From Streptomyces sp. NBC_01429 (lineage in GTDB: Bacteria; Actinomycetota; Actinomycetes; Streptomycetales; Streptomycetaceae): a DNA stretch of 64,000 nucleotides. The notes beneath the pieces were generated by a model that was not told the origin of the DNA, searched no databases, and saw only the letters and a program-made list of their open reading frames with translations. Made by a program: the position numbers and the translations under genes. Below, piece after piece: positions 1 to 64,000 of the stretch; position 1 is the stretch's first letter, and the number at the start of each line of letters is the position of its first letter. The stretch lies in the NCBI RefSeq assembly GCF_036231945.1, contig NZ_CP109599.1, forward strand, positions 5,173,501 to 5,237,500. Reading direction: 5' to 3'.

Positions 1-1
1 G

Positions 2-358
2 GAGACCGTCTACGCGCCGCGCTTCCACCGCGAGATCGAGGAGTCCATCGCGGGCGAGATCGCGATCGGCCCGGAGGTGCGGCTCGTCATCACCGAAGGC
101 AACTACCTGCTGCTGCCGCAGGGCCCCTGGGCCCGAGTACGGCCGCTGCTGGACGAGTCCTGGTACGTGGAACCGGACGAGCCCCTACGCCTGCGACGCC
201 TGGTCGACCGCCACATCCAGTTCGGCAAACCCCCGCGGGCCGCCCACGCCTGGGCACACGGCACCGACCAGCGCAACGCCGAACTGATCGCGACCACCCG
301 CCCCCACGCCGACCTGGTGGTACGCCCGACCGACAACGACGCCGCCGCCGCGCACTGA
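2..358 (+). CDS. Nucleoside/nucleotide kinase family protein, 3' part
   Basis: The reading frame is open from the left edge of the window, so the 5' end with the P-loop is missing. The visible ~118 residues include VITEGNYLL, a strand typical of the uridine kinase/phosphoribulokinase-like P-loop kinases, and a C-terminal segment with LRLRRLVDRHIQFGK followed by NAELI, which in this family contributes the lid and base-contact region. The family phosphorylates sugars or nucleosides, and the substrate cannot be told from this part. The stop lies 86 bp before the stop of the convergent glyA. The family call is fairly safe and the substrate is unknown. Confidence 0.75.
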   Translation, partial: ETVYAPRFHREIEESIAGEIAIGPEVRLVITEGNYLLLPQGPWARVRPLLDESWYVEPDEPLRLRRLVDRHIQFGKPPRAAHAWAHGTDQRNAELIATTRPHADLVVRPTDNDAAAAH

Positions 359-444
359 CGCTCACCGATGACGTCCCGGGTCAGCTCCCCGCCGGGCCCG
401 GCTCCTGCGACGGACGGCAGGTGCCGGACGGCAAGTGCCGGATG

Positions 445-1767
445 TCAGACCGGCAGGCCCGGGGCCGGGTACGCCGTGAGCAGGTCGGCCACCTCGGTGC
501 GGATCGTGGACAGGGCGTCCTCGTCCGCCGTCCGGGCCGCCGTGATGCCCCGGTCGATCCATGCCGCCACCGTCGCCATGTGCTCCGTGGACAGGCCGCG
601 GGAGGTCAGGGACGGGGTGCCGATGCGGATGCCGGAGGGGTCGAAGGGCTTCCTCGGGTCGTACGGGACGGTGTTGTGGTTGACGACGATGCCCGCCCGG
701 TCCAGGGCCTTCGCCGCGGTCTTGCCCGGGACGTCCTGCGCCGTGAGGTCGATCAGGAGGAGGTGGTTGTCGGTGCCGCCGGAGACCAGGTCGTAGCCCC
801 GGGCCAGCAGTTCGTCGGCGAGGGCGGCGGCGTTCGCCACGACCGCGTGGGCGTAGTCACGGAAGGACGGGCGGGCCGCCTCGCGCAGGGCGACGGCGAT
901 GGCGGCGGTGGTCTGGTTGTGCGGGCCGCCCTGGAGACCGGGGAAGACCGCCTTGTCGATGGCCTTGGCGTGTTCCGCGCGGGACATGAGCATCGCGCCG
1001 CGCGGGCCGCGCAGGGTCTTGTGCGTGGTCGTCGAGACGACGTCCGCGTACGGAACGGGCGAGGGGTGGGCGCCGCCCGCGATCAGGCCGGCGATATGGG
1101 CGATGTCCGCGACGAGGACCGCGCCCGACTCCCGGGCGATCTCCGCGAAGGCCGGGAAGTCGATCGTGCGGGGGAGGGCCGTACCGCCACAGAAGATGAT
1201 CTTCGGCCGCTCTTTGAGGGCCAGGTCGCGTACCTCGTCCAGATCGACCCGGCCGGTGTCCGCCCGCACCCCGTACCGCACGCCCCGGAACCATGTACCG
1301 GTCGCCGAGACGCCCCAGCCGTGGGTGAGGTGCCCGCCCATCGGCAGCGCCATGCCCATGACCGGGTCGCCGGGCCGGGCGAAGGCGAGATAGACGGCGA
1401 GGTTCGCCGGGGAACCGGAGTACGGCTGCACATTGGCGTGCTCGACGCCGAAGAGGGCCTTGGCGCGGGCCGCGGCGAGCAGCTCGACCTGGTCGATGAC
1501 CTGCTGGCCCTCGTAGTAGCGCCGGCCGGGGTAGCCCTCGCTGTACTTGTTCTGGAGGACGGTGCCGGACGCCTCCAGCACCGCGCTCGACGCGTAGTTC
1601 TCGCTCGGGATGAGGCGCAGCGTGTCGGACTGGAGCCGCTCCTCGGCCCTGATCAGCGCCGCCAGTTCGGGGTCGGCGGCGCTGAGGGCGGGGTGGCGGT
1701 CCGCGGGGAGGTTGTCCGCGGCGTGGCGGTTCGTGGTGTGGCGGTTCTTCGGGTCGGGCGTCGTCAT
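445..1767 (-). CDS. glyA: Serine hydroxymethyltransferase
   Basis: The 440-residue protein matches the pyridoxal-phosphate enzyme that interconverts serine and glycine while charging tetrahydrofolate with a one-carbon unit in the cytosol. The PLP-lysine motif TTTHKTLRGPRGA is intact, as are the N-terminal IPSENYAS and the YYEGQQ segment. The length is normal for bacterial SHMT. I chose the ATG at 1767 because a GGAGG lies 7 bp upstream; the open frame extends further to 1845, but that extension has no family similarity. The gene follows glxA on the same strand after 214 bp that contain an 18-bp perfect palindrome, so it probably has its own promoter. Confidence 0.95.
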   Translation of the reverse strand: MTTPDPKNRHTTNRHAADNLPADRHPALSAADPELAALIRAEERLQSDTLRLIPSENYASSAVLEASGTVLQNKYSEGYPGRRYYEGQQVIDQVELLAAARAKALFGVEHANVQPYSGSPANLAVYLAFARPGDPVMGMALPMGGHLTHGWGVSATGTWFRGVRYGVRADTGRVDLDEVRDLALKERPKIIFCGGTALPRTIDFPAFAEIARESGAVLVADIAHIAGLIAGGAHPSPVPYADVVSTTTHKTLRGPRGAMLMSRAEHAKAIDKAVFPGLQGGPHNQTTAAIAVALREAARPSFRDYAHAVVANAAALADELLARGYDLVSGGTDNHLLLIDLTAQDVPGKTAAKALDRAGIVVNHNTVPYDPRKPFDPSGIRIGTPSLTSRGLSTEHMATVAAWIDRGITAARTADEDALSTIRTEVADLLTAYPAPGLPV

Positions 1768-1848
1768 GGTGGGTCCTCCGGGGCGATCCGTCTGTTCGGT
1801 CGTCGTCCCGTCCCGGGCCGCCCGGTCACCTGCCCCGCCGCGCACCCG

Positions 1849-1866
1849 TACGGGACATGTCCCGTA
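1849..1866. promoter_or_regulatory. 18-bp perfect palindrome upstream of glyA
   Basis: TACGGGACATGTCCCGTA is a perfect two-fold palindrome centred about 90 bp upstream of the glyA start and 125 bp after the glxA stop. It could be an operator for a dimeric repressor of glyA. With no loop it is a poor intrinsic terminator. No regulator is adjacent. Confidence 0.5.
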
Positions 1867-1981
1867 GGTGCCCAGGCGGGCGGCACCCCGTGTGCTCGGC
1901 CCGCGCGGCTCCCCCGGGGTCGCTTCCCCGTGCGCCAGTCGCCGCGCGTCCCCGTCAGCTTAGCCCGCCCGCCCGCGAGCG

Positions 1982-3937
1982 CTACTGGACATCCACCCAC
2001 ACCGCCTCCGACGGCGTCCCCTTCCCGTCCGTCACGAAGAGCATGTACCAGCCGGCGGGGACCAGGGCCGAGTTCTTCGGGACCGTGACCTCGATGCCGT
2101 CCGCCGTCTTCTCGAAGTCGAGCGCGATCGTGCGCTGCTCCACGTCCGTGACATGGGTGACCGCGCTCGGGCGCATGAGTTTGGCGGTCTTGATGCCGGC
2201 GGGGTCCTTGGTCTTGAAGACGCCCGTCGCGCCGCGCTCGATCTCCTTCGGGCCGCCCGTGAGTTCGGGGCGGGAGTCCCGGTACAGGTAGGGCGGGGTG
2301 TAGATCTCGATGCGCTGCTCGAAGACGCCCGGCTTGGTGTTGGCCTTGTCCGCGTAGAGGGAGTCCGAGCCGAAGATCATCACGCGGCCGTCGGGCAGCA
2401 GCACCGACCCCGAGTGGTAGTTGCGGCCCACCGCCGGGTCGGCGACGCGGGTGTACGTCCCGGACACCGGGTCGTACGTACGGGCCTGGAGGACGTTGGA
2501 GCCGCCGCGGCCCCGGTAGTCCTCGGAGCCGCCGGTGACCAGGACGCTGTCGTCGGGGAGCAGCGAGGCGCTCGGGTAGCGGGTGCCCTTGTCGAGCGTC
2601 GGGCCGTCCTTGAAGCGCGGGTCGGGGTCCTTGAGGTCGACGAGCCGGGACTTCTCGCTGGACTTCTCCGACTCGCCGACCCCGCCGCCGCCGATGACCA
2701 TGAACTTCTGGTCCTGCGCCGGCGGCAGCATCACCGTCGCCGAGGTCTCCATCTTGTCGGAATCGCTCAGCCCCGGGATCTTGTCGAACTTGTTCGTCTC
2801 CAGATCCCACACGCCCGGCGTGCGGCCGACGTCGGCCGGTCCGTACCCCGCGTTGGAGCCGCTGTAGAACAGCTTGCCGCTGTCCAGCAGGAAGACCGCC
2901 GGGTACGTGGGGAACTTACGGATGATCCCGGTGTACTCCCAGCTGCGGGTCTTCGGGTCGTAGATCTCGTCCTTGCCCGGGACGATCTGGCCGATCTCGT
3001 CCAGCCCGGACATCGCCAGGACCTTGCCGTCCTTGAGGGTGGTCAGCGTCGGGTACCAGCGGGCCTCGTTCATCGGGTCGACGCTGATGTACTTCTCCGC
3101 CACCGGATCGAACTCGTACGCCTCCTTGATGCCCTGGAAGTCCTTCTTGTCCAGCGCCAGCTTCTGCGCGATGCCGTACACGTTGCGGGCGTCGGAGCCC
3201 TTCATGCCGTGCACCCGGTAGTTGTCCTCGGCGCCGGTCTCGTACTTCGTGCCGGACTGGCGGGCCTCGACGTAGATACGGCCGAGACCGGCCTCGGTCC
3301 GCAGGAAGGCGCCCGTGTCCGGGTCGAAGATCTTCTTGGCCTTCTCGACCAGGATCGGGTCCTTGGAGACGAACGTCTTGTTGTTCTCCTTGCCCGTGAA
3401 CACCGTCCCGGCGGGCAGGGTGATCGGCTTGTCCGGGTCCTCGTTGTGGACGACCATCAGGCCGCCCGCCTTGGTGATGTCGCCCTTGAGCTTCTCGTAC
3501 CGCTTCGTACCGCCCGCCACCAGCAGGTTCCCGTCGGGCAGCTGGGTGTGCCCGGAGCAGAACATGTCCTTCGGGGTGGGGATCATCTTGTACGAGTCGT
3601 CCACCGGGTCCCAGAGCACCGACTCGAACTTGCCCGCGTCGAAGTTCTTCTGGTTGTTCCCGGAGCCGGCGATCAGCAGCACCTTGCCGGTGTGGAGCAG
3701 CGAGGCGTGGATCGAGTTGATCCGGAACTCCGCCGGGACGTCGAGGAAGTCCCAGTGGCCGTTGGCCGCCTTGTAGTCAGGCCGGTTGATCTTGTACTCG
3801 TGGTACTGCTGCGAGCTGAACCGGTAGAGGGCGGGTCCGTTGAACCCGGCAACCGCGACCACGACGGCGGCGCCTATCGCTATGCGCCGTGCGCGGTTCT
3901 TGCGGTGGTTCTGTTGCCGGACGGGAATCGCACTCAT
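1982..3937 (-). CDS. glxA: GlxA, galactose-oxidase-like copper radical oxidase
   Basis: The 651-residue protein has a short N-terminal basic segment and one membrane anchor (about residues 18-35), then a Kelch-like beta-propeller and C-terminal beta domain of the AA5/GlxA type. The copper and radical-cofactor residues are visible: Cys127 in MFCSGH and Tyr295 in RWYPT (the expected Tyr-Cys crosslink pair) with Trp294 stacking, Tyr507-His508 in RNYHSG, and His592 in AVTHVTD. In S. coelicolor and S. lividans GlxA works with CslA at hyphal tips to make or modify a surface glycan. The start ATG overlaps the cslA stop by 4 bp (ATGA), so the two are translationally coupled. The endoglucanase cslZ expected next is absent. 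Confidence 0.93.
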   Translation of the reverse strand: MSAIPVRQQNHRKNRARRIAIGAAVVVAVAGFNGPALYRFSSQQYHEYKINRPDYKAANGHWDFLDVPAEFRINSIHASLLHTGKVLLIAGSGNNQKNFDAGKFESVLWDPVDDSYKMIPTPKDMFCSGHTQLPDGNLLVAGGTKRYEKLKGDITKAGGLMVVHNEDPDKPITLPAGTVFTGKENNKTFVSKDPILVEKAKKIFDPDTGAFLRTEAGLGRIYVEARQSGTKYETGAEDNYRVHGMKGSDARNVYGIAQKLALDKKDFQGIKEAYEFDPVAEKYISVDPMNEARWYPTLTTLKDGKVLAMSGLDEIGQIVPGKDEIYDPKTRSWEYTGIIRKFPTYPAVFLLDSGKLFYSGSNAGYGPADVGRTPGVWDLETNKFDKIPGLSDSDKMETSATVMLPPAQDQKFMVIGGGGVGESEKSSEKSRLVDLKDPDPRFKDGPTLDKGTRYPSASLLPDDSVLVTGGSEDYRGRGGSNVLQARTYDPVSGTYTRVADPAVGRNYHSGSVLLPDGRVMIFGSDSLYADKANTKPGVFEQRIEIYTPPYLYRDSRPELTGGPKEIERGATGVFKTKDPAGIKTAKLMRPSAVTHVTDVEQRTIALDFEKTADGIEVTVPKNSALVPAGWYMLFVTDGKGTPSEAVWVDVQ

Positions 3938-5955
3938 TTCTTACGTCCCCCAAGGGAAATCCGCGTTGCTGTCTGATCGTTGGTCACCGGGAGAGGCGCG
4001 GTCGCCGGGGTTCCGGCGGCCGCCGAGGTTCCGGGAAGGGGTGAGGGCAGTACGGCGGTCCGCGGACCCGTCGCGGGCCCGGCCGGACCCGCGTGCCGCG
4101 CTCCGCCACCGTGGGCTCCGCCACCGGGCGCTCCGCCACCGCGCCGCGCCCGGCGCTTCTTCTTCTCGTCGCGCATGCCCAGCCGCCAGACGATGATCGG
4201 CGCCGCCGTGATCAGCATGGCCAGCGTCGCCCAGGTGACCATCGCCGGGTGGGAGTGCCCGTTGAAGAAGGACGCGCCGATCGATCCGCCGAAGACCACG
4301 ATGAAGAAGAGATGGATACGGAACGTACCGAACAGCGTGTCCGGACTGGACGAGTCGCCCTTCGGCGTCACCACGAACTTGCTCTTGCGGTGCAGTACGG
4401 CGTCCATCAGCGACCGGGCGTAGAGCGGCGCGGACATCGCGGACATCGCCATGCCGGCCAGTCCGCCGGAGCCCTCCGGCTCGTGCGGCGAGACGTTGTG
4501 GCGCCGGTTCCAGACGTAGAGGCCGATCTGGAGGGCCGAGGCGTTGCCGTAGAGCATCATCCAGATCGTCGGGTCGATCTGCACGCCCGAGGCGCCCATG
4601 CCCAGGAACAGCGCGCAGCTCAGCGCCGCCAGGATCCAGTTGAGGGCGGACATCGGGTAGAAGATGATCATCATCGTGTAGTTGAAGAGTTTGCCGGGCG
4701 GCAGCGTGGTGAAGCCGCGCCAGTACTGCCGCAGGATCGTGTCGTACGTCCCGCGCGACCAGCGCAGCTGCTGCGTGAAGAAGTCCGTCCAGGCGGTCGG
4801 GCCCTCGCCGACGGCCAGCACGTCCGGGGTGTAGACCGAGCGCCACTTGCGGCCGGTGGCCGGGTTCTTGTGGCGGTGGATCTCGAAGCCCGTCGCCATG
4901 TCCTCGGTGATCGAGTCGTACAGACCGCCGATCTGCTTCAGCGCCTTGATCCGCACCGCGTTGCTCGTGCCGACGAACATGGGCGCGCCGTAGCGGTTGC
5001 CCGCGCGCTGGATCAGGGCGTGGAAGAGGAACTGCTGCGACTCGGCGGCCTTGGTGACGAACGAGTCGTAGTTGCCGTAGACCTGCGGTCCGATGACGAA
5101 GCCGACGTCCGGGTCGCGGAAGTAACCGAGCATCCGCTCCAGATAGTTCGGCATCGGGATGTGGTCGGTGTCGACGGAGGCGAAGTAGTCGTAGTCGTCA
5201 CCGTGCGCGTCGAGCCAGGCGTTGTAGTTGCCGTGCTTCGTCTTGGCGCGGTGCGGGCCCTTCGCCTGGTTCCACTCGGCGATGCCCTTGCGCGAGAAGT
5301 GGCGTACCCCCAGGCGCGCGCAGACCTCCTTGACCGCCGGGTCGTCGCCCTCGTCGAGCAGCCATACGTGCATCAGCCCGCGGTGCCGGATCCGTACCGC
5401 GGCCTCCAGGGTCTTCGTCACCATCTCCAGGGGCTCCTTGCCCGGTACGAAGGAGGTGAGGAAGGCGACCCGGGTGTCGGGCTCGGGGATGACCGGGACG
5501 GGATCGCGGGCCACCAGCGTCGCGTGCGCGTTGGAGAGCACGTTCATCGTCCGGAACAGCTCGATCAGTCCGATCGAGACGAGCATCACGATGTCGAGGA
5601 CGAGGAGCGTGTCGTTCTTCAGGTTCGGATCGCGCTCGGTCCAGTGCTGGGGCTGCATCAGCCACACGAAGAGACCGAGCGAGAGCAGCGGGGCGGCACC
5701 GAGCAGCAGCGCGGCCCGGATCCGGTGCGGCTCCTGGGAGAGCAGCGAGCGGTACTGCACCTTGTACGGCTTCGCGGGGTCGGGGCGCGTGAGAGGTCCG
5801 GCGAGCCTGCTGTAGTGCTCGTAGTCGTACTTGGGCAGCTCGGTCTTCTTGGGGCGCTGTCTCTGCCCGCCCCTTCTGAGCTGGGCGGGAAGCCGCAGCT
5901 GTGTGGTCCGGGAAACGTCGCTGTCCCGCGGATCGCCGGCCGGCGTCGACGTCAT
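3934..5955 (-). CDS. cslA: CslA, cellulose-synthase-like glycosyltransferase family 2
   Basis: The 673-residue membrane glycosyltransferase has two predicted helices (about residues 85-140), a cytosolic GT-A domain and C-terminal helices. Processive GT2 motifs are intact: the D in LLDEGDD, DTDHIP, the acceptor motif ITEDMAT and QQLRWSRG (QxxRW). The family polymerises a beta-glucan from UDP-glucose; in Streptomyces CslA acts at hyphal tips with the DivIVA polarisome and is needed for aerial growth on osmotically active media. I prefer the ATG at 5955 because GGGGGGA lies 7 bp upstream; a GTG at 5973 would add six residues. The low-complexity Gly/Ala/Pro tail (about residues 590-660) is poorly conserved. 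The gene is co-transcribed with glxA. Confidence 0.93.
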   Translation of the reverse strand: MTSTPAGDPRDSDVSRTTQLRLPAQLRRGGQRQRPKKTELPKYDYEHYSRLAGPLTRPDPAKPYKVQYRSLLSQEPHRIRAALLLGAAPLLSLGLFVWLMQPQHWTERDPNLKNDTLLVLDIVMLVSIGLIELFRTMNVLSNAHATLVARDPVPVIPEPDTRVAFLTSFVPGKEPLEMVTKTLEAAVRIRHRGLMHVWLLDEGDDPAVKEVCARLGVRHFSRKGIAEWNQAKGPHRAKTKHGNYNAWLDAHGDDYDYFASVDTDHIPMPNYLERMLGYFRDPDVGFVIGPQVYGNYDSFVTKAAESQQFLFHALIQRAGNRYGAPMFVGTSNAVRIKALKQIGGLYDSITEDMATGFEIHRHKNPATGRKWRSVYTPDVLAVGEGPTAWTDFFTQQLRWSRGTYDTILRQYWRGFTTLPPGKLFNYTMMIIFYPMSALNWILAALSCALFLGMGASGVQIDPTIWMMLYGNASALQIGLYVWNRRHNVSPHEPEGSGGLAGMAMSAMSAPLYARSLMDAVLHRKSKFVVTPKGDSSSPDTLFGTFRIHLFFIVVFGGSIGASFFNGHSHPAMVTWATLAMLITAAPIIVWRLGMRDEKKKRRARRGGGAPGGGAHGGGARHAGPAGPATGPRTAVLPSPLPGTSAAAGTPATAPLPVTNDQTATRISLGGRKK

Positions 5956-6502
5956 GAGTCCATCCCCCCGCACGCACTTCGCTGCGTGTCTGGTCGATCG
6001 GTTCGTCCGGAATGGTCCCCCTCGACCATCACCCCGGACGCGTCAATTGCGCCCCCTGTCCGGTATGGACAGAAACGGCGGCCGTTCGGTTGCGTGATGC
6101 GACGACGACGGCCATGCGTGACGCGGAAGCCCCCCTGCCCCGTCGGACCCCTCCGTCGGGACAACTCCTCGTGCCGTGTCCAACTGTTCGGACCGCATGC
6201 CCCATTGGGGTCAATGGGTTCAGGATAGGTTCTCCGACCCCCGTCGTGATCGCAAGGAAGAAAAAGGCCGAATGTAGGTCATTTGAGCGATTTGAGCGAC
6301 CGGTGTGACGGATGTGTGATGGATGTGATGGCGACCATGCGCCATCGTTCACAGGTTTCGAGGGCATGTGTACGGGGTTGAGCGCGCGGGTGTGAGCCGC
6401 CCCACGAACCGGGCAGGCCCGGTGAACACGGCGGAGCCGGCGGGCGGCCCGGTCGCCGGACGCGCGGGCGTCGCGCGGAAATCGCCGCCGGGTGAACGAG
6501 CG
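5956..6502. other. Intergenic region upstream of cslA
   Basis: This 547-bp stretch separates cslA from the tRNA-Lys terminator. I see no credible gene. It must carry the cslA-glxA promoter. An A-rich patch near 6250-6266 and a tandem 9-bp direct repeat (ATTTGAGCG twice, 6281-6298) are the most distinctive features and could be regulator contacts, but no -35/-10 pair stands out. Confidence 0.5.
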
Positions 6503-6531
6503 AAGCCCCTTCACGCGTGGTGAAGGGGCTT
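6503..6531 (-). terminator. Intrinsic terminator of tRNA-Lys copy 1
   Basis: A 12-bp perfect stem (AAGCCCCTTCAC paired with GTGAAGGGGCTT) with a 5-nt loop lies about 10 bp beyond the 3' end of the tRNA gene in its direction of transcription. Confidence 0.85.
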
Positions 6532-6541
6532 GCGCTGTGCG

Positions 6542-6615
6542 TGCGCCGCCAGGGACTCGAACCCCGGACCCGCTGATTAAGAGTCAGCTGCTCTAACCAA
6601 CTGAGCTAGCGGCGC
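6542..6615 (-). tRNA. tRNA-Lys(CTT), copy 1 of 3
   Basis: The minus strand folds into a complete cloverleaf: acceptor GCGCCGC/GCGGCGC, discriminator A, D arm GCTC..GAGC, anticodon stem GCTGA/TCAGC with loop CTCTTAA (anticodon CTT, reads AAG), and T arm with GGTTCGAACC. CCA is not encoded. A likely -10 box (TAGAGT, 6631-6636) sits 16 bp upstream of the tRNA 5' end and a strong terminator follows. The same sequence recurs at 11860-11933 and 28568-28641. Confidence 0.97.
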
Positions 6616-6798
6616 CTGCTGACCTGGAGAACTCTACCCGATCGGAGCGAGTGGCTCCGACCATTTGATGGGTGTTGCGGCCTGTCGGATTGTCTTTTCT
6701 TACCTTTGATCCGTCAAAATGCGACTTGTCTGGACAGTTGAGAAACTGGCGCCCGTGCAGACGCGTCAAAAGATCTTGATGAGTGTGGAGGGGATCGC

Positions 6799-8259
6799 AT
6801 GACCGTCCCGGTCTTCGAGGAGTACGAGCCCGCTCTCGACTGCCCCTGCGCAGGGTGTGCCGAGCGACGGCGGGATCTGGCCAGAGGGCTGCCGGTACGA
6901 GCCGGTGGCCACCCGGCCGCGCACGGCGTGCGCCGCGCGCTCGTCCTGGCGACCGCCGCCGGGGTCGCGCTCGGCGCCACCGGTGTCGGCGCCGACTCGG
7001 CGCGGGCGGCGGCAGCGCCGGCCAGCCCGCAGACCGGGCCGTCCCTGCTCGACGCGGCCGCACAGGGTGCCGCCGCGCTGCCCGCCGCCCCCGACCCGGA
7101 CACCCCGCAGGGCGGCAGCGCGCCCCTGCACGGGCGTCCGCTGCCGGGGCCCGGCTCCAGCCATCCGTCGGCCGAGCTGCGCAAGTCCACCCGGGCCGAC
7201 ATCATCAACCGCGCCAAGCGGTGGGTGAACGCGAAGGTGCCGTACAGCATGGAGAAGTTCTGGTCGGACGGCTACCGGCAGGACTGCTCCGGCTATGTCT
7301 CGATGGCCTGGAACCTCGAAGGCAACGAGTGGACGGGCAGCCTCGCGCAGTTCGGGGTGCGGATCGAGCGCGAGGAACTCCAGCCCGGCGACATCCTGCT
7401 CTTCCACAATCCGGCCGACCCGAACAAGGGGTCGCACGTCACGATCTTCGGCGGCTGGACCGACTACACGCACTCGTCCTACGTGGCGTACGAGCAGACG
7501 AAGCCGCACACCCGCTCGCAGGCGACGCCGATGGCGTACTGGAGCAATTCCAGCCGGTACGTGCCCTACCGCTACAAGGGGCTGGCCGAATCCTCCGACG
7601 GCAAGGGCCCGGGACCGGATACGGGTACGGGCGCGGGTTCGGGCAAACCCACCGGCACCGGCGCCTCGGCGACGTTCCCCGGAGCGTCCTCCTTCGGCCC
7701 CGGCGCCAACAACAAGTACGTCACCCAGCTCGGCCAGATGCTGGTGGAGCGCGGCGGCAAGCGCTTCTACACCCAGGGCCCGGGGCCGCGCTGGAGCGAG
7801 GCGGACCGCCGCGCGACCCAGGCGTTCCAGCGGGCGCAGGGCTGGCGCGGCCCGGACGCGGACGGGCTGCCCGGCCGGGACACCTGGCGCTATCTGGTGA
7901 ACGGACTGGGCAAGAACATCCCGGCCGCGGGCGCGGGCGGCAGTCCGGGGGTGAGCGCGAGCGCCGGAGCGCAGGGCGCGAGCGCCCAGGGCGGCAGCGG
8001 CGCGCAGGTGAGCGCGGGCGCGCCCGCGTACCCGGGAGGCGCGTACTTCCGGCCGGGCCGCTCCAGCACGCATGTCGCCGAACTCGGCAAGCAGCTCGTG
8101 CGCAAGGGCTTCGGCAAGCACTACTCCACGGGCCCCGGCCCCCGGTGGACCGAGGCCGACCGGCGCAATGTCGAGGCGTTCCAACGCGCCCAGGGCTGGC
8201 GCGGCGCCGAGGCCGACGGCTACCCGGGCCCGCAGACCTGGCGGCGACTCTTCGCATGA
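6799..8259 (+). CDS. Secreted NlpC/P60-like hydrolase with two peptidoglycan-binding repeats
   Basis: The 486-residue protein has an unusual N-terminus with a Cys pair (CPCAGC, about residues 15-20), then an Arg-Arg leader and hydrophobic stretch (about 45-75) that looks like an export signal or anchor. Next comes an NlpC/P60-like domain (about 130-265) with the catalytic Cys in DCSGYVSM and a His in GSHVTIFGGW, which suggests a cysteine peptidase or amidase acting on the cell wall. Two C-terminal repeats of about 70 residues, each ending near AFQRAQGWRG and an xTWRxL motif, look like peptidoglycan-binding modules separated by Gly/Ala/Ser linkers. RBS GGAGGGG precedes the ATG. The next gene starts 11 bp after the stop, so the two form an operon. 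In S. coelicolor the equivalents lie beside cslA, which fits a role in wall remodelling for glycan passage; that role is inferred. Confidence 0.8.
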   Translation: MTVPVFEEYEPALDCPCAGCAERRRDLARGLPVRAGGHPAAHGVRRALVLATAAGVALGATGVGADSARAAAAPASPQTGPSLLDAAAQGAAALPAAPDPDTPQGGSAPLHGRPLPGPGSSHPSAELRKSTRADIINRAKRWVNAKVPYSMEKFWSDGYRQDCSGYVSMAWNLEGNEWTGSLAQFGVRIEREELQPGDILLFHNPADPNKGSHVTIFGGWTDYTHSSYVAYEQTKPHTRSQATPMAYWSNSSRYVPYRYKGLAESSDGKGPGPDTGTGAGSGKPTGTGASATFPGASSFGPGANNKYVTQLGQMLVERGGKRFYTQGPGPRWSEADRRATQAFQRAQGWRGPDADGLPGRDTWRYLVNGLGKNIPAAGAGGSPGVSASAGAQGASAQGGSGAQVSAGAPAYPGGAYFRPGRSSTHVAELGKQLVRKGFGKHYSTGPGPRWTEADRRNVEAFQRAQGWRGAEADGYPGPQTWRRLFA

Positions 8260-8270
8260 CGGAGGCAAGG

Positions 8271-10139
8271 ATGACCACGACGACCCCGCAACCGAACGAC
8301 GAAGGGCCCGACCTGCGAGGCGTGTTCGCCGTACGGCCCGAGTCGTTCCCGGCGGACGCCGGCTACGGAGGCCCCGGCGAGGACGTACCCGCCCCGGGGA
8401 TCCGGCCGCAGGAGCCGGTGATCGAGCACGCGGAAGGTACGGGTGCCGCGGAACACGCGGTGGACGCGGATGCGGACGCGAGGGAGGGGGAGACGAGGGA
8501 CAGGAGAGATGTGCGGGACGTGTGGGACGTGTGGGACACGGACGGTACGGCGGACACCGAGCCGCGCAGGGAGCCGGTCGCCGCGTCGGTGGCCGCGCCG
8601 CTCTTCGCCGCCGACCCGGACTTCGACCCGGACCCCGACCCCGACCCCGACCCGGAACCGGTCACCGCTGCCGACCTCGCCCCTGATTCCGACCTCGGCC
8701 TCGACCCTGCTCCCGACTCCGACTCCGACTCCGACTCCGATCCTGCTTCCGCTTCCGCCTCCGCGACGAGTCCCGCCGACACCGCGCTCCTCGCCCCGTG
8801 GGAACTGCCCGTCCCTCTGACCCTAGGCGGCGGCGCCGACAGGGCCACGGACAGTGGCCCCCGCGAAACGGGTCTCCGCGAAACGGATGCGCACGAAACG
8901 GGTCCGCGCGAGACCGGTTTCCGCGAGACCAGTCCCCGCGAGACCGCCTCCGGCACCGCCCCCGGCCCGCGCACCGGCGCCGCCCTCGCCGACGGCGGCC
9001 GGCCGCCCCGGTGGAGTCCGCTCATCGTCGGGGAGAGCACCCACGAGATCCCCGTCCACCTCCTCTTCCGCGACGAGGCCGACCGCCCCGACGCGGGAAC
9101 GGGCCGCCCCGCGATGCCCAGGCCCACCGTCATCGGCCGCCGTTGGGGCTCCGGCGAGCAGCCCCGGGTACGGGAGCGGCCGCCCGTACCCGTACCCGTA
9201 CCCGTCGTACCGGCGCGAGCCGCTCCGTCCGGTGATCCGAAGCTGGCCGAGCGGCCGGGGCCCGTGCTCCCCGGCTGGGCCGCCGTGCTCACCGGATGCG
9301 CGGCGCTGCTCGCGTGCGTGGCGGTGGCGTGGTGGTGCGGGGCCCTGCCGGACGCGGTGACCGGGGCGTTCCGGCTGCCGTCCCGTCCGTACCACGGCGT
9401 CGGGGTCGGGACATGGGCCCTGCTCGCGCTCGGCGCGACGGTCGCGCTCCTCGCCTTCGGCGGGCTCGGTCGCGGCCGGGTCGGGCACGCGTGGGTGCTG
9501 ACGCTCTTCGGCGACTACCGGGGGAGCGTGCGCCGTACGGGACTGCTCTGGGTGAGCCCGCTCCTGCTGCGCCGCGGAGTGGACGTACGGCTGCGCCACT
9601 GGCGCAGCGAGCCGATGCCCGCCGTCGACTCGAACGGTACGGCGCTGCGCGTGGTCGTCCTGGTGGTCTGGCGGGTCAGGGACACGGTCCGCGCGGCGCT
9701 CGGGGTCCAGGACCACGAGGAGTATCTGCGGGAGCAGGTGGAGGCGGCGATGGCGCGGGTGCTCTCCCAGCTGCCCGCCGACGCCTTCCACGACGAGGCG
9801 CCGACGCTGCGGAACGCCGAGGCGGTGGGCGACGCGCTGACGCGGATGCTGGCGGCGGAGTGCCGGCCCGTCGGGGTCGATGTCTTCTCGGCCCAGCCGA
9901 CCCGGATCGAGTACGCGCCGGAGATCGCCGCCGCCATACAGCGCAGCCGGATCGCCGCGATCGACGCCAAGCACCGGGACAGCGTGCTGACATCGGTGGT
10001 GGACGCGGTGGACGACACCGTCAGCCGGCTGACCTCGCGCGGGCTGGTCGAGCTGGACGACTACGAGCGCAAGGCGCTGGTCAAGGATCTGACCGTGGCC
10101 TTCTACACGGGACGGCAGGGGGTCGGCGAGAGGCTGTGA
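8271..10139 (+). CDS. SPFH/Band 7 membrane protein with low-complexity N-terminal half
   Basis: Residues 1 to about 300 of this 622-residue protein are low complexity, with runs of Asp-Pro, Ser-Asp and a six-fold R-E-T-x-x repeat. Two hydrophobic helices follow (about residues 325-350 and 370-390), then an SPFH (stomatin/prohibitin/flotillin) domain including LTLFGDYRGSVRRTGLLW, VVWRVRDTVRAAL and a C-terminal helix. SPFH proteins oligomerise on membranes and organise microdomains or protease complexes. I chose ATG 8271, with ACGGAGG 5 bp upstream, over the ATG at 8256 that overlaps the previous stop. The N-terminal repeats are encoded by near-perfect tandem DNA repeats and are probably length-variable between strains. 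Confidence 0.85.
   Translation: MTTTTPQPNDEGPDLRGVFAVRPESFPADAGYGGPGEDVPAPGIRPQEPVIEHAEGTGAAEHAVDADADAREGETRDRRDVRDVWDVWDTDGTADTEPRREPVAASVAAPLFAADPDFDPDPDPDPDPEPVTAADLAPDSDLGLDPAPDSDSDSDSDPASASASATSPADTALLAPWELPVPLTLGGGADRATDSGPRETGLRETDAHETGPRETGFRETSPRETASGTAPGPRTGAALADGGRPPRWSPLIVGESTHEIPVHLLFRDEADRPDAGTGRPAMPRPTVIGRRWGSGEQPRVRERPPVPVPVPVVPARAAPSGDPKLAERPGPVLPGWAAVLTGCAALLACVAVAWWCGALPDAVTGAFRLPSRPYHGVGVGTWALLALGATVALLAFGGLGRGRVGHAWVLTLFGDYRGSVRRTGLLWVSPLLLRRGVDVRLRHWRSEPMPAVDSNGTALRVVVLVVWRVRDTVRAALGVQDHEEYLREQVEAAMARVLSQLPADAFHDEAPTLRNAEAVGDALTRMLAAECRPVGVDVFSAQPTRIEYAPEIAAAIQRSRIAAIDAKHRDSVLTSVVDAVDDTVSRLTSRGLVELDDYERKALVKDLTVAFYTGRQGVGERL
8863..8950 (+). repeat. Tandem 15-bp coding repeat, about 6 copies
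   Basis: The unit approximates CGCGAAACGGGTCTC and encodes R-E-T-G/D/S-x inside the SPFH protein. Adjacent simple repeats, GACCCC at about 8622-8656 and GACTCC at about 8714-8738, encode Asp-Pro and Asp-Ser runs. Confidence 0.8.
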
Positions 10140-10186
10140 CCCGGCCGGGATGACGGGTGGGGATGCCGGGACGACGGTGGGGTGAC

Positions 10187-10225
10187 GGTGGGGCGCGGCC
10201 CGTGGACGACGGGCCGCGCCCCACC
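10187..10225 (+). terminator. Intrinsic terminator after the SPFH gene
   Basis: A perfect 17-bp GC-rich stem (10187-10203 with 10209-10225) with a 5-nt loop lies about 50 bp after the stop. It separates the hydrolase-SPFH operon from the LPMO gene. Confidence 0.85.
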
Positions 10226-10253
10226 GCGATGTCTCGCCACGACTGCCGGGAAT

Positions 10254-10325
10254 GGTCTGGACCTGATCTGTTTTTGATATGGACATGGCCAAGTGCTGTC
10301 CATATCCTGAGGCTTGGTCTAGACC
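10254..10325 (+). promoter_or_regulatory. LPMO promoter region with two DasR-like sites and an inverted repeat
   Basis: Two sites resemble the DasR-responsive element, whose core is TGGTCTAGACCA: GGTCTGGACC at 10254-10263 and the perfect palindrome GGTCTAGACC at 10316-10325. Between them lies a perfect 10-bp inverted repeat, GATATGGACA (10276-10285) and TGTCCATATC (10297-10306), with an 11-bp spacer. DasR is the GntR-family repressor of N-acetylglucosamine and chitin genes in Streptomyces. The sites lie 77-148 bp upstream of the LPMO start. Confidence 0.6.
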
Positions 10326-10401
10326 GCAGACCGTTCCGTCTGTTCCTCCCGCACGCGTGCGGCACGGCTCACCGAACTCCCCACGTTCTCTGGAGCGAAG
10401 C

Positions 10402-10992
10402 ATGCGAAAGAAGATAGGCGCGGCCGTGGTCGGCCTCGCGATCGCCGGCGTGTCCCTGTTCGCCACGGGCAGCGCCAGCAGCCACGGCTACACCGACTCA
10501 CCCGTCAGCCGGCAGAAGCTCTGTGCCAACGGCACCGTGACCAACTGCGGCAACATCCAGTGGGAGCCGCAGAGCGTCGAGGGCCCCAAGGGCTTCCCGG
10601 CCGCCGGCCCCGCCGACGGCAAGATCTGCTCGGGCGGCAACGGGCAGTTCGCGCAACTCGACGATCAGCGCGGCGGCACGGGATGGCCCACCACCAAGGT
10701 GTCGAGCGGCCAGAGCTACAACTTCCGCTGGCAGTTCACCGCCCGGCACGCCACGACCGACTTCAAGTACTACATCACCAAGACCGGCTGGAACGCGTCC
10801 CAGCCGCTCACCCGTGCGGCACTGGACGCGCAGCCGTTCCTGACCGTGCCGTACAACAACCAGCAGCCGCCGGAGACGCTTTCGCACTCGGGGACGCTGC
10901 CCTCGAAGTCGGGACGGCACATGATCGTGGCCGTCTGGACCATCGCGGACACGTCGAACGCGTTCTACGCCTGTTCCGACGTGCAGTTCTGA
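10402..10992 (+). CDS. AA10 lytic polysaccharide monooxygenase (LpmP-like)
   Basis: The 196-residue protein is a secreted copper enzyme that oxidatively cleaves chitin or cellulose. The signal peptide (residues 1-27) ends in ASS so that His28 becomes the mature N-terminus; together with His116 (FTARHATTD) this forms the copper histidine brace, and Phe188 in SNAFYAC is the usual axial position. No carbohydrate-binding module follows. In S. coelicolor and S. lividans the equivalent gene lies beside cslA and acts with GlxA on the tip glycan; DasR-like sites in the promoter instead suggest chitin or GlcNAc control. The start ATG has a GGAG 6 bp upstream; an upstream in-frame ATG at 10279 would destroy the signal peptide. 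Confidence 0.93.
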   Translation: MRKKIGAAVVGLAIAGVSLFATGSASSHGYTDSPVSRQKLCANGTVTNCGNIQWEPQSVEGPKGFPAAGPADGKICSGGNGQFAQLDDQRGGTGWPTTKVSSGQSYNFRWQFTARHATTDFKYYITKTGWNASQPLTRAALDAQPFLTVPYNNQQPPETLSHSGTLPSKSGRHMIVAVWTIADTSNAFYACSDVQF

Positions 10993-11010
10993 CGGATCGT
11001 CCGTGATCCG

Positions 11011-11047
11011 ACCGCCCGGGGGCGTGCAGTCCGCCCCCGGGCGGTTT
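11011..11047 (+). terminator. Intrinsic terminator after the LPMO gene
   Basis: A 14-bp perfect stem (ACCGCCCGGGGGCG paired with its complement) and a short T-run (TTTGTT) lie about 20 bp after the stop. Confidence 0.9.
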
Positions 11048-11287
11048 GTTCCCGGCGCGGGGGCACGGCGGGGGCGGCAGGGACGGCGGGGGACCGCTAA
11101 CAAGCCATTTTCCCTACGGAGTTCGGCCTTCGGCGCGTTTGGCGACACCTGAAGGCTGGGCACCATTCCCGCGACGGTCATCGCGCGTAGAACCGTGCGA
11201 CAGCCGCGGAGTTCACGCTGTGGTCGCTCCGTGCCGCCCCGGGTCCGGAGCGTCTTCCCCCCCACTTCCGCCCGGAGGTTTTCCGTC

Positions 11288-11791
11288 ATGCGCAGACGCC
11301 TCGCCCTTCCGCTCGTCAGCGTCGCCCTCTCCTTCGCCACGGTCCTGCTGACCACCACTCAGGCCACCGCCGCTCCGGCCGACAAGCCCCAGGTGCTCAG
11401 CAACTGGACCCAGACCAGTGCCGCCAGTTACAACACCTGGCTCGCCGCCCGGAACAACCAGGGCGCCTGGTCGGCCTACGCGTTCGACTGGTCCACGGAC
11501 TACTGCTCGTCCTCGCCGGACAACCCCTTCGGCTTCCCCTTCAAGACCGCCTGCGCCCGTCATGACTTCGGTTACCGCAACTACAAGGCGGCCGGCACGT
11601 TCAGCGGCAACAAGGCCCGGATCGACTCCGCGTTCTACGAGGACCTGAAGCGGGTCTGCTCGGCGTACTCGGGTGCGACGAAGACGTCCTGCGACGGCAC
11701 GGCGTGGACGTACTACCACGCGGTCGACATCTTCGGCGTGGCCCCGGCGAACGGCACCCCGGCGGACGCCGCTCCGGCCGCCGCCGCGTAG
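11288..11791 (+). CDS. Secreted phospholipase A2, Streptomyces type
   Basis: The 167-residue precursor has a cleavable signal (about residues 1-33, ending TQATAAPA). The mature part carries the prokaryotic phospholipase A2 signature CARHDFGYRNY with the catalytic His-Asp pair, and four Cys positioned for two disulfides. The family is a calcium-dependent extracellular lipase that releases the sn-2 fatty acid of phospholipids. The start ATG has CGGAGG about 10 bp upstream; the longer frame from 11195 has no signal-like start. The Ala-rich tail (DAAPAAAA) is a strain-variable end. The gene is convergent with the second tRNA-Lys. Confidence 0.92.
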   Translation: MRRRLALPLVSVALSFATVLLTTTQATAAPADKPQVLSNWTQTSAASYNTWLAARNNQGAWSAYAFDWSTDYCSSSPDNPFGFPFKTACARHDFGYRNYKAAGTFSGNKARIDSAFYEDLKRVCSAYSGATKTSCDGTAWTYYHAVDIFGVAPANGTPADAAPAAAA

Positions 11792-11819
11792 CACCCGGAA
11801 AACGGCAGAGGCCAAAAAA

Positions 11820-11851
11820 GTGGGGCCCCTCGCTCCCGCGAGAGGCCCCAC
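11820..11851 (-). terminator. Bidirectional terminator between the phospholipase gene and tRNA-Lys copy 2
   Basis: The stem GTGGGGCCCCTC / GAGAGGCCCCAC is flanked on the left by six A residues (11814-11819), giving a U-run for the minus-strand tRNA transcript. It also lies 29 bp after the phospholipase stop. Confidence 0.88.
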
Positions 11852-11859
11852 CCTGTCTG

Positions 11860-11933
11860 TGCGCCGCCAGGGACTCGAACCCCGGACCCGCTGATTAAGA
11901 GTCAGCTGCTCTAACCAACTGAGCTAGCGGCGC
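11860..11933 (-). tRNA. tRNA-Lys(CTT), copy 2 of 3
   Basis: The sequence is identical to the copy at 6542-6615, including the CTT anticodon and discriminator A. Its likely -10 box is TATTAT (11948-11953), 15 bp from the tRNA 5' end and the best match to consensus of the three copies. Only the flanks differ between copies. Confidence 0.97.
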
Positions 11934-11978
11934 CTGCTGACTCGAAAATAATACCCGCCCCCGGGGAGTGCTCCGAAC

Positions 11979-12018
11979 CAGCCACTCCCGATCAGCCACT
12001 CCCGATCAGCCACTCCCG
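11979..12018. repeat. Tandem repeat of AGCCACTCCCGATC
   Basis: Three copies of a 14-bp unit (the last one partial) lie between the tRNA-Lys promoter and the DinB-like gene. The repeat is noncoding and could be a strain-variable minisatellite. Confidence 0.75.
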
Positions 12019-12119
12019 CCCGTGACAGGGCCTGGGCCCCGTCCGCGACCTCGCCAGCGGGCGTCGGAGCCGGCCGTTCGCAGGGCTCGTTGTCAGTGCC
12101 GGGTGGGAGACTGCGCGGC

Positions 12120-12722
12120 ATGGTCGAATCGAACCCGAAAGCGGACCTTCTCCGCTACCTTCAGGACGCTCGGGACTCCTTGCTGTGGAAGCTGGAGGGG
12201 CTCTCCGAGTACGACATCCGCCGCCCCTTCACGCCGACCGGCACCAACCTGTTGGGCCTGGTCAAGCACGCCGCCAGCGTGGAGCTGGGCTACCTCGGCG
12301 ACGTGTTCGGACGGCCGTACTTCGACGAGGAGAGCCGCCCTTCCTGGTGGTACACGGAGACCGACGAGCCCAACGTGGACATGTGGGCCACCGAGGACGA
12401 GTCCCGTGAACAGATCGCGGACCTGTACCGGCAGGCATGGAAGCACTCCAACGGCACGATCGAAGCGCTGGACCTGGACGCGACCGGATACGTCTCGTGG
12501 TGGGCCGAGGGGCAACGCGAGGTGACGCTGCACCACGCCGTCGTGCGCGTGATCGGCGATGCTCAGCGCCACGCCGGCCACGCCGATATCGGGCGCGAGC
12601 TCATGGACGGGTCAGTCGGCTGGTTGCGGGGCAAGGACAGCCTGCCACCCGGTGATTCCGCGTGGTGGGAGGGGTACCGGGGCCGACTGGAGCGGGTGGC
12701 GCGGGAGGCCGGCGGGGGCTGA
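12120..12722 (+). CDS. DinB/DUF664 family protein
   Basis: The 200-residue protein has the four-helix DinB-like fold of the DUF664 type. Putative metal ligands are visible in LVKHAASVE (His near residue 50) and in the C-terminal QRHAGHADI, the usual HxxxH-type arrangement. Actinobacterial DinB-like proteins include mycothiol-dependent S-transferases, so a thiol transferase or detoxification role is possible but unproven. The ATG at 12120 follows a purine-rich GGGTGGGAGA; an upstream GTG-type start at 12090 would add ten residues of no recognisable similarity. Confidence 0.8.
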   Translation: MVESNPKADLLRYLQDARDSLLWKLEGLSEYDIRRPFTPTGTNLLGLVKHAASVELGYLGDVFGRPYFDEESRPSWWYTETDEPNVDMWATEDESREQIADLYRQAWKHSNGTIEALDLDATGYVSWWAEGQREVTLHHAVVRVIGDAQRHAGHADIGRELMDGSVGWLRGKDSLPPGDSAWWEGYRGRLERVAREAGGG

Positions 12723-12780
12723 TCCCGGCGGGGGACGGTGCGGTGCCCGGGTGACGGCTGCTCGTCGGACGTGGTCCGTC

Positions 12781-13539
12781 CTAGATCGTCAGCGCCAGTG
12801 CCAGCGGGGCCGCCCTGCGGTTCAGCGTCTCGGCCGCCGCGCGCAGGCGGTGCATCTGTTCGAGCGGGAGGGAGAGTGCCAGGCAGCCGACGGTGGAGCC
12901 CGCCGTCAGCGGGACCGCCGCGCAGATGGTGCCGAGCGCGTACTCCTGGAGGTCGAGTACGGGCATGGTCGGCGGGTGGCCGTCGAGGCGGGAGAGGAGC
13001 AGCCGCTCGCTGGTGATCGTCCGCGAGGTGAACCGGGCGATCCGGTGGCGGGTCAGATGGTCCTTGCGGCCGTCGCGGTCCAATTGGCCGATCAGGCACT
13101 TGCCGATCGCGCTGGCGTGGCCGGTCGCCCGGAAGTCCACGTACTCGTTGACCGCCGGGGTGAGCGGACCGTCCGCGACCTCGGTGACCCGGATCTCGCC
13201 GTCGACGTACCGGCTGACGTAGACCGCCGCGCCGATTTCGTCGCGCAGCTCGCCGAGGCCGTCCTGGAGCCGGGCGGCCAGCGCCTGGCGCCGGTCGGTG
13301 CCCGAGCCGAGCAGGGCCAGCGAGTCACCGATCACATAGGCGCCGTCCGGGATCTGCTCCACGTACCCCTCGCGCCGCAGCATCGACAGCAGCGGGGCGA
13401 GGTGTGCGGCCGGCAGTCCGCTCTCCCGGGCGATCCGGGTGTCGGTCACCCCGCCGCCGTACTTGGAAACGGTCTCCAGGACGCGCAGGACGTAGCGCAC
13501 CGAGTGGAACGGCGCGGTCGGTTCCGGCTTCAGCACCAC
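12781..13539 (-). CDS. IclR-family transcriptional regulator
   Basis: The 252-residue protein has an N-terminal winged helix (about residues 10-70, including VLRVLETVSKYG and RIARESGLP) and a C-terminal IclR effector domain (TGHASAIGKCLIGQ, GTICAAVPL). IclR proteins bind palindromic operators as dimers of dimers and respond to small carboxylates. It follows ehuA on the same strand after 187 bp that hold a terminator-like hairpin and a 14-bp palindrome, so it may be autoregulated and control the adjoining transporter and catabolic genes; this is inferred from position. The GTG start has AGGGGGA 4 bp upstream. Confidence 0.88.
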   Translation of the reverse strand: MVLKPEPTAPFHSVRYVLRVLETVSKYGGGVTDTRIARESGLPAAHLAPLLSMLRREGYVEQIPDGAYVIGDSLALLGSGTDRRQALAARLQDGLGELRDEIGAAVYVSRYVDGEIRVTEVADGPLTPAVNEYVDFRATGHASAIGKCLIGQLDRDGRKDHLTRHRIARFTSRTITSERLLLSRLDGHPPTMPVLDLQEYALGTICAAVPLTAGSTVGCLALSLPLEQMHRLRAAAETLNRRAAPLALALTI

Positions 13540-13628
13540 GGTTCCCCCTAGCAGGTTGTGACCGCAAGCTCACGACCACGATAACCGCCAAGAGTCCGCC
13601 ACGGGCGCCCTGTTGACCGCGGATCAGG

Positions 13629-13659
13629 GTGCGGCCCAGGCCGCTGTACTGGGCCGCAC
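13629..13659 (-). terminator. Stem-loop between ehuA and the IclR gene
   Basis: An 11-bp perfect stem, GTGCGGCCCAG (13629-13639) with CTGGGCCGCAC (13649-13659), lies about 70 bp after the ehuA stop on the minus strand. There is no strong U-run, so it may act as a partial terminator or an RNA-stabilising hairpin. Confidence 0.55.
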
Positions 13660-13663
13660 CACT

Positions 13664-13677
13664 CTGGCATATGCCAG
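13664..13677. promoter_or_regulatory. 14-bp perfect palindrome upstream of the IclR gene
   Basis: CTGGCATATGCCAG is a perfect palindrome centred about 130 bp upstream of the regulator start and between it and ehuA. A position like this suits an operator for the IclR protein, but this is inferred from position only. Confidence 0.5.
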
Positions 13678-13726
13678 CGGAATACTTGCTTCAACGGAAT
13701 GTGAGGTCAGGGCGGTACGGACGTGC

Positions 13727-14509
13727 TCAGAGCACCGCGCTGAGAAACTCGCGAGTACGTTCGTGCTCCGGGTCCGTGAAGATTTTCTCCGGCGGGCCGG
13801 ACTCGATGACCTTGCCGGAGTCGAACATCATCACGTCGTCCGAGATGTCCCGGGCGAAGTTCATCTCGTGCGTGACGCAGAGCATCGTGATGTCCGTGGT
13901 GTGGGCGATGTCCCGCAGGACGTCCAGCACCCCGGCCACCAGCTCCGGGTCGAGCGCCGAGGTGACCTCGTCCAGCAGCAGGATGCGCGGCCGCATCGCC
14001 AGCGCGCGGGCGATCGCCACCCGCTGCTGCTGGCCGCCCGAGAGCTGTGTGGGCCTGGCCGCGCAGCGGTCGCCGAGACCGACCAGGTCGAGCAGCTCGC
14101 GACCGCGCTCCTCGGCCTCGTCCTTGCCCAGGCCGAGCACCCGTACCGGGGCTTCGGTGACATTGCGCAGGACGTTCATGTTCGGGAAGAGGTTGAACTG
14201 CTGGAAGACCATGCCGATGTTCTTCCGTACCTCCCGCACATGCTTGTTGTCGGCGGGAAACAGCTTCTCGCCGTTGACCGTTATCGTTCCCTCGTCCGGT
14301 TTCACCAGGGTCATCAGCAGCCGCAGGATCGTGGTCTTCCCGGATCCCGACGGGCCGACCAGGGTGACGTGCTTTCCGGGCTGTACGGAGAAACAGAGGT
14401 CGTCCAGGACGGTGTTCTTGCCGAATCTCTTCGTGACGTTGTCGAACCGGATCAATTCGTTGGCGTTCTCGGCGGACACGTTCTCGGCGGACACGGTTTC
14501 AGCGGACAA
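13727..14509 (-). CDS. ehuA: Ehu-type amino-acid ABC transporter ATP-binding protein
   Basis: The 260-residue protein is the ATPase of a polar amino acid importer. Walker A (GPSGSGKTT), the Q-loop region, signature LSGGQQQRVAIARAL and Walker B (ILLLDEVTSALDPE) are intact. It is most like EhuA/GlnQ-type subunits. The N-terminus carries a three-fold imperfect SAEN/T repeat (MSAETVSAENVSAEN). The start overlaps the ehuD stop by 11 bp, making it the last gene of the ehuBCDA operon. The ectoine assignment comes from similarity of the binding protein and is not proof of substrate. Confidence 0.88.
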   Translation of the reverse strand: MSAETVSAENVSAENANELIRFDNVTKRFGKNTVLDDLCFSVQPGKHVTLVGPSGSGKTTILRLLMTLVKPDEGTITVNGEKLFPADNKHVREVRKNIGMVFQQFNLFPNMNVLRNVTEAPVRVLGLGKDEAEERGRELLDLVGLGDRCAARPTQLSGGQQQRVAIARALAMRPRILLLDEVTSALDPELVAGVLDVLRDIAHTTDITMLCVTHEMNFARDISDDVMMFDSGKVIESGPPEKIFTDPEHERTREFLSAVL

Positions 14510-15149
14510 GACGACGCTCCAGGGCTCGCATGAGAAGAGAAGCCGGATAGGCGATGAGGATGAAGGCGACGCCGACGACGGTCAGCGGCTCGGTGTACTG
14601 GAAGGTGGCCGCGCTCTCCAGCCGGGACTGCTGGAGCATCTCCAGCACGCTGATCCCGGCGAGCAGCGGCGTGTCCTTCAGCATCGAGATGACGTAGTTC
14701 CCCAGCGCAGGCACGATGCGCCGGATCGCCTGCGGCAGGATCACCGCCAGCCAGGTCCGGCCCACCGGCAGGCTCAGCGCCGTGGCCGCCTCCCACTGCC
14801 CGGCCGGCACCGCGTCGATGCCCGCGCGGTAGACCTGCGCGGTGTACGTCGAATAGTGCAGCCCGATCGCGATCGTGCCCGTGGTCAGTCCGGAGAACTG
14901 CACCCCCCATTCGGGCAGCACGAAGAAGAAGAAGAAAAGCTGCACCAGCAGCGGGGTGTTGCGGATGAATTCGGTGAGGACGTTCACCGGCCACCGGATG
15001 AAACGCGTCGGCGCCCGGAATCCGATCGCCCAGACGAGACCGAGGGTGAACGAGAGGACCGAGCCGAGCACCAGCACCTGAAGGGTGAGGAGCAGGCCGT
15101 CCCAGAAACGCGGCATGAAATCCGCGACAGCGGACCAGTCCCAGTTCAT
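14499..15149 (-). CDS. ehuD: Ehu-type ABC transporter permease EhuD
   Basis: The 216-residue inner-membrane permease belongs to the His/Glu/Gln/Arg/opine family, with about five helices and the EAA loop contacting the ATPase (AGIDAVPAGQWEAATALSL). Its start overlaps the ehuC stop as ATGA and its stop overlaps ehuA. It should form a heterodimer with EhuC. Confidence 0.88.
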   Translation of the reverse strand: MNWDWSAVADFMPRFWDGLLLTLQVLVLGSVLSFTLGLVWAIGFRAPTRFIRWPVNVLTEFIRNTPLLVQLFFFFFVLPEWGVQFSGLTTGTIAIGLHYSTYTAQVYRAGIDAVPAGQWEAATALSLPVGRTWLAVILPQAIRRIVPALGNYVISMLKDTPLLAGISVLEMLQQSRLESAATFQYTEPLTVVGVAFILIAYPASLLMRALERRLVR

Positions 15150-15820
15150 CGGGCACCTCCCGGCGTGGTGGTGATGCCGATCCCGGCCTTGGTCCTGCGT
15201 TCCAGCACCCGCATTCCCCGGGCGAGCAGGAAGGCGAGCACGAAGTAGATCACCAGCGTGATCGAGTAGATCTGCGCGCTCTCCTGGGTGGCCAGCCGCA
15301 CCAGATAGGCCGCGAACGACACATCGGCGACGCCGAGCAGGGAGACCAGCGCGGTGCCCTTCAGCAGCTCGATGAGGAGATTGCTGAACGGCGGGATCAT
15401 CTCGGGCACCGCCTGCGGCAGCAGGATCAGCCGCAGCCGCTGCCAGGGGGTGAAGTTCAGGGCGATCCCGGCCTCACGCTGCGCCGGCGCGACGGAGTTC
15501 AGCGCGCCGCGCACGACCTCGGCGCCGTACGCCCCGTACGACAGTCCGAGCGCGAGCACCGCCGCCCACATCGGGACCAGGGCCCAGCCGAAGAGGCCCG
15601 GCATGACGAAGAACAGCCAGAACATCAGCACCAGGGCCGAAGTGCCCCGGAAGATCTCGGTGTAGAAGCCCGCGAGGAAGCGGACGAAGCGCGAACGGTG
15701 GGTCCTGGCCGTCCCCACGGTGAAGGCCACGAAGGTGGCCAGCGCGGCGCTGTACAGGGTGAGCTGGACGGTGATCCAGATTCCCGGGAGCACCCAGTTG
15801 GTCCAGAGGCCGGCGGTCAT
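15146..15820 (-). CDS. ehuC: Ehu-type ABC transporter permease EhuC
   Basis: The 224-residue permease starts MTAGLWTNWVLPG, with an EAA-type loop (GALNSVAPAQREAGIALNF). The start ATG overlaps the ehuB stop as ATGA and the stop overlaps ehuD the same way. The open frame extends upstream into ehuB, but that part is out of frame with the real gene there. Together with EhuD it forms the membrane channel. Confidence 0.87.
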   Translation of the reverse strand: MTAGLWTNWVLPGIWITVQLTLYSAALATFVAFTVGTARTHRSRFVRFLAGFYTEIFRGTSALVLMFWLFFVMPGLFGWALVPMWAAVLALGLSYGAYGAEVVRGALNSVAPAQREAGIALNFTPWQRLRLILLPQAVPEMIPPFSNLLIELLKGTALVSLLGVADVSFAAYLVRLATQESAQIYSITLVIYFVLAFLLARGMRVLERRTKAGIGITTTPGGAR

Positions 15821-16719
15821 GCGCACAGCTCCTCTGCGGTGAGCGTCGTCATCTCCGACTCGGTGAAGCCGAAGGGCTTCAGGACGCGGAACAGCTCTCC
15901 GCTCTTCTTCATCTTGTGGATCTCGACGTTGAAGGCGTCGCGCAGGCCGGTGTCCGTGGGACGGAACGCGAAGCCGCCGCCGTCGACCTTCTTCTCGCCG
16001 TCCACCAGCGGGGCGAACGGCTTCGTCGCCTCGGCCTTGCGGCTCTTCTTCACCACTTCGCGGCCGGTGAGCGCGGTGCCCGCGAAGACGTCCACCCGGC
16101 CCGACTCGACCGCGTTCAGCCCGGCGACCGGGTCCTGGAGGATGACGATCTCCTTCTCGGGGACGCCGGCGGATATCGCGTACTCGATCTCGGCGTAGCC
16201 GGTGCCGGTGGCGAACTTCGCCTTGGTCCGCACCACGTCCTGGTACGAGTGGAGACCCTTGGGGTTGCCCGTACGGACGAGGAACGAGTCGAGCATCTGA
16301 TACTCGGGATCGGCGAAGATGACCTGTTTGCACCGGTCCGCGTTGATGTACATCCCGGCCGAGACCACATCGAACTGCTGGGAGTTCAGCCCGGGTATCA
16401 GCGAGGAGAAGTCGGTGGCCACGGGCTGCACGTTGGCGACGCCGAGCCGCTTGAAGATGATCTTCGCCAGCTCCACGGCCTCGCCGGTGAAGTCGCCCTG
16501 GTCGTTGACGTAGCCGTACGGAGCCTCGCCCGCGATGCCGAGCCGCACGGTGCGCTGCGATTTCAGCCGGGCGAGCGTGTCACCGGAGGGGATCTTCGCG
16601 CAGCCGGCGGTTCCGAGCGCCCCCGCCGCGCCCAGTACCGCCGTGCCCAGCAGCAGAGATCGTCGCCCTATGGACCGTTTTGTGGTTCTTTCTCTGTGGT
16701 GCTCTGGAGGTGAAGCCAT
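15817..16719 (-). CDS. ehuB: Ehu-type substrate-binding lipoprotein EhuB
   Basis: The ~300-residue protein is a family 3 solute-binding protein. The N-terminus has a basic RRSLLLG motif and a lipobox ending GTAGC, so it is probably a Tat- or Sec-exported lipoprotein. Segments such as GEAPYGYVND, FKRLGV, SLIPGL and SAGMYINADRCKQVIF match the ectoine/hydroxyectoine-binding EhuB group from memory. The ATG at 16719 is the most sensible start, though no strong RBS is visible; TTG/ATG at 16761/16758 are alternatives. The gene is divergent from the DUF3830 gene. The real ligand may be another zwitterion or amide. Confidence 0.8.
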   Translation of the reverse strand: MASPPEHHRERTTKRSIGRRSLLLGTAVLGAAGALGTAGCAKIPSGDTLARLKSQRTVRLGIAGEAPYGYVNDQGDFTGEAVELAKIIFKRLGVANVQPVATDFSSLIPGLNSQQFDVVSAGMYINADRCKQVIFADPEYQMLDSFLVRTGNPKGLHSYQDVVRTKAKFATGTGYAEIEYAISAGVPEKEIVILQDPVAGLNAVESGRVDVFAGTALTGREVVKKSRKAEATKPFAPLVDGEKKVDGGGFAFRPTDTGLRDAFNVEIHKMKKSGELFRVLKPFGFTESEMTTLTAEELCA

Positions 16720-16826
16720 GGGCGCGCGGCTACCCGACTCCAATCGGGTTATGCACATCAATTTGAGCCGATCACCCGCGGCCGGTGTGCCCTTGACTCG
16801 GTGGATCAGGCGAGGACCATGAAGGC

Positions 16827-17324
16827 ATGACCGACCGATTTGTGACTGTGTCGCTCGACAAGCGCGGGGTGCGTTGCACCGCGAAACTCCTGGATGACCG
16901 GGCTCCGGTCACCTGCGCGGCGGTGTGGGAGGCGCTGCCGCTCGGCTCGGACGTCTACCACGCGAAGTACGCGCGCAACGAGATCTACGCGCTGTTTCCG
17001 GCCTTCGCCGCCGAGGAACCGCCGCTGGAGAATCCGACCGTGACCCCCATCCCCGGAGATCTGTGCTACTTCACCTTCTCCGACACCGAGTTGGGCACCT
17101 CGTCGTACGGATACGACACGAAGGCCGTGACCGCCCGCCGCACCACCGTCGACCTGGCCCTCTTCTACGAGCGGAACAATCTGCTGATCAACGGCGACAT
17201 GGGGTGGATCCCCGGCATCGTCTGGGGCACGGTGGTCGACGGCCTCGACCGGATGGCCGAGGCGTGCCAGGACCTGTGGCGGGCGGGCGCCATCGGCGAG
17301 ACGCTCAGCTTCCGCCGGGAGTAG
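16827..17324 (+). CDS. DUF3830 family protein
   Basis: The 165-residue protein matches the DUF3830 family, small proteins with a predicted cyclophilin-like fold and no established activity. Recognisable segments are AVWEALPL near the N-terminus, the GDLCYF strand and the ERNNLLIN stretch. The family often travels with amidases, Asp/Glu racemases and Ehu-type transporters, as here, so a role in processing the imported compound is likely, perhaps as a lyase or isomerase accessory. It is divergent from ehuB with about 107 bp between starts, and a GCGAGGA lies about 10 bp upstream of the ATG. Confidence 0.8.
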   Translation: MTDRFVTVSLDKRGVRCTAKLLDDRAPVTCAAVWEALPLGSDVYHAKYARNEIYALFPAFAAEEPPLENPTVTPIPGDLCYFTFSDTELGTSSYGYDTKAVTARRTTVDLALFYERNNLLINGDMGWIPGIVWGTVVDGLDRMAEACQDLWRAGAIGETLSFRRE

Positions 17325-17344
17325 TTGCCCGCCGGGAGCGGCGT

Positions 17345-17440
17345 ACCCCCTCCCGGGCGTCCCAGGCGTCCCAGGCGTCCCGGGCATCCCAGGCGTCCCG
17401 GGCATCCCGGGCGCCCCGGCCGTCCCGGCCGACGAGGCCG
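17345..17440. repeat. 9-bp tandem repeat between convergent genes
   Basis: About ten degenerate copies of GTCCCAGGC / ATCCCGGGC fill the gap between the DUF3830 and amidase stops. In one minus-strand frame the unit reads as Gly-Thr-Pro / Gly-Met-Pro, collagen-like, but no gene supports translation. Confidence 0.8.
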
Positions 17441-17450
17441 CCGCGGGCGC

Positions 17451-18968
17451 TCAGCCCACCCCCACCCCCGGCGCCGGGATGTGCGCCGCCCCCGCCTCGT
17501 ACAGCGCGTGCGCGGCCCGCATCACCAGCGCGTCCCCGTGCCGGGCGGCGACGATCTGGACCCCGATGGGCAGCCCGTCCCCGTCCACCCCGCACGGCAC
17601 GCTCACGGCGGGCTGCTGGGTCAGATTGAACGGGTACGTGAACGGGGTCCACGACGTCCAGCGCCGCTGCCCCGTCCCCCTGCCGCCCGCCCCCCGGCCG
17701 CCCGCGCCCCCGGGCGTCTCCACCCCCGCGGCGAACGCCGTGACCGGCAGGGTCGGCGTCACCAGCAGGTCGTACGACTCGTGGAACCTGCCCAGGCGCC
17801 GCCCCAGCTCCATCCGCGCGTCCACCGCGGCCAGGTACTCCAGCGCGCTGTACCGCTCACCCGCCGCCACGATCTCCCGCAGCCCCGGATCGAGCAGCTC
17901 CCGCTGCTCCTTGTTGAACGACTGCGTCAGCCGCGCCGCGCCGCCGAACCACAGGGTGTGGAAAGCCTCCACCGGATCGCTGATGTCCGGATCGGCCTCC
18001 TCGATGTACGCGCCCAGCTCCGCGAGCCGGCCCACCGCCCGCCGTACCGCCGAGGCCACCGCGGGCTGGACCGCGACCTGGCCGCCGAAGGACGGCGAGT
18101 ACGCGATCCGCAGCCCCTTCACGCCCTCCGCGAGCGAGCCGGTGAGAGCCGGCGCCGGGGCGAGCTGCGACCAGTCGCGCCAGTCGGCGCCGCTGATCAC
18201 ATCCGTCAGCAGAGCCGTGTCCGCCGCGTCCCGCGCCATCGCGCCCGCGTGCGCGAGCGTGCCGAACGGGCTGGACGGATAGAGCGGCACGCGCCCGTAC
18301 GTCGGCTTGAGCCCGAAGATCCCGCAGAACGAGGCCGGGATGCGCACCGAGCCGCCGCCGTCCGTGCCGATGGACAGCGGCGCCGCGCCCGCCGCCACCG
18401 CCGCCGCGCTGCCGCCGCTGGACCCGCCCGAGGTGCGGGATAGGTCGTACGGGTTACGGGTCACCCCGTTCAGCGGCGAGTCCGTGACCCCCTTCCAGCC
18501 GAACTCCGGCGTGGTCGTCTTCCCGACGAGAACCGCGCCGTGCTCGCGCAGCCGCGCCACCGCCGGCGCGTCCACGTCCCAGGCACCGGCCGCCCGTACG
18601 GTCCGGGAGCCGCGCAGGGTGGGGCCGCCGCGCTGGAGGAAGATGTCCTTCACCGAGACCGGCACGCCGTCCAGCAGCCCCTGCGGCTCGTTCGCCCGCC
18701 ACCGCCCGGCCGACGCCTCCGCCTGGGCGAGCGCCGCCTCGGAGTCCACCCGTACGAACGCGTTGACCAGCGGCTGGACCGCCGCGATCCGGTCCAGTAC
18801 GGCGCGGGTCACGTCGACGGGGGAGAAGTCGCCCCGCCGGTAGCCCGCCAGCAGCTGCCGCGCGGTCAGCCGGGTGAGACCTGCGGGGTCGGCGGGGTCG
18901 GCGGGAGTGGCGGGAGTGGTCACGTCGGTCGGGGCGCTCGGGTCGGTCGGGAACGCGTGATCAGTCAT
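17451..18968 (-). CDS. Amidase signature family hydrolase
   Basis: The 505-residue enzyme has the Ser-cisSer-Lys triad: Lys107 in VSVKDIF, the cis-Ser in [10 protein letters not shown] (Ser183/184) and the nucleophile Ser207 in [11 protein letters not shown]. The family hydrolyses amides to carboxylate and ammonia. The N-terminal Pro/Ala/Thr segment is not conserved. The start ATG overlaps the stop of the upstream D-2-hydroxyacid dehydrogenase by 8 bp, so both are made from one message. Beside an importer and racemase-type enzymes, it probably deamidates the transported substrate or an intermediate. Confidence 0.9.
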
Positions 18969-19923
18969 GCATGGGGACGTACCCACGTTTCTTGTCCACC
19001 ACGTTCGAAAGGGGCTTTCCGGCCGCCCAAAGTTCGTAAAGCTCCACGAACTGTTCACCCAGCCGGTCGCGCCAGCCGACCGTGTCCCCGCTCATGTGCG
19101 GCGAGACGATCAGCCCGGGAACGTCCCACAGCGGGCTCCGCGCGTCGAGCGGCTCCCGCTCGAAGACGTCGAGCGCGGCGCCCGCGATCCACCGCTTGGA
19201 GACCGCGGCGATCAGGTCCTCCTCCACGACGAGCTGTCCGCGCCCCACGTTGATGAACCGCGCCGACGGCTGCATCAGCCCGAACAGCCGGGCGTCGAAC
19301 ATCCCGCGCGTCGCGTCCGTCAACGGCGCCGCGCCGATCACCCAGTCGGCGCGGGTGACCAGCCGGTCCAGCTGGTCGGCGCCGTGGATGCCGGGGCGCG
19401 CCGTACGGCCGGTGACGGCGACCGCCACGCCGAGCGTCCGCAACGTCCGCGCCACGGCCCGGCCGATCGGACCCGCGCCGATCACCACGGCGCGGCTCTC
19501 CGCGACCCGCAGCCCCTCGCGATGGCGCCAGCGGCGCTGCCGCTGAAGCTCCAGGGTGCCGGGGAGGTCCTTCGCCATGGCGAGAACCAGCCCCGCCACG
19601 TACTCGGCGATGGGCTCCTCGAAGATCCCCCTGGCATTGGTGACGACCGTGTCGGAGGCGACCAGCTCCGGGCAGAGCAGCCGGTCCACCCCGGCGCTCG
19701 CGGTGTGCACCCAGCGCGGCCGCGGACCCTCGCCCGGCCAGGCGTTCCGTACCGCGTCGGAGGTGAAGTCCCAGACCAGCAGGACATCGGCGAGCGGCAG
19801 CGCGGCGGCGAGACCTGCCTCGTCGGTGGTGCTCACCAGCGCCCTGCCGGTGAGCCGGCCGAGCCGTGGTGAGGAGGGGGAGGGGCCGGCCGGTTCGAGG
19901 ACGAGGAGAGTGGGGGACGCCAT
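18961..19923 (-). CDS. D-2-hydroxyacid dehydrogenase family protein
   Basis: The 320-residue NAD(P)-dependent oxidoreductase has the Rossmann motif VIGAGPIGRAVAR and the catalytic Arg/Glu/His positions in NVGRGQLVV, DVFEREPL and SPHMSGDT. It would interconvert a 2-keto acid and a D-2-hydroxy acid. I prefer ATG 19923 (MASPTLLVLEP, with AGAAGGG about 9 bp upstream) over the GTG-type start at 20025, which adds a poorly conserved leader. It is the first gene of the minus-strand pair with the amidase and is divergent from the racemase-family genes. Confidence 0.85.
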   Translation of the reverse strand: MASPTLLVLEPAGPSPSSPRLGRLTGRALVSTTDEAGLAAALPLADVLLVWDFTSDAVRNAWPGEGPRPRWVHTASAGVDRLLCPELVASDTVVTNARGIFEEPIAEYVAGLVLAMAKDLPGTLELQRQRRWRHREGLRVAESRAVVIGAGPIGRAVARTLRTLGVAVAVTGRTARPGIHGADQLDRLVTRADWVIGAAPLTDATRGMFDARLFGLMQPSARFINVGRGQLVVEEDLIAAVSKRWIAGAALDVFEREPLDARSPLWDVPGLIVSPHMSGDTVGWRDRLGEQFVELYELWAAGKPLSNVVDKKRGYVPMHD

Positions 19924-20017
19924 GCGGAGGTGCCCTTCTGCCGGGGCCGGATTCGCCGTCGGATCTCCCGCCGGATTTCCTGCGGGAAAAATCCGTGCAA
20001 CGTCTGAGATGTGACGA

Positions 20018-20047
20018 TTGACCACGCTCGCACCTGGCTCCTACCGT
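20018..20047 (+). promoter_or_regulatory. Possible promoter for the racemase-family genes
   Basis: TTGACC (20018-20023) and TACCGT (20042-20047) are separated by 18 bp and end about 31 bp upstream of the first racemase-family start. This is a reasonable sigma-HrdB-like promoter within the 155-bp divergent region. Confidence 0.5.
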
Positions 20048-20078
20048 CGTCAACAAGAAGCGTATAAGGGGGCCAGCC

Positions 20079-20972
20079 ATGGAAGTCTCCTTTCTGGGTG
20101 GACCACAGCCGCAGCGTGGTGTCGGCGTGGTCGCTCCGTTCGATTTCGCACTCGATCGCGAACTCTGGCGATGGGTGCCCGACGAAATCTCGCTGCGTGT
20201 GACCAGAACGCCCTATGTGCCGGTCGAGGTCTCCCTCGATCTCGCCCGGCTGGTCAGCGAGCACGAGACGCTCCGCGAAGCGGTACGGGCGCTGAGCGCG
20301 TCCGAACCCGAGGTCGTCGCCTACGCCTGTACCTCCGGCAGCTTCGTCGGCGGCCCGCTCGCCGAACGGGCCATGTGCGAGGAGATGAGCCGCTCCGGCG
20401 AGGTGGACTCGCTGACCACCACCGGCGCGCTGGTCGAAGCGCTGAGAGAGCTGGGAGCCACCCGGATCGCGCTGGTCACGCCCTATACGGAGTCCGTCAC
20501 CCAATCGCTGGAGGACTATCTGGCCGAGGTCGGGGTAACGGTCACAGGACGCGCTTTTCTGGGGCTGACCAGGGATATCTGGAAGGTGCCGTACCGCTCG
20601 GTCATGGATATGGCGCGGCAGGCCGTCGTCGGGGCGGCCGACGCGCTCTTCATCAGCTGCACGAATCTGCCGACGTACGACGCGATTCCCCAGTTGGAGG
20701 CCGAGCTGCGGATGCCCGTCCTGTCGGCCAACCAGGTGACGATGTGGGCGGCGTTGCGCAGACTCGGCGCGCAGGCCGTCGGCCCGTACCAGGCGCTGCT
20801 GATGGACCGGCGTCAGGCCGGACCGCTGCGGCCGCCCGTGCGGGAAGTGCCGCCGGTGCCGCCGGTGCCGCCGGTGGAGTCCCTTCCTCCGATCGCACCG
20901 GTGGGGCCGGCGCAGGCGGGCCTGCCGCCGGACGCGCTGCCGCTGCCGGACGATTCGGAAGGATGGACATGA
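20079..20972 (+). CDS. Asp/Glu racemase superfamily protein, maleate isomerase type, copy 1
   Basis: The 297-residue protein belongs to the maleate cis-trans isomerase / arylmalonate decarboxylase / Asp-Glu racemase superfamily. Both catalytic cysteines are present: Cys84 in YACTSGSF and Cys194 in FISCTNLPT. It resembles EutA-type proteins found with ectoine-use genes. The last ~45 residues are a Pro-rich tail (repeated PPVPPVPPV) not expected in the family. A GGGGG lies 7 bp before the ATG, and the stop overlaps the next start as ATGA, so the paralogues are co-translated. The natural substrate is unknown. Confidence 0.85.
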   Translation: MEVSFLGGPQPQRGVGVVAPFDFALDRELWRWVPDEISLRVTRTPYVPVEVSLDLARLVSEHETLREAVRALSASEPEVVAYACTSGSFVGGPLAERAMCEEMSRSGEVDSLTTTGALVEALRELGATRIALVTPYTESVTQSLEDYLAEVGVTVTGRAFLGLTRDIWKVPYRSVMDMARQAVVGAADALFISCTNLPTYDAIPQLEAELRMPVLSANQVTMWAALRRLGAQAVGPYQALLMDRRQAGPLRPPVREVPPVPPVPPVESLPPIAPVGPAQAGLPPDALPLPDDSEGWT

Positions 20973-21688
20973 CGACCGTCGGATTCCTCTACCCCGGGCA
21001 CTCCGCCGAGGACGACTATCCGCGCATCGAGGTGCTGCTCGACAGCGACATCAGGCTGCCCCTCGTCCACACCGACATCGGCGAGGACGCCCACCGGGTC
21101 GACGCGCTGATCCGGATGGGCGAGGACGAGCGGCTCGCCACGGGAGTGGAGGAGCTGCGGCTGGCCGGCGCCGAGTCGGTGGTCTGGGCCTGCACCAGCG
21201 GCAGTTTCGTGTACGGGTGGGACGGCGCGCGGGAACAGACCCGCGCCCTCGCCGGGGCGGCCGGGCTGCCCGCGTCGAGTACGTCGTTCGCCTTCGCCCA
21301 CGCCGTACGGGAGCTGGGCGCCGAGCGGGTCGCCATCGCCGCGACGTATCCGGAGGATGTCACCGGACACTTCACGGCGTTCCTCAAGGCGGCCGGGATC
21401 GAGGTCGTCGCCGACCGCGCCAGCGGCATCATCACGGCGGCCGAGGTCGGCACCTGGGACCGTGACCAGGTGCTGGAGCTGGCGCGCGCGGGTGATCATC
21501 CGGACGCGGAGATCGTCCTGCTGCCCGATACGGCGCTGCACACGGCGGCGTATCTGCCGGAGCTGGAGGAGGCGCTCGGCAAGCCCGTGCTCACGGCGAA
21601 CCAGGTGACGGTCTGGGAGGGGCTGCGGCTGGCGGAGCGCAAGGTGTGGGCGCCGAGGCTGGGGACGCTGTTCGCGAGCCGGGTGTAG
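20969..21688 (+). CDS. Asp/Glu racemase superfamily protein, copy 2, second Cys replaced
   Basis: The 239-residue paralogue of the preceding protein keeps the first cysteine (Cys75 in WACTSGSF), but the second position is Asp187 in LLPDTALHT where copy 1 has Cys194. That rules out the usual two-Cys racemization chemistry and suggests a different reaction or a partner role. The start ATG at 20969 overlaps the upstream stop and has GGAAGGA 5 bp before it; ATG 20963 is also in frame. Length matches the superfamily core. Confidence 0.85.
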   Translation: MTTVGFLYPGHSAEDDYPRIEVLLDSDIRLPLVHTDIGEDAHRVDALIRMGEDERLATGVEELRLAGAESVVWACTSGSFVYGWDGAREQTRALAGAAGLPASSTSFAFAHAVRELGAERVAIAATYPEDVTGHFTAFLKAAGIEVVADRASGIITAAEVGTWDRDQVLELARAGDHPDAEIVLLPDTALHTAAYLPELEEALGKPVLTANQVTVWEGLRLAERKVWAPRLGTLFASRV

Positions 21689-21781
21689 CGGGGCAGGTGC
21701 GGCGGGGCCGGGTGCAGCGGCGGGGCTGGGAATCGCCGTCCGGAATAACCGGAGCGACCCTCCTGTTGGAGATGATCTGCT

Positions 21782-21818
21782 AGTTGTCTTGATGCAGTTG
21801 TCTTCAAGCAGTTGTCTT
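21782..21818. repeat. Three AGTTGTCTT repeats at 14-bp spacing
   Basis: AGTTGTCTT recurs exactly at 21782, 21796 and 21810, 23-59 bp upstream of the flavin oxidoreductase start. The fixed spacing and position suggest regulator-binding iterons. Confidence 0.65.
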
Positions 21819-21840
21819 TATGCGCGGGAGGGTCTGACCG

Positions 21841-22986
21841 GTGGACGAGGCGAGCCGAGGCACGACGGCCGATACGAGCGGCGGTACCACGGGCGAGAGG
21901 ACGGCGGACGCGCCCCGGGAGTCCACGGACCCCATCCGGGGCACGGCACGCGGCACCGCCCCCGTACCCCTGTCCGTACTGGACCTGGTCACGGTGGGCA
22001 GCGGCTCCACCGCCACCCAGTCGCTGCGCACCAGCGTCGAGCTGGCCCGGCTCGCCGAGCGCAGGGGCTACCACCGCCACTGGGTCGCCGAGCACCACTC
22101 GATGCCGGGCGTCGCCTCGTCGTCCCCGGCGGTGATCCTCGCCCACCTCGCCGCCCACACCGAGCGCATCAGGCTGGGCTCCGGCGGCGTGATGCTGCCC
22201 AACCACGCGCCCCTGGTGATCGCCGAGCAGTTCGGCACGCTGGAGGCCCTCGCCCCCGGCCGCGTCGACCTCGGACTCGGCCGCGCCCCGGGCACGGACG
22301 GGGCCACGGCCGCCGCGCTGCGCCGTACGGACCGGCTGAACGAGGGCGCGGACGACTTCCCGCAGCAGCTCGCCGAGCTGACTCGCTTCCTGGACGACGA
22401 CTTCCCCGACGGCCACCCGTACTCCCGTATCCACGCGGTCCCCGGGCCGGTCCAGGGACCTCCGGGACGGCCGCCGGTCTGGCTCCTGGGCTCCTCCGGC
22501 TTCAGCGCGCGACTGGCCGGGGTGCTGGGGCTGCCGTTCGCCTTCGCGCACCACTTCTCCGCCCAGAACACCGTTCCCGCGCTGGACCTCTACCGCGAGT
22601 CCTTCAGCCCCTCCGGGGTGCTGGACGCCCCGTACGCGGTGATCGGCGTCGCGGCCCTGGCGAGCGAGTCCGAGCACGAGGCCCGCAGGCAGGTGCTCTC
22701 CGGCGCGCTCTCCATGGTCCGGCTGCGCACCGGCCGCCCCGGCCTCGTACCGACACCGGAGGAGGCGGAGGCGTACCGCTTCAGCTCCATGGAGCAGGAC
22801 TTCGTGGACAACTGGCTCGGCAATATCGTCCACGGCACCCCGGACGAGGTGCGCGACGGCCTGAACGACCTTCAGAAGCGCACGGGCGCCGACGAACTGA
22901 TGATCACCGCCCAGGCCCACGGCGGCGACGTCCGGCTGCGCAGCTACGAGCTGATCGCGGACGCGTACGGCCTGCCGACGGACTGA
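21841..22986 (+). CDS. Luciferase-like flavin-dependent oxidoreductase
   Basis: The 381-residue protein has the TIM-barrel luciferase-like monooxygenase fold, with family segments [34 protein letters not shown] and [11 protein letters not shown]. Such enzymes use reduced FMN or F420 to oxidise organic substrates, and the substrate cannot be inferred. The first ~40 residues are low-complexity Thr/Gly/Arg. A GTG start follows GGGAGGG by 9 bp. A MarR-like repeat array lies just upstream. It is probably a single-gene unit. Confidence 0.87.
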
Positions 22987-23129
22987 TCCCTCCCCCTCCT
23001 CTCGACCCCCCTCCTCCCGGCCCCGGGCGCACCCGCGCCCGGGGCCGATTGTCAGTGCCTCCTCGTAGCGTTCTCGTAGTGGGTGCGGCGGACAAGGCCG
23101 CCGGGCCCAGCCTGGGGGAGAGGTCTGTC

Positions 23130-24575
23130 ATGTCGCGTGCCACGACGTATCTGGAGCTGTCGCAGGAAGGCGCCGGGGCGCACAAGTTCTACGAGGTGAC
23201 CGTGGACGGCACGGTGGTCTCGGTGCGCTACGGCCGGATCGGCGCGGACGGCCAGTCGCAGATCTCGTCCTTCCCGACGGAGGAGAAGGCGCGGGCCGCC
23301 GCCGCGAAGAAGGTGGGCGAGAAGGTCCGCAAGGGATACGCGCCCGCGGTCCAGGGCCGGCGCGCGGCACGCGCGGTGACGCGCCGCCAGGTCACCTCGG
23401 CGCCCTCCACGTCCCGCTCCGTCGCCCCGGTGCTGTGGCGGTTCCGTACGGGCTCCTCGGCCTTCGGCATCCACATCGACGAGGACCGCTGCTGGGTGGG
23501 CAACCAGGCGGGGGACGTCTACACCCTCAGCCACGGCGGCGAGGTGCTGGCGCGCTACGCGCTGCCCGACGGCGTCAAGTGCCTGGTGGCGGACGACTTC
23601 TGGATATACGCGGGGTGCGACGACGGCAAGGTGTACGACCTGTCGTCGAAGCTGCCCTTCGCGGCGTACGACATCGCGGCCGACGTCGACATCTTCTGGC
23701 TCGACATCCGCGAGGGCGTGCTCAACGTCTCCGACCGCGACGGCGGGCTGACGGTCATCGACCACGAGGACGAGCACCAGTGGTCCCGCAGGTCCGCCGG
23801 GGGAGGCGCCTGGATGGTGCGCGCCGACGAGCGGGCGGTCTACCACGGACACGGCAAGGGCGTCACGGCGTACGAGCCGGGCGGGTCCGGCGAGCTGTGG
23901 CACACCCCGACGACGGGCGGGGTGCTGTTCGGCTGGCAGGAGGACGCGTCGGTGTACGCGGGCACGTCGCGCCACGTCGTCCAGCGCCTCGCGAAGGCCA
24001 CGGGCGTCGTCGAGGCGACGTACCGCTGCGACACCGCCGTCTACTCGTGCGCCACCGCGCCGGGCGGGCGCTATGTCTTCGCCGGTGACAGCTCCTCCTC
24101 GGTCTACTGCTTCGACGCCGACGGGACCCGGCTGTGGAAGCTGGGCACGGGCGGCGGCTCCGCGCTCTCCATGCAGTATCTGGACGAGAAGCTGTACATG
24201 GTCACCACCGACGGCTCCCTCGTCTGCGTGGACGCGAGCGCCACCGCCGTCACCGCCGCCCAGCAGGGCACGGTCCCCGTCGCGATGGACGTCAAGTCGG
24301 CCGCCGCGCTGCCCACCTACACCCCGGCCACCTCGGTCCGGACGGTCGCGACGGTCTCCTCGGCGGCGGCTCCGGCGGGCGGGGTGGTCGTGGAGTGCGT
24401 CGACGACGGCGGCAGGCTCCGCGTCCATGTCGTCTCGGACGGCTTCGAGCCCACCTGGAACGTCCAGTTCCCGCGCGGCATACGCCAGGCCGGCACCCGG
24501 TACGTGGTGGAGGCGCTGCACCCGGCGCAGGGGGGCTTCTACCGGGTACGGGGCGAGATCAAGCGGCTGGTCTGA
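23130..24575 (+). CDS. WGR domain plus beta-propeller protein
   Basis: The 481-residue protein starts with a WGR-type domain (about residues 5-75: HKFYEVTVDG, VSVRYGRIGADGQ, AAAKKVGEKVRKGY), the nucleic-acid-linked module also found in PARPs. A basic linker leads to about seven PQQ-like beta-propeller blades (about 100-410), each with motifs such as DGKVYDLS, YVFAGDSSSSVYCFDADG and DGSLVCVDAS. No signal peptide is present, so it is cytosolic. Function is unknown; DNA-damage sensing or scaffolding are possibilities. GGGGGAGAGG precedes the ATG. Confidence 0.8.
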   Translation: MSRATTYLELSQEGAGAHKFYEVTVDGTVVSVRYGRIGADGQSQISSFPTEEKARAAAAKKVGEKVRKGYAPAVQGRRAARAVTRRQVTSAPSTSRSVAPVLWRFRTGSSAFGIHIDEDRCWVGNQAGDVYTLSHGGEVLARYALPDGVKCLVADDFWIYAGCDDGKVYDLSSKLPFAAYDIAADVDIFWLDIREGVLNVSDRDGGLTVIDHEDEHQWSRRSAGGGAWMVRADERAVYHGHGKGVTAYEPGGSGELWHTPTTGGVLFGWQEDASVYAGTSRHVVQRLAKATGVVEATYRCDTAVYSCATAPGGRYVFAGDSSSSVYCFDADGTRLWKLGTGGGSALSMQYLDEKLYMVTTDGSLVCVDASATAVTAAQQGTVPVAMDVKSAAALPTYTPATSVRTVATVSSAAAPAGGVVVECVDDGGRLRVHVVSDGFEPTWNVQFPRGIRQAGTRYVVEALHPAQGGFYRVRGEIKRLV

Positions 24576-24582
24576 CCCGGGC

Positions 24583-24720
24583 GGCGGCGGGCGCGGGCAC
24601 GGGCACGGGGGCGGGAGCGGGGGCGGGAGTGGGAGTGGGCACGGGCACGGGGGCGGGAGCGGGCACGGAGGCGGGAGCGGGGATGGTGCTCCGGGCGGGG
24701 GCCGGGAGCCGGGGAGGGGG
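24583..24720. repeat. G-rich hexamer repeat tract
   Basis: The plus strand consists of GGGCAC / GGGAGC / GGGGGC hexamers repeated about 20 times between the convergent WGR and cdgA genes. The many G3-G5 runs could form G-quadruplex DNA or RNA at both 3' ends. No other terminator is visible between these genes. Confidence 0.75.
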
Positions 24721-24735
24721 CGTGGGGAGCGCCGG

Positions 24736-26772
24736 TCACGCGTGGTTCGCCGCGACCGCCACGATCATCTCCGCGATCCGCTCGGGCGCCACCGGGCGGG
24801 AGAACAGCCAGCCCTGGCCCGTGTCGCAGCCGATCCGCTGGAGCCGCGCGGCCTGACCGGACGTCTCCACGCACTCGGCGGTGACCGTCAGCCCCAGCCG
24901 GTGCGCGAGCTGCACCAGCGCCTCGACGATCGTCTCGTCCGCCGGACTCGGGTGCACCCCCTCGTCGTACCTGAACCCCCGTACGAACGAGCCGTCCAGC
25001 TTGAGGACCGAGACGGGCAGCCGGCTCAGATAGGCCAGGTTGGAGTAGCCGGTGCCGAAGTCGTCGATGGCGATCCGCACCCCCATGTCGCTCAGCGCCT
25101 GGAGCGCCTGGAGGGGGCGGCCCGCCGAGCCCATCACCGCGGACTCGGTCAGCTCCAGTTGCAGCAGCTTCGGCGCGAGCCCGGTCTCGCCCAGGATCTC
25201 GGCGACATCGGTGACGAGGTCCGAGTCCCAGACCTGGCGCACGGCGACGTTGACGCTGACGAACAGCGGCGCGGTGTCCGGATGGTCCAGCTGCCAGCGC
25301 CGCGCCTGGCGACAGGCCGTCCGCAGCACCCACCGGCCGAGCTGCACGATCGAGCCGTCCTCCTCGGCGATACCGATGAACCGATTCGGCGCCAGAGTGC
25401 CGAATTGCGGATGGTTCCAGCGCACCAGCGCCTCCACCCCGCGCACGATGCCGTCCGCCATCCCCACCAGCGGCTGGTACTGGAGGACGAACTCCTCGCG
25501 CTCGACGGCCGGTCGCAACGTCGAGGTGAGCGCCTGCCGGGTCATCCGGTGGGCGTTGCGCTCCGGATCGAAGAGCGTCCAGCGGGCCTTGCCGTCGGCC
25601 TTCGCCCAGTACAGCGTGGTGTCCGCGGCCTGCATCAGACCGGTCGGGGTGGTGCCTTCCGCCGCGCGCTCCACGACCCCGATCGACGCCGAGACCGAGA
25701 GCCGCTGCCCGGCCAGGTCGAAGGGGCGCTGGAGCGCGACGAGCACGGAGCGGGCGAGGTCGGCGAGTTGCTCCGTACCGGTGGAGTCCTCGACGAGGAT
25801 CGCGAACTCGTCGCCGCCGAGCCGCGCCACCAGATGGCCGCCGCTGCGGGTGTAGCCGTCGTGGTCGGCGCACTCGGTGAGCCGACCCGCGACGGCGGCC
25901 AGCAGCCGGTCGCCGATGCGGTGGCCGAGGGTGTCGTTGACGGCCTTGAAACCGTCGAGATCGAGGTAGCAGAGACCGATCCGCCCTGTTCTGCCATCGC
26001 TGTACGACCGGCGGGCCGGGTCGTACGCCCCGGCCACGGCCCCGATCCCGACGTCGCATGTCGACGCCTCCAGCGCCGAGGCGAGCCGCTCGAAGAACAG
26101 GGTCCGGTTGGGCAGCCGGGTCACCGAGTCGTGCATCTGGAGGTGACGCAGCCGCGCCTGGAGTTCGCGCCGGTCGCTGATGTCCGCGATCGACAGCAGC
26201 ACATTGCCGCTCTCGGGCACGGGCGCGACGGTGACCTCGGCCCACAGCGTCCGCCCGTCGGGGTGCTTGAGGCGGCGGGTGCAGCGGAAGCGGGAGCGCC
26301 GGTTGTCCAGCACCTGGCGGTAGGAGTGCCAGGTGCGGCTGTCCGACGCGAGGTCGACGAGGTCGGCGGCGGGCTGGTGGCACAGGGCGGCGGGCTCCGT
26401 ACCCAGAAGCGCGGCCAGCGCGTCGTTGGCGCTGATGACCGCGCCCTCGTGGTCGATGACGGCCATGGCGAGCTGGGCCACCTGGAACGCGGCGTGGAAG
26501 TCGCGCAGCGCGCGGAGCTCGGACTCGGAGCCGGGCGGCTCGGGGGCCGCCGTCGGCTCACACCGGTCGCGGAGGTCCTGCGACTCGCGGGGGTCCTGCG
26601 GCTCCTGCTCGTGGAGGCCGTCCTGCTCGCGAGGGCTGTGCCGCTCCTGCTCGCGAGGGTTCTGCTGCTCGGCGGAGGTTCTGCCGAGGGTGTGACGTTC
26701 TGTGATCGGGTGGCGTACGGTGCCGGCCGCCGCGACTGCCGCCGGCCGCGGCCCTTCGGAGGTTCCGCTCAC
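24736..26772 (-). CDS. cdgA: CdgA-like PAS-GGDEF-EAL cyclic-di-GMP enzyme
   Basis: The 678-residue soluble protein has a low-complexity Glu/Arg/Gln N-terminus (residues 1-80), a PAS sensor (about 85-210), a GGDEF domain with intact RLGGDEFAIL (about 316-325) and an EAL domain with EALVRW, TESAVM, IDDFGTGYSNL and TAECVET. Both synthesis and hydrolysis of c-di-GMP are therefore possible. In S. coelicolor the gene at this position (cdgA, SCO2817) is a BldD target and affects development and antibiotic production. A GTG start with GGGAGCGA just upstream is used. I could not find a convincing BldD box upstream. Confidence 0.9.
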   Translation of the reverse strand: MSGTSEGPRPAAVAAAGTVRHPITERHTLGRTSAEQQNPREQERHSPREQDGLHEQEPQDPRESQDLRDRCEPTAAPEPPGSESELRALRDFHAAFQVAQLAMAVIDHEGAVISANDALAALLGTEPAALCHQPAADLVDLASDSRTWHSYRQVLDNRRSRFRCTRRLKHPDGRTLWAEVTVAPVPESGNVLLSIADISDRRELQARLRHLQMHDSVTRLPNRTLFFERLASALEASTCDVGIGAVAGAYDPARRSYSDGRTGRIGLCYLDLDGFKAVNDTLGHRIGDRLLAAVAGRLTECADHDGYTRSGGHLVARLGGDEFAILVEDSTGTEQLADLARSVLVALQRPFDLAGQRLSVSASIGVVERAAEGTTPTGLMQAADTTLYWAKADGKARWTLFDPERNAHRMTRQALTSTLRPAVEREEFVLQYQPLVGMADGIVRGVEALVRWNHPQFGTLAPNRFIGIAEEDGSIVQLGRWVLRTACRQARRWQLDHPDTAPLFVSVNVAVRQVWDSDLVTDVAEILGETGLAPKLLQLELTESAVMGSAGRPLQALQALSDMGVRIAIDDFGTGYSNLAYLSRLPVSVLKLDGSFVRGFRYDEGVHPSPADETIVEALVQLAHRLGLTVTAECVETSGQAARLQRIGCDTGQGWLFSRPVAPERIAEMIVAVAANHA

Positions 26773-27244
26773 GGCTCGCTCCCGCGGTGCAGTGGTGTCG
26801 TATCAGGGGGGTCGGGACGGGTCAGCCAGAGAAAGTGTGCCGATCATAGAGGGATGCCGGGGGGCCATTCCAGCTTCTGGACAGGGAAGCAAGAGACGGA
26901 AAGCCGCGGGCAACTGATTGAACGATCGTTTCTGCGCGCCTGGCCTTGGCGGACGCCCCGCCGATCGCTCGCGATCCACGGTGACTTTCCGTAAGAACCG
27001 GGGTGTCGTGGTGTTCACCGCGTGCTGACGCCGTGGTGACGGTGGTGAGGGTGGTGCACATGGTGATCACGGTCGTGATGGAGACGGTGAGGCCGATGGT
27101 GATGCCGGTGGGATGCCGGTGGTTGGCGCGGTGATGGCGGGGTGGTGCGGGTGCTCACTCATGTGGGGCAGCGGAACAGGGCATATCACCTCAAAATCGC
27201 ACAGGGTGGGTGTGGTGTCCCCCATCCTGTAGCCGGAGGTCGAC
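26773..27244. other. Divergent intergenic region between cdgA and the metalloprotease gene
   Basis: This 472-bp gap holds both promoters. Notable are a perfect palindrome AACGATCGTT at 26921-26930, about 150 bp upstream of cdgA, and a tract rich in GGTG (about 27005-27170). I see no gene in it. Confidence 0.5.
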
Positions 27245-28489
27245 GTGGAGCGTCCGCAGCCACCCGGGCCGATCGAGCGCCCCCGACTGCGCAGGACCGC
27301 GGCGGCCTTCACCTCCCTCATGGCGCTCGCCGCCACCTCCCTGGTGGCCGGGCCCGCGGTGGCGGGGGCCGCGCGGGGACCGTGCGCCCTGCCCCGTACC
27401 GCCGCGCACCACTCCCTCGGCCTCGACACCTGGAACGCGTCCTACCCGCGTCCCGACCGCACCCTCGACGCGATCATGATCTTCCTGTCGTTCCCCGACT
27501 CCAGGCCCAAGTACCGTCCGGCCGAGCTGGCCGCCGATCACTTCCCCGCCACCAGCCGCTTCTACGAGCACGCCTCGTACGGGAAGTTCAAGCTCCGCGC
27601 GCATCCGCGCCGCGACTGGCTCCGGATGCCGCACCCGTCGACCGCGTACGGGATACGGCGCGACTGGGCGCCGACGCGGCGCACGGCGTATCTGCGGGAC
27701 GCGCTGGCGGTCGCCGATCCGCACGTCGACTTCTCGCGCTACGACATCGTCTATCTGGTCGCGGACCCGGACGCGCCGGGCGTCGACTCCGACGCCACCA
27801 AGGTGGTCAACTTCGAACACCCCCTGCGGGCGGACGGTACGGACATCAAGCGCGTCGTCACCGTCTTCGAGCGGCATCCGCCCGACCGCAATGTGCTGGC
27901 CCACGAGACCGGGCACGTCTTCGACCTGGCCGACCTCTACCACCGGCCCATGGACGGCAAGGGCGACTGGGACACCTACGTCGGGGACTGGGACGTGATG
28001 GGCAGTCAGTTCGGTCTCTCGCCCGACCTCTTCGGCTGGCACAAGTGGAAGCTCGGCTGGCTCGACCGGCGCCAGGTGCGCTGCGTACCGCCGACGCGTA
28101 CGAGCCTGCTCACCCTGGAGCCGATCGCCGCCCCGCGCTCCGTCGGCGGCAGTACGGGGACGAGGCTCGCGGTCGTCAGGACCGGCAAGGACTCGGTGCT
28201 GGCCATCGAGGCCCGCGCCGCGACCGGCAACGACATCAACACCTGCACCGAGGGCGTGCTGATCTACCGGGTGCGGGGCTCCACCGCCTCCGGCGGCGGC
28301 CCGGTGGAGGTGGTGGACACCCATCCGGGCAGCGAGGCCTGCTGGGACCGGTCGGTCTACCCGCAGCTGGCGAACGCGCCGCTCGGCGTCGGCGAGACCT
28401 TCACGGTGCCGGGGGAGCGGACGCGGGTGCAGGTGGAGGACCGGACGGCCACGGGCGCCTGGACGGTCAAGATCACCCCGGGCGTCTGA
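27245..28489 (+). CDS. Secreted M6-like metalloprotease
   Basis: The 414-residue protein has a signal sequence (about residues 1-43, cleaved near AVAGAARG) and a zinc peptidase motif H220-E-T-G-H224 within LAHETGHVFDLADLY, followed by a WDVMGSQ met-turn-like segment. This is the pattern of M6 family (immune-inhibitor-A-like) peptidases. The C-terminal ~130 residues are a beta-rich domain with three Cys. The GTG start has CGGAGG 5-6 bp upstream. The substrate is unknown; it may process surface or development proteins. Confidence 0.87.
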   Translation: MERPQPPGPIERPRLRRTAAAFTSLMALAATSLVAGPAVAGAARGPCALPRTAAHHSLGLDTWNASYPRPDRTLDAIMIFLSFPDSRPKYRPAELAADHFPATSRFYEHASYGKFKLRAHPRRDWLRMPHPSTAYGIRRDWAPTRRTAYLRDALAVADPHVDFSRYDIVYLVADPDAPGVDSDATKVVNFEHPLRADGTDIKRVVTVFERHPPDRNVLAHETGHVFDLADLYHRPMDGKGDWDTYVGDWDVMGSQFGLSPDLFGWHKWKLGWLDRRQVRCVPPTRTSLLTLEPIAAPRSVGGSTGTRLAVVRTGKDSVLAIEARAATGNDINTCTEGVLIYRVRGSTASGGGPVEVVDTHPGSEACWDRSVYPQLANAPLGVGETFTVPGERTRVQVEDRTATGAWTVKITPGV

Positions 28490-28525
28490 AGCGCGGTCGG
28501 GGACGCGTTCGGGAGGGGGCAGAAC

Positions 28526-28561
28526 GAAGGAAGCCCCTCACGCGAGTGAGGGGCTTCCTTC
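28526..28561 (-). terminator. Bidirectional terminator between the metalloprotease gene and tRNA-Lys copy 3
   Basis: A 16-bp perfect stem (GAAGGAAGCCCCTCAC with its complement) and a 4-nt loop lie 37 bp after the protease stop and 7 bp from the tRNA 3' end. It can serve both convergent transcripts. Confidence 0.9.
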
Positions 28562-28567
28562 TGTCGG

Positions 28568-28641
28568 TGCGCCGCCAGGGACTCGAACCCCGGACCCGCT
28601 GATTAAGAGTCAGCTGCTCTAACCAACTGAGCTAGCGGCGC
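28568..28641 (-). tRNA. tRNA-Lys(CTT), copy 3 of 3
   Basis: The sequence is identical to copies 1 and 2. The likely -10 box TAAGGT (28657-28662) sits at the same distance as in copy 1, and all three copies share the flank CTGCTGAC directly upstream. Confidence 0.97.
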
Positions 28642-28718
28642 CTGCTGACGTCGTAGACCTTAGCACCCGGATCGGCGGTAGGAAAAATCGATATCCGCGG
28701 GCCGCTCGCGGAGCCGTT

Positions 28719-29378
28719 TCAGGTGGTCAGGGCGGTGCGCGTGGGGGCGCGCCGCAGGGCGCGGGCCGCCCGTACACAGGCCCACAGCAGCACCTCGGGA
28801 CCCGGCAGCCACGGCTGGAGGGTGTCGGGAGCGACCACCCAGCGCGGACCGGGCGCGGGGCCCGGGACCAGCGGCGGTACGGTCACGGCGTCACCGGCGC
28901 CGTGGCAGAGCAGCGGCGGCGGCGCGCTCTCCCGCCCGCCGGAGCCGCCGGGGCTGCCGGAGCCGCCGGTTCCCGCGCCGCCCCACTCCTCCCAGGACAG
29001 CAGGGACGGCAGCCGCTGCGCGGTGCCCGGCGCGGCGAAGAGCAGCGTACGGCCGCGGTACTCGGCCACCGGTCCGGAGCCGGGGCCGTCGGACCACAGC
29101 CGGTCCAGCATGCGCCGGCCGAACACCGCCGGGGCGCTCACCACGTCGAACGCGGAGCCGCAGGGCAGCACGCTCGGCGCGGCCGGCCGGGCGTCCCACA
29201 GGGAGAGGGTGGAGCGGGGATACGGCCCCGCCGAGGCGAGCCAGCGGGCGCCCGCCGGGGTGACGTACGCGGTCTGATGGCGGCTCTCGTCGTGGACAAG
29301 GCCGAAGATGTCGGAGCGGCGCTCAGCGTGCAACGCGCCGGGGCTCGGGGTGGGGTCGTCTCGTCGCCATGCGCTCAT
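28719..29378 (-). CDS. Conserved Streptomyces protein, Prim-Pol-like annotation
   Basis: The 219-residue cytosolic protein starts MSAWRRDDPTPSP behind GGAG. It contains PSVLPCGSAFDVVSAP, AVFGRRMLDRLW and a C-terminal WVVAPDT..PWLPGPEVLLW. Related Streptomyces proteins are commonly labelled bifunctional DNA primase/polymerase N-terminal domain, from memory, but I do not see a complete set of catalytic acidic residues. It may be a degenerate relative used in regulation. The long open frame upstream to 29894 is shadow of the next gene. Confidence 0.6.
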   Translation of the reverse strand: MSAWRRDDPTPSPGALHAERRSDIFGLVHDESRHQTAYVTPAGARWLASAGPYPRSTLSLWDARPAAPSVLPCGSAFDVVSAPAVFGRRMLDRLWSDGPGSGPVAEYRGRTLLFAAPGTAQRLPSLLSWEEWGGAGTGGSGSPGGSGGRESAPPPLLCHGAGDAVTVPPLVPGPAPGPRWVVAPDTLQPWLPGPEVLLWACVRAARALRRAPTRTALTT

Positions 29379-29467
29379 GACTCCAGATCTACCGGGAGTA
29401 ACGATCCTGTTCCTGAGAGTTCCCGAAAACCGGGACAGGCGGCACGCGGGGGCGTAACCTTCGCCTC

Positions 29468-29477
29468 GGCATATGCC
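29468..29477. promoter_or_regulatory. Palindrome GGCATATGCC
   Basis: A perfect 10-bp palindrome lies between two minus-strand genes, about 90 bp upstream of the 28719-29378 gene. It shares its core with the 14-bp palindrome at 13664-13677 near the IclR gene. It may be a second site for the same regulator, or chance. Confidence 0.3.
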
Positions 29478-29494
29478 ACACGCGTAGCGCGAGA

Positions 29495-29845
29495 CTACGG
29501 GTGTCCCGCCAGTCCCTCGCCGCTCAGCAGGTCCCGGCCGAATTCGACCATCTTCTCGGTGTAGTCCTCGGTCCACTCCGCCCGCAGCGCGATATCGGCG
29601 GTCGTCAGCCGGTCGAAACGGCGCGGATCGGCGAGCTGCGCGGCGGCCACCGCCTGGAACTCGACCGCCCTGTCCGTCGCCGCGCGGAACGCGAGAGTGA
29701 GCTCGGTCGCTCTGGACAGCAGCTCGGCCGGGTCCTCCAGGGACTCCAGATCGAAGAAGTGCTCGGGGTCGGCGACCGCCTCCGAGGGCTCGAAGAGCAG
29801 TGGCGCCGGTCGTACCCGCCGCTCGCTCCGCTCGGCATCCGCCAT
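29495..29845 (-). CDS. Small conserved hypothetical protein
   Basis: The 116-residue acidic, helix-rich protein has no domain I recognise. It contains the segments LLFEPSEAVADPEHFFDL and RAEWTEDYTEKMVEFGRDLL. The ATG at 29845 has a perfect AGGAGG 6 bp upstream. It sits upstream of the Prim-Pol-like gene on the same strand. Confidence 0.75.
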   Translation of the reverse strand: MADAERSERRVRPAPLLFEPSEAVADPEHFFDLESLEDPAELLSRATELTLAFRAATDRAVEFQAVAAAQLADPRRFDRLTTADIALRAEWTEDYTEKMVEFGRDLLSGEGLAGHP

Positions 29846-29971
29846 GTGGTTCCTCCTGCTCGTGCGTGTACGGGCCCCATGGGCCACCATCCATTGTCCA
29901 ACCGCGCGCAAGTGGGCCTCGGAACGGCCGTGCGGACCGGTGCTCGCGCGCGGTGGGACCTGCGTTGAGCC

Positions 29972-30560
29972 CTACTGCCGGCCGACGACGTGACGCGGGT
30001 CATCCAGCCACACCCGTTGACCGTCGCTGTCGACCGACAGGCCGAAGCGGGACCGTTCCGGCTCCCCCAGTTCGTGCCACCGGAGGAATGCCTTCCGTAC
30101 GTCGTCCCACAGCGCGCGGGGGCCGTACTGTTCCACCTCGTACGTCTCCGCGCCGGGGACGTACTCGACGGTCGCCCACGATTTCCGGTCGTCGGCGAAG
30201 AACCACAGGGTGGCCTCCCCGCTGCCGTCGTCCGCGCCGCACCAGTGGTACCAGGCATCGGTCACGCTCAGGCCGGTGAAGAACGCGGGATCGTCCTGGA
30301 TCACGTTCTGCGGCGGGATGTCGGTGCTGCCCTTCTCTCCCTCCTCCCGGTGGTAGACATCCGTGACGCGTCCGGCGCACCCCGATGGGTGCGGTCCCAC
30401 ATGAAGGCCGGACGGCCGGAGAACCGGCCCCGCGCCTTTCCGTTCACCACATCCAGAGTGGCGTAGGAGCCGCTGAAGTAGCTGCTGCCCCAAGGGGTGA
30501 CGATGCGCCCGCATAAAGAGGCGGGAGCGTACTCCGGGACGGGACTCTTCAGCAGCGGCC
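29972..30560 (-). pseudogene. Remnant of an isoaspartate-type O-methyltransferase, truncated and frameshifted
   Basis: One minus-strand frame (about 30560-30390) reads GRIVTPWGSSYFSGSYATL and then RPAFMWDRTHRG, which resembles the C-terminal third of Streptomyces protein-L-isoaspartate O-methyltransferase-like proteins. After a frameshift near 30370-30395 the adjacent frame continues with RVTDVYHREEG through VEQYGPRALWDDV to a stop at 29972, which matches the tail of the same family. The catalytic SAM-binding half is absent: the helicase gene ends at 30580. This is best read as a decayed 3' fragment. A start within the 3' frame could give a short orphan protein. Confidence 0.6.
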
Positions 30561-30579
30561 GTGCCCCACTCCGGCGCGA

Positions 30580-31926
30580 TTACGGGCGCCAGCTCACCCT
30601 GTGCTCCGACAGCCGCGCCAGCACCGCGTGATTCGCCTCCCAGCCGTCCGGGAACTTCACCGTGACCCCCAGCTGCACCGGTTCCGTCGACGGATGCTCG
30701 TCGAGCAGTTCCGCGACGCCCGCCCGGCACACCACGACGCACGCGTGCCGGTGCCGGGAGGCGAGTACGCACAGCCGGCCCGTCTCCAGGTGGAACGCCG
30801 TCGCGTCCGGCCGGCCCGAGAGCGGGTGCAGCACCACCGTCACGTCGAACTCCCGCCCCTGGAGCCGGTTCGCGGTGTCCACGGCCACCCCCTCCACCCC
30901 CAGCTCGGCCAGCGCCGCCCGGACCGCCGCCGCCTGGTCGCGGTGGGCCGTGCCGACCGCGATCCGGTCCGCCGTCACCGGCACCGGGTCCGGCGCCCGC
31001 TCGCTGGTGGCCACGCCCCCTCGGTCCAGCAGCCTGCGGACCACCAGCGCCACCGCCCGTACCGCCTCCGGGTCCGTACGGGGCGTGTGCCGGGCCGGCA
31101 GCTCCAGCAGCCCCCATCCCGACTCGGCCGCCTCGTCCAGCACCCGGTCGGGACCCGAGCCGTCCGACGCCACCCCGAAGGCGAGCCGCCGGTCGCCGGG
31201 ACCGGTGCCGCTGCGGAACGGGGTGTACGGGTAGAACGCGTCCGACACCAGCGGCGCCGCCGACGCGGGCAGCCGCCACGACACGGGCAGCCGGTGCTGG
31301 GGCAGCTCCGGGTTGTGCGCGAGCAGCGTCGAGACCGCGCTCGCCGACGGGTCGTACGACAGCCCCGCCCACTGCTCAGCGCCCACCACGCTGAACGGGT
31401 CCAGCTGGCCCGGGTCCCCGACGAACAGCGCGCGCTCGAAGAGACCGGCGACGGCGAGCAGCGCGTCCGAACGCATCTGGTACGCCTCGTCCACGATCGC
31501 GTGCCGCCACGGCTCGACGCCCTGCACATGCGCCCACTTCGCGGCCGTCGACACCACGATGTCCAGCCCCGCGAGATCGGCGGCCTTCGCGGACTTGCGC
31601 ACGGCGGGCAGCTCGTCCAGCGCCTTGTCGTACGGGTCCGGGTCGTTGCTGTGCAGCCGGCCGACCGGCAGGTCGGGGTCCTTCTCGGCGAGCCGTACGA
31701 CGAGATCGTCCACCTGTGCGTTCGTCTGCGCGACCACCATCAGCGGACGCCCCGCAGCGGCCAGCTCCAGCGCGGCCCGCACGACCAGCGTCGACTTGCC
31801 GGCGCCGGGGGGCGAGTCGACGACCACGCCGCGGTGGGGGCTGTGGAGGGTGTCGCGGAGGATGGCGTCGGTGGCGCGGGTGGCCGCGACGGCGGGGTCG
31901 GCGGCACGGGTCGGCTGCGCGTGCAT
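30580..31926 (-). CDS. SF1 helicase of the Upf1/Dna2 type
   Basis: The 448-residue ATPase carries the superfamily 1 helicase motifs in order: Walker A SPPGAGKST (about residues 38-46), Ia VVAQTNAQVD, motif II VDEAYQM, motif III GDPGQLDPF, motif IV PVSWRLP, motif V DTANRLQGREFDVTVV and motif VI ASRHRHACVVV. The compact layout and DEAY/GDPxQL motifs place it nearest the Upf1-like (SF1B, 5'-3') helicases, the class fused to the nuclease in eukaryotic Dna2. The ATG has AGGAG upstream. It is the last of three co-directional genes with the Fe-S nuclease and an unknown protein. A role in DNA end processing or defence is inferred. Confidence 0.85.
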   Translation of the reverse strand: MHAQPTRAADPAVAATRATDAILRDTLHSPHRGVVVDSPPGAGKSTLVVRAALELAAAGRPLMVVAQTNAQVDDLVVRLAEKDPDLPVGRLHSNDPDPYDKALDELPAVRKSAKAADLAGLDIVVSTAAKWAHVQGVEPWRHAIVDEAYQMRSDALLAVAGLFERALFVGDPGQLDPFSVVGAEQWAGLSYDPSASAVSTLLAHNPELPQHRLPVSWRLPASAAPLVSDAFYPYTPFRSGTGPGDRRLAFGVASDGSGPDRVLDEAAESGWGLLELPARHTPRTDPEAVRAVALVVRRLLDRGGVATSERAPDPVPVTADRIAVGTAHRDQAAAVRAALAELGVEGVAVDTANRLQGREFDVTVVLHPLSGRPDATAFHLETGRLCVLASRHRHACVVVCRAGVAELLDEHPSTEPVQLGVTVKFPDGWEANHAVLARLSEHRVSWRP

Positions 31927-31987
31927 CAGGGCTCCTGGTGCGGGTGCGGGTCTAGGTGTGGGTGGTCGAGGGCGTGGGGTTCCTGTC

Positions 31988-33607
31988 TCACAGGATGTCC
32001 TCGTCCGTCATCGCGTCCGGCGCCGACGACTCCGGTGCTGACGACCCCGGCGCCGACGACTCCTGCGGCGGCCCCCCGTGCGTCCACGGCGTCTCCTCCG
32101 GGTCCGGGAGTTTCGGGCCGCCCCGCTGATCGTGTTCGAAGAGGGTCCAGGCGATCAGGTCGCCCTTCGCCGGGACCGAGCCGGGCGCCGGTTCCCTGGT
32201 GCGGCCCATGCGGTCGGTCAGCCGCAGGAGCAGGGTGCCGTCCGTCTCGTCGACGGCCCGGACGAACTCGGCCGACTGCGGCTTGCCCTCCAGCGAGCGG
32301 TAGACCTTCGTACGCTCGCCCAGGTGCGGGCGGTCGTCCGTGCGGACCGTGATCAGGGGGCGCGGGCTGGGGCGCTTGCTCTCGCTGTAGGCCATGACGA
32401 CCTCCGTGACCTCGCCGAGGAACGCCTCGCCGGAGAGCCTGCGTCCGGCCAGGACCAGCGGGTCGTCCAGAGCCTCCTGTGCCTCCAGCTGCGCCTGCGC
32501 GCTCTCGCGGGAGGCCAGCTTCTGAGCCGCCGTCACCGCGTCGTCCCGGCGGGGCTGCGGCGGTTCCCCGGCGCGCACGCGGTCGCGGTGGCCGGTGAAC
32601 GACCAGCGGTCGCGGGTCCAGCGGTCGGCGACCCTGGGGCCCTCCGGCAGCACGCGCAGCAGATCGAGGCCGTCCCACACGGCGTCCCAGGTCGGCCGCA
32701 TGACCCCGGCCAGCAGCTCGCGGATCCGCCGCTCGGCGGCGGTCAGCCGGGCGAGCTGCTCCTCGGCGCCGGGGCCGTCCTCGGCCGCCGCGAGCGTCTG
32801 GCGTGCCCGGTCGTAGGACTCGATGGCCGGGGCCAGCAGCCGGTTGTCGAAGGCCGGATCCGTCGCGGGGCCGGCCGGCGGGCACAGCAGCTGTCCCTCC
32901 CGGTCCCGGTCCAGCTCCGCGCGCAGCGCCGCTTCCCCGCCCGTGAGCCCCTCCGGAGGCGCGAGCCAGGCCAGGAGCGCGCCCAGATGCTGGTCCTCCA
33001 GGCTGGACTGGCCCGTCGCCCAGTGCCGGTTCAGCAGATCGGTCGCCGCGAGCAGCAGCGAGGAGCCGGGCACCCGGGCGCGCTCCCCGTAGTGCGTCAG
33101 CCAGCGGCCGAGCAGCGGCACCCGAGGGGGAGCGGGGTACGGCGTGTCCGGGTCGTCCTCGGCGGTGCGCCGGAACCGCATGGACCGGCCCAGCAGCCGT
33201 ACGAAGTCGAGGCCGGGGCGGCTCGGCACGATCAACTGCGGCGCGTCCACGCACAGCTCGACCTCGACCTTGACGCGCTTGCCGGTCTCCGGGTCCGTCT
33301 CGTTGCGCTCGGCGGGCTCGATCACATCGGCGTACGCGTCCAGATACGGCAGGACGGCCTCGGCCAGCTCCCCGAGGAACGCGAACCGCAGATCACGGTC
33401 GCGCGGCTGCGCGACCGTCAGCAGCCGGGGCGAGTCCCGGTCCGTGCCGACGAGCGCGCCGAGCGGAGCACCGGCCTCGCCCGAGGTGGTGAGCGGCACG
33501 AGCACGAGCGGCCGGTCGGAGATCCGGCGGTGCCGGACGGTGGCCAGCGGCTGGGCCTGCCCGCTCTGCACGGCTTCCAGCCGCGCGAGCGTACTGATCA
33601 GCGACAT
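31988..33607 (-). CDS. Unknown middle protein of the nuclease-helicase operon
   Basis: I do not recognise a family for this 539-residue protein. It has no signal or membrane segment. Its N-terminal half is beta/alpha mixed (RPLVLVPLTTSG, FAFLGELAEAVLPYL, AECVD-like LCVDAPQLIV), followed by a helical region (about 280-345, TAAERRIRELLAGVMRPTW) and a C-terminal half with a possible small beta domain (KVYRSLEGK, LLLRLTDRMGRT, KGDLIAWTLFE). The tail has a three-fold E/G-S-S-A-P repeat. Its ATG overlaps the nuclease stop by one base (TGATG) with GGGAGG upstream, and 61 bp separate it from the helicase gene. Conserved linkage suggests a shared complex. Confidence 0.75.
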   Translation of the reverse strand: MSLISTLARLEAVQSGQAQPLATVRHRRISDRPLVLVPLTTSGEAGAPLGALVGTDRDSPRLLTVAQPRDRDLRFAFLGELAEAVLPYLDAYADVIEPAERNETDPETGKRVKVEVELCVDAPQLIVPSRPGLDFVRLLGRSMRFRRTAEDDPDTPYPAPPRVPLLGRWLTHYGERARVPGSSLLLAATDLLNRHWATGQSSLEDQHLGALLAWLAPPEGLTGGEAALRAELDRDREGQLLCPPAGPATDPAFDNRLLAPAIESYDRARQTLAAAEDGPGAEEQLARLTAAERRIRELLAGVMRPTWDAVWDGLDLLRVLPEGPRVADRWTRDRWSFTGHRDRVRAGEPPQPRRDDAVTAAQKLASRESAQAQLEAQEALDDPLVLAGRRLSGEAFLGEVTEVVMAYSESKRPSPRPLITVRTDDRPHLGERTKVYRSLEGKPQSAEFVRAVDETDGTLLLRLTDRMGRTREPAPGSVPAKGDLIAWTLFEHDQRGGPKLPDPEETPWTHGGPPQESSAPGSSAPESSAPDAMTDEDIL

Positions 33608-34848
33608 CAGTCCTCCCTCCCGACGGAATTCCCCGCGAAGTTCACTGCGGAATTCTCTGCTGACCGCTCTGCCGAGTTCCCCGCTGACCGCCCCGCGAAC
33701 GCCAGCGCCTCCGCCCGCAGCGCCGCCGCTCTGCGCAGCGCCGCGACCGTCGGATCGGCCGGGTCGCCCGCCTCGCCGCGCGCCGCCGCCAGGACCTCGG
33801 GCACGGTGGTCAGGGCGCCCAGCTCGCCCCGTACGCTCCGGCCCAGCGCCTCCACCGCGTCCGCCGCGCGGGCCCGGGAGCGGCAGTGGAAGGCCAGTTC
33901 GCAGGCGGCCAGGCACTCCGGGGCGTAGGCGGCGGTGACCGACTCGACGGCGCCGGCCAGTTCCTCGCCCGTGCGGTCGCCGACGTCGAACGTGGTGCCC
34001 TCGGGGAGCGCGGCGGCGATGTCCTCGATCCGGGCCAGCCGGGTCAGCTGGCGGCGCGTCACCGAGAGCTGTTTGCGCACGTCCACGACGGAGGCCGTCG
34101 GAAGGTTCGAGAAGTCCTTCGGGCAGACCAGCAGGACGCGGTGGCCGACCTCGGCGCCCCGGGTCAGCTCGGCGACCCGCTCCAGCGCCAGTACGTACAC
34201 CGCGGCCTGCCGCGCCGCCGCGCCGACCTTCGCCGCGTCGGCCGAACCGTCGATCATCGGGAAGGACTTGATCTCCACGACCGTCCAGCGGCCGTCGGGC
34301 CGCACCACCACCGCGTCCGGCTCCAGGTACGCGGGCGATCCCGCCACCTCCAGGGCGAGCAGCGGATGGTCCAGCAGCGCCCAGGCCCCCGCCTCGGTGG
34401 CCTCCCGCAGCGCCAGCGCCGTGCGCGCCGTCCGGCCCTCGGGACCGGCCGCCGCCAGGTCGGGGACGAGCACCTCACCGGGCCCGGGTACGGGGACCCC
34501 CTCGCCGAGCCGGTCGGCGAGGAGCCGCATCAGCTCCGTACCGCCGTCGGCCTTGACCCGGGCCTCGAAGGCGTTCCCGCGCATGAAGGCGAACTGGGAC
34601 TGGCCGAACGGCGCCGGTGAGCCGAGCGCCGTCGCGAGCGCCGCCTTGTCGACCCCCGCGCCGTCCAGCAGAGCGCGCCGTCGGCAGCCGGGGTTGGCGG
34701 CGAGCGCCGCCAGCGCGCGGGCGTCCAGGGGACGTGGCGGGACGGTGGGGCCGCGCAGCTCAGCGAGTCGTCGCCGGAGCGTCGTCGGTGGAGGCGCCGA
34801 CGGCGTCGGTGGTGCTGGTGCGGGTCCGCTGCCCGGGGAATCGCTCAC
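33607..34848 (-). CDS. Cas4/Dna2-type PD-(D/E)XK nuclease with Fe-S cysteines
   Basis: The ~413-residue protein has RecB-family nuclease motifs: RGNAFE (about 90-95), LEPDAVVV (Asp178) and VEIKSF (Glu192, Lys194). One cysteine lies before the core (Cys55 in NPGCRRRAL) and three after it (Cys312, Cys316, Cys322 in ECLAACELAFHC), the arrangement that binds a 4Fe-4S cluster in Cas4, AddB and Dna2. It should be a DNA exonuclease. The tail has NSAE/NSAV-type repeats. The start is uncertain: GTG 34848 (MSDSPGSGP) overlaps the PAP2 gene by 89 bp, and a TTG at 34878 is also possible. It leads the three-gene operon with the helicase. Confidence 0.82.
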   Translation of the reverse strand: MSDSPGSGPAPAPPTPSAPPPTTLRRRLAELRGPTVPPRPLDARALAALAANPGCRRRALLDGAGVDKAALATALGSPAPFGQSQFAFMRGNAFEARVKADGGTELMRLLADRLGEGVPVPGPGEVLVPDLAAAGPEGRTARTALALREATEAGAWALLDHPLLALEVAGSPAYLEPDAVVVRPDGRWTVVEIKSFPMIDGSADAAKVGAAARQAAVYVLALERVAELTRGAEVGHRVLLVCPKDFSNLPTASVVDVRKQLSVTRRQLTRLARIEDIAAALPEGTTFDVGDRTGEELAGAVESVTAAYAPECLAACELAFHCRSRARAADAVEALGRSVRGELGALTTVPEVLAAARGEAGDPADPTVAALRRAAALRAEALAFAGRSAGNSAERSAENSAVNFAGNSVGRED

Positions 34849-35725
34849 CCGCGGAAGTCTCGCATCCACCGCTGACAATCGGGGTGGAACGGGGTGCCGG
34901 GGACGGATCCGGGGCCGGGACCGCGGACGGCGTACGCGCCGCCGTGAACCGGGCCCGCGCCCAGCTCCTGGTGTGGTCGGCCGCCCGCATCGCGGGCCTG
35001 GTCAGCGCCGCTCCCGCGGCCATCACAGCGACCCCCGCGACGGCGTCGAGGAAGTAGTGGTTGGCGGTCCCCATCACCACGACGGTGATCACCACCGGAT
35101 AGGCCACGCCCAGCCACCGCACCAGCGGGCTGCGGGCGTGCCGCCACAGCAGCACCCCGCACCACACGGCCCAGCCGACGTGCAGACTCGGCATCGCCGC
35201 GTACTGGTTGGTCATCCCGCCCAGTCCGCGCGGCGCGCTCGCCTCGGTGCCCCACCAGCCGTACGAGCTGTACTGCGCCATCGTGTCCACGAAGCCGTGC
35301 CCGGCGTCGAGCAGCCGGGGCGGGCAGGTGGGCAGGAGGGTGAAGCCGACGAGACCGAGCAGGGTGGAGGCCATCAGCCAGGTGCGGGCCGCGCGGTAGC
35401 GGGCCGGGCGGCGGCGGAACAGCCAGATCAGCACGGCCGGGGTGACCAGGTAGTGCAGCGAGGCGTACGCGAAGTCGGCGGGTATCCCGATCGCGGGGGT
35501 GCTGGTGAACAGCCGGTTGAGCGGGTGTTCGGCGTTGAGGAGGAGCGCCTTCTCCACGCGCAGGATCGCCAGCCCGTGATCGACCGCTGTCGACACGTCG
35601 CCGCGCGCCAGCAGCCGGCCCGCCGAATACGCGCCGTAGACCACGACGAGCAGGATCAGCTCCGTCCACCAGCGGGGCCGTGGGCGGGGCAGCGGTCTGT
35701 GGGTCGCGCTGGCGCTGTGCGGCAT
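34760..35725 (-). CDS. PAP2-family membrane phosphatase
   Basis: The 321-residue protein has about six transmembrane helices and the PAP2 / inositol-phosphotransferase motifs MPSLHVGWAVW and HYFLDAVAG carrying catalytic His residues. An upstream KxxxxxxRP-like motif is not obvious. Such proteins dephosphorylate lipid phosphates or transfer phosphoinositol headgroups. The disordered C-terminus (from about residue 255) overlaps the start of the downstream nuclease gene. ATG 35725 has GGAG about 10 bp upstream. Confidence 0.85.
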   Translation of the reverse strand: MPHSASATHRPLPRPRPRWWTELILLVVVYGAYSAGRLLARGDVSTAVDHGLAILRVEKALLLNAEHPLNRLFTSTPAIGIPADFAYASLHYLVTPAVLIWLFRRRPARYRAARTWLMASTLLGLVGFTLLPTCPPRLLDAGHGFVDTMAQYSSYGWWGTEASAPRGLGGMTNQYAAMPSLHVGWAVWCGVLLWRHARSPLVRWLGVAYPVVITVVVMGTANHYFLDAVAGVAVMAAGAALTRPAMRAADHTRSWARARFTAARTPSAVPAPDPSPAPRSTPIVSGGCETSAGERFPGQRTRTSTTDAVGASTDDAPATTR

Positions 35726-35943
35726 CCGGGACGGTCTCCATCATATTTTCGTGCTGCTGTCGGCCGACGTTCAACCGTACGGTGCATTCGGCCGACTCGC
35801 TCGGCCGGGTGTACCCCCGCCGCCGTGTTCGACCGGGACACCTCCCGGACGCCCTGTGGGACGCCGGGACGCCCCTGACGGTTGCCTCTCGTTCAGGTGC
35901 GTGATGATGGAACGGCACCGTTGTGAACCCAGGGAGTACCACC

Positions 35944-36540
35944 ATGGCACCGCGTATCCTGCTCGCCCGGCACGGCCAGACGGCCTGGTCGCTGTCCGGA
36001 CAGCACACCGGCAGGACGGACATACCTCTTCTGGAGGAGGGCCGCCGCGGCGCCGAACTGCTGGGGGAGCGGCTGCACCGTGAGCCGTGGTCGGGGCTGG
36101 CTGACGTGGAGATCCGTACGAGCCCGCTGGCTCGCGCGGCCGAGACCTGCGCGCTCGCGGGGTTCGGCGAGCGCGCCGAGCCGTGGGACGCGCTCATGGA
36201 GTTCGACTACGGCGCGTACGAGGGCATGACGCCCGCGCAGATCAAGGCGGACCGGCCCGACTGGTTCATCTGGCGCGACGGCGTTCCGGACGGTGAGACG
36301 CTCGCGCAGGTCTCCGCGCGCGCGGACGAGGTCGTCGCGTGGGCGCGCTCGGCCGACCGTGACGTACTGGTCTTCGCGCACGGCCACATCCTGCGCGCGA
36401 TCGGCGCGCGCTGGCTGGGCGAGGACATCTCGTTCGCGGCCCGTATCCGGCTCGACCCGACGTCGCTGTCGGTGCTCGACTGGGCGTACGGCCTGCCCGC
36501 GATCCAGGTCTGGAACGACACCGGACACCTGGCGCCCTGA
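35944..36540 (+). CDS. Histidine phosphatase family protein
   Basis: The 198-residue enzyme of the phosphoglycerate-mutase-like superfamily has the catalytic motif LLARHGQT at its N-terminus, the Arg in [12 protein letters not shown], Glu in [11 protein letters not shown] and the second His in [11 protein letters not shown]. It removes phosphate from small metabolites through a phosphohistidine; the substrate is unknown. ATG 35944 has GGGAG 7 bp upstream, and the frame upstream to 35923 adds little. Confidence 0.92.
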
Positions 36541-36570
36541 GCCCGCCCAGTCGGCGTCCCGGGCATCGGT

Positions 36571-38037
36571 TCACAACCGCACGTTCGTCGAGGTGTGCCG
36601 CTCCAGGAAGGCGCCCACCTCCGGCAGCCGCCGCTGCGGCAGCAGGACGCGGGCGGTGGACGCGAGCTTGGTCTGGATACGGGACGACTGGACCTCGTCC
36701 AGCAGGTCGAGCACCTGGTGGCCCGCCGCCGCGGCCTCGTCGGGCGCCCCCGCCCTGGCCAGATAGGTGGCCAGCTCCGCGCGGTAGAGGGCGAGGTTCC
36801 TGGTGAAGTGGGGGGCCTGGAGGACGGTGGCCCGGTACGCGTGACGGGCCGCCCGCGCCCAGTCGCCCAACGCCTCGTGGCAGAGCGCCTCCTGCGACTC
36901 CAGCTCCGGCTCGCCGAAGAAGGACATCCACTCGGGGTCGGCGTCGCGGGGACCCTCGTCGAACAGGCTGTGCGCCTGGGCGAGGGCCTGGTCGCACCCC
37001 GTACGGTCGCCGAGCCCCGCCCAGCCGGCCGCCTCCCGCAGCGCGAGCAGCGACAGCAGCCGGGGCGAGCCCAGCGACGCCGCCGCACGTCTGCCCGCCT
37101 GCGCGGTGCGCACGGCCTCCCGGCAGCGGCCCGAATCCCGGGCCAGGAACGACGTGTTGCAGAAGGCGTGCGCCTCCAGTGCCGCGTCGCCCGCCACCCG
37201 CGCGGTCGCCAGCGCCTCCGCGTAGTACGAGCGCGCGTCGTCGAGGCGGCCGGAGTCGTGGGCCAGCCAGCCCACCGAGATCGACAGCTCGCCCGCGCCG
37301 GAGTGCAGCCGGTCGGCGGTGGACTGACGGGCGGTCGCGCCCGCGTCCAGCAGCGCGTACGCGGCGCGCAGCGGCTGGGCGGCGCGCCGGTAGAGCCCGT
37401 CGGCGCCGTGCCGGTCGTCGAGCAGTCTGATTCTGCGTACGGCGTCCTCGACGGCGTTCACCTCGGCCTCGCCGACCCGGCGCGGCGCGGGAATGGCCAG
37501 CGGCCCCGGCGGCGGGGAAGCGGCCCCGGCGGGCGCACCGCCGAGACCGAGGGACGCGGCCATCACCGTGACGGGGCCGCTCGTCATGAATGCGCGACGC
37601 AGCACGTCGCTCTCCTCGCTGGTGTCGCTTGTTCCGCCGGAAGCTCCGGACACGCGATACGTGCCGGACGTGCCGTACGTGCCGGAAACGCCGTACGTAC
37701 CGGACGCGCCGGTGTCGCCGTGGCCGTCCGGGCCGGCGGAACGGGGAGGGGCAGGGTCGGTGACCCGCGCCGCTCTGCCACGTACCTCCGCACGTGGCGA
37801 GAAGCCCAGGTCCTTCAGGGTCAGCCCGGGGAACATGTGCAGGAAGACCCGTTCGTACGCGTAGTTGGGACAGCGGATCTCGCCGGCCTCCACTCGTCCG
37901 ATGTAACGTGCGTCGCACGCCACTTGCTCATCGATCTCACGGGCGGCCCTGCGCACGGCCGCCGCGAACTCCCCCGGCGAGCGCTGTGCGCGCAGCCGGC
38001 GGAACGCGTGGTTGGGAACTGCCCGAGACGACGCCAT
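36571..38037 (-). CDS. TPR-containing transcriptional regulator
   Basis: The 488-residue protein has an N-terminal XRE-like helix-turn-helix (about residues 10-70; DARYIGRVEAGEIRCPNYAYERV) and a C-terminal array of TPR-like helices (about 190-470). This build is shared with the Streptomyces NsdA-like group of developmental or antibiotic regulators, but I cannot place it further. Residues ~110-140 are a Gly/Ser/Thr repeat (TYGVSG-type) encoded by tandem DNA repeats at about 37641-37716. ATG 38037 has GGAGAGGG upstream. The gene is convergent with the histidine phosphatase gene. Confidence 0.82.
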   Translation of the reverse strand: MASSRAVPNHAFRRLRAQRSPGEFAAAVRRAAREIDEQVACDARYIGRVEAGEIRCPNYAYERVFLHMFPGLTLKDLGFSPRAEVRGRAARVTDPAPPRSAGPDGHGDTGASGTYGVSGTYGTSGTYRVSGASGGTSDTSEESDVLRRAFMTSGPVTVMAASLGLGGAPAGAASPPPGPLAIPAPRRVGEAEVNAVEDAVRRIRLLDDRHGADGLYRRAAQPLRAAYALLDAGATARQSTADRLHSGAGELSISVGWLAHDSGRLDDARSYYAEALATARVAGDAALEAHAFCNTSFLARDSGRCREAVRTAQAGRRAAASLGSPRLLSLLALREAAGWAGLGDRTGCDQALAQAHSLFDEGPRDADPEWMSFFGEPELESQEALCHEALGDWARAARHAYRATVLQAPHFTRNLALYRAELATYLARAGAPDEAAAAGHQVLDLLDEVQSSRIQTKLASTARVLLPQRRLPEVGAFLERHTSTNVRL

Positions 38038-38341
38038 GGCCGAGCCCTCTCCTGGTACAGCCGTGGGCGCCCACGGGCCCGGTGCCTGGCAGGACATGGT
38101 TCCGCGCCGCCCAACTCCGGTTGTTCCGGCGGATCAAGAACGTACCGTCTGTGACGGGCTTTATACATAGAGTTTTGCTACAAATCGGATTTCTCGCCCA
38201 CGATCTGCCATGAACTGCCATCCTTTGCGGCGGCGTGCCGCCGTAGCTGTTGACGCCGTAACGCGTTGAACCGTATGGAGTCGCCCAGTGCGTCCGCACT
38301 CGACGAGGAAGGGTGTTCCCTTGTTGAAGTTGGAGGTCGGT
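38038..38341. other. Divergent intergenic region with AT-rich core
   Basis: This 304-bp gap between the TPR regulator and the next plus-strand gene contains an AT-rich patch at about 38158-38195, unusual for the window and probably promoter DNA. I see no gene or clear operator. Confidence 0.45.
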
Positions 38342-38719
38342 ATGGAGTTCAGCGCGCGTTCCGGGGACACCGGGGAGCCCTGTGATCTGGTGACGGTGCC
38401 CGCCCGGCAGGGGCTGGAGGCGGTCGACATCCTGCGTCGCGGCGCCACCCCGGTGGTGGGGCCCGTGCTGCACGACGGGCCGTGCGACACCCTCGGCTTT
38501 CTGGTGCCGCCCGGTACGGCCGAGGAGTGGGACGTGCCGGGCAGCGCCTGTACGCAGACCAACGGGCGCGGCCTGCGGATCCCCACGGAGCCGCCGGTCA
38601 CCGGCTCGGACTGGCTCCTGCCGCCCGAAGCGGCGGGCCCGGTCACGGATCCGGTGGTGCTGCGGGAGGCCCTGGGGGAGGCGGCGCGGCTGATCGAGGC
38701 GGCCGACCGGTGTTCGTAG
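38342..38719 (+). CDS. Conserved Streptomyces protein next to the TPR regulator
   Basis: The 125-residue protein shows no known domain. It has segments GPVLHDGPCDTLGFLVPPG and TGSDWLLPPEA that I have seen in small Streptomyces proteins labelled Prim-Pol-like, possibly paralogous to the 28719-29378 product. ATG 38342 has GGAGG 5 bp upstream and is preferred over upstream GTG/TTG starts. It is divergent from the TPR regulator, and a regulatory partnership is possible. Confidence 0.65.
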   Translation: MEFSARSGDTGEPCDLVTVPARQGLEAVDILRRGATPVVGPVLHDGPCDTLGFLVPPGTAEEWDVPGSACTQTNGRGLRIPTEPPVTGSDWLLPPEAAGPVTDPVVLREALGEAARLIEAADRCS

Positions 38720-38809
38720 AGACCTGAGCGGGATCCGGGGGCGGCCGGAGCGGGACCTGGGCGGGACCCGGGTTCCCGGCGGTCCGCTCGCGGGACCGAT
38801 AATGGACGG

Positions 38810-39676
38810 GTGGCAAAGAACAGGCGCCGTGGGCGCGGCGAGGCCGAGTCCGTCGTCGAGACCGTCGACGGCGGGGTCGCCGAGCTGCGGCCCGACCGGG
38901 AGCACCCCCGCGCCTGGACGCTGCTGATCGACGGCGCTCCGCAGTCGCACGTCGACCTGGACGACCCCGCGCGGCTCTCCTTCGAGTACCAGCGCAGATT
39001 CGGCCATGTCGCCGACCTGGTCGCCCCGGCCGGCCGGCCGCTGCGCGTCGTGCACCTCGGCGGCGGCGCCTTCACCCTCGCCCGTTACGTCGCCGCCACC
39101 CGCCCCCGCTCCACCCAGCAGATCGTCGAACTGGACGCGGCCCTCGTCCGGTTCGTCCGCGAGCGCCTGCCGCTCGACCCGAACGCGCGGATCCGGGTCC
39201 GCTCCGCCGACGCCCGCGCCGGGCTCGGCAAGGTGCCCGACGGGTGGGCCGACCTGGTGATCGCCGACGTGTTCGGCGGCGCCCGTACGCCCGCGCATCT
39301 GACCAGCACCGAATTCCTGCGGGAGGTGCGCAGGGCGCTGCGCCCGGACGGCTGGTACGCGGCCAACCTCGCCGACGGGCCGCCCCTCGCCCATCTGCGC
39401 GGCCAGATCGCCACCGCCGCCGGGGTCTTCGGGCAGCTCGCGCTCGCGGCCGATCCGGCCGTGCTGCGCGGGCGGCGCTTCGGCAACGCCGTACTGGTCG
39501 CTTCGGACGGCGAGCTGCCCGTCGCCGAGCTGACCCGCCGGATCGCGGGCGACCCGCACCCCGGGCGGGTCGAACACGGCCGGGCCCTCACCGACTTCAC
39601 CGGCGGCGCCCCCGCCGTCACGGACGCGAGCGCCAAGGCGTCGCCGTCGCCGCCGGCCGGGGTGTTCCACACCTGA
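38810..39676 (+). CDS. Spermidine-synthase-like methyltransferase-fold protein
   Basis: The 288-residue cytosolic protein has a spermidine synthase / SAM-methyltransferase Rossmann core: VVHLGGGAFTLARYV (motif I), QQIVELDAALVRFV (motif II) and WADLVIADVFGG (motif IV). Substrate-loop residues of true spermidine synthase (the GGxE-D type aminopropyltransferase site) are only partly kept, so the reaction is uncertain. A GTG start is used and the Ala/Ser/Pro tail is not conserved. Confidence 0.85.
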   Translation: MAKNRRRGRGEAESVVETVDGGVAELRPDREHPRAWTLLIDGAPQSHVDLDDPARLSFEYQRRFGHVADLVAPAGRPLRVVHLGGGAFTLARYVAATRPRSTQQIVELDAALVRFVRERLPLDPNARIRVRSADARAGLGKVPDGWADLVIADVFGGARTPAHLTSTEFLREVRRALRPDGWYAANLADGPPLAHLRGQIATAAGVFGQLALAADPAVLRGRRFGNAVLVASDGELPVAELTRRIAGDPHPGRVEHGRALTDFTGGAPAVTDASAKASPSPPAGVFHT

Positions 39677-39731
39677 CGGCGCGCGGGCCCGCCGCCCGGC
39701 TCCGACGGCACCGCGCCCCTACTCTCAGCGG

Positions 39732-39776
39732 CCGTACCGTCAGCGCCCGTACCGTCAGAGCCCGTACCGTCAGCGG
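39732..39776. repeat. Three 15-bp repeats over a stop codon
   Basis: Three copies of CCGTACCGTCAGCGC-like units end over the stop codon of the membrane-anchored protein at 39770. The repeat is otherwise noncoding. Confidence 0.75.
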
Positions 39777-40345
39777 TCGTCGAACTCCACCGTCGGCGGA
39801 TGGTCGTGCCAGGTGCAGAAGACCGACACCTCGCGCCCGTCCCGCGTGAACGTCACCCGGATCCAGAACGGTTCCGTCCACACCTGCATCTGCCAGCCCG
39901 CCTCCGGTGTCGCCGAGACCAGCTCCGCCGAGGACTCACCGAGGTCGAGGACGACCCGGCCGCCGTCGACCGCGTAACTCTCCACCCGGCCGGACGCGCC
40001 CTTGGCGTCCGCCTCGCCGCCCCCGTCCGGGGTCTTCTCCGGAGTGCCGGGAGCGGCCTGTCCGTTGGTGTCCGGCGGCGCGGACGCCGACGAGGGTACG
40101 GAGGGCGCGGAGGGGGCGGACGGGGTCGGCTTCGCCGTCGGGCTCTCGGGCCGCCGGGTCGAGGACGCCACGGGCGCTGGCCCCGGCTCCGCCGAGCTGT
40201 CGACGGGCAGCGGCAGCGCGCGCGGCGGATCGTACGCCGTGCCCGCCATCACCGTGTGGACCCCCCACCACGACAGGGTCACCGCGGCGCCCGTGGCGAG
40301 CAGCCATGCCGTCGTGTGTATGAGTCCGGTGCGCATCGGGGCCAT
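39770..40345 (-). CDS. Membrane-anchored secreted protein of unknown function
   Basis: The 191-residue protein has one N-terminal membrane segment (about residues 12-35), a Ser/Pro/Ala-rich linker (about 50-110) and a small beta domain (VESYAVDGG, LVSATPEAGWQMQVW, WIRVTFT, FCTWHDHPP) that would lie outside the membrane. No family is recognised. It is divergent from the response regulator gene with about 135 bp between, so it may be a target or sensor partner of that system. The start is uncertain: ATG 40345 or 40336. Confidence 0.7.
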   Translation of the reverse strand: MAPMRTGLIHTTAWLLATGAAVTLSWWGVHTVMAGTAYDPPRALPLPVDSSAEPGPAPVASSTRRPESPTAKPTPSAPSAPSVPSSASAPPDTNGQAAPGTPEKTPDGGGEADAKGASGRVESYAVDGGRVVLDLGESSAELVSATPEAGWQMQVWTEPFWIRVTFTRDGREVSVFCTWHDHPPTVEFDDR

Positions 40346-40479
40346 AGTGCACCACAGGTCCCTCACCTGTCCCACGGGTCCCGAAGGAAGGCCAACTCCC
40401 GCCGGTACGGCCGCCCGAGCCGGGCCCGGCCGCGCGGAGCGGGCTCCCCGCGCCCGCCGGATGGCGTACGGTGCCGCCC

Positions 40480-41169
40480 ATGCCCAGTGTGCTCGTCGTC
40501 GAGGACGACCAGTTCGTACGCTCCGCCCTCATCCGGCACCTGACCGAGGCCGCCCACACCGTGCGGAGCGTCGGAACGGCCCTCGAAGCGCTGCGTGAGG
40601 TGGCCCATTTCCGCTTCGACGTGGTCATCCTCGATCTCGGCCTGCCCGATCTCGACGGGGCGGAGGCGCTGAAGATGCTGCGCGGCATCACCGACGTACC
40701 CGTGATCATCGCCACCGCCCGGGACGACGAGTCGGAGATCGTACGGCTGCTCAACGACGGCGCCGACGACTACCTCACCAAGCCGTTCTCGGTGGAACAC
40801 CTCTCGGCCAGGATCGCCGCCGTGCTGCGCCGGGCCCGCGCCACCGCCGAGGAGGCCGCGCCACCGAGCGTCGTCCGGGTCGGCGGGCTCGCCATCGATC
40901 CGCTGCGCCGCCAGGCCGAGCTGGACGGCACGCGACTCGACCTGACCCGGCGGGAGTTCGACCTGCTGACCTTTCTCGCCAGCCGCCCCGGGGTGGTCGT
41001 GGCGCGCAAGGAACTGCTCGCCGAGGTGTGGCAGCAGTCGTACGGCGACGACCAGACCATCGACGTCCATCTGTCCTGGCTGCGCCGGAAGCTGGGGGAG
41101 ACGGCGGCCCGCCCGCGCTATCTGCACACCCTGCGGGGCGTCGGGGTGAAGCTGGAGCCGCCCGTATGA
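40480..41169 (+). CDS. OmpR-family response regulator
   Basis: The 229-residue protein has a receiver domain (VVEDDQFVRSAL; phospho-acceptor Asp in VVILDLGLPDLDG; Lys in YLTKPF) and a C-terminal winged helix (LTRREFDLLTFLASRPGVVV, TIDVHLSWLRRKL). Its stop overlaps the kinase start (ATGA), so the pair is translationally coupled. ATG 40480 is preferred; a GTG at 40471 would add three residues. The signal is unknown. Confidence 0.92.
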   Translation: MPSVLVVEDDQFVRSALIRHLTEAAHTVRSVGTALEALREVAHFRFDVVILDLGLPDLDGAEALKMLRGITDVPVIIATARDDESEIVRLLNDGADDYLTKPFSVEHLSARIAAVLRRARATAEEAAPPSVVRVGGLAIDPLRRQAELDGTRLDLTRREFDLLTFLASRPGVVVARKELLAEVWQQSYGDDQTIDVHLSWLRRKLGETAARPRYLHTLRGVGVKLEPPV

Positions 41170-42698
41170 GATGGGCCCTGGTCAAGGTGGTCATCGCGGT
41201 GACCGTGATGGTCGTGGTGGCCTTCGCCGTCCCCCTGGGGCTCGTCATCAAGGAGATGGCCAGGGACAGGGCCTTCTCCAACGCCGAACGCCAGGCCGCC
41301 GCCATCGGGCCGACCCTCTCCATCACCACCGACCGCAACGCGCTGGAGCGCGCCATGGCCTCCACCCAGGCCGGCGCGGACGGCCGGATGGCAGTGCACG
41401 TGCCGGCCACCGCCTCCGGTGGCGCGCGGGACGCCGATGCGCGGGAGACCGAGGTCACGGAGACGGAGGCCCTGGACACCGAAGTCCCGGAGACCGAGGC
41501 CCTGGAGACCGAAGCGCTGGAGACCGAGGCCCTGGAGATCGGGACCAGCCGGGCCGCCGAGAAGGACCTGCGCACCGTCCAGCGCACCCCGCGCGCCGCC
41601 ATGGCCGGGGCCCCCGGCGGCTCCGTACTCCTCCAGCCCACCGCCCTCGGCTCGGGCCGGATCGCGGTCGTCGAGATCTACGTCCCCCGGGAGGAGGTCA
41701 CCAACGGCGTCACCACCGCCTGGCTGGTCCTCGCCGGCGTCGGCCTCGCCCTGGTCGTCGGCTCGGTCGCGGTCGCCGACCGGCTCGGCGTACGGGTGGT
41801 CGAGCCGGCGCAGCGCCTCGCGGGCGCCGCGCACGCCCTCGGCGAGGGAAAGCTCGGCGCGCGGGTCCCCGAGGAGGGACCGGCCGAACTGCGGTCCGCC
41901 GCCGTCGCGTTCAACTCCATGGCCGACCAGGTCGTCGGGCTCCTCGCCAACGAGCGCGAACTCGCCGCCGACCTCTCGCACCGGCTCCGTACCCCGCTCA
42001 CCGTGCTCCGCCTCAACGCCGCCTCGCTGGGCGAGGGACCGGCCGCCGACCAGACCAGGGCGGCCGTCGCCCAGCTGGAGCGCGAGGTCGACACGATCAT
42101 CCGCACCGCCCGCGAGTCCAAGCCGCAGACGGTCGCGGCCGGACCCGCCGGTGGCTGCGACGTCTCCGAAGTCGTCCGGGAGCGCATGGACTTCTGGTCG
42201 GCGCTGGCCGAGGACGAGGGCCGTACGGTGCGGCTCGCGGGCGTCGGCAGCCCCGTACGCATCCCGGTCGTACGGACCGAACTCGCCGCCGCGCTCGACG
42301 CGTTGCTCGGCAACGTCTTCCGCCACACCCCCGAAGGCACGGCCTTCTCGGTCGACGTGCACAACGGGGAGGACGCCGTGATCGTCCTCGTCTCCGACGC
42401 GGGCCCCGGCATCGCCGACCCGAAGGCCGCGCTCGCCCGCGGCAACAGCGGCGGCCGGGACGGCTCCACCGGCCTCGGCCTGGACATCGTCCGCCGGGTC
42501 GCCGAGTCGACGGGCGGCGACGTACGCATCGGACGGTCCGTGCTCGGCGGCACCGAGGTACGCGTCTGGATCGGCCTCGACGGCTGGCGCGCCCCGGCCG
42601 AACCGCGCCGGGGCCACCGGCTGCGCCGCCGCCGGCGCGGGGCACCGTCCCGGGCGGACGCGCAGCCGCCGGCCGGGCCCCCGACGCCCGCCCCCTAA
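41166..42698 (+). CDS. Sensor histidine kinase with repeat-bearing sensor domain
   Basis: The 510-residue membrane kinase has two helices (about residues 4-28 and 190-215) flanking an extracytoplasmic domain, then HAMP (about 215-265), DHp with the phospho-acceptor LSHRLRTPLTV, and a HATPase domain (ALLGNVFRHTPEG, SDAGPGI, STGLGLDIV). The sensor domain contains a run of E-T-E-A-L-type repeats (residues ~95-125) encoded by tandem DNA. The basic C-terminal tail is probably disordered. Its start overlaps the regulator stop. Confidence 0.92.
   Translation: MRWALVKVVIAVTVMVVVAFAVPLGLVIKEMARDRAFSNAERQAAAIGPTLSITTDRNALERAMASTQAGADGRMAVHVPATASGGARDADARETEVTETEALDTEVPETEALETEALETEALEIGTSRAAEKDLRTVQRTPRAAMAGAPGGSVLLQPTALGSGRIAVVEIYVPREEVTNGVTTAWLVLAGVGLALVVGSVAVADRLGVRVVEPAQRLAGAAHALGEGKLGARVPEEGPAELRSAAVAFNSMADQVVGLLANERELAADLSHRLRTPLTVLRLNAASLGEGPAADQTRAAVAQLEREVDTIIRTARESKPQTVAAGPAGGCDVSEVVRERMDFWSALAEDEGRTVRLAGVGSPVRIPVVRTELAAALDALLGNVFRHTPEGTAFSVDVHNGEDAVIVLVSDAGPGIADPKAALARGNSGGRDGSTGLGLDIVRRVAESTGGDVRIGRSVLGGTEVRVWIGLDGWRAPAEPRRGHRLRRRRRGAPSRADAQPPAGPPTPAP
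41444..41540 (+). repeat. Tandem coding repeat in the sensor kinase
   Basis: About eight imperfect 12-15-bp units of the type GAGACCGAGGCCCTG encode T-E-A-L-E steps in the predicted extracytoplasmic domain. Confidence 0.75.
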
Positions 42699-42872
42699 CC
42701 CGCCCTCATGTGCTCCTTAAGCGATCCCTAAGAACCCCGAAGCCCCCTCGGAACGAGCCTCTCGCCCCGCCCGGACGCGCTAACGTGCGGAGCGAGGACG
42801 AAGCGTCCCAGTGCCGCGCGTCCCGGCCGGAAACCAACCCCCCACCCGGCCGGGACGCGCATCGCGGTCCCC

Positions 42873-42892
42873 GCCGGGACGCGCGTCCCGGC
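42873..42892. terminator. Perfect 20-bp palindrome between the kinase gene and the GH1 gene
   Basis: GCCGGGACGCGCGTCCCGGC lies between two convergent stops, 22 bp from the glucosidase stop. It probably acts as a shared terminator hairpin, although it has almost no loop. Confidence 0.55.
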
Positions 42893-42914
42893 CGCCCGCA
42901 CCCCCTCGTCCGGG

Positions 42915-44324
42915 TCAGTCCAGCGGCGCATCCGGCAGCTCCCCCGTGGCCGCCAGCCTCGCGTACCAGCGCGCGCTGGACTTCGGGGTACGGCGCTGCG
43001 TCTCGTAGTCGACGTGGACCGCGCCGAAGCGCTTGCCGTACCCGTACGCCCACTCGAAGTTGTCCATCAGCGACCAGAGGAAGTAGCCGCGCACATCGGC
43101 CCCGTCCGCGATCGCCCGCCGCACCGCCGACAGATGGCCGTGCAGATAGCGGATCCGGTCCGGGTCGTGGACGACGCCGTCGGCGTCCGGCTTGTCGTCG
43201 TACGCCGCGCCGTTCTCGGTGACCATCAGCGGCAGCCCCGGCGCCTCGCGGGAGTAGTGCGTGAGCAGGTCGTACAGCCCGCTCGGATCCACCGGCCAGT
43301 TCATCGCGGTCAGTTCGCCCGGCGGCTGGTGGAAGGCGACCGACTCGGCGCCGGGCCAGGGCGAGTGGTCGCTCGCCCCGTGGCCGTCGTGGCGTTCGGC
43401 GGTGGGGTCGGTGGCCTCCGAGACGACGGCGGGCTGGTAGTAGTTGATGCCCAGCGAGTCCAGCGGCTGCCGGCACAGCGCCTCGTCGCCGCTCTGCACG
43501 AAGGACCAGTCGGTCAGGCGCGCGGTGTCCGCGAAGAGGTCCTTCGGGTACGCGCCGCCCAGTATCGGCCCCGTGAAGATCCGGTTGGCGAGCGCGTCGA
43601 TCCGGCGGCGCGCGTTCAGGTCGCCCGCCGACCGCGTACGGGCCCGTACGGCCGACGGGTTGAGGCTCACCGAGACCTGCCCGGTCGCCGGGAGCACCGA
43701 GCGCAGCGCCGCTGTCGCGAGACCGTGGCCGAGATTGAGGTGGTGGGCGGCGCGCAGGGCGGCCACCGGGTCCGTACGGCCCGGGGCGTGCACCCCGGAG
43801 GCGTACCCCAGGAAGGCGCTGCACCAGGGCTCGTTGAGCGTGGTCCAGCGCGTCACCCGGTCGCCCAGCGCCTCGCCGACGCAGCGCGCGTACTCCGCGA
43901 AGCGGTACGCCGTCTCGCGCTCCGGCCAGCCGCCCGCCGCCTCCAGCTCCTGCGGGAGGTCCCAGTGGTAGAGGGTGAGGACGGGCTCGATGCCGTGGTC
44001 CAGCAGATCGTCGACGAGCCCGCGGTAGAAGTCCAGACCGCGCTGGACGGCGGGGCCCCGGCCGGTGGGCTGGACGCGCGGCCAGGAGACCGAGAAGCGG
44101 TACGCGTTGACGCCGAGGCCGGCCATCAGCCGTACGTCCTCGGCGCGCCGGTGGTAGTGGTCGACGGCGATGTCGCCGGTGTCGCCCCGTTCCGTCTTGC
44201 CGGGCGTATGGCTGAACGTGTCCCAGATGGAGGGCGTACGGCCGTCCTCCTGGGTCGCGCCCTCGATCTGGTAGGCGGCTGTGGCGGTGCCCCACAGGAA
44301 GCCGGGCGGAAAGGTGTCGGACAT
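42915..44324 (-). CDS. bglC: GH1 beta-glucosidase
   Basis: The 469-residue cytosolic enzyme of glycoside hydrolase family 1 has the acid/base Glu in TTLNEPW and the nucleophile Glu in VTENGAA, plus the N-terminal [14 protein letters not shown]. As the last gene of the cellobiose uptake operon it should split imported cellobiose and cellotriose to glucose. ATG 44324 has GGGAG upstream. A hairpin lies in the 77 bp between it and cebG, which may tune its expression. Placement and order match bglC of the CebR regulon. Confidence 0.93.
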
Positions 44325-44367
44325 GATGCAGCTCCCAGTGACCGTAGGGATGGGGGGTGCTGTGCGT

Positions 44368-44397
44368 GGGAGCCCGCACGCGGGTGCGTGGGCTCCC
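44368..44397 (-). other. Intercistronic hairpin before bglC
   Basis: GGGAGCCC pairs with GGGCTCCC, extended by GCAC/GTGC across a 2-nt bulge, in the space between cebG and bglC. There is no U-run. It is probably an RNA processing or stability element. Confidence 0.45.
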
Positions 44398-44401
44398 GCG
44401 C

Positions 44402-45346
44402 TCAGCCCTTGACGGCGCCCTGCATGATCCCGCCGACGATGTGCCTGCCGAACAGCACGAACGCGATCAGCAGCGGCAGTGTGCCCAGCAGCGCGCCGGC
44501 CATGATCACCGACTGGTCGGGGATATAGCCGCGGCCGAGCCCGGTCAGCGCCACCTGCACGGTGGGGCTGCCGTTCTGGGTCAGCGCGATGATGGGCCAG
44601 AAGAAGTCGTTCCAGGCCATCACGAAGGTGAGCATCCCGAGCACGGCCATCGCGGGCCGCGCGGCGGGGAAGACGACGTGCCACACGACCCGCCAGCTGC
44701 TCGCGCCGTCCACGCGCGCCGCCTCGATCAGCTCGGTGGGCAGCGCGCCGATCAGGTACTGGCGCATGAAGAACACCCCGAAGGCGCTGACCAGGGTGGG
44801 CAGGATGACGGACTGGAGCTGATCGGTCCAGGACAACTCGGCGACCAGCATGTAGAGCGGCACGACGCTGAGCTGCGGCGGCACCATCATCGTGCCGATC
44901 ACCAGCAGCAGAAGCAGGTTCTGGAACCGGAAGCGCAGTTTGGCGAAGGCGAAACCGGCGAGCGTGGAGAAGAGCACCGTACCGGCGGCGATGGACCCGG
45001 CGACGATCGTCGTGTTGAGCAGCGCCGTACCCATGTTGGCGTCGGTCCAGGCGATCTCCAGGTTCTTGAAGAGATTGCCGCCGAACCAGAACGGGGGTGG
45101 TGTCTGGGCGAGCCGGGTGTTGTTGCGGGACGCGGCGACGGCCGTCCACACCAGCGGGAAGAGGGAGCCAACGCTGAAGAGGGTCAGGATCGCGTAGGTG
45201 ACGCGCCCGCCGTGCAGCTGCCGGCCCGCGCCCTTCCCGCCCCTGCCGGGCCGCAGCTTCCCGGGCCGGGCCGGGCCGGGCCCGCCCTCCGCGGGCAGGT
45301 CCTTCCCGAGTTCGCTCTCGTCGAGAGTCCGCGAAGTCGTCGACAT
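44402..45346 (-). CDS. cebG: Cellobiose ABC transporter permease CebG
   Basis: The 314-residue MalG-type permease has six helices and the EAA loop [20 protein letters not shown]. It pairs with CebF. The ATG follows GGGGAGAG directly, and 9 bp separate it from the cebF stop. The ATPase (MsiK) is encoded elsewhere, as usual for Streptomyces sugar importers. Confidence 0.9.
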
Positions 45347-45355
45347 GTCTCTCCC

Positions 45356-46366
45356 CTACGAACTCTTGCGCAGACGGCGGGCGACGGCCCAGTTCACCGC
45401 GCCGATGACCAGCAGGATCAGGAACATCGTCCAGGCGATGGCCGAGGCCCGGCCCAGGTGCAGATTCACCCAGCCCTGCTCGTAGAGATAGAGCCCGAGC
45501 GTCTGGAACTGGTGATCGGCCCCGCCGGTCGCGCCCGCCGCCCCGTTGAACAGCAGCGGCTCACCGAACAGCTGGGTCGCCCCTATCGTCGAGACCACGA
45601 CCGTGAACAGGATCGTGGGCCGCAGCGACGGCACGGTCACATGGATGAACTGCTGCCAGCGCGTGGCCCCGTCCAGCGCCGCCGACTCGTAGAGATCGTC
45701 GGGGATCGACTGCATCGCCGCCAGATAGATCAGCGCGTTGTAGCCGGTCCAGCGCCAGATGACGATCGTGGACACGGCGAGCTGCGAGGTCCACGCGCCG
45801 TTCTGCCAGTCGACCCCGTCGATGCCGGCCATCCCCAGCGCCCAGTTGATCATCCCGTAGTCGCGGCCGAAGAGGAGGACGAAGACGAGCGTCGCCGCGG
45901 CCACCGAGGTGGCGTACGGGGTGAGGACGGCGACCCGGAAGAACATCGAGCCGCGCAGCCGGTAGTTGAGCAGATGGGCGATGCCCAGCGCCATCAGGAG
46001 CTGCGGCACGGTGGAGATCACCCCGATGGTCAGGGTGTTGCGCAGCGCGTTCCAGAAGAACTCGTCGCTCAGCAGCCGCGAGAAGTTCCGCAGCCCCACC
46101 CACTCCATGTCGGTGGGCGCGGTCAGCTCCACCCGGTGGAGCGAGGCCCAGCCCGTGTAGAGGAGCGGGAAGAGGCCGAAGGCCAGGAAGAAGACGAAGA
46201 ACGGGGCGACCAGGGCGTACGGGCTCCACCGCACGTCCCGGCGGTACCAGCGGCTGCGCCGCTCCCGGCGCCGCTCCGCCGCGCGGTCCTCGGCGGGGGC
46301 CGCGTCCGGGGCCGGGGCCGCGCCCTCCTGGTCGGAGGGCGCGGCGGCGGGTGCGTCACTGGCCAT
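45356..46366 (-). CDS. cebF: Cellobiose ABC transporter permease CebF
   Basis: The 336-residue MalF-type permease has an Ala/Glu-rich cytosolic N-terminus and an EAA loop ([21 protein letters not shown]). ATG 46366 starts 2 bp after the cebE stop; a GTG overlapping that stop would add two residues. Together with CebG it forms the membrane channel for cello-oligosaccharides. Confidence 0.9.
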
Positions 46367-46368
46367 CG

Positions 46369-47706
46369 TCACTGGTCCAGTGCGTTGTCGATCGCCTTCA
46401 CGGCCTTGTCCCAGCCGTCCTTGGGGGAGGTGCCCTTCTGGTCGACCTGGAGCATGCCGACATCGGCCAGGTTCTGGGAGATGATGCCGTCCTTCGGGCC
46501 GAGGATCTGGACGGGCACGCCCTTGGCCGCCTGCGAGAAGATCTCACCGATGGGCGCGTTGTCGAAGTACGGGTGCTTGGCCCGCTCCACGGCGGGCAGC
46601 GCGTACGCGGCTTCGGCGCTGGGGAAGCTGCCGCGCTTCTCGAAGAGGGTCGCCTGCTGTTCGGGCGCGGTCAGCCAGGCGGCCAGCTCGGCGGCGGCCT
46701 CCTTGTTCTTGCCGGCCTCGGGGACGGAGAGGAAGGAGCCGCCCCAGTTGCCGGGCTTGGGCGCGGCGGCCACGTCCCACTTGTCCTTGCCGCCCTCCCC
46801 GGCCTTGTCCTGGATGTAGCCGAGCATCCAGGCGGGGCAGGAGATCGTGGCGAAGGCGCTGTTCGAGAAGCCCTGGTCCCAGGACGGGGTGAACTGCTGG
46901 AGCTTGGCCGTCAGCCCGCCCTGCGCGAAGGCGGCGGCGCTGTTCCACGCCTGCTTCACGGCCGGGTTGGTCTTGTAGATGACCTTGCCGTCCTCGTCGT
47001 AGAAGCGCTTGGCCTCACTGCCGGTGATCGCGGCCATCACTCCGCTCGCCGAGTCCACGAAGGCCGTTCCCTTGGGCGCCTCGGCCTTGAACTTCTTCCC
47101 TGTCTCCAGGTACTTCTGCCAGTCGCCGGCCCACAGCTCCCCGACCTTCGCGCGGTCGGTGGGCAGCCCCGCGGCGGCGAAGAGGTCCTTGCGGTAGCAG
47201 ATGCCCTCGGGGCCGACATCGGTGCCGAGCGCGATGGTCTTCCCCGCCTGGTTGGTGGCCTGCGCCCACTTCCACGGCAGGAAGCTGTCCTTCTGGACCC
47301 CCTGCGCCTTGCCGAGGTCGACCAGCTTGTCCGCCTGGGTGGCGGTGACCTCGGCGATGTTGGAGACCTCGACGGCCTGGATGTCAGCGAGTCCGCTGCC
47401 GGAGCCCAGATGGGTGAGGAGCTGCGGATAGTAGTTCTCGTTGCGCTCGATGGACGTCTGCTTGATGACGATGTCCTTGTGGAGCTTCATGTACTGGTCG
47501 TAGAGCCCGGCCTCCTTCAGCCCGAAGGCGCCGAAGACCCCCACCGTGAGCGTGGTCTTGCCCTTGCCACCGCCGCCCTCGCCGGCCGTGGCGCCGCCGG
47601 CGGGTTCGTCACTGTCCCCGGCACAGCCGGCCAGGGTTCCCGCGCCGAGAACGGCGGCGGCCACCAGGGCCACCACGCGGCGGGACGAACGAGTACGTGT
47701 ACGCAT
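46369..47706 (-). CDS. cebE: Cello-oligosaccharide-binding lipoprotein CebE
   Basis: The 445-residue family 1 solute-binding protein has a lipobox ending LAGC (residues ~25-28) and a Gly/Ala-rich linker. Order E-F-G-bglC, length and the CebR operator upstream identify it as the cellobiose/cellotriose-binding protein of the ceb system. ATG 47706 has a perfect TAGGAGGA upstream. In plant-pathogenic Streptomyces this importer senses cellotriose; no pathogenicity genes are seen here. Confidence 0.9.
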   Translation of the reverse strand: MRTRTRSSRRVVALVAAAVLGAGTLAGCAGDSDEPAGGATAGEGGGGKGKTTLTVGVFGAFGLKEAGLYDQYMKLHKDIVIKQTSIERNENYYPQLLTHLGSGSGLADIQAVEVSNIAEVTATQADKLVDLGKAQGVQKDSFLPWKWAQATNQAGKTIALGTDVGPEGICYRKDLFAAAGLPTDRAKVGELWAGDWQKYLETGKKFKAEAPKGTAFVDSASGVMAAITGSEAKRFYDEDGKVIYKTNPAVKQAWNSAAAFAQGGLTAKLQQFTPSWDQGFSNSAFATISCPAWMLGYIQDKAGEGGKDKWDVAAAPKPGNWGGSFLSVPEAGKNKEAAAELAAWLTAPEQQATLFEKRGSFPSAEAAYALPAVERAKHPYFDNAPIGEIFSQAAKGVPVQILGPKDGIISQNLADVGMLQVDQKGTSPKDGWDKAVKAIDNALDQ

Positions 47707-47831
47707 GGACGTCCTCCTAGTGCACCGACGCGCGCCGGCCTCCGGCCAACTGCTGGGGATGCCGTCCGCGGCTGGGAGGGGGGTTCCGGCGCGGTCGGGC
47801 CACGTACGGGGCATGTATGGGTCAGGTACGG

Positions 47832-47845
47832 TGGGAGCGCTCCCA
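47832..47845. promoter_or_regulatory. Perfect CebR operator
   Basis: TGGGAGCGCTCCCA matches the known CebR-binding palindrome exactly. It is centred about 132 bp upstream of cebE. CebR is the LacI-family repressor released by cellobiose or cellotriose. No cebR gene lies next to it in this window. Confidence 0.9.
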
Positions 47846-47987
47846 TGTGTGATGTGTTGAAGGGTCGCCCGTCCCCGTAGGGGTGTCAAGGGACCGGGCG
47901 GCGGGAGCTGACTGTTTATCCGTTTGTTGGACTACGGATGGTCTGAGCGGGGGGCACGGACGGCCGCACGGGGGGCGCGCCCGCGTC

Positions 47988-48557
47988 CTACAGGATTTCC
48001 GTGACCAGTCCCGCCGCGGCCGTGACCGCGGCGAGTATCAGGAAGAGGTCCGCGGACCGGCAGTGTCGAAGCCGCCGACCCGACTCGGCCTGCTCGCCGC
48101 GCGGTGCTTGTGCTCTTCCCGGCACGCGCTTCCTGATTTCGGCGACCGCCCTTTCGCTCGTTCCGAAGAAGGCGTCGACGAGGGAACCGCCGAAGGCGAA
48201 AGGGCGCACTTCGTCGCCCTGGAAGGTGGCGATCCGTATTCCGCCGCTGGAGGTCAGCTCCACGTCCCGTATGTCCTTGTAGGGAACGCGGTGCGTGCTG
48301 ATCGCGTTCTCGACCAGCAGGAAACCGGTGTGCAGCACCAGACGGCAGCTGCCGATCCTGCGGAGCAGCGCACTGTTGACGCACAGGGCCGAGGCGAAGA
48401 ACCACGCGGTTCCGTAGTCCTCCCGCGCCAGTGCCGCCAGGAGCACGACCACGTACATGGCCCACAGGAGGATGACCCCGGCCCAGCTCATCACGGGCCA
48501 GGAGCGGCGGCGCAGAACGAATCGTGCGGGAGCCACCGGGGGCTGTGCGCTGCGCAA
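47988..48557 (-). CDS. PH-domain-like membrane protein
   Basis: The ~189-residue protein has two adjacent hydrophobic helices near the N-terminus (about residues 25-70), a bacterial PH-like beta domain (LVLHTGFLLVENAISTHRVPY, IRDVELTSSGGIRI) and a C-terminal helix. A TTG start at 48557 has GGAAGGA 6 bp upstream; no ATG in this frame lies at a sensible place. It occupies the position where cebR lies in S. coelicolor. Function is unknown. Confidence 0.65.
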   Translation of the reverse strand: MRSAQPPVAPARFVLRRRSWPVMSWAGVILLWAMYVVVLLAALAREDYGTAWFFASALCVNSALLRRIGSCRLVLHTGFLLVENAISTHRVPYKDIRDVELTSSGGIRIATFQGDEVRPFAFGGSLVDAFFGTSERAVAEIRKRVPGRAQAPRGEQAESGRRLRHCRSADLFLILAAVTAAAGLVTEIL

Positions 48558-48606
48558 TGCGTGTCCTTCCGGCGGCCCTGCGGCACGCGGGGTAGGGGCA
48601 AGCAAG

Positions 48607-48651
48607 AAAATCGCCCCCGCGCCCTGTTTTCCAGGGCCCGGAGGCGATTTC
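48607..48651 (-). terminator. Terminator of tRNA-His
   Basis: A nested hairpin with an outer AAATCGCC/GGCGATTT pair and an inner GCCCTG/CAGGGC pair lies just beyond the tRNA 3' end. It is followed in the direction of transcription by a U-rich stretch (RC of AAGAAAA). Confidence 0.8.
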
Positions 48652-48656
48652 GTAAG

Positions 48657-48730
48657 GGTGAGTAACGGGACTTGAACCCGCGACATCCTGGACCACAACC
48701 AGGTGCTCTGCCAGCTGAGCTATACCCACC
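48657..48730 (-). tRNA. tRNA-His(GTG)
   Basis: The cloverleaf is complete on the minus strand: acceptor GTGGGTA/TACTCAC, an encoded extra 5' G (G-1) opposite the discriminator C, as required for tRNA-His, anticodon stem CCTGG/CCAGG with loop TTGTGGT (anticodon GTG), and T-loop TTCAAGT. Confidence 0.96.
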
Positions 48731-48843
48731 ACGCCCGGTCTTTTTCCCTGACCGGCCGAGAAAAAGTGTACAGGGTCCTTGAGGGTGCTCGCACCAGGCT
48801 TAAGAGCGCGCTGCTACCGCGCTCCCACCGGTCTCGCGCCGGG

Positions 48844-49446
48844 CTATTCCGCTCGCAGTACGTGCTTCGCCGCGATCTGCTTCGCCGTGTCGGAGTCCGG
48901 GCCCGGCTGCGGTACGAAGACCGCTTCGCGGTAGTAGCGCAGCTCCGCGATGGATTCGCGGATGTCGGCCAGGGCGCGGTGGTTGCCGCTCTTGTCGGGG
49001 CTGTTGAAGTAGGCGCGCGGGTACCAGCGGCGGGCCAGCTCCTTGATGGAGGAGACGTCCACGATGCGGTAGTGGAGGTAGCTCTCCAGCGTCGCCATGT
49101 CGCGCAGCAGGAAGCCGCGGTCGGTGCCGACCGTGTTTCCGCACAGCGGCGCCTTGCCCGGCTCCTTCACGTGCTCGCGTACGTACGCCAGGACCTGCTC
49201 CTCGGCGGCGGCGAGCGTGGTGCCGCCCGCCAGCTCGTCGAGGAGCCCCGAGGTGGTGTGCATCTGCCGCACCACCTCGGGCATGGTCTCCAGCGCCGCG
49301 TCCGGCGGGCGGATCACGATGTCCACCCCTTCGCCGAGCACGTTCAGCTCCGAGTCGGTGACCAGCGCGGCCACCTCGATGAGTGCGTCATCCGTCAGCG
49401 AGAGCCCGGTCATCTCGCAGTCGATCCACACCATTCGATCGTTCAT
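48844..49446 (-). CDS. orn: Oligoribonuclease
   Basis: The 200-residue DEDDh 3'-5' exoribonuclease degrades 2-5-nt RNAs and pGpG, the end product of c-di-GMP breakdown. The motifs [10 protein letters not shown] (DxE), [10 protein letters not shown] (D) and [11 protein letters not shown] (HxxxxxD) are intact. It starts 10 bp after the adpA stop, matching the adpA-ornA operon of S. coelicolor, where loss of ornA slows growth and impairs aerial hyphae. In this window it connects to the c-di-GMP enzyme CdgA by pathway. Confidence 0.95.
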
Positions 49447-49456
49447 GCGCCTTACC

Positions 49457-50716
49457 CTACGGTGCGCTCCGCTGGCCGGGCAGACTCGGACGGCCCAGAC
49501 CTGTTGCGTACATGTCCGAACCGGGCTTCGTGTGGTCCGGTACGGCCCCCGGGCCCGACGTGTGGCCCGGCCCGTGGCCGGGCCCCCCGCCGTGTCCCTG
49601 CCCGTGGCCCGGCACGCCCGATGGAGCCGCCCGCCGGTTGTGCGGGGACGACTGCGCCGGTACGACCGACTCCATGACCCCCGGCGGCATCGGATCGCTC
49701 TGCGGGCGCCTGGCCCGGTAGGCGGACCGGTAGGCCGCGGGGGAGGAGCCGAGCTGGCGCCGGAAGTGGCCGCGCAGCGCCACCGGGGAACGGAAGCCGC
49801 AGCGGCCCGCGACCTCGTCGACCGAGTAGTCGGAGGTCTCCAGCAGCCGCTGTGCCTGAAGCACCCGCTGGGTGATCAGCCACTGGAGCGGCGCGCTCCC
49901 GGTCAGCGACCTGAACCGCCGGTCGAAGGTCCGGCGGCTCATGTACGCGCGGGCGGCCAGCGTCTCCACGTCGAACTGCTCGTGCAGATGCTCCAGCGCC
50001 CAGGCGACGACCTCGGCGAGCGGGTCGGAGCCGATTTCCTCTGGTAAAGACCTGTCCAGATAGCGCTCCTGACCGCCGCTGCGCCGGGGCGGTACGACGA
50101 GCCTGCGCGCGAGCGCGCCCGCGGCCTCGGCGCCGTGATCCGTCCGGACTATATGCAGGCACAGATCGATTCCGGCCGCCGTGCCGGCGGACGTGAGTAC
50201 ATCGCCGTCATCGACGAACAGCTCTCTCGGATCCACGTGTACGGACGGATAGCGCTTGGCGAGCGTCGGCGCGTACATCCAGTGCGTGGTGGCCGGGCGG
50301 CCGTCCAGCAGACCGGCCGCGGCGAGCACGAACGCGCCGGTGCACAGACCGACGATCCTTGCGCCTTCCTCATGCGCGCGACGCAGCGCGTCGAGTGCCT
50401 CCGGCGGTGGCGGTGACGTGATCGACCGCCATGCCGGTACGACCACGGTGCCGGCCCTGCTGATCGCCTCCAGGCCGTACGGCGCGGTGAGTTCGAGCCC
50501 GCCCGTGGTGCGCAGCGGTCCGTCCTCCCCGCCGCAGACGAGCAGGCGGTAGCGGGGAACCCCGGCATCCTGGCGGTCGATTCCGAACACGGAGAGCGGG
50601 ATGGAGCTCTCGAAGATGGGGCCGCCGCTGAAGAGCAGCACGGCGACGACTTCCCGGCGTCGACGCCCGGAAAGCTTCCGTACTGACTCCGGTGCGGCAG
50701 TGGAGTCCTGGCTCAT
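49457..50716 (-). CDS. adpA: AdpA, central developmental regulator
   Basis: The 419-residue AraC-family activator has an N-terminal DJ-1/ThiJ-like dimerisation domain (about residues 20-200, with [24 protein letters not shown]) and a C-terminal AraC helix-turn-helix (about 235-330, with [16 protein letters not shown] and [19 protein letters not shown]). The hallmark in-frame TTA leucine codon lies in the linker, making translation depend on bldA tRNA-Leu. The Gly/His/Pro-rich C-terminus varies between species. AdpA controls hundreds of genes for aerial growth and secondary metabolism. Co-transcribed with orn. Confidence 0.97.
50045..50047 (-). promoter_or_regulatory. bldA-dependent TTA codon in adpA
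   Basis: The minus strand reads TCT TTA CCA (Ser-Leu-Pro) at the interdomain linker YLDRSLPEE. This is the conserved site of bldA control over adpA. Confidence 0.95.
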
Positions 50717-51795
50717 GGTGCTAAGCCCCCCTCGGTGTTCGCGTCTCCCCGTTCTTGTCGGGCCTTTCGCTCCTGCACGATTCCCCTCGGTTTTGCACGG
50801 GTCCCCAGCCGTCGATACTCATGATCGAATCTACTGTGTCCCGTGGTGCCGGCGTGACAAGTTCCCCAACCGGCGCTATGTCGACAAGGCAACTTGGCGC
50901 GAAGCATTCGATCACGAAGCGTTCCACTCGGAAGCCGAGAGTGGAAGTGGGCCTCACACGCATGGCCCGTCCCCGTAGGGTGCGGACGACGGTAGCGGTC
51001 CTTTCTTCCCTGGTGGCAAGGGGGTTGGCAGGCCATTTCACCAAAGGTTCTGCTCAAGTGCGAAGTTGGCTGAAAAGTGATGGGTATGTCTCAGTGGCGC
51101 CCTGAGTCCCCCGGCGCACCTCCCTCACGTACGCGCGAGCCGCGACGCGCCCCGGCCCACCGCGCCATGTGAACCGGTACGAGGCCCTCCGGATCGCGTG
51201 GCGATCCACGCTCCGCGCCCGCCCGGATTGGCGACTTCTGGACGCTCGGAACCCGGCGTGGTGTCTTGCGCGCGGCGGCGCCTCCGGCGCGCGGGGGTGT
51301 GCCGCAGTGTGCGCGGGGGTGTGCCGCAGTGTGCGCGGACCGGCGTACGGCCGCACGCGGCCCCCCGGCCGGGCGTGACCCTCTCCGGGGCCCCTGTTCG
51401 CCCCGTGGGCCCCCAGGGGCCCCAAGGGTGCCCCGTGAGCCCTGGGAGCGCCCCGCCGGACCGTACGGCGGATGCGGGCCGGCGGGGTCGGCGGGGACGG
51501 TGGTGCGGACGCGGGGGCTCCCTGGGGGCCGCGAGGTGGCCGTTGGCCAACGGGAAGCGGAACGCTACGGGCGCTCCGCCCGGAACGCTGTAAGGGGCAT
51601 CCGCCATTGCGCTCCCGCGTGGGCTCGTGCATGCTCCCTGGAACGCCAGCGTGTGAGGCGCCGGGCTCTGGGCATGAGAGGAGTGCCGCCGTACCCTTCG
51701 GGGTATGGGGTTGGGAAGATGATTCCCGGACACAGCCGCTCCTGCCCCGCCCCCTGTTGATCCTTCCCACGAGGACCTCCTTCGCCGAGATACCC
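50717..51795. other. Long intergenic region upstream of adpA
   Basis: These 1,079 bp between divergent adpA and the universal stress gene hold no credible coding region: the open frames on both strands lack ribosome sites and family similarity. Long upstream regions with several promoters and AdpA/BldD sites are known for adpA in other species. I see a 22-bp tandem repeat (51289-51332) and scattered near-matches to the AdpA motif TGGCSNGWWY, none perfect. Confidence 0.6.
51289..51332. repeat. Two exact 22-bp tandem copies
   Basis: The unit starts GCGCGGGGGTGTGCCGCAGT and ends GT, in two exact head-to-tail copies plus a few bases of a third. It lies about 570 bp upstream of adpA. Confidence 0.85.
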
Positions 51796-52317
51796 ATGGC
51801 CGGTCACGAAATCCCAGAACCCGCAGACCGCAAGCAGGTAGCCGACCCTCTGTCGGATCTACAGCCGGCGGAACAGACCCACGCATCCTGCGATCCCGCC
51901 TTCATGCACGGAGTGGTCGTCGGCTTCGACGGCTCGATGTCCAGCGAGCGGGCTCTCGCCTACGCCATCGGCATGGCCAGACGGCTCGGTTCCGGCCTGA
52001 TCATCGTCCATGTCGCCAACCGGCTCCCGACCACGGTCTGGGCGGGCTGTGAGCCCCCCGTGTTCGTGGACGTCCCGGATCACCGCACCGAGGTGCTCGG
52101 CCTGGAGCTGGCCTGCGCCGACTACCTCGCCGAGGTGCCGTGGATCCTGGTCGAGCGCGGCGGGGACATCTGCCACGAACTGGAAGAAGTCGGGCAGGAG
52201 TACTCGGCGGACGCGATCGTCGTCGGGTCCACGCACGGCATTGTCGGGCGGATCTTCGGCTCGGTGGCGGGCCGGCTCGCGCGGCGCGCGCAGCGGCCGG
52301 TCGTCGTCATTCCGTAA
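51796..52317 (+). CDS. Universal stress protein (UspA) family
   Basis: The 173-residue protein has a single Usp domain after a ~35-residue leader. The Asp in VVVGFDGSMSSERAL and the C-terminal ATP-binding GSTHGIVGRIFGSVAG with QRPVVVIP are present, so it is likely the ATP-binding class. Its role in Streptomyces is unclear. ATG 51796 has only a weak GAGA upstream; the frame continues further up, but without similarity. The stop lies inside a tandem repeat. Confidence 0.88.
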   Translation: MAGHEIPEPADRKQVADPLSDLQPAEQTHASCDPAFMHGVVVGFDGSMSSERALAYAIGMARRLGSGLIIVHVANRLPTTVWAGCEPPVFVDVPDHRTEVLGLELACADYLAEVPWILVERGGDICHELEEVGQEYSADAIVVGSTHGIVGRIFGSVAGRLARRAQRPVVVIP

Positions 52318-52376
52318 CCCGGCGGTACTCCGTAACCCTTAACCCCGGCGGTACTCCGTAACCCCGGCGGTACTCC
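52305..52376 (+). repeat. Tandem repeat over the stop codon of the stress protein gene
   Basis: The element GGCGGTACTCCGTAAC, whose end repeats the coding sequence and stop CCGTAAC, occurs about three more times downstream of the TAA at 52315-52317, separated by CC-rich spacers. Confidence 0.8.
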
Positions 52377-52753
52377 GAACAGCCGTCGGTGCGGTGCCGG
52401 TCGAAGCGCGGGAGTCACTTCCGCGCGCCGGCGCCGCCCCCGAGCGACCTGCGCGCCGCGCGCGCTCCGTACGCCACTACGCGCCCCTGAATCCACCGGG
52501 TACGCCCAGTTCGCGTCAACTTCCTTACCCCACAGGTGAATTTACTCACGCGTAGAGGTGCATTGCGCGCTTGTGAAGGGTACATAACGGCCGCTGAGAG
52601 GTACGGAAATGGTGCCAGACAGCCGCGGGCCGGTGCTCGGGCAAGCATCGGCCTCTTCCGGAGAGCGCCCCCAGTGTGACGGGTGGCACGCGCTGGGGGC
52701 GCTCTCACCCCGGTGGACGGGGCGGAAAAGCGGAAGCGGAAGCGGCCCGGCGG
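52318..52753. other. Gap between the stress protein gene and glmS
   Basis: Convergent 3' ends leave 436 bp. It contains the stop-codon repeat, a lower-GC stretch near 52510-52590 and the glmS terminator. I see no credible gene; a 97-codon frame on the minus strand lacks a ribosome site. Confidence 0.5.
52661..52706 (-). terminator. Terminator of glmS
   Basis: A perfect 14-bp stem, GAGAGCGCCCCCAG (52661-52674) with CTGGGGGCGCTCTC (52693-52706), has an 18-nt loop and lies 48 bp after the glmS stop. Confidence 0.8.
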
Positions 52754-54583
52754 CTACTCGACCGTCACGGACTTCGCGAGGTTGCGCGGCTTGTCGATGT
52801 CCCGGCCCAGCGCCAGCGCCGTGTGGTACGCCAGCAGTTGGAGCGGGATGCCCATCAGGATCGGGTCCAGCTCCGTCTCGTTCTTCGGTACGACGATCGT
52901 GTGGTCGGCCTTCTCCTGGTGCCGGTGTGCCACCGCCAGGATCGGACCGCTGCGCGCCTTGATCTCCTCCAGCGCCGCCCGGTTCTTCTCCAGCAGATCG
53001 TCGTCGGGCACGATCGCGATCGTCGGCAGCGCCGGCTCGATCAGCGCGAGCGGCCCGTGCTTCAGCTCCGAGGCCGGGTACGCCTCGGCGTGGATGTACG
53101 AGATCTCCTTGAGCTTCAGCGACGCCTCCAGCGCCACCGGATACCCGCGCACCCGCCCGATGAACATCATCGAACTGGCCTGCGCGTACTGCGCAGCCAG
53201 CTTCTCGATGTCGCCCTCCGTCTCCAGGATCTCGGCGATCTGGGCGGGCAGCCTGCGCAGCCCCGCGATGATCCGCTTGCCGTCCGCGACCGACAGGTCC
53301 CGGATCCGGCCCAGGTGCAGCGCCAGCAGCGCGAACGAGACGACCGTGTTGGTGAAGCACTTGGTGGAGACGACACAGACCTCGGGACCCGCGTGCACGT
53401 ACACCCCGCCGTCGGTCTCCCGGGCGATCGCCGAGCCGACGACGTTCACCACGCCCAGCACCCGGGCGCCCTTGCGCTTCAGCTCCTGCACCGCCGCCAG
53501 CACGTCGTACGTCTCGCCGGACTGGGACACCGCGACGTACAGCGTGTCGGGGTCCACGACCGGGTTGCGGTAGCGGAACTCGGAGGCCGGCTCGGCGTCG
53601 GCGGGGATCCGGGCCAGCTCCTCGATCAACTGCGCGCCGATCAGGCCCGCGTGGTACGAGGTGCCGCAGCCGAGGATCTTGATCCGGCGCACCCCGCGCG
53701 CCTCGCGGGCGTCCAGATTGAGCCCGCCCAGGTGCACGGTGGAGAACCGGTCGTCGATCCGGCCGCGCAGCACGCGGTCCACGGCGTCGGCCTGCTCGGA
53801 GATCTCCTTGTGCATGTAGGTGTCGTGGCCGCCCATGTCGTACGACTCGGCCTCCCACTCCACCGTGGTCGGCGTGGTCGAGGTGGTCGAGCCCTCGGTC
53901 GTGTACGTACGGAAGTCGTCGGCCTTGAGGGTGGCCATCTCGCCGTCGTCCAGCGTCACGACCTGGCGGGTGTGGGAGACCAGCGCCGCCACGTCGGAGG
54001 CGACGAACATCTCCTTCTCGCCGATGCCGAGCACCACCGGGGAGCCGTTGCGGGCCACGACGATGCGGTCCGCGAAGTCGGCGTGCATGACGGCGATGCC
54101 GTACGTGCCCTCGATCAGCTGGAGCGCCTGACGGACCTTCTCCTCCAGCGTCGGGGCCTGGGAGCGGGCGATGAGATGGGTCACCACCTCGGTGTCGGTC
54201 TCGGAGAGGAACGCCACCCCGTCCGCCTCCAGCTTCACGCGCAGCTCGGAGGCGTTGTCGATGATGCCGTTGTGGACGAGGGCGACCTTGCCCTCGGGGT
54301 CCATGTGCGGATGGGCGTTCTCGTCGCTCGGGGCGCCGTGCGTGGCCCAGCGGGTGTGTGCGATGCCGGTGGTGCCGGTGAAGCGCTTGGGGACACGGGC
54401 CTCCAGCTCGCGGACGCGGCCCTTGGCCTTGACCATCTTCAGCGTGGCCGCCTTGCCCGCGGTCGGCTTGCCGGTGATGACGATGCCCGCGGAGTCGTAT
54501 CCGCGGTACTCCAGTCGCTGGAGTCCCTCCAGCAGCAGCGGTGCCACATCACGCCTACCGATGTATCCGACAATTCCGCACAT
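52754..54583 (-). CDS. glmS: Glutamine-fructose-6-phosphate aminotransferase
   Basis: The 609-residue enzyme makes glucosamine-6-phosphate for peptidoglycan and other amino sugars. The N-terminal glutaminase domain starts with the nucleophile Cys2 (MCGIVGYIG), and two SIS isomerase domains follow (GCGTSYHAG; SQSGETYD; the C-terminal AKSVTVE). S. coelicolor has two glmS copies, and this position corresponds to the second. A second copy elsewhere in the genome is therefore possible. ATG with GGAGGGG upstream. Confidence 0.96.
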   Translation of the reverse strand: MCGIVGYIGRRDVAPLLLEGLQRLEYRGYDSAGIVITGKPTAGKAATLKMVKAKGRVRELEARVPKRFTGTTGIAHTRWATHGAPSDENAHPHMDPEGKVALVHNGIIDNASELRVKLEADGVAFLSETDTEVVTHLIARSQAPTLEEKVRQALQLIEGTYGIAVMHADFADRIVVARNGSPVVLGIGEKEMFVASDVAALVSHTRQVVTLDDGEMATLKADDFRTYTTEGSTTSTTPTTVEWEAESYDMGGHDTYMHKEISEQADAVDRVLRGRIDDRFSTVHLGGLNLDAREARGVRRIKILGCGTSYHAGLIGAQLIEELARIPADAEPASEFRYRNPVVDPDTLYVAVSQSGETYDVLAAVQELKRKGARVLGVVNVVGSAIARETDGGVYVHAGPEVCVVSTKCFTNTVVSFALLALHLGRIRDLSVADGKRIIAGLRRLPAQIAEILETEGDIEKLAAQYAQASSMMFIGRVRGYPVALEASLKLKEISYIHAEAYPASELKHGPLALIEPALPTIAIVPDDDLLEKNRAALEEIKARSGPILAVAHRHQEKADHTIVVPKNETELDPILMGIPLQLLAYHTALALGRDIDKPRNLAKSVTVE

Positions 54584-54621
54584 ACAGTCTCTGCCCCTCC
54601 TGATGAATGGTCTGTGCCCGG

Positions 54622-54686
54622 TCTCGGCCGTAGATCTCGGCCGTAGATCTCGGCCGTAGATCTCGGCCGCGGATCTCAGCCGTAGA
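54622..54686. repeat. 13-bp tandem repeat over a stop codon
   Basis: Five copies of TCTCGGCCGTAGA, the last two diverged, lie between glmS and the upstream 91-codon gene. The last copy contains that gene's TGA stop and its Tyr-Gly end. Confidence 0.85.
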
Positions 54687-54951
54687 CGATGCGGCGCAGC
54701 TGCCGGAGCGACAGCTCCGGGGGTGCCACGGCGCGGTGCGGCAGCTCGGCGGCGACGCGTTCGAAGATCTCCGCGTTCGTGCCGCCGCCCGACTGCATCT
54801 CGCGGTGGCGGCGGCGTACGAACTCCTCGGTCGTCTCGTCGAAGTACGCCAGCACGTCGAGCACCACCCGGGCCGCCTCGCCGCGCTGGAGCGCGGTGGA
54901 GCGGACCAGGTGGTCGATGAGGTCGTCGTACGACGGACGGCGTTCGGGCAC
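54676..54951 (-). CDS. Small conserved actinobacterial protein
   Basis: The 91-residue helical protein has the segments SYDDLIDHLVRSTALQRGEA and LSLRQLRRIVYG. No family is recognised, but the low proportion of disordered residues and normal codon use support a gene. A GTG start at 54951 is used; no strong RBS is visible. The stop lies inside the 13-bp repeat array, so replication slippage could move it. It is upstream of glmS on the same strand. Confidence 0.65.
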   Translation of the reverse strand: MPERRPSYDDLIDHLVRSTALQRGEAARVVLDVLAYFDETTEEFVRRRHREMQSGGGTNAEIFERVAAELPHRAVAPPELSLRQLRRIVYG

Positions 54952-54986
54952 CCGTTGATATTGCTGGGCGATGCGGACGTTTGCAA

Positions 54987-55014
54987 GAATCCTGCCCGGA
55001 ATCGGGCAGGATTC
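54987..55014 (-). terminator. Terminator after the DUF4429 gene
   Basis: A perfect 12-bp stem (GAATCCTGCCCG / CGGGCAGGATTC) with a 4-nt loop lies 5 bp after the stop of the DUF4429-SHOCT gene and upstream of the 91-codon gene. Confidence 0.85.
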
Positions 55015-55018
55015 ATCC

Positions 55019-55909
55019 TTAGAGCCTCTTCAGTACGGCCTGTTTGGCGGCACTGAACTCCTCGGCGGTCAGGATCCCCGACTGATGCAGCTCGCCCAGC
55101 TCCCGCAGTCTGCGCAGCAGCGCGTCATGGTCGCCCCCGCCGGCCGTCACTTCCGTCCCAGTCGTCACTCCCGCCCCCGCCGTCCCCGCTGCCTCCGCCC
55201 TCTCCGCCGCGCGCGGGTGCGGCAGCCGCGCCACCACCGCCGCTCCGACCAGGGCCATCAGCGGATCCTTCTTGAATCCCCACAGCTCCACCGCGTTCGG
55301 GTCGTACTTCGGCGGTGTCGAGGCGGGAGACCCGGCGACCAGGAAGCGCAGAAAGCCGTTCTCCAGCCCCACGTTCGGCCGCCACTCCACCCCGCGCACG
55401 TCGCTGAGCGCCAGCGTGCGCGGACCTCCGGAGGACTTCGACTCCACGGTCTTCCAGTTCCACTCCAGCTTGATCCGCTCGCCGTCGAAGGTGACGGTCG
55501 CGTCGCCCGCGCCCACCGTGATCGGCAACGAGGGTCCCGGCAGCAGATAGCGGTCCGCGGGCCCGGGATCCACCTCGTCGAGCAGCAGCGCGTTGCGCAC
55601 CTCGTCCACCAGATACTCGGCGACGCCCGTGCGGTCGCTCTCCACGGTCAGCTGATACGGATCCACGCCCTCCGCCAGCCGCCCGCTCGCGACCTGGAGC
55701 AGCGGGTCGGCGCCGTCCCGCAGGCGCAGCCGCAGCCGTCCGGATGTGCGTCCCGGCTCGAAGGAGATCCCCGCCAGGGCCTGGAGCGGCACGGCGACCT
55801 CGCCGACGGTGGCGCGCAGTGGGCTCACGTTCCTGTCCCGGCCGGGCACGATGCGGACCGCGTCCCCGTCGAAGGTCCAGGTGCCGTCCTTCTGGATGAT
55901 TTCCGCCAT
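55019..55909 (-). CDS. DUF4429 and SHOCT domain protein
   Basis: The 296-residue cytosolic protein has two tandem beta domains of the DUF4429 type (each opening with a strand like WTFDGDAVRIV or ATVTFDGERIKLEW, about residues 10-100 and 125-215) and a C-terminal SHOCT helix-turn (LRELGELHQSGILTAEEF) after an Ala/Gly/Thr linker. SHOCT domains often aid oligomerisation. Function is unknown. ATG 55909 has GGGAG 10 bp upstream. Confidence 0.85.
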   Translation of the reverse strand: MAEIIQKDGTWTFDGDAVRIVPGRDRNVSPLRATVGEVAVPLQALAGISFEPGRTSGRLRLRLRDGADPLLQVASGRLAEGVDPYQLTVESDRTGVAEYLVDEVRNALLLDEVDPGPADRYLLPGPSLPITVGAGDATVTFDGERIKLEWNWKTVESKSSGGPRTLALSDVRGVEWRPNVGLENGFLRFLVAGSPASTPPKYDPNAVELWGFKKDPLMALVGAAVVARLPHPRAAERAEAAGTAGAGVTTGTEVTAGGGDHDALLRRLRELGELHQSGILTAEEFSAAKQAVLKRL

Positions 55910-55944
55910 GCGGCGATTCTCCCAGGACCGGGTACGGACAAGGG

Positions 55945-55980
55945 CGGGCATCGGAAGCTCTGCCAAACTTCCGACGCCCG
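55945..55980 (-). terminator. Terminator of the des operon
   Basis: A 13-bp stem, CGGGCATCGGAAG with CTTCCGACGCCCG (one G-U wobble), lies 45 bp after the desD stop. Confidence 0.8.
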
Positions 55981-56025
55981 CCCGGCTCGTGCCGTTCGTA
56001 CCCCTCGGTGCCGTTCGTACGGCTC

Positions 56026-57834
56026 CTACGACGCGTCGGCGAACCGCGCGATCGGGTTGTCCAGGGTGCCGACGAGCTGGAGCGCGCCCGCCGGGTCCGT
56101 GATGTCGACCATCTGCTCGTTGTTGCGCAGCTGGAGCCGGTTGAGGCAGGACAGCGCGAACTCGCCCGCGAACAGGTCGTACTGCCGGAATTTGTCCGCG
56201 AGCTGCGGTACGGACGCCTGGTAGCGCCGTACGCAGTCGGCGACCGCCCGCCAGAAGGTCTCCTCGTCGGACAGCGCCCCGTCCGAGACCAGCTCCGCGC
56301 TCAGGAAGCGGAAGAAGCAGTCGAAGACGTCGGTGAGGACCGAGAGGATCTTCATGTCCTCGGGGATGTCCGCGCGGATGCGCTCGACCGTCGGCGGCAC
56401 CACCGCGTCCGGGTCCATCACCGCGATCTCCTCGGCGATGTCCTTGAAGATCGCCCGCTGGACGGCGCCGTCCTCGATGACCAGGATCACGTTCTCGCCG
56501 TGCGGCATGAACACCAGGTCGTACGCGTAGAAGGAGTGCAGCACCGGCACGAGGTACGCGTCCAGATAGCCGCGCAGCCACTCCTGCGGCGTGAGCCCCG
56601 ACTCGGCGATCAGCGCGCCCGCGAAGGAGCCGCCCTCCCGGTCGACGTGGAGCAGCGACGCCATCGTGGAGAGCCGCTCACGCCCCTGGAGCGACGGTAC
56701 GGGGCTCTCGCGCCAGAGCGCGGCCAGCATTTTCAGGTACGGGGAGCCCTTGGCGGTGGCCGCCTCGTACTGGCGGTGGTGGTAGCCGATGGCCGCCCGC
56801 TCCCGGATGATCGAGAAGCGGGCCGCCCGCAGGACGTCGTCGCGCTCGATCAGGCCCGCGAGCCAGTCGTTGATGGCGGGCGTGGCCTCCATGTAGGCGG
56901 CGGAGAGCCCGCGCATGAAGCCCATGTTGAGGACGGACAGCGCGGTTTTGACGTAGTGCTTGGCCGGGTCGCTCGTGTTGAAGAACGTACGGATCGACTG
57001 CTGGGCCAGATAGCTGTCGTCGCCCTCGCCGAGGCAGACCAGATACTGCCGGCCCAGCTCGGCCGCGAAGGTCACGGACAGTTTGTTCCACCACTGCCAG
57101 GGGTGCACCGGGATCAGGAAGAAGTCGTCCGGATCGAGGCCCTGCCCGCGCAGGACCGTGTCGAACCGCTCCAGGGTCCCGGCCGACAGCTCCTCGCGGA
57201 TCAGCGACGCGTAGTCGAGCCCGGCGCCCGCCGTGAAGGTGGCGCGGTCGCGGCGGGCCGCGAGCCAGACCAGCCGGAGCGGGCTGGCGGTCTCGGGGGC
57301 GTACGCGCGGTACTCGTCGACGCCGAAGCCGAGCCGTCCGTTGTTGGCGACGAAACAGGGGTGGCCCTCGGTCATCCCCGTCTCGATCTCCTGGAACCCG
57401 GCGGTGGCCAGCTCCGCCGAGGTCACCGGCTTCTTGGTGAGTTTGTACGCCGTGCCGGCGAGCGTGGAGGAGATCTCCTCCAGATAGACCGGCAGGATCG
57501 CGGCGGACAGCCCGAGCGTCTCGCGCAGCTCGATGAAGAAGTCCAGCGCGTCCAGCGGGAGTTCGGCCTCCGCGCGGCGCCGCTCGATCGAGTCGGCGGG
57601 GATCTGCCAGTGGTCGAGGGCGAACCGGCGCGCGGTGAAGCGGTACTCGGTCGCGCCGTCGTCGCTCAGGATCCGGTAGCGGTCCTCGCCCAGCTGCTCG
57701 GGGGTCAGGATGCGCTCGTGGGAGAACTCGGCGAGGGCCTTGCGGATCAGCAGCCGTCCCGCCTGTTCCCAGAGCGCGGGGGTCAGATGCGAGACACTGC
57801 CGGTCACATCGGTGGGGTGGGTCGGTCGGCTCAT
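56026..57834 (-). CDS. desD: DesD, NIS synthetase of desferrioxamine
   Basis: The 602-residue IucA/IucC family synthetase joins and cyclises N-hydroxy-N-succinyl-cadaverine units into desferrioxamine E/B with ATP. Family segments EGHPCFVANNGRLGF, PVHPWQWWNKL, RTFFNTSDPAKHYVK and MPHGENVILV are intact. The start ATG overlaps the desC stop (ATGA). It is the last gene of the iron-regulated desABCD operon. Confidence 0.96.
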   Translation of the reverse strand: MSRPTHPTDVTGSVSHLTPALWEQAGRLLIRKALAEFSHERILTPEQLGEDRYRILSDDGATEYRFTARRFALDHWQIPADSIERRRAEAELPLDALDFFIELRETLGLSAAILPVYLEEISSTLAGTAYKLTKKPVTSAELATAGFQEIETGMTEGHPCFVANNGRLGFGVDEYRAYAPETASPLRLVWLAARRDRATFTAGAGLDYASLIREELSAGTLERFDTVLRGQGLDPDDFFLIPVHPWQWWNKLSVTFAAELGRQYLVCLGEGDDSYLAQQSIRTFFNTSDPAKHYVKTALSVLNMGFMRGLSAAYMEATPAINDWLAGLIERDDVLRAARFSIIRERAAIGYHHRQYEAATAKGSPYLKMLAALWRESPVPSLQGRERLSTMASLLHVDREGGSFAGALIAESGLTPQEWLRGYLDAYLVPVLHSFYAYDLVFMPHGENVILVIEDGAVQRAIFKDIAEEIAVMDPDAVVPPTVERIRADIPEDMKILSVLTDVFDCFFRFLSAELVSDGALSDEETFWRAVADCVRRYQASVPQLADKFRQYDLFAGEFALSCLNRLQLRNNEQMVDITDPAGALQLVGTLDNPIARFADAS

Positions 57835-58433
57835 CGGGTGACTCCTCGTGCGGCCAGGAACATCTCACGCGTACACACGCTCAGCAGGGCTTCCTTCTCC
57901 GGCTTCGCGAGCTTTTCCACGACCCGGAAGCCGACGGCCTCGTTGAGGGCGTGCACGGCGGTGTTGCGTACATCGGGCTCGACGACCACGCGGTCCACGG
58001 AGGGGTCGTCGAAGAGCAGTTCCATCACCGTGGTGATCACGGCCAGGGTGAAGCCGTGCAGCCGCCGGTCGGTGTCGACCGGTGCGACGAGGAAGTGCAT
58101 CCCGATGTCGCCGGGCTGGGCGTCGTACAGCCCCTTCAGCTCCACCTCCGCCGGGTCGTAGCGCTCGATGAGGAAGGCGGGCCCGCCCTCGTGGAGGCCG
58201 ATGAAGGCGTCGTGGTTGCCGGCGGCGGCGATCGACATGTACTCGCGCTCGACGTCGGGCAGCGAGGCGTCCTGCATCAGCCAGTAGGCCGCCTTGGGGT
58301 GGGTGACCCAGCTGTGCAGCAGCTCCGCGTCGCGGAACGGATCGACGGCGCGTACCTCGAAGCGGCCCAGCCGCTCGTCGGTGCGCCCGTACAGGATCTC
58401 CTCGGTCCCGGTCCCGGTCCTGGGCTCGCTCAT
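57831..58433 (-). CDS. desC: DesC, N-hydroxycadaverine acyltransferase
   Basis: The 200-residue GNAT-fold (IucB-like) acyltransferase adds succinyl or acetyl groups to N-hydroxycadaverine. The core motif [10 protein letters not shown] and [19 protein letters not shown] are seen. It overlaps desD by 4 bp and desB by 4 bp, so the three are translationally coupled. Confidence 0.95.
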
Positions 58434-59740
58434 ATGACATCGCCCTCCGGCGCGGAGAACTCCTGGAACGCGATGGCCTTCTCCACCGGGTAGTACTCGC
58501 GTCCCAGCAGCTCACCGATGATGTACGCGTTGCGGTACGGGCCCATGCCCAGGTCGGGCGAGGTGATGCTGTGCGTGTGCACGCCGGCGTTCTGGAGGAA
58601 GACCCCGCGCCCGGTCGTGTCGATGCTGTAGTTGCGGGCGACGTCGAAGCGGCCCTGCCCGTCGAGGCGCAGCCGGTCGGCGACCGGCGCCAGGAACTCC
58701 GGGGTGACGTACTTGTACCCGGTGGCGAGGACCAGCCCCTGGGTGCTGAGCGAGAAGTCCCGCTCCTGCTCCTCCTGGCGCAGCCCCAGCGTGTACGTGC
58801 CGCTCTCGGACGTGTACGCGGCCGAGTGCAGCGCGGTGTTGGCGATCAGCCGCGTGGGCACCGGGCCCTTGAGGTTCTTCTGGTAGAGCAGATCGAAGAT
58901 CTCGTTGATCAGCTCCGAGTCGATGCCCTTGAACAGACCCTTCTGGCCCGCCTCCAGCCGGTAGCGGGTGGCCTCCGGCAGCGCGTGGAAGTAGTCGATG
59001 TACTCCGGGGAGGTCATCTCCAGCGTCAGCTTGGTGTATTCGAGCGGGAAGAACCGCGCGGAGCGGGTGATCCAGTTCAGCCGGTAGCCGTGGACGTCGA
59101 TCTCGGAGAGCAGGTCGTAGTAGATCTCCGCCGCACTCTGCCCGCTGCCGACCAGGGTGATGGAGTCCTTCTTCTGGAGTTCCGCCTTCCCCTGGACATA
59201 GCGGGAGTTGTGCAGGAAGTCGCCGCCGAGGTCCCGGCAGGAGTCCGGGATGTACGGCGGGGTGCCGGTGCCCAGCACGAGACGCCGGGCGCGGTACGTC
59301 TCGTCCCCGGTGGTGATCACGTACAGCTCGTCGCTCTCGTCGTACGAGACCGAGGTCACCGTCCGGTTGAAGCGCACGTTGGAGAGTTTCGCGGCGGCCC
59401 AGCGGCAGTAGTCGTTGTACTCGACGCGCAGCGGATAGAAGTTCTCGCGGATGTAGAACGAGTACAGCCGCCCGGACTCCTTGAGGTAGTTCAGGAAGGA
59501 GTACGGCGAGGTCGGGTCGGCCAGGGTGACCAGGTCGGAGAGGAACGGGGTCTGGAGGTGGGCGCCTTCGAGGAACATCCCCGAGTGCCATTCGAAGTCC
59601 GGTTTGGACTCCAGGAAGACCCCGTCGAGTTCGTCTATGGGCTCGGTCAGGCAGGCGAGGCCGAGATTGAACGGGCCGAGTCCGATGCCGACGAAGTCGT
59701 AGGGCGCGTTCGGCTCCCGGTGGTCAGGACGCGTGGACAA
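58430..59740 (-). CDS. desB: DesB, cadaverine N-monooxygenase
   Basis: The 436-residue flavin N-hydroxylase of the IucD/SidA class has the FAD motif [10 protein letters not shown], the NADPH motif [14 protein letters not shown] and the C-terminal ATGYKY. It hydroxylates cadaverine. A TTG start at 59740 with GGAGAG 4 bp upstream overlaps desA by 17 bp. Part of desABCD. Confidence 0.95.
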
Positions 59741-61166
59741 GGTTCTCTCCCAGGTACTGCTCGGCGTGGCCGGCGATCAGATCGAGGACGGCGGCGATGT
59801 CCCGCACGGTGGTCTCGGGGTTGAGCAGGGTGAACTTCAGGTACTGACGGCCGCCGACGGAGGTTCCGGCGACCACCGCCTCGCCGGAGGCGAAGAGGGC
59901 TTTGCGGGCGTGCAGGTTGGCCCGGTCGATCTCGGTGGGGCTGGTGATGCGCTCGGGGATGTAGCGGAAGACGAGGGTGGAGAGGCTGGGCTCCACGACG
60001 ACGTCGTAGCGGGGGTCGGCGGCGAGCAGCTGCCAGCCCTCGGCGGCCAGGTCGCAGACCTCGTCGAAGAGCTGGCCGATGCCGTCCGCGCCCATCACGC
60101 GCAGGGTCATCCACAGTTTGAGGGCGTCGAAGCGCCGGGTGGTCTGGAGCGACTTGTCGACCTGGTTGGGGATGCGCTCCTCGATCGTCCGGCGCGGGTT
60201 GAGGTAGTCCGCGTGGTACGTGGCGTGCCGCAGGGTGGCTCCGTCCCGTACCAGCACGGCCGAGGAACTCACCGGCTGGAAGAAGGACTTGTGGTAGTCG
60301 ACGGTGACGGAGTCGGCGTGCTCGATGCCGGTGAGCAGCCCGCGCCGGGTGGGGGAGGCGAGCAGCCCGCAGCCGTACGCCGCGTCGACGTGCAGCCAGG
60401 TGTCGAACTGCTCGCAGAGCGCGGCGATCTCCGGCAGCGGGTCGATGGAGCCGAAGTCGGTGGTGCCGGCGGTGGCGACGACCGCCATCGGCGTCAGCCC
60501 CTCGGCGCGGCAGCGCTCCAGCTCGGCGGCGAGGGCGACGGTCTGCATGCGCTTCTCGCGGTCGCAGGGGATCGACACCACGGCGTCGGGGCCGAGCCCG
60601 AGCAGCGTGGCCGACTTCTGGACGCTGAAGTGGCTGCACTCGGAGGCGAAGACGCGCAGTTTCGTCAGCTCCTCGGCCTTGGTCTCCTCGCGGGCGAGCA
60701 GCAGGGCCTGGAGGTTGGACTGGGTGCCGCCGCTGGTGAAGACGCCGTCGGCGCTGTCGCCGAGGCCGATCCTGGCGGTGGTCCAGTCGATCAGTTTGCG
60801 CTCGATGAGCGTGCCGCCCGCGCTCTGGTCCCAGGTGTCGAGCGAGGAGTTGACGGCCGAGAGGACCGTTTCGCCGAGGACGGCGGGTATGACCACGGGG
60901 CAGTTGAGATGGGCGAGATAGCGGGGGTGGTGGAAGTAGACCGCGTCGCGCAGATAGACGCGCTCCAGCTCGTCCAGCGCCGCCGAGGCGTCGCCCAGCG
61001 GCCGGTCCAGATCGACGGCGTCGACCACGGGGGCCAGCGCGTCGGGGGTCACTCCACTGAACGGCTTTCGCGTAGCGGCCAGTTGGGCCGCCACCCGCTC
61101 GACTCCTTCGGTGACGGAGCGCCGGTAGCGCTCCGCCGTCGTGTCATTGAGCAGGTGCGCACGCAT
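59724..61166 (-). CDS. desA: DesA, lysine decarboxylase
   Basis: The 480-residue group II PLP decarboxylase makes cadaverine from lysine, the first step of desferrioxamine synthesis. The PLP Lys lies in [11 protein letters not shown], and [12 protein letters not shown] and HVDAAYG are typical. ATG 61166 has GGGAGGA 5 bp upstream; an adjacent TTG would add one residue. The iron box lies 75-93 bp upstream. Confidence 0.96.
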
Positions 61167-61240
61167 CAAGGTCCTCCCGGATGTGGGGGTGTCGTCGCGC
61201 TCTCAGGACAGGGATGAGGGACGAGAGCGCGAGGTGGAAG

Positions 61241-61259
61241 TTAAGTTAGCCTAACCTAA
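61241..61259. promoter_or_regulatory. Iron box (DmdR1 site) upstream of desA
   Basis: TTAAGTTAGCCTAACCTAA matches the 19-bp DmdR1/DtxR consensus TTAGGTTAGGCTAACCTAA at nearly all positions. It explains iron repression of desABCD. Confidence 0.93.
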
Positions 61260-61327
61260 CTTCATTACTCAACGCGGCCGCGGTGTGACTCTCGTCGCGC
61301 ACTCGACACGTCCGTTTCACATGGCTG

Positions 61328-62263
61328 TTACGCGGCCGCGGTGCTCGCCGCGGCCGCCTCCCGCAGCTGCTCCTCGCTCAGCCCGCGCCGCCAGTAACCG
61401 ACGAACGTGACGCGCCTGCGGTCGAGTTCGCGCTCGCGCACCAGATGGCGGCGCAACTCCTTGACCGTGCCCGACTCCCCGGCGATCCACGCGTACGGCT
61501 TGCTGCCGCGCGGCCGGGCCGCCCGTACGGCCTCCAGCGCGCCGGGCGCGCCCTCCTCCCGCACCAGCCAGGTGATCCGGGCGTCGGCGGCGGTGCGCAG
61601 CGGCCGCCGGTCGGCGCTGTGCTCCACCTCCAGCCAGACATCCGCCGTGAGATGGGCGGGCAGCCACTCCAGGATCGCGGACGCGGCGGGCAGCGCCGTC
61701 TCGTCCGCCCAGATCAGTACGGAGTCGGCGTCGGCCGGCGGCCGGAAGCGCACGGCGGTGTTGTCCGCCACGGCCGGGCCCAGCACCAGCACCCGGTCCC
61801 CGGCCGACGCCCGCGCCGCCCACCGGCAGGCCGGCCCGCCGTCGGGGTGCAGCGCGAAGTCGATGTCCGCCTCGTCGGGATCCCGGCGCTGCTCGCGCAG
61901 GGTGTACGAGCGCATCACGGCCCGTACGTCCTCGGGCAGCGCCCGCCACGCCGCCCACCAGCCGTCGCCCCGCTCGACCGGGACGACGGGCGCGGGCTGG
62001 CCCGGATGCGGCAGGAAGAGCGAGAGGCTCTGGTCACGGCCGCCGGCGGCGAAGCCGGCGAGGTCCGCGCCGCCGAAGGTGATCCGGACCATGGACGGAC
62101 TGAGCCGCCGCACCCTGACGACCTGGAGGGAGAAGAAGCGGAACGGTGCGGTGGCGGCGGACGCGGGCGCGGTCGCGGCGGTGGCGGCGACCTCGGCGGT
62201 CGCGGTGGCGGCGGCGGTCTTCGCCGCGGCCCTCTTCGGCGGAGCGGTCTCAGTGATCGTCAT
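61328..62263 (-). CDS. desF: DesF, siderophore-interacting ferric reductase
   Basis: The 311-residue ViuB-like flavoprotein has an N-terminal FAD-binding barrel (SPSMVRITFGG, MRSYTLR) and a C-terminal NAD(P)H domain (WIAGESGTVKELRRHL). It should release iron from ferrioxamine by reduction. The first ~40 residues are an Ala/Thr-rich leader. It starts 4 bp after the desE stop, forming desEF. Confidence 0.92.
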   Translation of the reverse strand: MTITETAPPKRAAAKTAAATATAEVAATAATAPASAATAPFRFFSLQVVRVRRLSPSMVRITFGGADLAGFAAGGRDQSLSLFLPHPGQPAPVVPVERGDGWWAAWRALPEDVRAVMRSYTLREQRRDPDEADIDFALHPDGGPACRWAARASAGDRVLVLGPAVADNTAVRFRPPADADSVLIWADETALPAASAILEWLPAHLTADVWLEVEHSADRRPLRTAADARITWLVREEGAPGALEAVRAARPRGSKPYAWIAGESGTVKELRRHLVRERELDRRRVTFVGYWRRGLSEEQLREAAAASTAAA

Positions 62264-62267
62264 GGGG

Positions 62268-63110
62268 TCAGCCGACCTTCTTCGCGGTCTCGATGGCCTG
62301 GGCCAGATCGTCAAGAATCGGGGCGCACTTGTCGTACGAGAACATGGGCTCGGTGGTCCGTGCGATGACCTGCCCGGCCTTGACGGCGGGCAGCTGCTCC
62401 CAGGTCGGCCTGGACTTCAGCGCGTGGGGCCGGAGGGCCGAGGAGCGGTTGTCCATCATGATGATGTCGGCGTCGTACTTGCCGACGTTCTCCCGGCTCA
62501 GATCCTCGAAGAAGCCCTGCGCGTCCACCTTGGGGCGCACGAACCGCACGCCCAGCTGCTCGAAGTAGCGGGTGTCGGCGGACATCTTGGCGAGGGAGAC
62601 ATAGAAGAGGTCCTGGCCGGCCGAATCGAAGCGCGCCTTCGCCTCCGTGACCTTCGCCGTCCTCAGCTCGGCGCCCAGGGGCGCGGCCAGTTCCGCGTGG
62701 CGCTGGATCGCCTTGGGCAGCGTGGTCCCGGCCGCCCGGAGGGCGACGCTCGGCGCGAGGCCGAGGATCTTGGCCTTGGAGGTGTCGAGATCGCCCGCCT
62801 GGACGTCGGGCTTGCCGTTCGCCGTCCTCGTCGGGCCGAACACGCCTTTGACCTGGACTCCGTAGTCGTGCAGCGCGGCGGCCGTACCGACGAACGCGAC
62901 GATGTTCTCGGGGACGCGGTCGGCCTTGTCGGTCCTGCCCCGGTCGTCTGTGAGCGACCACGGGCCGGTTCTGCCCGTGACCTTCGTCGAGCCCGAGCCG
63001 CTCGTGGCGCCTCTGTCGCCACCGCAGGCGGCGAGCGCGGCACCGAGGCCGGCGCCGCCGGCCGCCAGCAGTCCGCGGCGGGTGAGAGAGGGGACTCGGG
63101 GCTCACGCAT
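62268..63110 (-). CDS. desE: DesE, ferrioxamine-binding lipoprotein, apparently shortened
   Basis: The 280-residue siderophore-binding lipoprotein has a Tat-like LTRRGLLAAGG signal and lipobox LAAC, then a family 8 (FecB/BtuF-like) binding fold with PENIVAFVG, YGVQVKGVFGP and the C-terminal SYDKCAPILDDLAQAIE. From memory, Streptomyces DesE proteins are about 340-350 residues. Here the N-lobe segment between AKILG and LAPSV and a shorter segment near AKARFDSAGQD appear deleted in frame, about 60 residues in all. Function is therefore doubtful. ATG 63110 lies about 50 bp from an iron box. Confidence 0.85.
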   Translation of the reverse strand: MREPRVPSLTRRGLLAAGGAGLGAALAACGGDRGATSGSGSTKVTGRTGPWSLTDDRGRTDKADRVPENIVAFVGTAAALHDYGVQVKGVFGPTRTANGKPDVQAGDLDTSKAKILGLAPSVALRAAGTTLPKAIQRHAELAAPLGAELRTAKVTEAKARFDSAGQDLFYVSLAKMSADTRYFEQLGVRFVRPKVDAQGFFEDLSRENVGKYDADIIMMDNRSSALRPHALKSRPTWEQLPAVKAGQVIARTTEPMFSYDKCAPILDDLAQAIETAKKVG

Positions 63111-63160
63111 GGTGATCAGCTCTCTGGGCGCACAGATGTCCGGTCGATGACAGTTCGAAG

Positions 63161-63179
63161 GCAGGTTAGCCTAACCTCA
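63161..63179. promoter_or_regulatory. Iron box upstream of desE
   Basis: GCAGGTTAGCCTAACCTCA contains the perfect palindrome AGGTTAGCCTAACCT, the core of the DmdR1 site, about 51 bp upstream of desE. Confidence 0.92.
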
Positions 63180-63254
63180 CTGAATCGCCCAGAGCGCCTT
63201 TAACCGGCCCGCTCGCCGCACGCCGGACGGGCGCCGGAACGCCCGTCCGTCATC

Positions 63255-64000
63255 TCACCCCGTCAGGCCCAATTCCCGTGCGATCAGCATCCGCTGGACC
63301 TCGCTCGTGCCCTCGCCGATCTCCAGGATCTTGGAGTCGCGCCACATCCTGGCCACGGGATATTCATTCATGAAGCCGTAGCCCCCGTGGATCTGCGTGG
63401 CCTCGCGGGCGTTGTCCACGGCGACCGTCGAGGAGTAGAGCTTCGCGATGGCCGCCTCCTTCTTGAACGGCTGACCGTGCGTGAGCCGGGAGGCGGCGTC
63501 CCGCCACCCGATGCGCGCCATGTGCGCGCGCGTCTCCATGTCGGCGATCTTGAACTGGATGGCCTGGTTGGCGCCGATCGGCCGGCCGAAGGCGTGCCGC
63601 TCCTTCGCGTACGACACGGATTCGTCCACGCACCCCTGGGCGAGACCGGTGGCCAGCGCGGAGATCGCGATCCGGCCCTCGTCCAGGATGCGCAGGAACT
63701 GCGCGTACCCGCGCCCCTCCTCGCCGAGCAGATTCGTCAGCGGGACCCGGACGTCCGCGAACGACAGCTCACGGGTGTCCGACGCGTTCCAGCCGACCTT
63801 GGAGTAGGGGGCGGAGACGGTGAAGCCGGGGGTGCCGGACGGCACGATGATCGCGGAGATCTCCGGACGGGTGCCGGCGGAACCGGACGCGGCCTTGTGG
63901 CCGGTGACGGCCGTGACCGTGACGAGGCCGGTGATGTCCGTACCGGAGTTGGTGATGAAGCACTTGCTGCCGTTGATCACCCACTCGTCGCCGTCCCGCA
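63255..64000 (-). CDS. Acyl-CoA dehydrogenase, 3' part
   Basis: The frame is open to the right edge, so the N-terminal part is missing. The visible ~248 residues hold the central and C-terminal domains: NGSKCFITNSG, RIAISALATGLAQG, the C-terminal helix region and EIGEGTSEVQRMLIAREL, which carries a Gly-Glu-Gly-Thr stretch typical of FAD binding in this family. It should use FAD to oxidise an acyl-CoA. At this position S. coelicolor has acdH, used in branched-chain acyl-CoA metabolism. It is upstream of desE on the same strand with its own 140-bp gap. Confidence 0.9.
   Translation of the reverse strand, partial: RDGDEWVINGSKCFITNSGTDITGLVTVTAVTGHKAASGSAGTRPEISAIIVPSGTPGFTVSAPYSKVGWNASDTRELSFADVRVPLTNLLGEEGRGYAQFLRILDEGRIAISALATGLAQGCVDESVSYAKERHAFGRPIGANQAIQFKIADMETRAHMARIGWRDAASRLTHGQPFKKEAAIAKLYSSTVAVDNAREATQIHGGYGFMNEYPVARMWRDSKILEIGEGTSEVQRMLIARELGLTG

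What the first reader, a model, noticed from the sequence alone, without database searches (positions are those of the whole stretch)
30580..34848. Three-gene operon resembling a split Dna2: Fe-S nuclease, unknown protein, Upf1-type helicase
The first gene encodes a RecB-type nuclease (GNAFE, Asp178, Glu192-x-Lys194) framed by one upstream and three downstream cysteines, the Cas4/AddB/Dna2 Fe-S layout. The last encodes a compact SF1 helicase with Upf1-like motifs. In eukaryotes these two modules are fused in Dna2. Here they are separate with a 539-residue protein of unknown family between them and one-base overlap (TGATG) coupling. A DNA end-processing machine, either housekeeping repair or phage defence, is a reasonable hypothesis.
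Basis: partly seen in the sequence, partly recalled or inferred. Interest (0 to 1): 0.72.

Follow-up and report, generated by a model that had tools for sequence, protein, structure and literature searches.

The report
Split three-gene Dna2-like helicase-nuclease
Nearly every Streptomyces carries three neighbouring genes that look like the Dna2 DNA-trimming enzyme cut into separate proteins, and mobile copies of the same set travel with known anti-plasmid and anti-phage genes, so it is probably a DNA-end-processing machine used both for upkeep and for defence.

Summary
On the minus strand lie NUC (33607-34848, RecB/Cas4-type nuclease with four cysteines), MID (31988-33607, no known family) and HEL (30580-31926, compact SF1B helicase whose nearest solved relatives are SMUBP-2 and DNA2). 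The order NUC-MID-HEL recurs in 134 of 139 loci (near-copies included); three exceptions are cut by contig ends, and in two genomes HEL sits 36-49 kb away. Three cysteines are kept in 138 of 138 NUC rows, the fourth in 134. MID is in 39 of 40 sampled Streptomyces and 70 of 394 Actinomycetes. New here: MID's C-terminal part models as a beta-barrel like that of Upf1-type helicases, which HEL lacks, so the helicase itself is probably split over two polypeptides; MID-like/HEL-like pairs occur on mycobacterial and Rhodococcus plasmids. Core copies follow families. SbcCD and a fourth gene flank 11 of 62 loci, mostly one mobile clade, 7 of them with Wadjet; other copies lie near pPIWI-RE, Hma or Type III restriction genes. 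Best reading: a split Dna2/Bad-like end-processing complex, housekeeping in Streptomyces and reused in defence. Function, complex formation and metal are untested.

The parts
33607..34848 (-). NUC: 413-aa RecB/Cas4-type PD-(D/E)XK nuclease with four conserved cysteines (GTG start; an upstream TTG at 34878 is possible)
34684..34686 (-). NUC Cys55, upstream cysteine of the four
   Evidence: 134 of 138 rows C, 3 gaps, 1 X
34564..34566 (-). NUC Glu95 of GNAFE (motif I)
   Evidence: 133 of 138 rows
34315..34317 (-). NUC Asp178, catalytic metal ligand (motif II)
   Evidence: 138 of 138 rows
34267..34275 (-). NUC Glu192-x-Lys194 (motif III)
   Evidence: 134 and 135 of 138 rows; replaced in the three pPIWI-RE-linked copies
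33883..33915 (-). NUC Cys312-x3-Cys316-x5-Cys322
   Evidence: 138 of 138 rows for each
31988..33607 (-). MID: 539-aa bridging protein of no known family
   Evidence: conserved between NUC and HEL
32471..32539 (-). MID residues 357-379: predicted helix before the barrel (stalk candidate, low confidence, block pLDDT 37-51)
   Evidence: AF2 model; its end is included in the Ighmbp2 match 371-501
32135..32437 (-). MID residues 391-491: predicted six-stranded beta-barrel resembling the barrel of Upf1-type helicases
   Evidence: AF2 block pLDDT 72-87, VIA-align
30580..31926 (-). HEL: 448-aa SF1B (Upf1/SMUBP-2/DNA2-like) motor, lacking a barrel domain
31789..31809 (-). HEL Walker A (PGAGKST; K44)
   Evidence: K44 in 136 of 136 rows
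31480..31491 (-). HEL Walker B (DEAY)
   Evidence: D146 and E147 in 136 of 136 rows
34760..35725 (-). Upstream co-oriented gene (PAP2-phosphatase-like by eye, not tested), overlapping NUC; next to NUC in 11 of 11 core Streptomyces loci compared, not matched in the 9 other loci of that comparison, probably not part of the machine

Best explanation
The three genes encode a Dna2/Bad-like helicase-nuclease split over three polypeptides. NUC is the RecB/Cas4-type nuclease held together by a four-cysteine metal site. HEL is the two-RecA-domain SF1B motor, expected to move 5'-3' on single strands. MID bridges them, supplying in trans the beta-barrel (and perhaps stalk) that Upf1-type helicases and Dna2 carry just before the motor, plus a further part of unknown fold. 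The assembled complex would load on DNA ends or flaps, pull single-stranded DNA through and cut it. In Streptomyces it is a vertically inherited chromosomal copy, probably for genome upkeep. A mobile relative joined to SbcCD, a fourth gene and often Wadjet probably uses the same engine to destroy foreign DNA after it is cut. Shown: gene order, motifs, conservation, distribution, neighbourhoods. Supported by models: the folds of NUC and of MID's barrel. Inferred: complex formation, polarity, activity and biological role.
For: Gene order NUC-MID-HEL on one strand in 134 of 139 loci; 3 of the 5 others lie at contig ends. In the other two genomes (G231, G609) HEL lies 36-49 kb from MID yet all three are present. 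In ten genomes found without MID, HEL was absent, reached only weak motor-level matches (best E 1.5e-6) or, in one, was in fragments. NUC model: leading VIA matches are mostly PD-(D/E)XK nucleases, Cas4 first (Z 10.4, rmsd 7.1 over 145), with RecE, RecB, AddAB, EXO5, AdnAB and Dna2 in the list. HEL: SMUBP-2 and DNA2 are the best solved relatives. MID barrel: VIA matches Senataxin Z 9.2 (2.9 A, 87 residues), Ighmbp2 Z 9.0 (5.4 A, 108), Sen1 Z 8.9, 8.8 and 8.8. HEL has only 43 residues before its Walker lysine, no room for a barrel. Dna2's barrel and stalk lie between its nuclease and motor (PMC4716839, passages), the place MID holds in the operon. MID-like/HEL-like pairs recur on mycobacterial, Rhodococcus, Cellulosimicrobium and Euzebya plasmids: hhalign 96.8%, E 2.5e-10 for MID and 100%, E 5.5e-56 for HEL; mismatched control 0.2%. 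Purifying selection in all three genes. SbcD and gene 4 beside 11 of 62 loci, Wadjet with 7 of those 11. No match of NUC, MID or HEL in the phage collection and none confirmed in the viral contigs, by pattern scans of limited reach.
Against: No biochemistry. MID's model is weak overall (mean pLDDT 62.5) and its supposed stalk helix is low-confidence. Other barrels (dihydroorotate dehydrogenase B at Z 9.0 and ferredoxin-reductase types from 8.7 down) score within 1 Z of the helicase barrels, and Foldseek gave no match below 1e-3 and ranked Upf1 and Ighmbp2 only 17th, 31st and 38th, so the barrel assignment rests partly on context. NUC's cysteine regions have pLDDT below 50, so clustering of the cysteines in space is not shown. 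A plain search with the MID profile found only one of four plasmid MID-like proteins (L196); the others needed profile-profile comparison. No true fusion of any two genes was seen; an apparent NUC-MID fusion (L185) was my extraction error, and one ORF spanning most of MID and HEL in the draft L207 goes with a MID C-terminus in another frame. Cysteine spacing is C-x3-C-x5-C, one residue off the C-x2-C-x5-C that I recall for AddB, Dna2 and Cas4.
Confidence: 0.68

Rival explanations
1. Purely housekeeping: the trio is a chromosomal repair or replication helicase-nuclease and the defence-linked copies are incidental passengers of mobile islands.
For: 39 of 40 sampled Streptomyces carry MID; syntenic core location in 11 of 11 loci compared; purifying selection; core clades in the HEL tree follow families.
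Against: A clade spanning Streptomyces, f3, f130 and plasmids keeps SbcD and gene 4 beside the trio in 10 of its 11 rows, and two different Wadjet types are found with such loci, hard to explain by passenger status.
Confidence: 0.3
2. A defence system throughout: the Streptomyces core copy is itself an anti-phage or anti-plasmid system that became fixed.
For: Defence neighbourhoods of accessory copies; no match in the phage collection; patchy outside Streptomyces (70 of 394 Actinomycetes; in another class only the query's own genome of 148).
Against: The core Streptomyces loci, 13 f107 loci, 4 f3 loci (g4/g5) and 2 f9 loci show none of the genes queried (SbcCD, gene 4, Wadjet, pPIWI-RE, Hma and a few others) within the stretches read, and defence systems are rarely so evenly conserved across a genus (general knowledge).
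Confidence: 0.2
3. RNA-directed machine: HEL acts on RNA like Upf1/Senataxin and NUC removes nucleic acid in R-loops.
For: SMUBP-2 and UPF1 are among HEL's matches and Senataxin and Sen1 among MID's.
Against: NUC's fold and motifs are those of DNA exonucleases; neighbours of the mobile copies are DNA-acting SbcCD and Wadjet.
Confidence: 0.07
4. The four-cysteine site binds zinc, not iron-sulfur; the rest of the reading is unchanged.
For: Closest Foldseek hit is 3l0a, a RecB-type nuclease with the same four-cysteine layout and a zinc ion (PMC3466216 passages).
Against: Cas4, EXO5 and AdnAB are also in the lists (EXO5 and AdnAB as Fe-S proteins from recall); Bad and Cas4 were shown to hold iron (PMC7430649, PMC3466216).
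Confidence: 0.25

Closest known systems
Bad, bacterial DNA2-like helicase-nuclease of Geobacillus (PMC7430649; abstract, passages, sections 14 and 22 read)
   Same: Four-cysteine RecB-type nuclease first, an uncharacterised middle part, SF1B motor last. Bad neighbours a Type III-like methyltransferase, and one distant trio (G196, L167) lies within 3 kb of a Type III restriction-modification pair.
   Different: Bad is one polypeptide (Walker lysine K815); here there are three genes. Sequence relation of MID to Bad's central domain could not be tested.
Eukaryotic Dna2 (PMC4716839; passages read)
   Same: Nuclease, then stalk and beta-barrel, then SF1B motor; DNA2 is the second-best kind of solved relative of HEL and Dna2 5ean is in NUC's VIA list (Z 5.7, rmsd 5.9 over 149).
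   Different: Split into three proteins, extra MID region, one more residue between the first two downstream cysteines (recalled comparison).
SMUBP-2/Ighmbp2, Senataxin, Sen1, Upf1 helicases
   Same: HEL motor motifs and MID barrel.
   Different: In those proteins barrel and motor are one chain.
Cas4 / AddB / EXO5 four-cysteine nucleases
   Same: Fold and four-cysteine layout of NUC.
   Different: NUC is a stand-alone gene tied to MID and HEL, not to Cas1/Cas2 or an AddA-type motor.
Wadjet (JetABCD) and SbcCD
   Same: Neighbours of mobile copies.
   Different: Neither, as described, contains NUC, MID or HEL; the window's own copy is next to neither.

Membership tests
RecB-family four-cysteine (iron-staple) nuclease | RecB-type motifs: acidic residue of motif I, D, E-x-K, Q-xxx-Y | tested here: met
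   E95 133, D178 138, E192 134, K194 135, Q214 137, Y218 138 of 138 rows; fold lists are mostly PD-(D/E)XK nucleases
RecB-family four-cysteine (iron-staple) nuclease | Four strictly conserved cysteines, one before and three after the nuclease core | tested here: met
   spacing C-x3-C-x5-C
RecB-family four-cysteine (iron-staple) nuclease | Bound Fe-S cluster | not testable with these tools
   Cysteine regions modelled with low confidence; zinc is possible (3l0a)
SF1B Upf1-like helicase | AAA_11 and AAA_12 motor with SF1 motifs | tested here: met
   (both above cut-off), motifs conserved
SF1B Upf1-like helicase | Beta-barrel and stalk attached to the motor in the same chain | tested here: not met
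   HEL has 43 residues before Walker K44; a candidate barrel lies in the separate protein MID
SF1B Upf1-like helicase | 5'-3' translocation | not testable with these tools
   inference from family
Dna2 / Bad helicase-nuclease | Nuclease and SF1B helicase fused in one polypeptide | tested here: not met
   Separate genes in the window; no true fusion seen among the loci extracted
Dna2 / Bad helicase-nuclease | Both modules present and genetically linked | tested here: met
   134 of 139 loci; both present also where dispersed
Dna2 / Bad helicase-nuclease | Bad's conserved central domain | not testable with these tools
AddAB / AdnAB recombination helicase-nuclease | UvrD-like motor subunits | tested here: not met
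   HEL's models above cut-off are AAA_11, AAA_30, AAA_12 and Viral_helicase1; UvrD_C_2 only at E 0.46, below cut-off
Known anti-phage systems in PADLOC-DB 2.0.0 | Match of the window's proteins to a system model over most of its length | tested here: not met
   NUC and MID: none; HEL: only weak partial motor matches, best MkoC 5e-8

The most novel reading that the evidence does not exclude
A helicase whose regulatory barrel is delivered by a separate subunit (MID+HEL) is a widespread actinobacterial module. With a four-cysteine nuclease it forms a bacterial split-Dna2 resection complex, and with SbcCD (bacterial Mre11-Rad50) and gene 4 it forms a mobile end-resection machine that acts as the degradative arm of Wadjet: Wadjet cuts the circle, SbcCD opens the ends, and NUC-MID-HEL digests them. 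That would be a bacterial counterpart of the Mre11-Rad50/Dna2 partnership of eukaryotes, domesticated in Streptomyces for chromosome upkeep.
Probability: 0.33. Interest if true: 0.83.

Novelty: new variant of a known kind. Interest (0 to 1): 0.68.

Why it matters
If right, almost every Streptomyces carries an uncharacterised DNA helicase-nuclease of the Dna2/Bad type, described as rare and sporadic in bacteria (PMC7430649). Its three-part layout would let each part (nuclease, barrel, motor) be removed or tested on its own, which fused Dna2 does not easily allow, and it offers a comparison for the unknown middle part reported in Bad. The SbcCD-trio-Wadjet clusters raise a testable answer to what becomes of plasmid DNA after Wadjet cuts it. 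Natural copies with a lost nuclease active site but intact cysteines suggest that NUC has a structural role beyond cutting.

Tried and rejected
Fusion evidence: an apparent 867-aa NUC-MID fusion in L185 was an extraction artefact (two in-frame stops) and is withdrawn. In the draft locus L207 one 907-aa ORF covers most of MID and HEL, but MID's C-terminus lies in another frame there, so I read it as a frame error of the assembly. Missing NUC in Streptomyces G010: the stretch where NUC would lie is a run of N, so it counts as unknown, not absent. Sequence families for MID and gene 4: nothing above cut-off. Phages: no match of NUC, MID or HEL. Viral contigs: patterns matched 37, 83 and 102 stretches but none encoded a relative; these scans start from short peptide patterns and could miss distant ones. 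The genome-contig scan kept the best 80 of at least 565 relatives, all near the window, so it says nothing of wider spread. Comparing MID with barrel-bearing Upf1-like helicases of actinobacteria was begun but not carried through. PLuB (NCBIfam name of HEL's nearest model, far below its cut-off) could not be explained from the library. In-print check: searches (listings with abstract starts seen) showed no description of this trio or of its link to SbcCD and Wadjet; most subscription papers and bioRxiv preprints are not held. Papers: PMC7430649 (abstract, passages, sections 14 and 22), PMC4716839, PMC10586767 and PMC3466216 (passages), PMC13092281 (term search without hits), PMC4176176 (one passage of its reference list, not used); the rest were seen as listings only.

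Limits of the counts: loci include near-copies (L026, L143 and L165 are almost the same; some genomes were fetched twice), starts were picked by my script near the homologous position, and neighbourhoods were judged with a crude GC-frame gene finder of my own plus tblastn and family models for chosen genes only. One search looked at 66 stretches: 62 with the trio or, for L140 and L175, NUC-MID, and 4 plasmid stretches without it. The group of 11 is defined by SbcD, so that SbcD is in all 11 is no finding; that all 11 also have gene 4 and 7 have Wadjet is. L021 shows what look like Wadjet remnants by eye only and is not counted. L023's contig ends too soon to tell. L198's SbcCD is fragmentary and L024 shows only part of SbcD and no SbcC. 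A note I wrote in the notebook calls MID's helix 357-379 confident; it is not.
Full report
The observation. Reading the minus strand of 30580-34848 gives three genes in order NUC (413 aa), MID (539 aa) and HEL (448 aa). NUC and MID overlap by one base in TGATG; MID and HEL are 61 bases apart here. The surroundings look like ordinary chromosome: a siderophore cluster, an oligoribonuclease and a glucosamine-phosphate synthase gene were recognised by eye, not tested. Of the 80 kept hits of the genome scan 79 bear the name Streptomyces (the other is titled Actinobacteria bacterium OV320), so the window is taken as Streptomyces.

Conservation. NUC is found in 31 of 41 relatives and MID in 70 of 394 Actinomycetes, with 39 of 40 of the window's genus, but in 15 of 296 genomes drawn over the phylum, one of them a weak match. 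A search of 148 genomes of another class with the NUC of the distant locus L139 found only its own genome. Of 139 loci 134 hold all three genes, all 134 on one strand in the order NUC-MID-HEL. Three exceptions lie at contig ends (L041, L058, L118). The other two (L140, L175) belong to one genus in which HEL lies about 36 and 49 kb from MID, so the set co-occurs even when dispersed. Ten genomes found without MID were searched for HEL: four had nothing, five had only weak motor-level matches (E 1.5e-6 to 7e-5) and one (G253) had fragments. G025, without NUC, also had only weak matches. Streptomyces G010 seemed to lack NUC, but it has HEL and a run of N covers the place of NUC.

Residues. In 138 NUC rows the three downstream cysteines are invariant and the upstream one is C in 134 (3 gaps, 1 X); the catalytic E95 (133), E192 (134) and K194 (135) vary a little more. 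Three near-identical copies (L026, L143, L165) have E95, E192 and K194 replaced, and L181 has E95 and E192 replaced, yet all keep the cysteines. HEL keeps Walker A and B in 136 of 136 rows. Pairwise dN/dS against close relatives is 0.21-0.31 for NUC, 0.13-0.19 for MID (four comparisons each) and 0.07-0.10 for HEL (three).

Folds. The NUC model (mean pLDDT 69.9; blocks of residues 101-270 at 70-96) matches mostly PD-(D/E)XK nucleases: in Foldseek 3l0a (the only match below 1e-3), RecE, Cas4 Sso0001, EXO5, MGME1 and AdnAB; in VIA-align Cas4 Z 10.4 (rmsd 7.1 over 145), RecB, AddAB, EXO5 and Dna2 at Z 5.7; rank 3 is a DinG protein whose matched part I did not classify. Its cysteine regions are below pLDDT 50, so metal-site geometry is not shown, and 3l0a binds zinc through the same layout (PMC3466216, passages). 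The MID model is weak overall (62.5); confident are a helical hairpin (about 251-319) and the barrel (391-490, blocks 72-87), while the helix 357-379 is not. The best VIA matches of the barrel are Senataxin (Z 9.2, 2.9 A over 87), Ighmbp2 (Z 9.0, 5.4 A over 108, model 371-501 on chain 22-153) and Sen1 (Z 8.9, 8.8, 8.8); a dihydroorotate dehydrogenase B barrel (Z 9.0) and ferredoxin-reductase barrels are within 1 Z and count as ties. Foldseek alone had no match below 1e-3 and ranked Upf1 and Ighmbp2 17th to 38th. Context breaks the tie. HEL is of the Upf1/SMUBP-2/DNA2 type, that group carries a barrel and stalk before the motor (PMC4716839, passages), HEL has no room for one, and MID's barrel lies immediately upstream in the operon. 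From the end of the barrel match in MID (501) to the Walker lysine of HEL is 82 residues by count over the two proteins.

A wider MID-HEL module. HEL relatives at about 28-37% identity sit on plasmids of Rhodococcus, Mycobacterium, Mycolicibacterium, Arthrobacter, Cellulosimicrobium and Euzebya among others (48 records match at E 1e-5, three of them trio carriers; 40 listed). Nine that I aligned are each preceded by a protein of 387-448 aa. The MID profile alone found only the Euzebya one (E 3e-10) of the four loci searched. A profile of the nine matches the MID profile at 96.8% probability, E 2.5e-10, over MID 122-494; the helicase profiles match at E 5.5e-56, and a mismatched control gives 0.2%. 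Eight of the nine show a VWA gene upstream in the stretch fetched, six of them also an AAA/MoxR-type ATPase. NUC was not found in the four plasmid stretches searched with its profile (L195, L196, L199, L200). MID-HEL therefore looks like the basic unit, with NUC added in the actinobacterial trio.

Two ways of life. In the HEL tree (55 rows) nine core Streptomyces rows, eleven f107 rows, nine f106 rows and four f3 rows form clades by family, as expected of vertical descent. The core Streptomyces loci keep the same neighbours (11 of 11 compared have the same gene upstream of NUC). One clade of 11 rows (support 95/83) spans Streptomyces, f3, f130, f106 and plasmids; ten of its rows have SbcD adjacent. 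With the long-branched L166 that makes 11 loci with SbcD of 62 looked at (L021-L024, L142, L163, L164, L166, L172, L197, L198; SbcD partial in L024 and L198). All 11 also have a fourth gene of about 281 aa upstream of NUC. Wadjet genes are within reach in 7 of the 11: DUF2397/DUF2398 types in L022, L024, L166, L172 and DUF3375/DUF4194 with JetC and JetD in L164 (JetD partial, at the edge), L197 and L198. Pairing with two Wadjet types argues for function rather than chance. The three copies with replaced nuclease residues lie near pPIWI-RE genes, one of them (L143) also beside HmaA and HmaB. The distant copy L167 lies within 3 kb of a Type III restriction-modification pair. The fourth gene precedes NUC in 26 of the 62 loci: these 11, the three pPIWI-RE-linked copies, 11 f106 loci and L141. 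It was not found in core Streptomyces loci or in the 13 other f107 loci (L166 is itself f107). The one copy tested for families (L197) has no match.

Mechanism proposed. The complex binds DNA ends or 5' flaps; HEL, completed by MID's barrel, pulls single-stranded DNA; NUC, held by its four-cysteine site, cuts it. This is how Dna2 and Bad are described (PMC4716839, PMC7430649). In the mobile form SbcCD would open blocked ends and Wadjet would supply linearised plasmid DNA; [quoted passage not shown] All steps after the anatomy are inference.

Against known kinds. It is not a Dna2 or Bad in the strict sense, because the defining fusion is absent. It works like one if the complex forms. It is not AddAB/AdnAB, because the motor is not UvrD-like, and its proteins match no PADLOC system over most of their length. 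I file it as a new variant of a known kind. No description was found in the searches listed under Tried and rejected, which cover only an open-licence library.

Noticed in passing
window 6541-6615, 11859-11933, 28566-28641: Three tRNA-Lys(CTT) genes on the minus strand, identical over 75 bases, within repeats of 89-131 bases at 92-98% identity. The third lies between two genes that are kept beside the core trio in relatives; the tRNAs themselves were not checked there. The first two may mark old integration or duplication.
   Followed up: partly
window 29495-29911: Small gene of unknown function downstream of HEL in the same direction, kept near the trio in 9 of 11 core Streptomyces loci compared.
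   Followed up: no
L197 10395-11240; also L142 6965-7939, L026 7784-8785: Fourth gene (about 281-333 aa) upstream of NUC in 26 of 62 loci; the L197 protein has no Pfam or PADLOC family; candidate subunit or adaptor to SbcCD.
   Followed up: partly
L026, L143, L165; L181: Natural NUC copies with catalytic residues replaced but all four cysteines kept.
   Followed up: partly
L195, L200, L209-L214: MID-like/HEL-like pairs on actinobacterial megaplasmids with a VWA gene (and mostly an AAA/MoxR ATPase) just upstream; no description was looked for in print.
   Followed up: partly
L139 6059-7753: A 564-aa protein with an RNase_H_2 domain and a weak Cas4 match directly after HEL in the distant G267 locus.
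   Followed up: no
L208 about 9038-9803: Fragments of a HEL relative in G253 without MID or NUC, a possible decayed copy.
   Followed up: no
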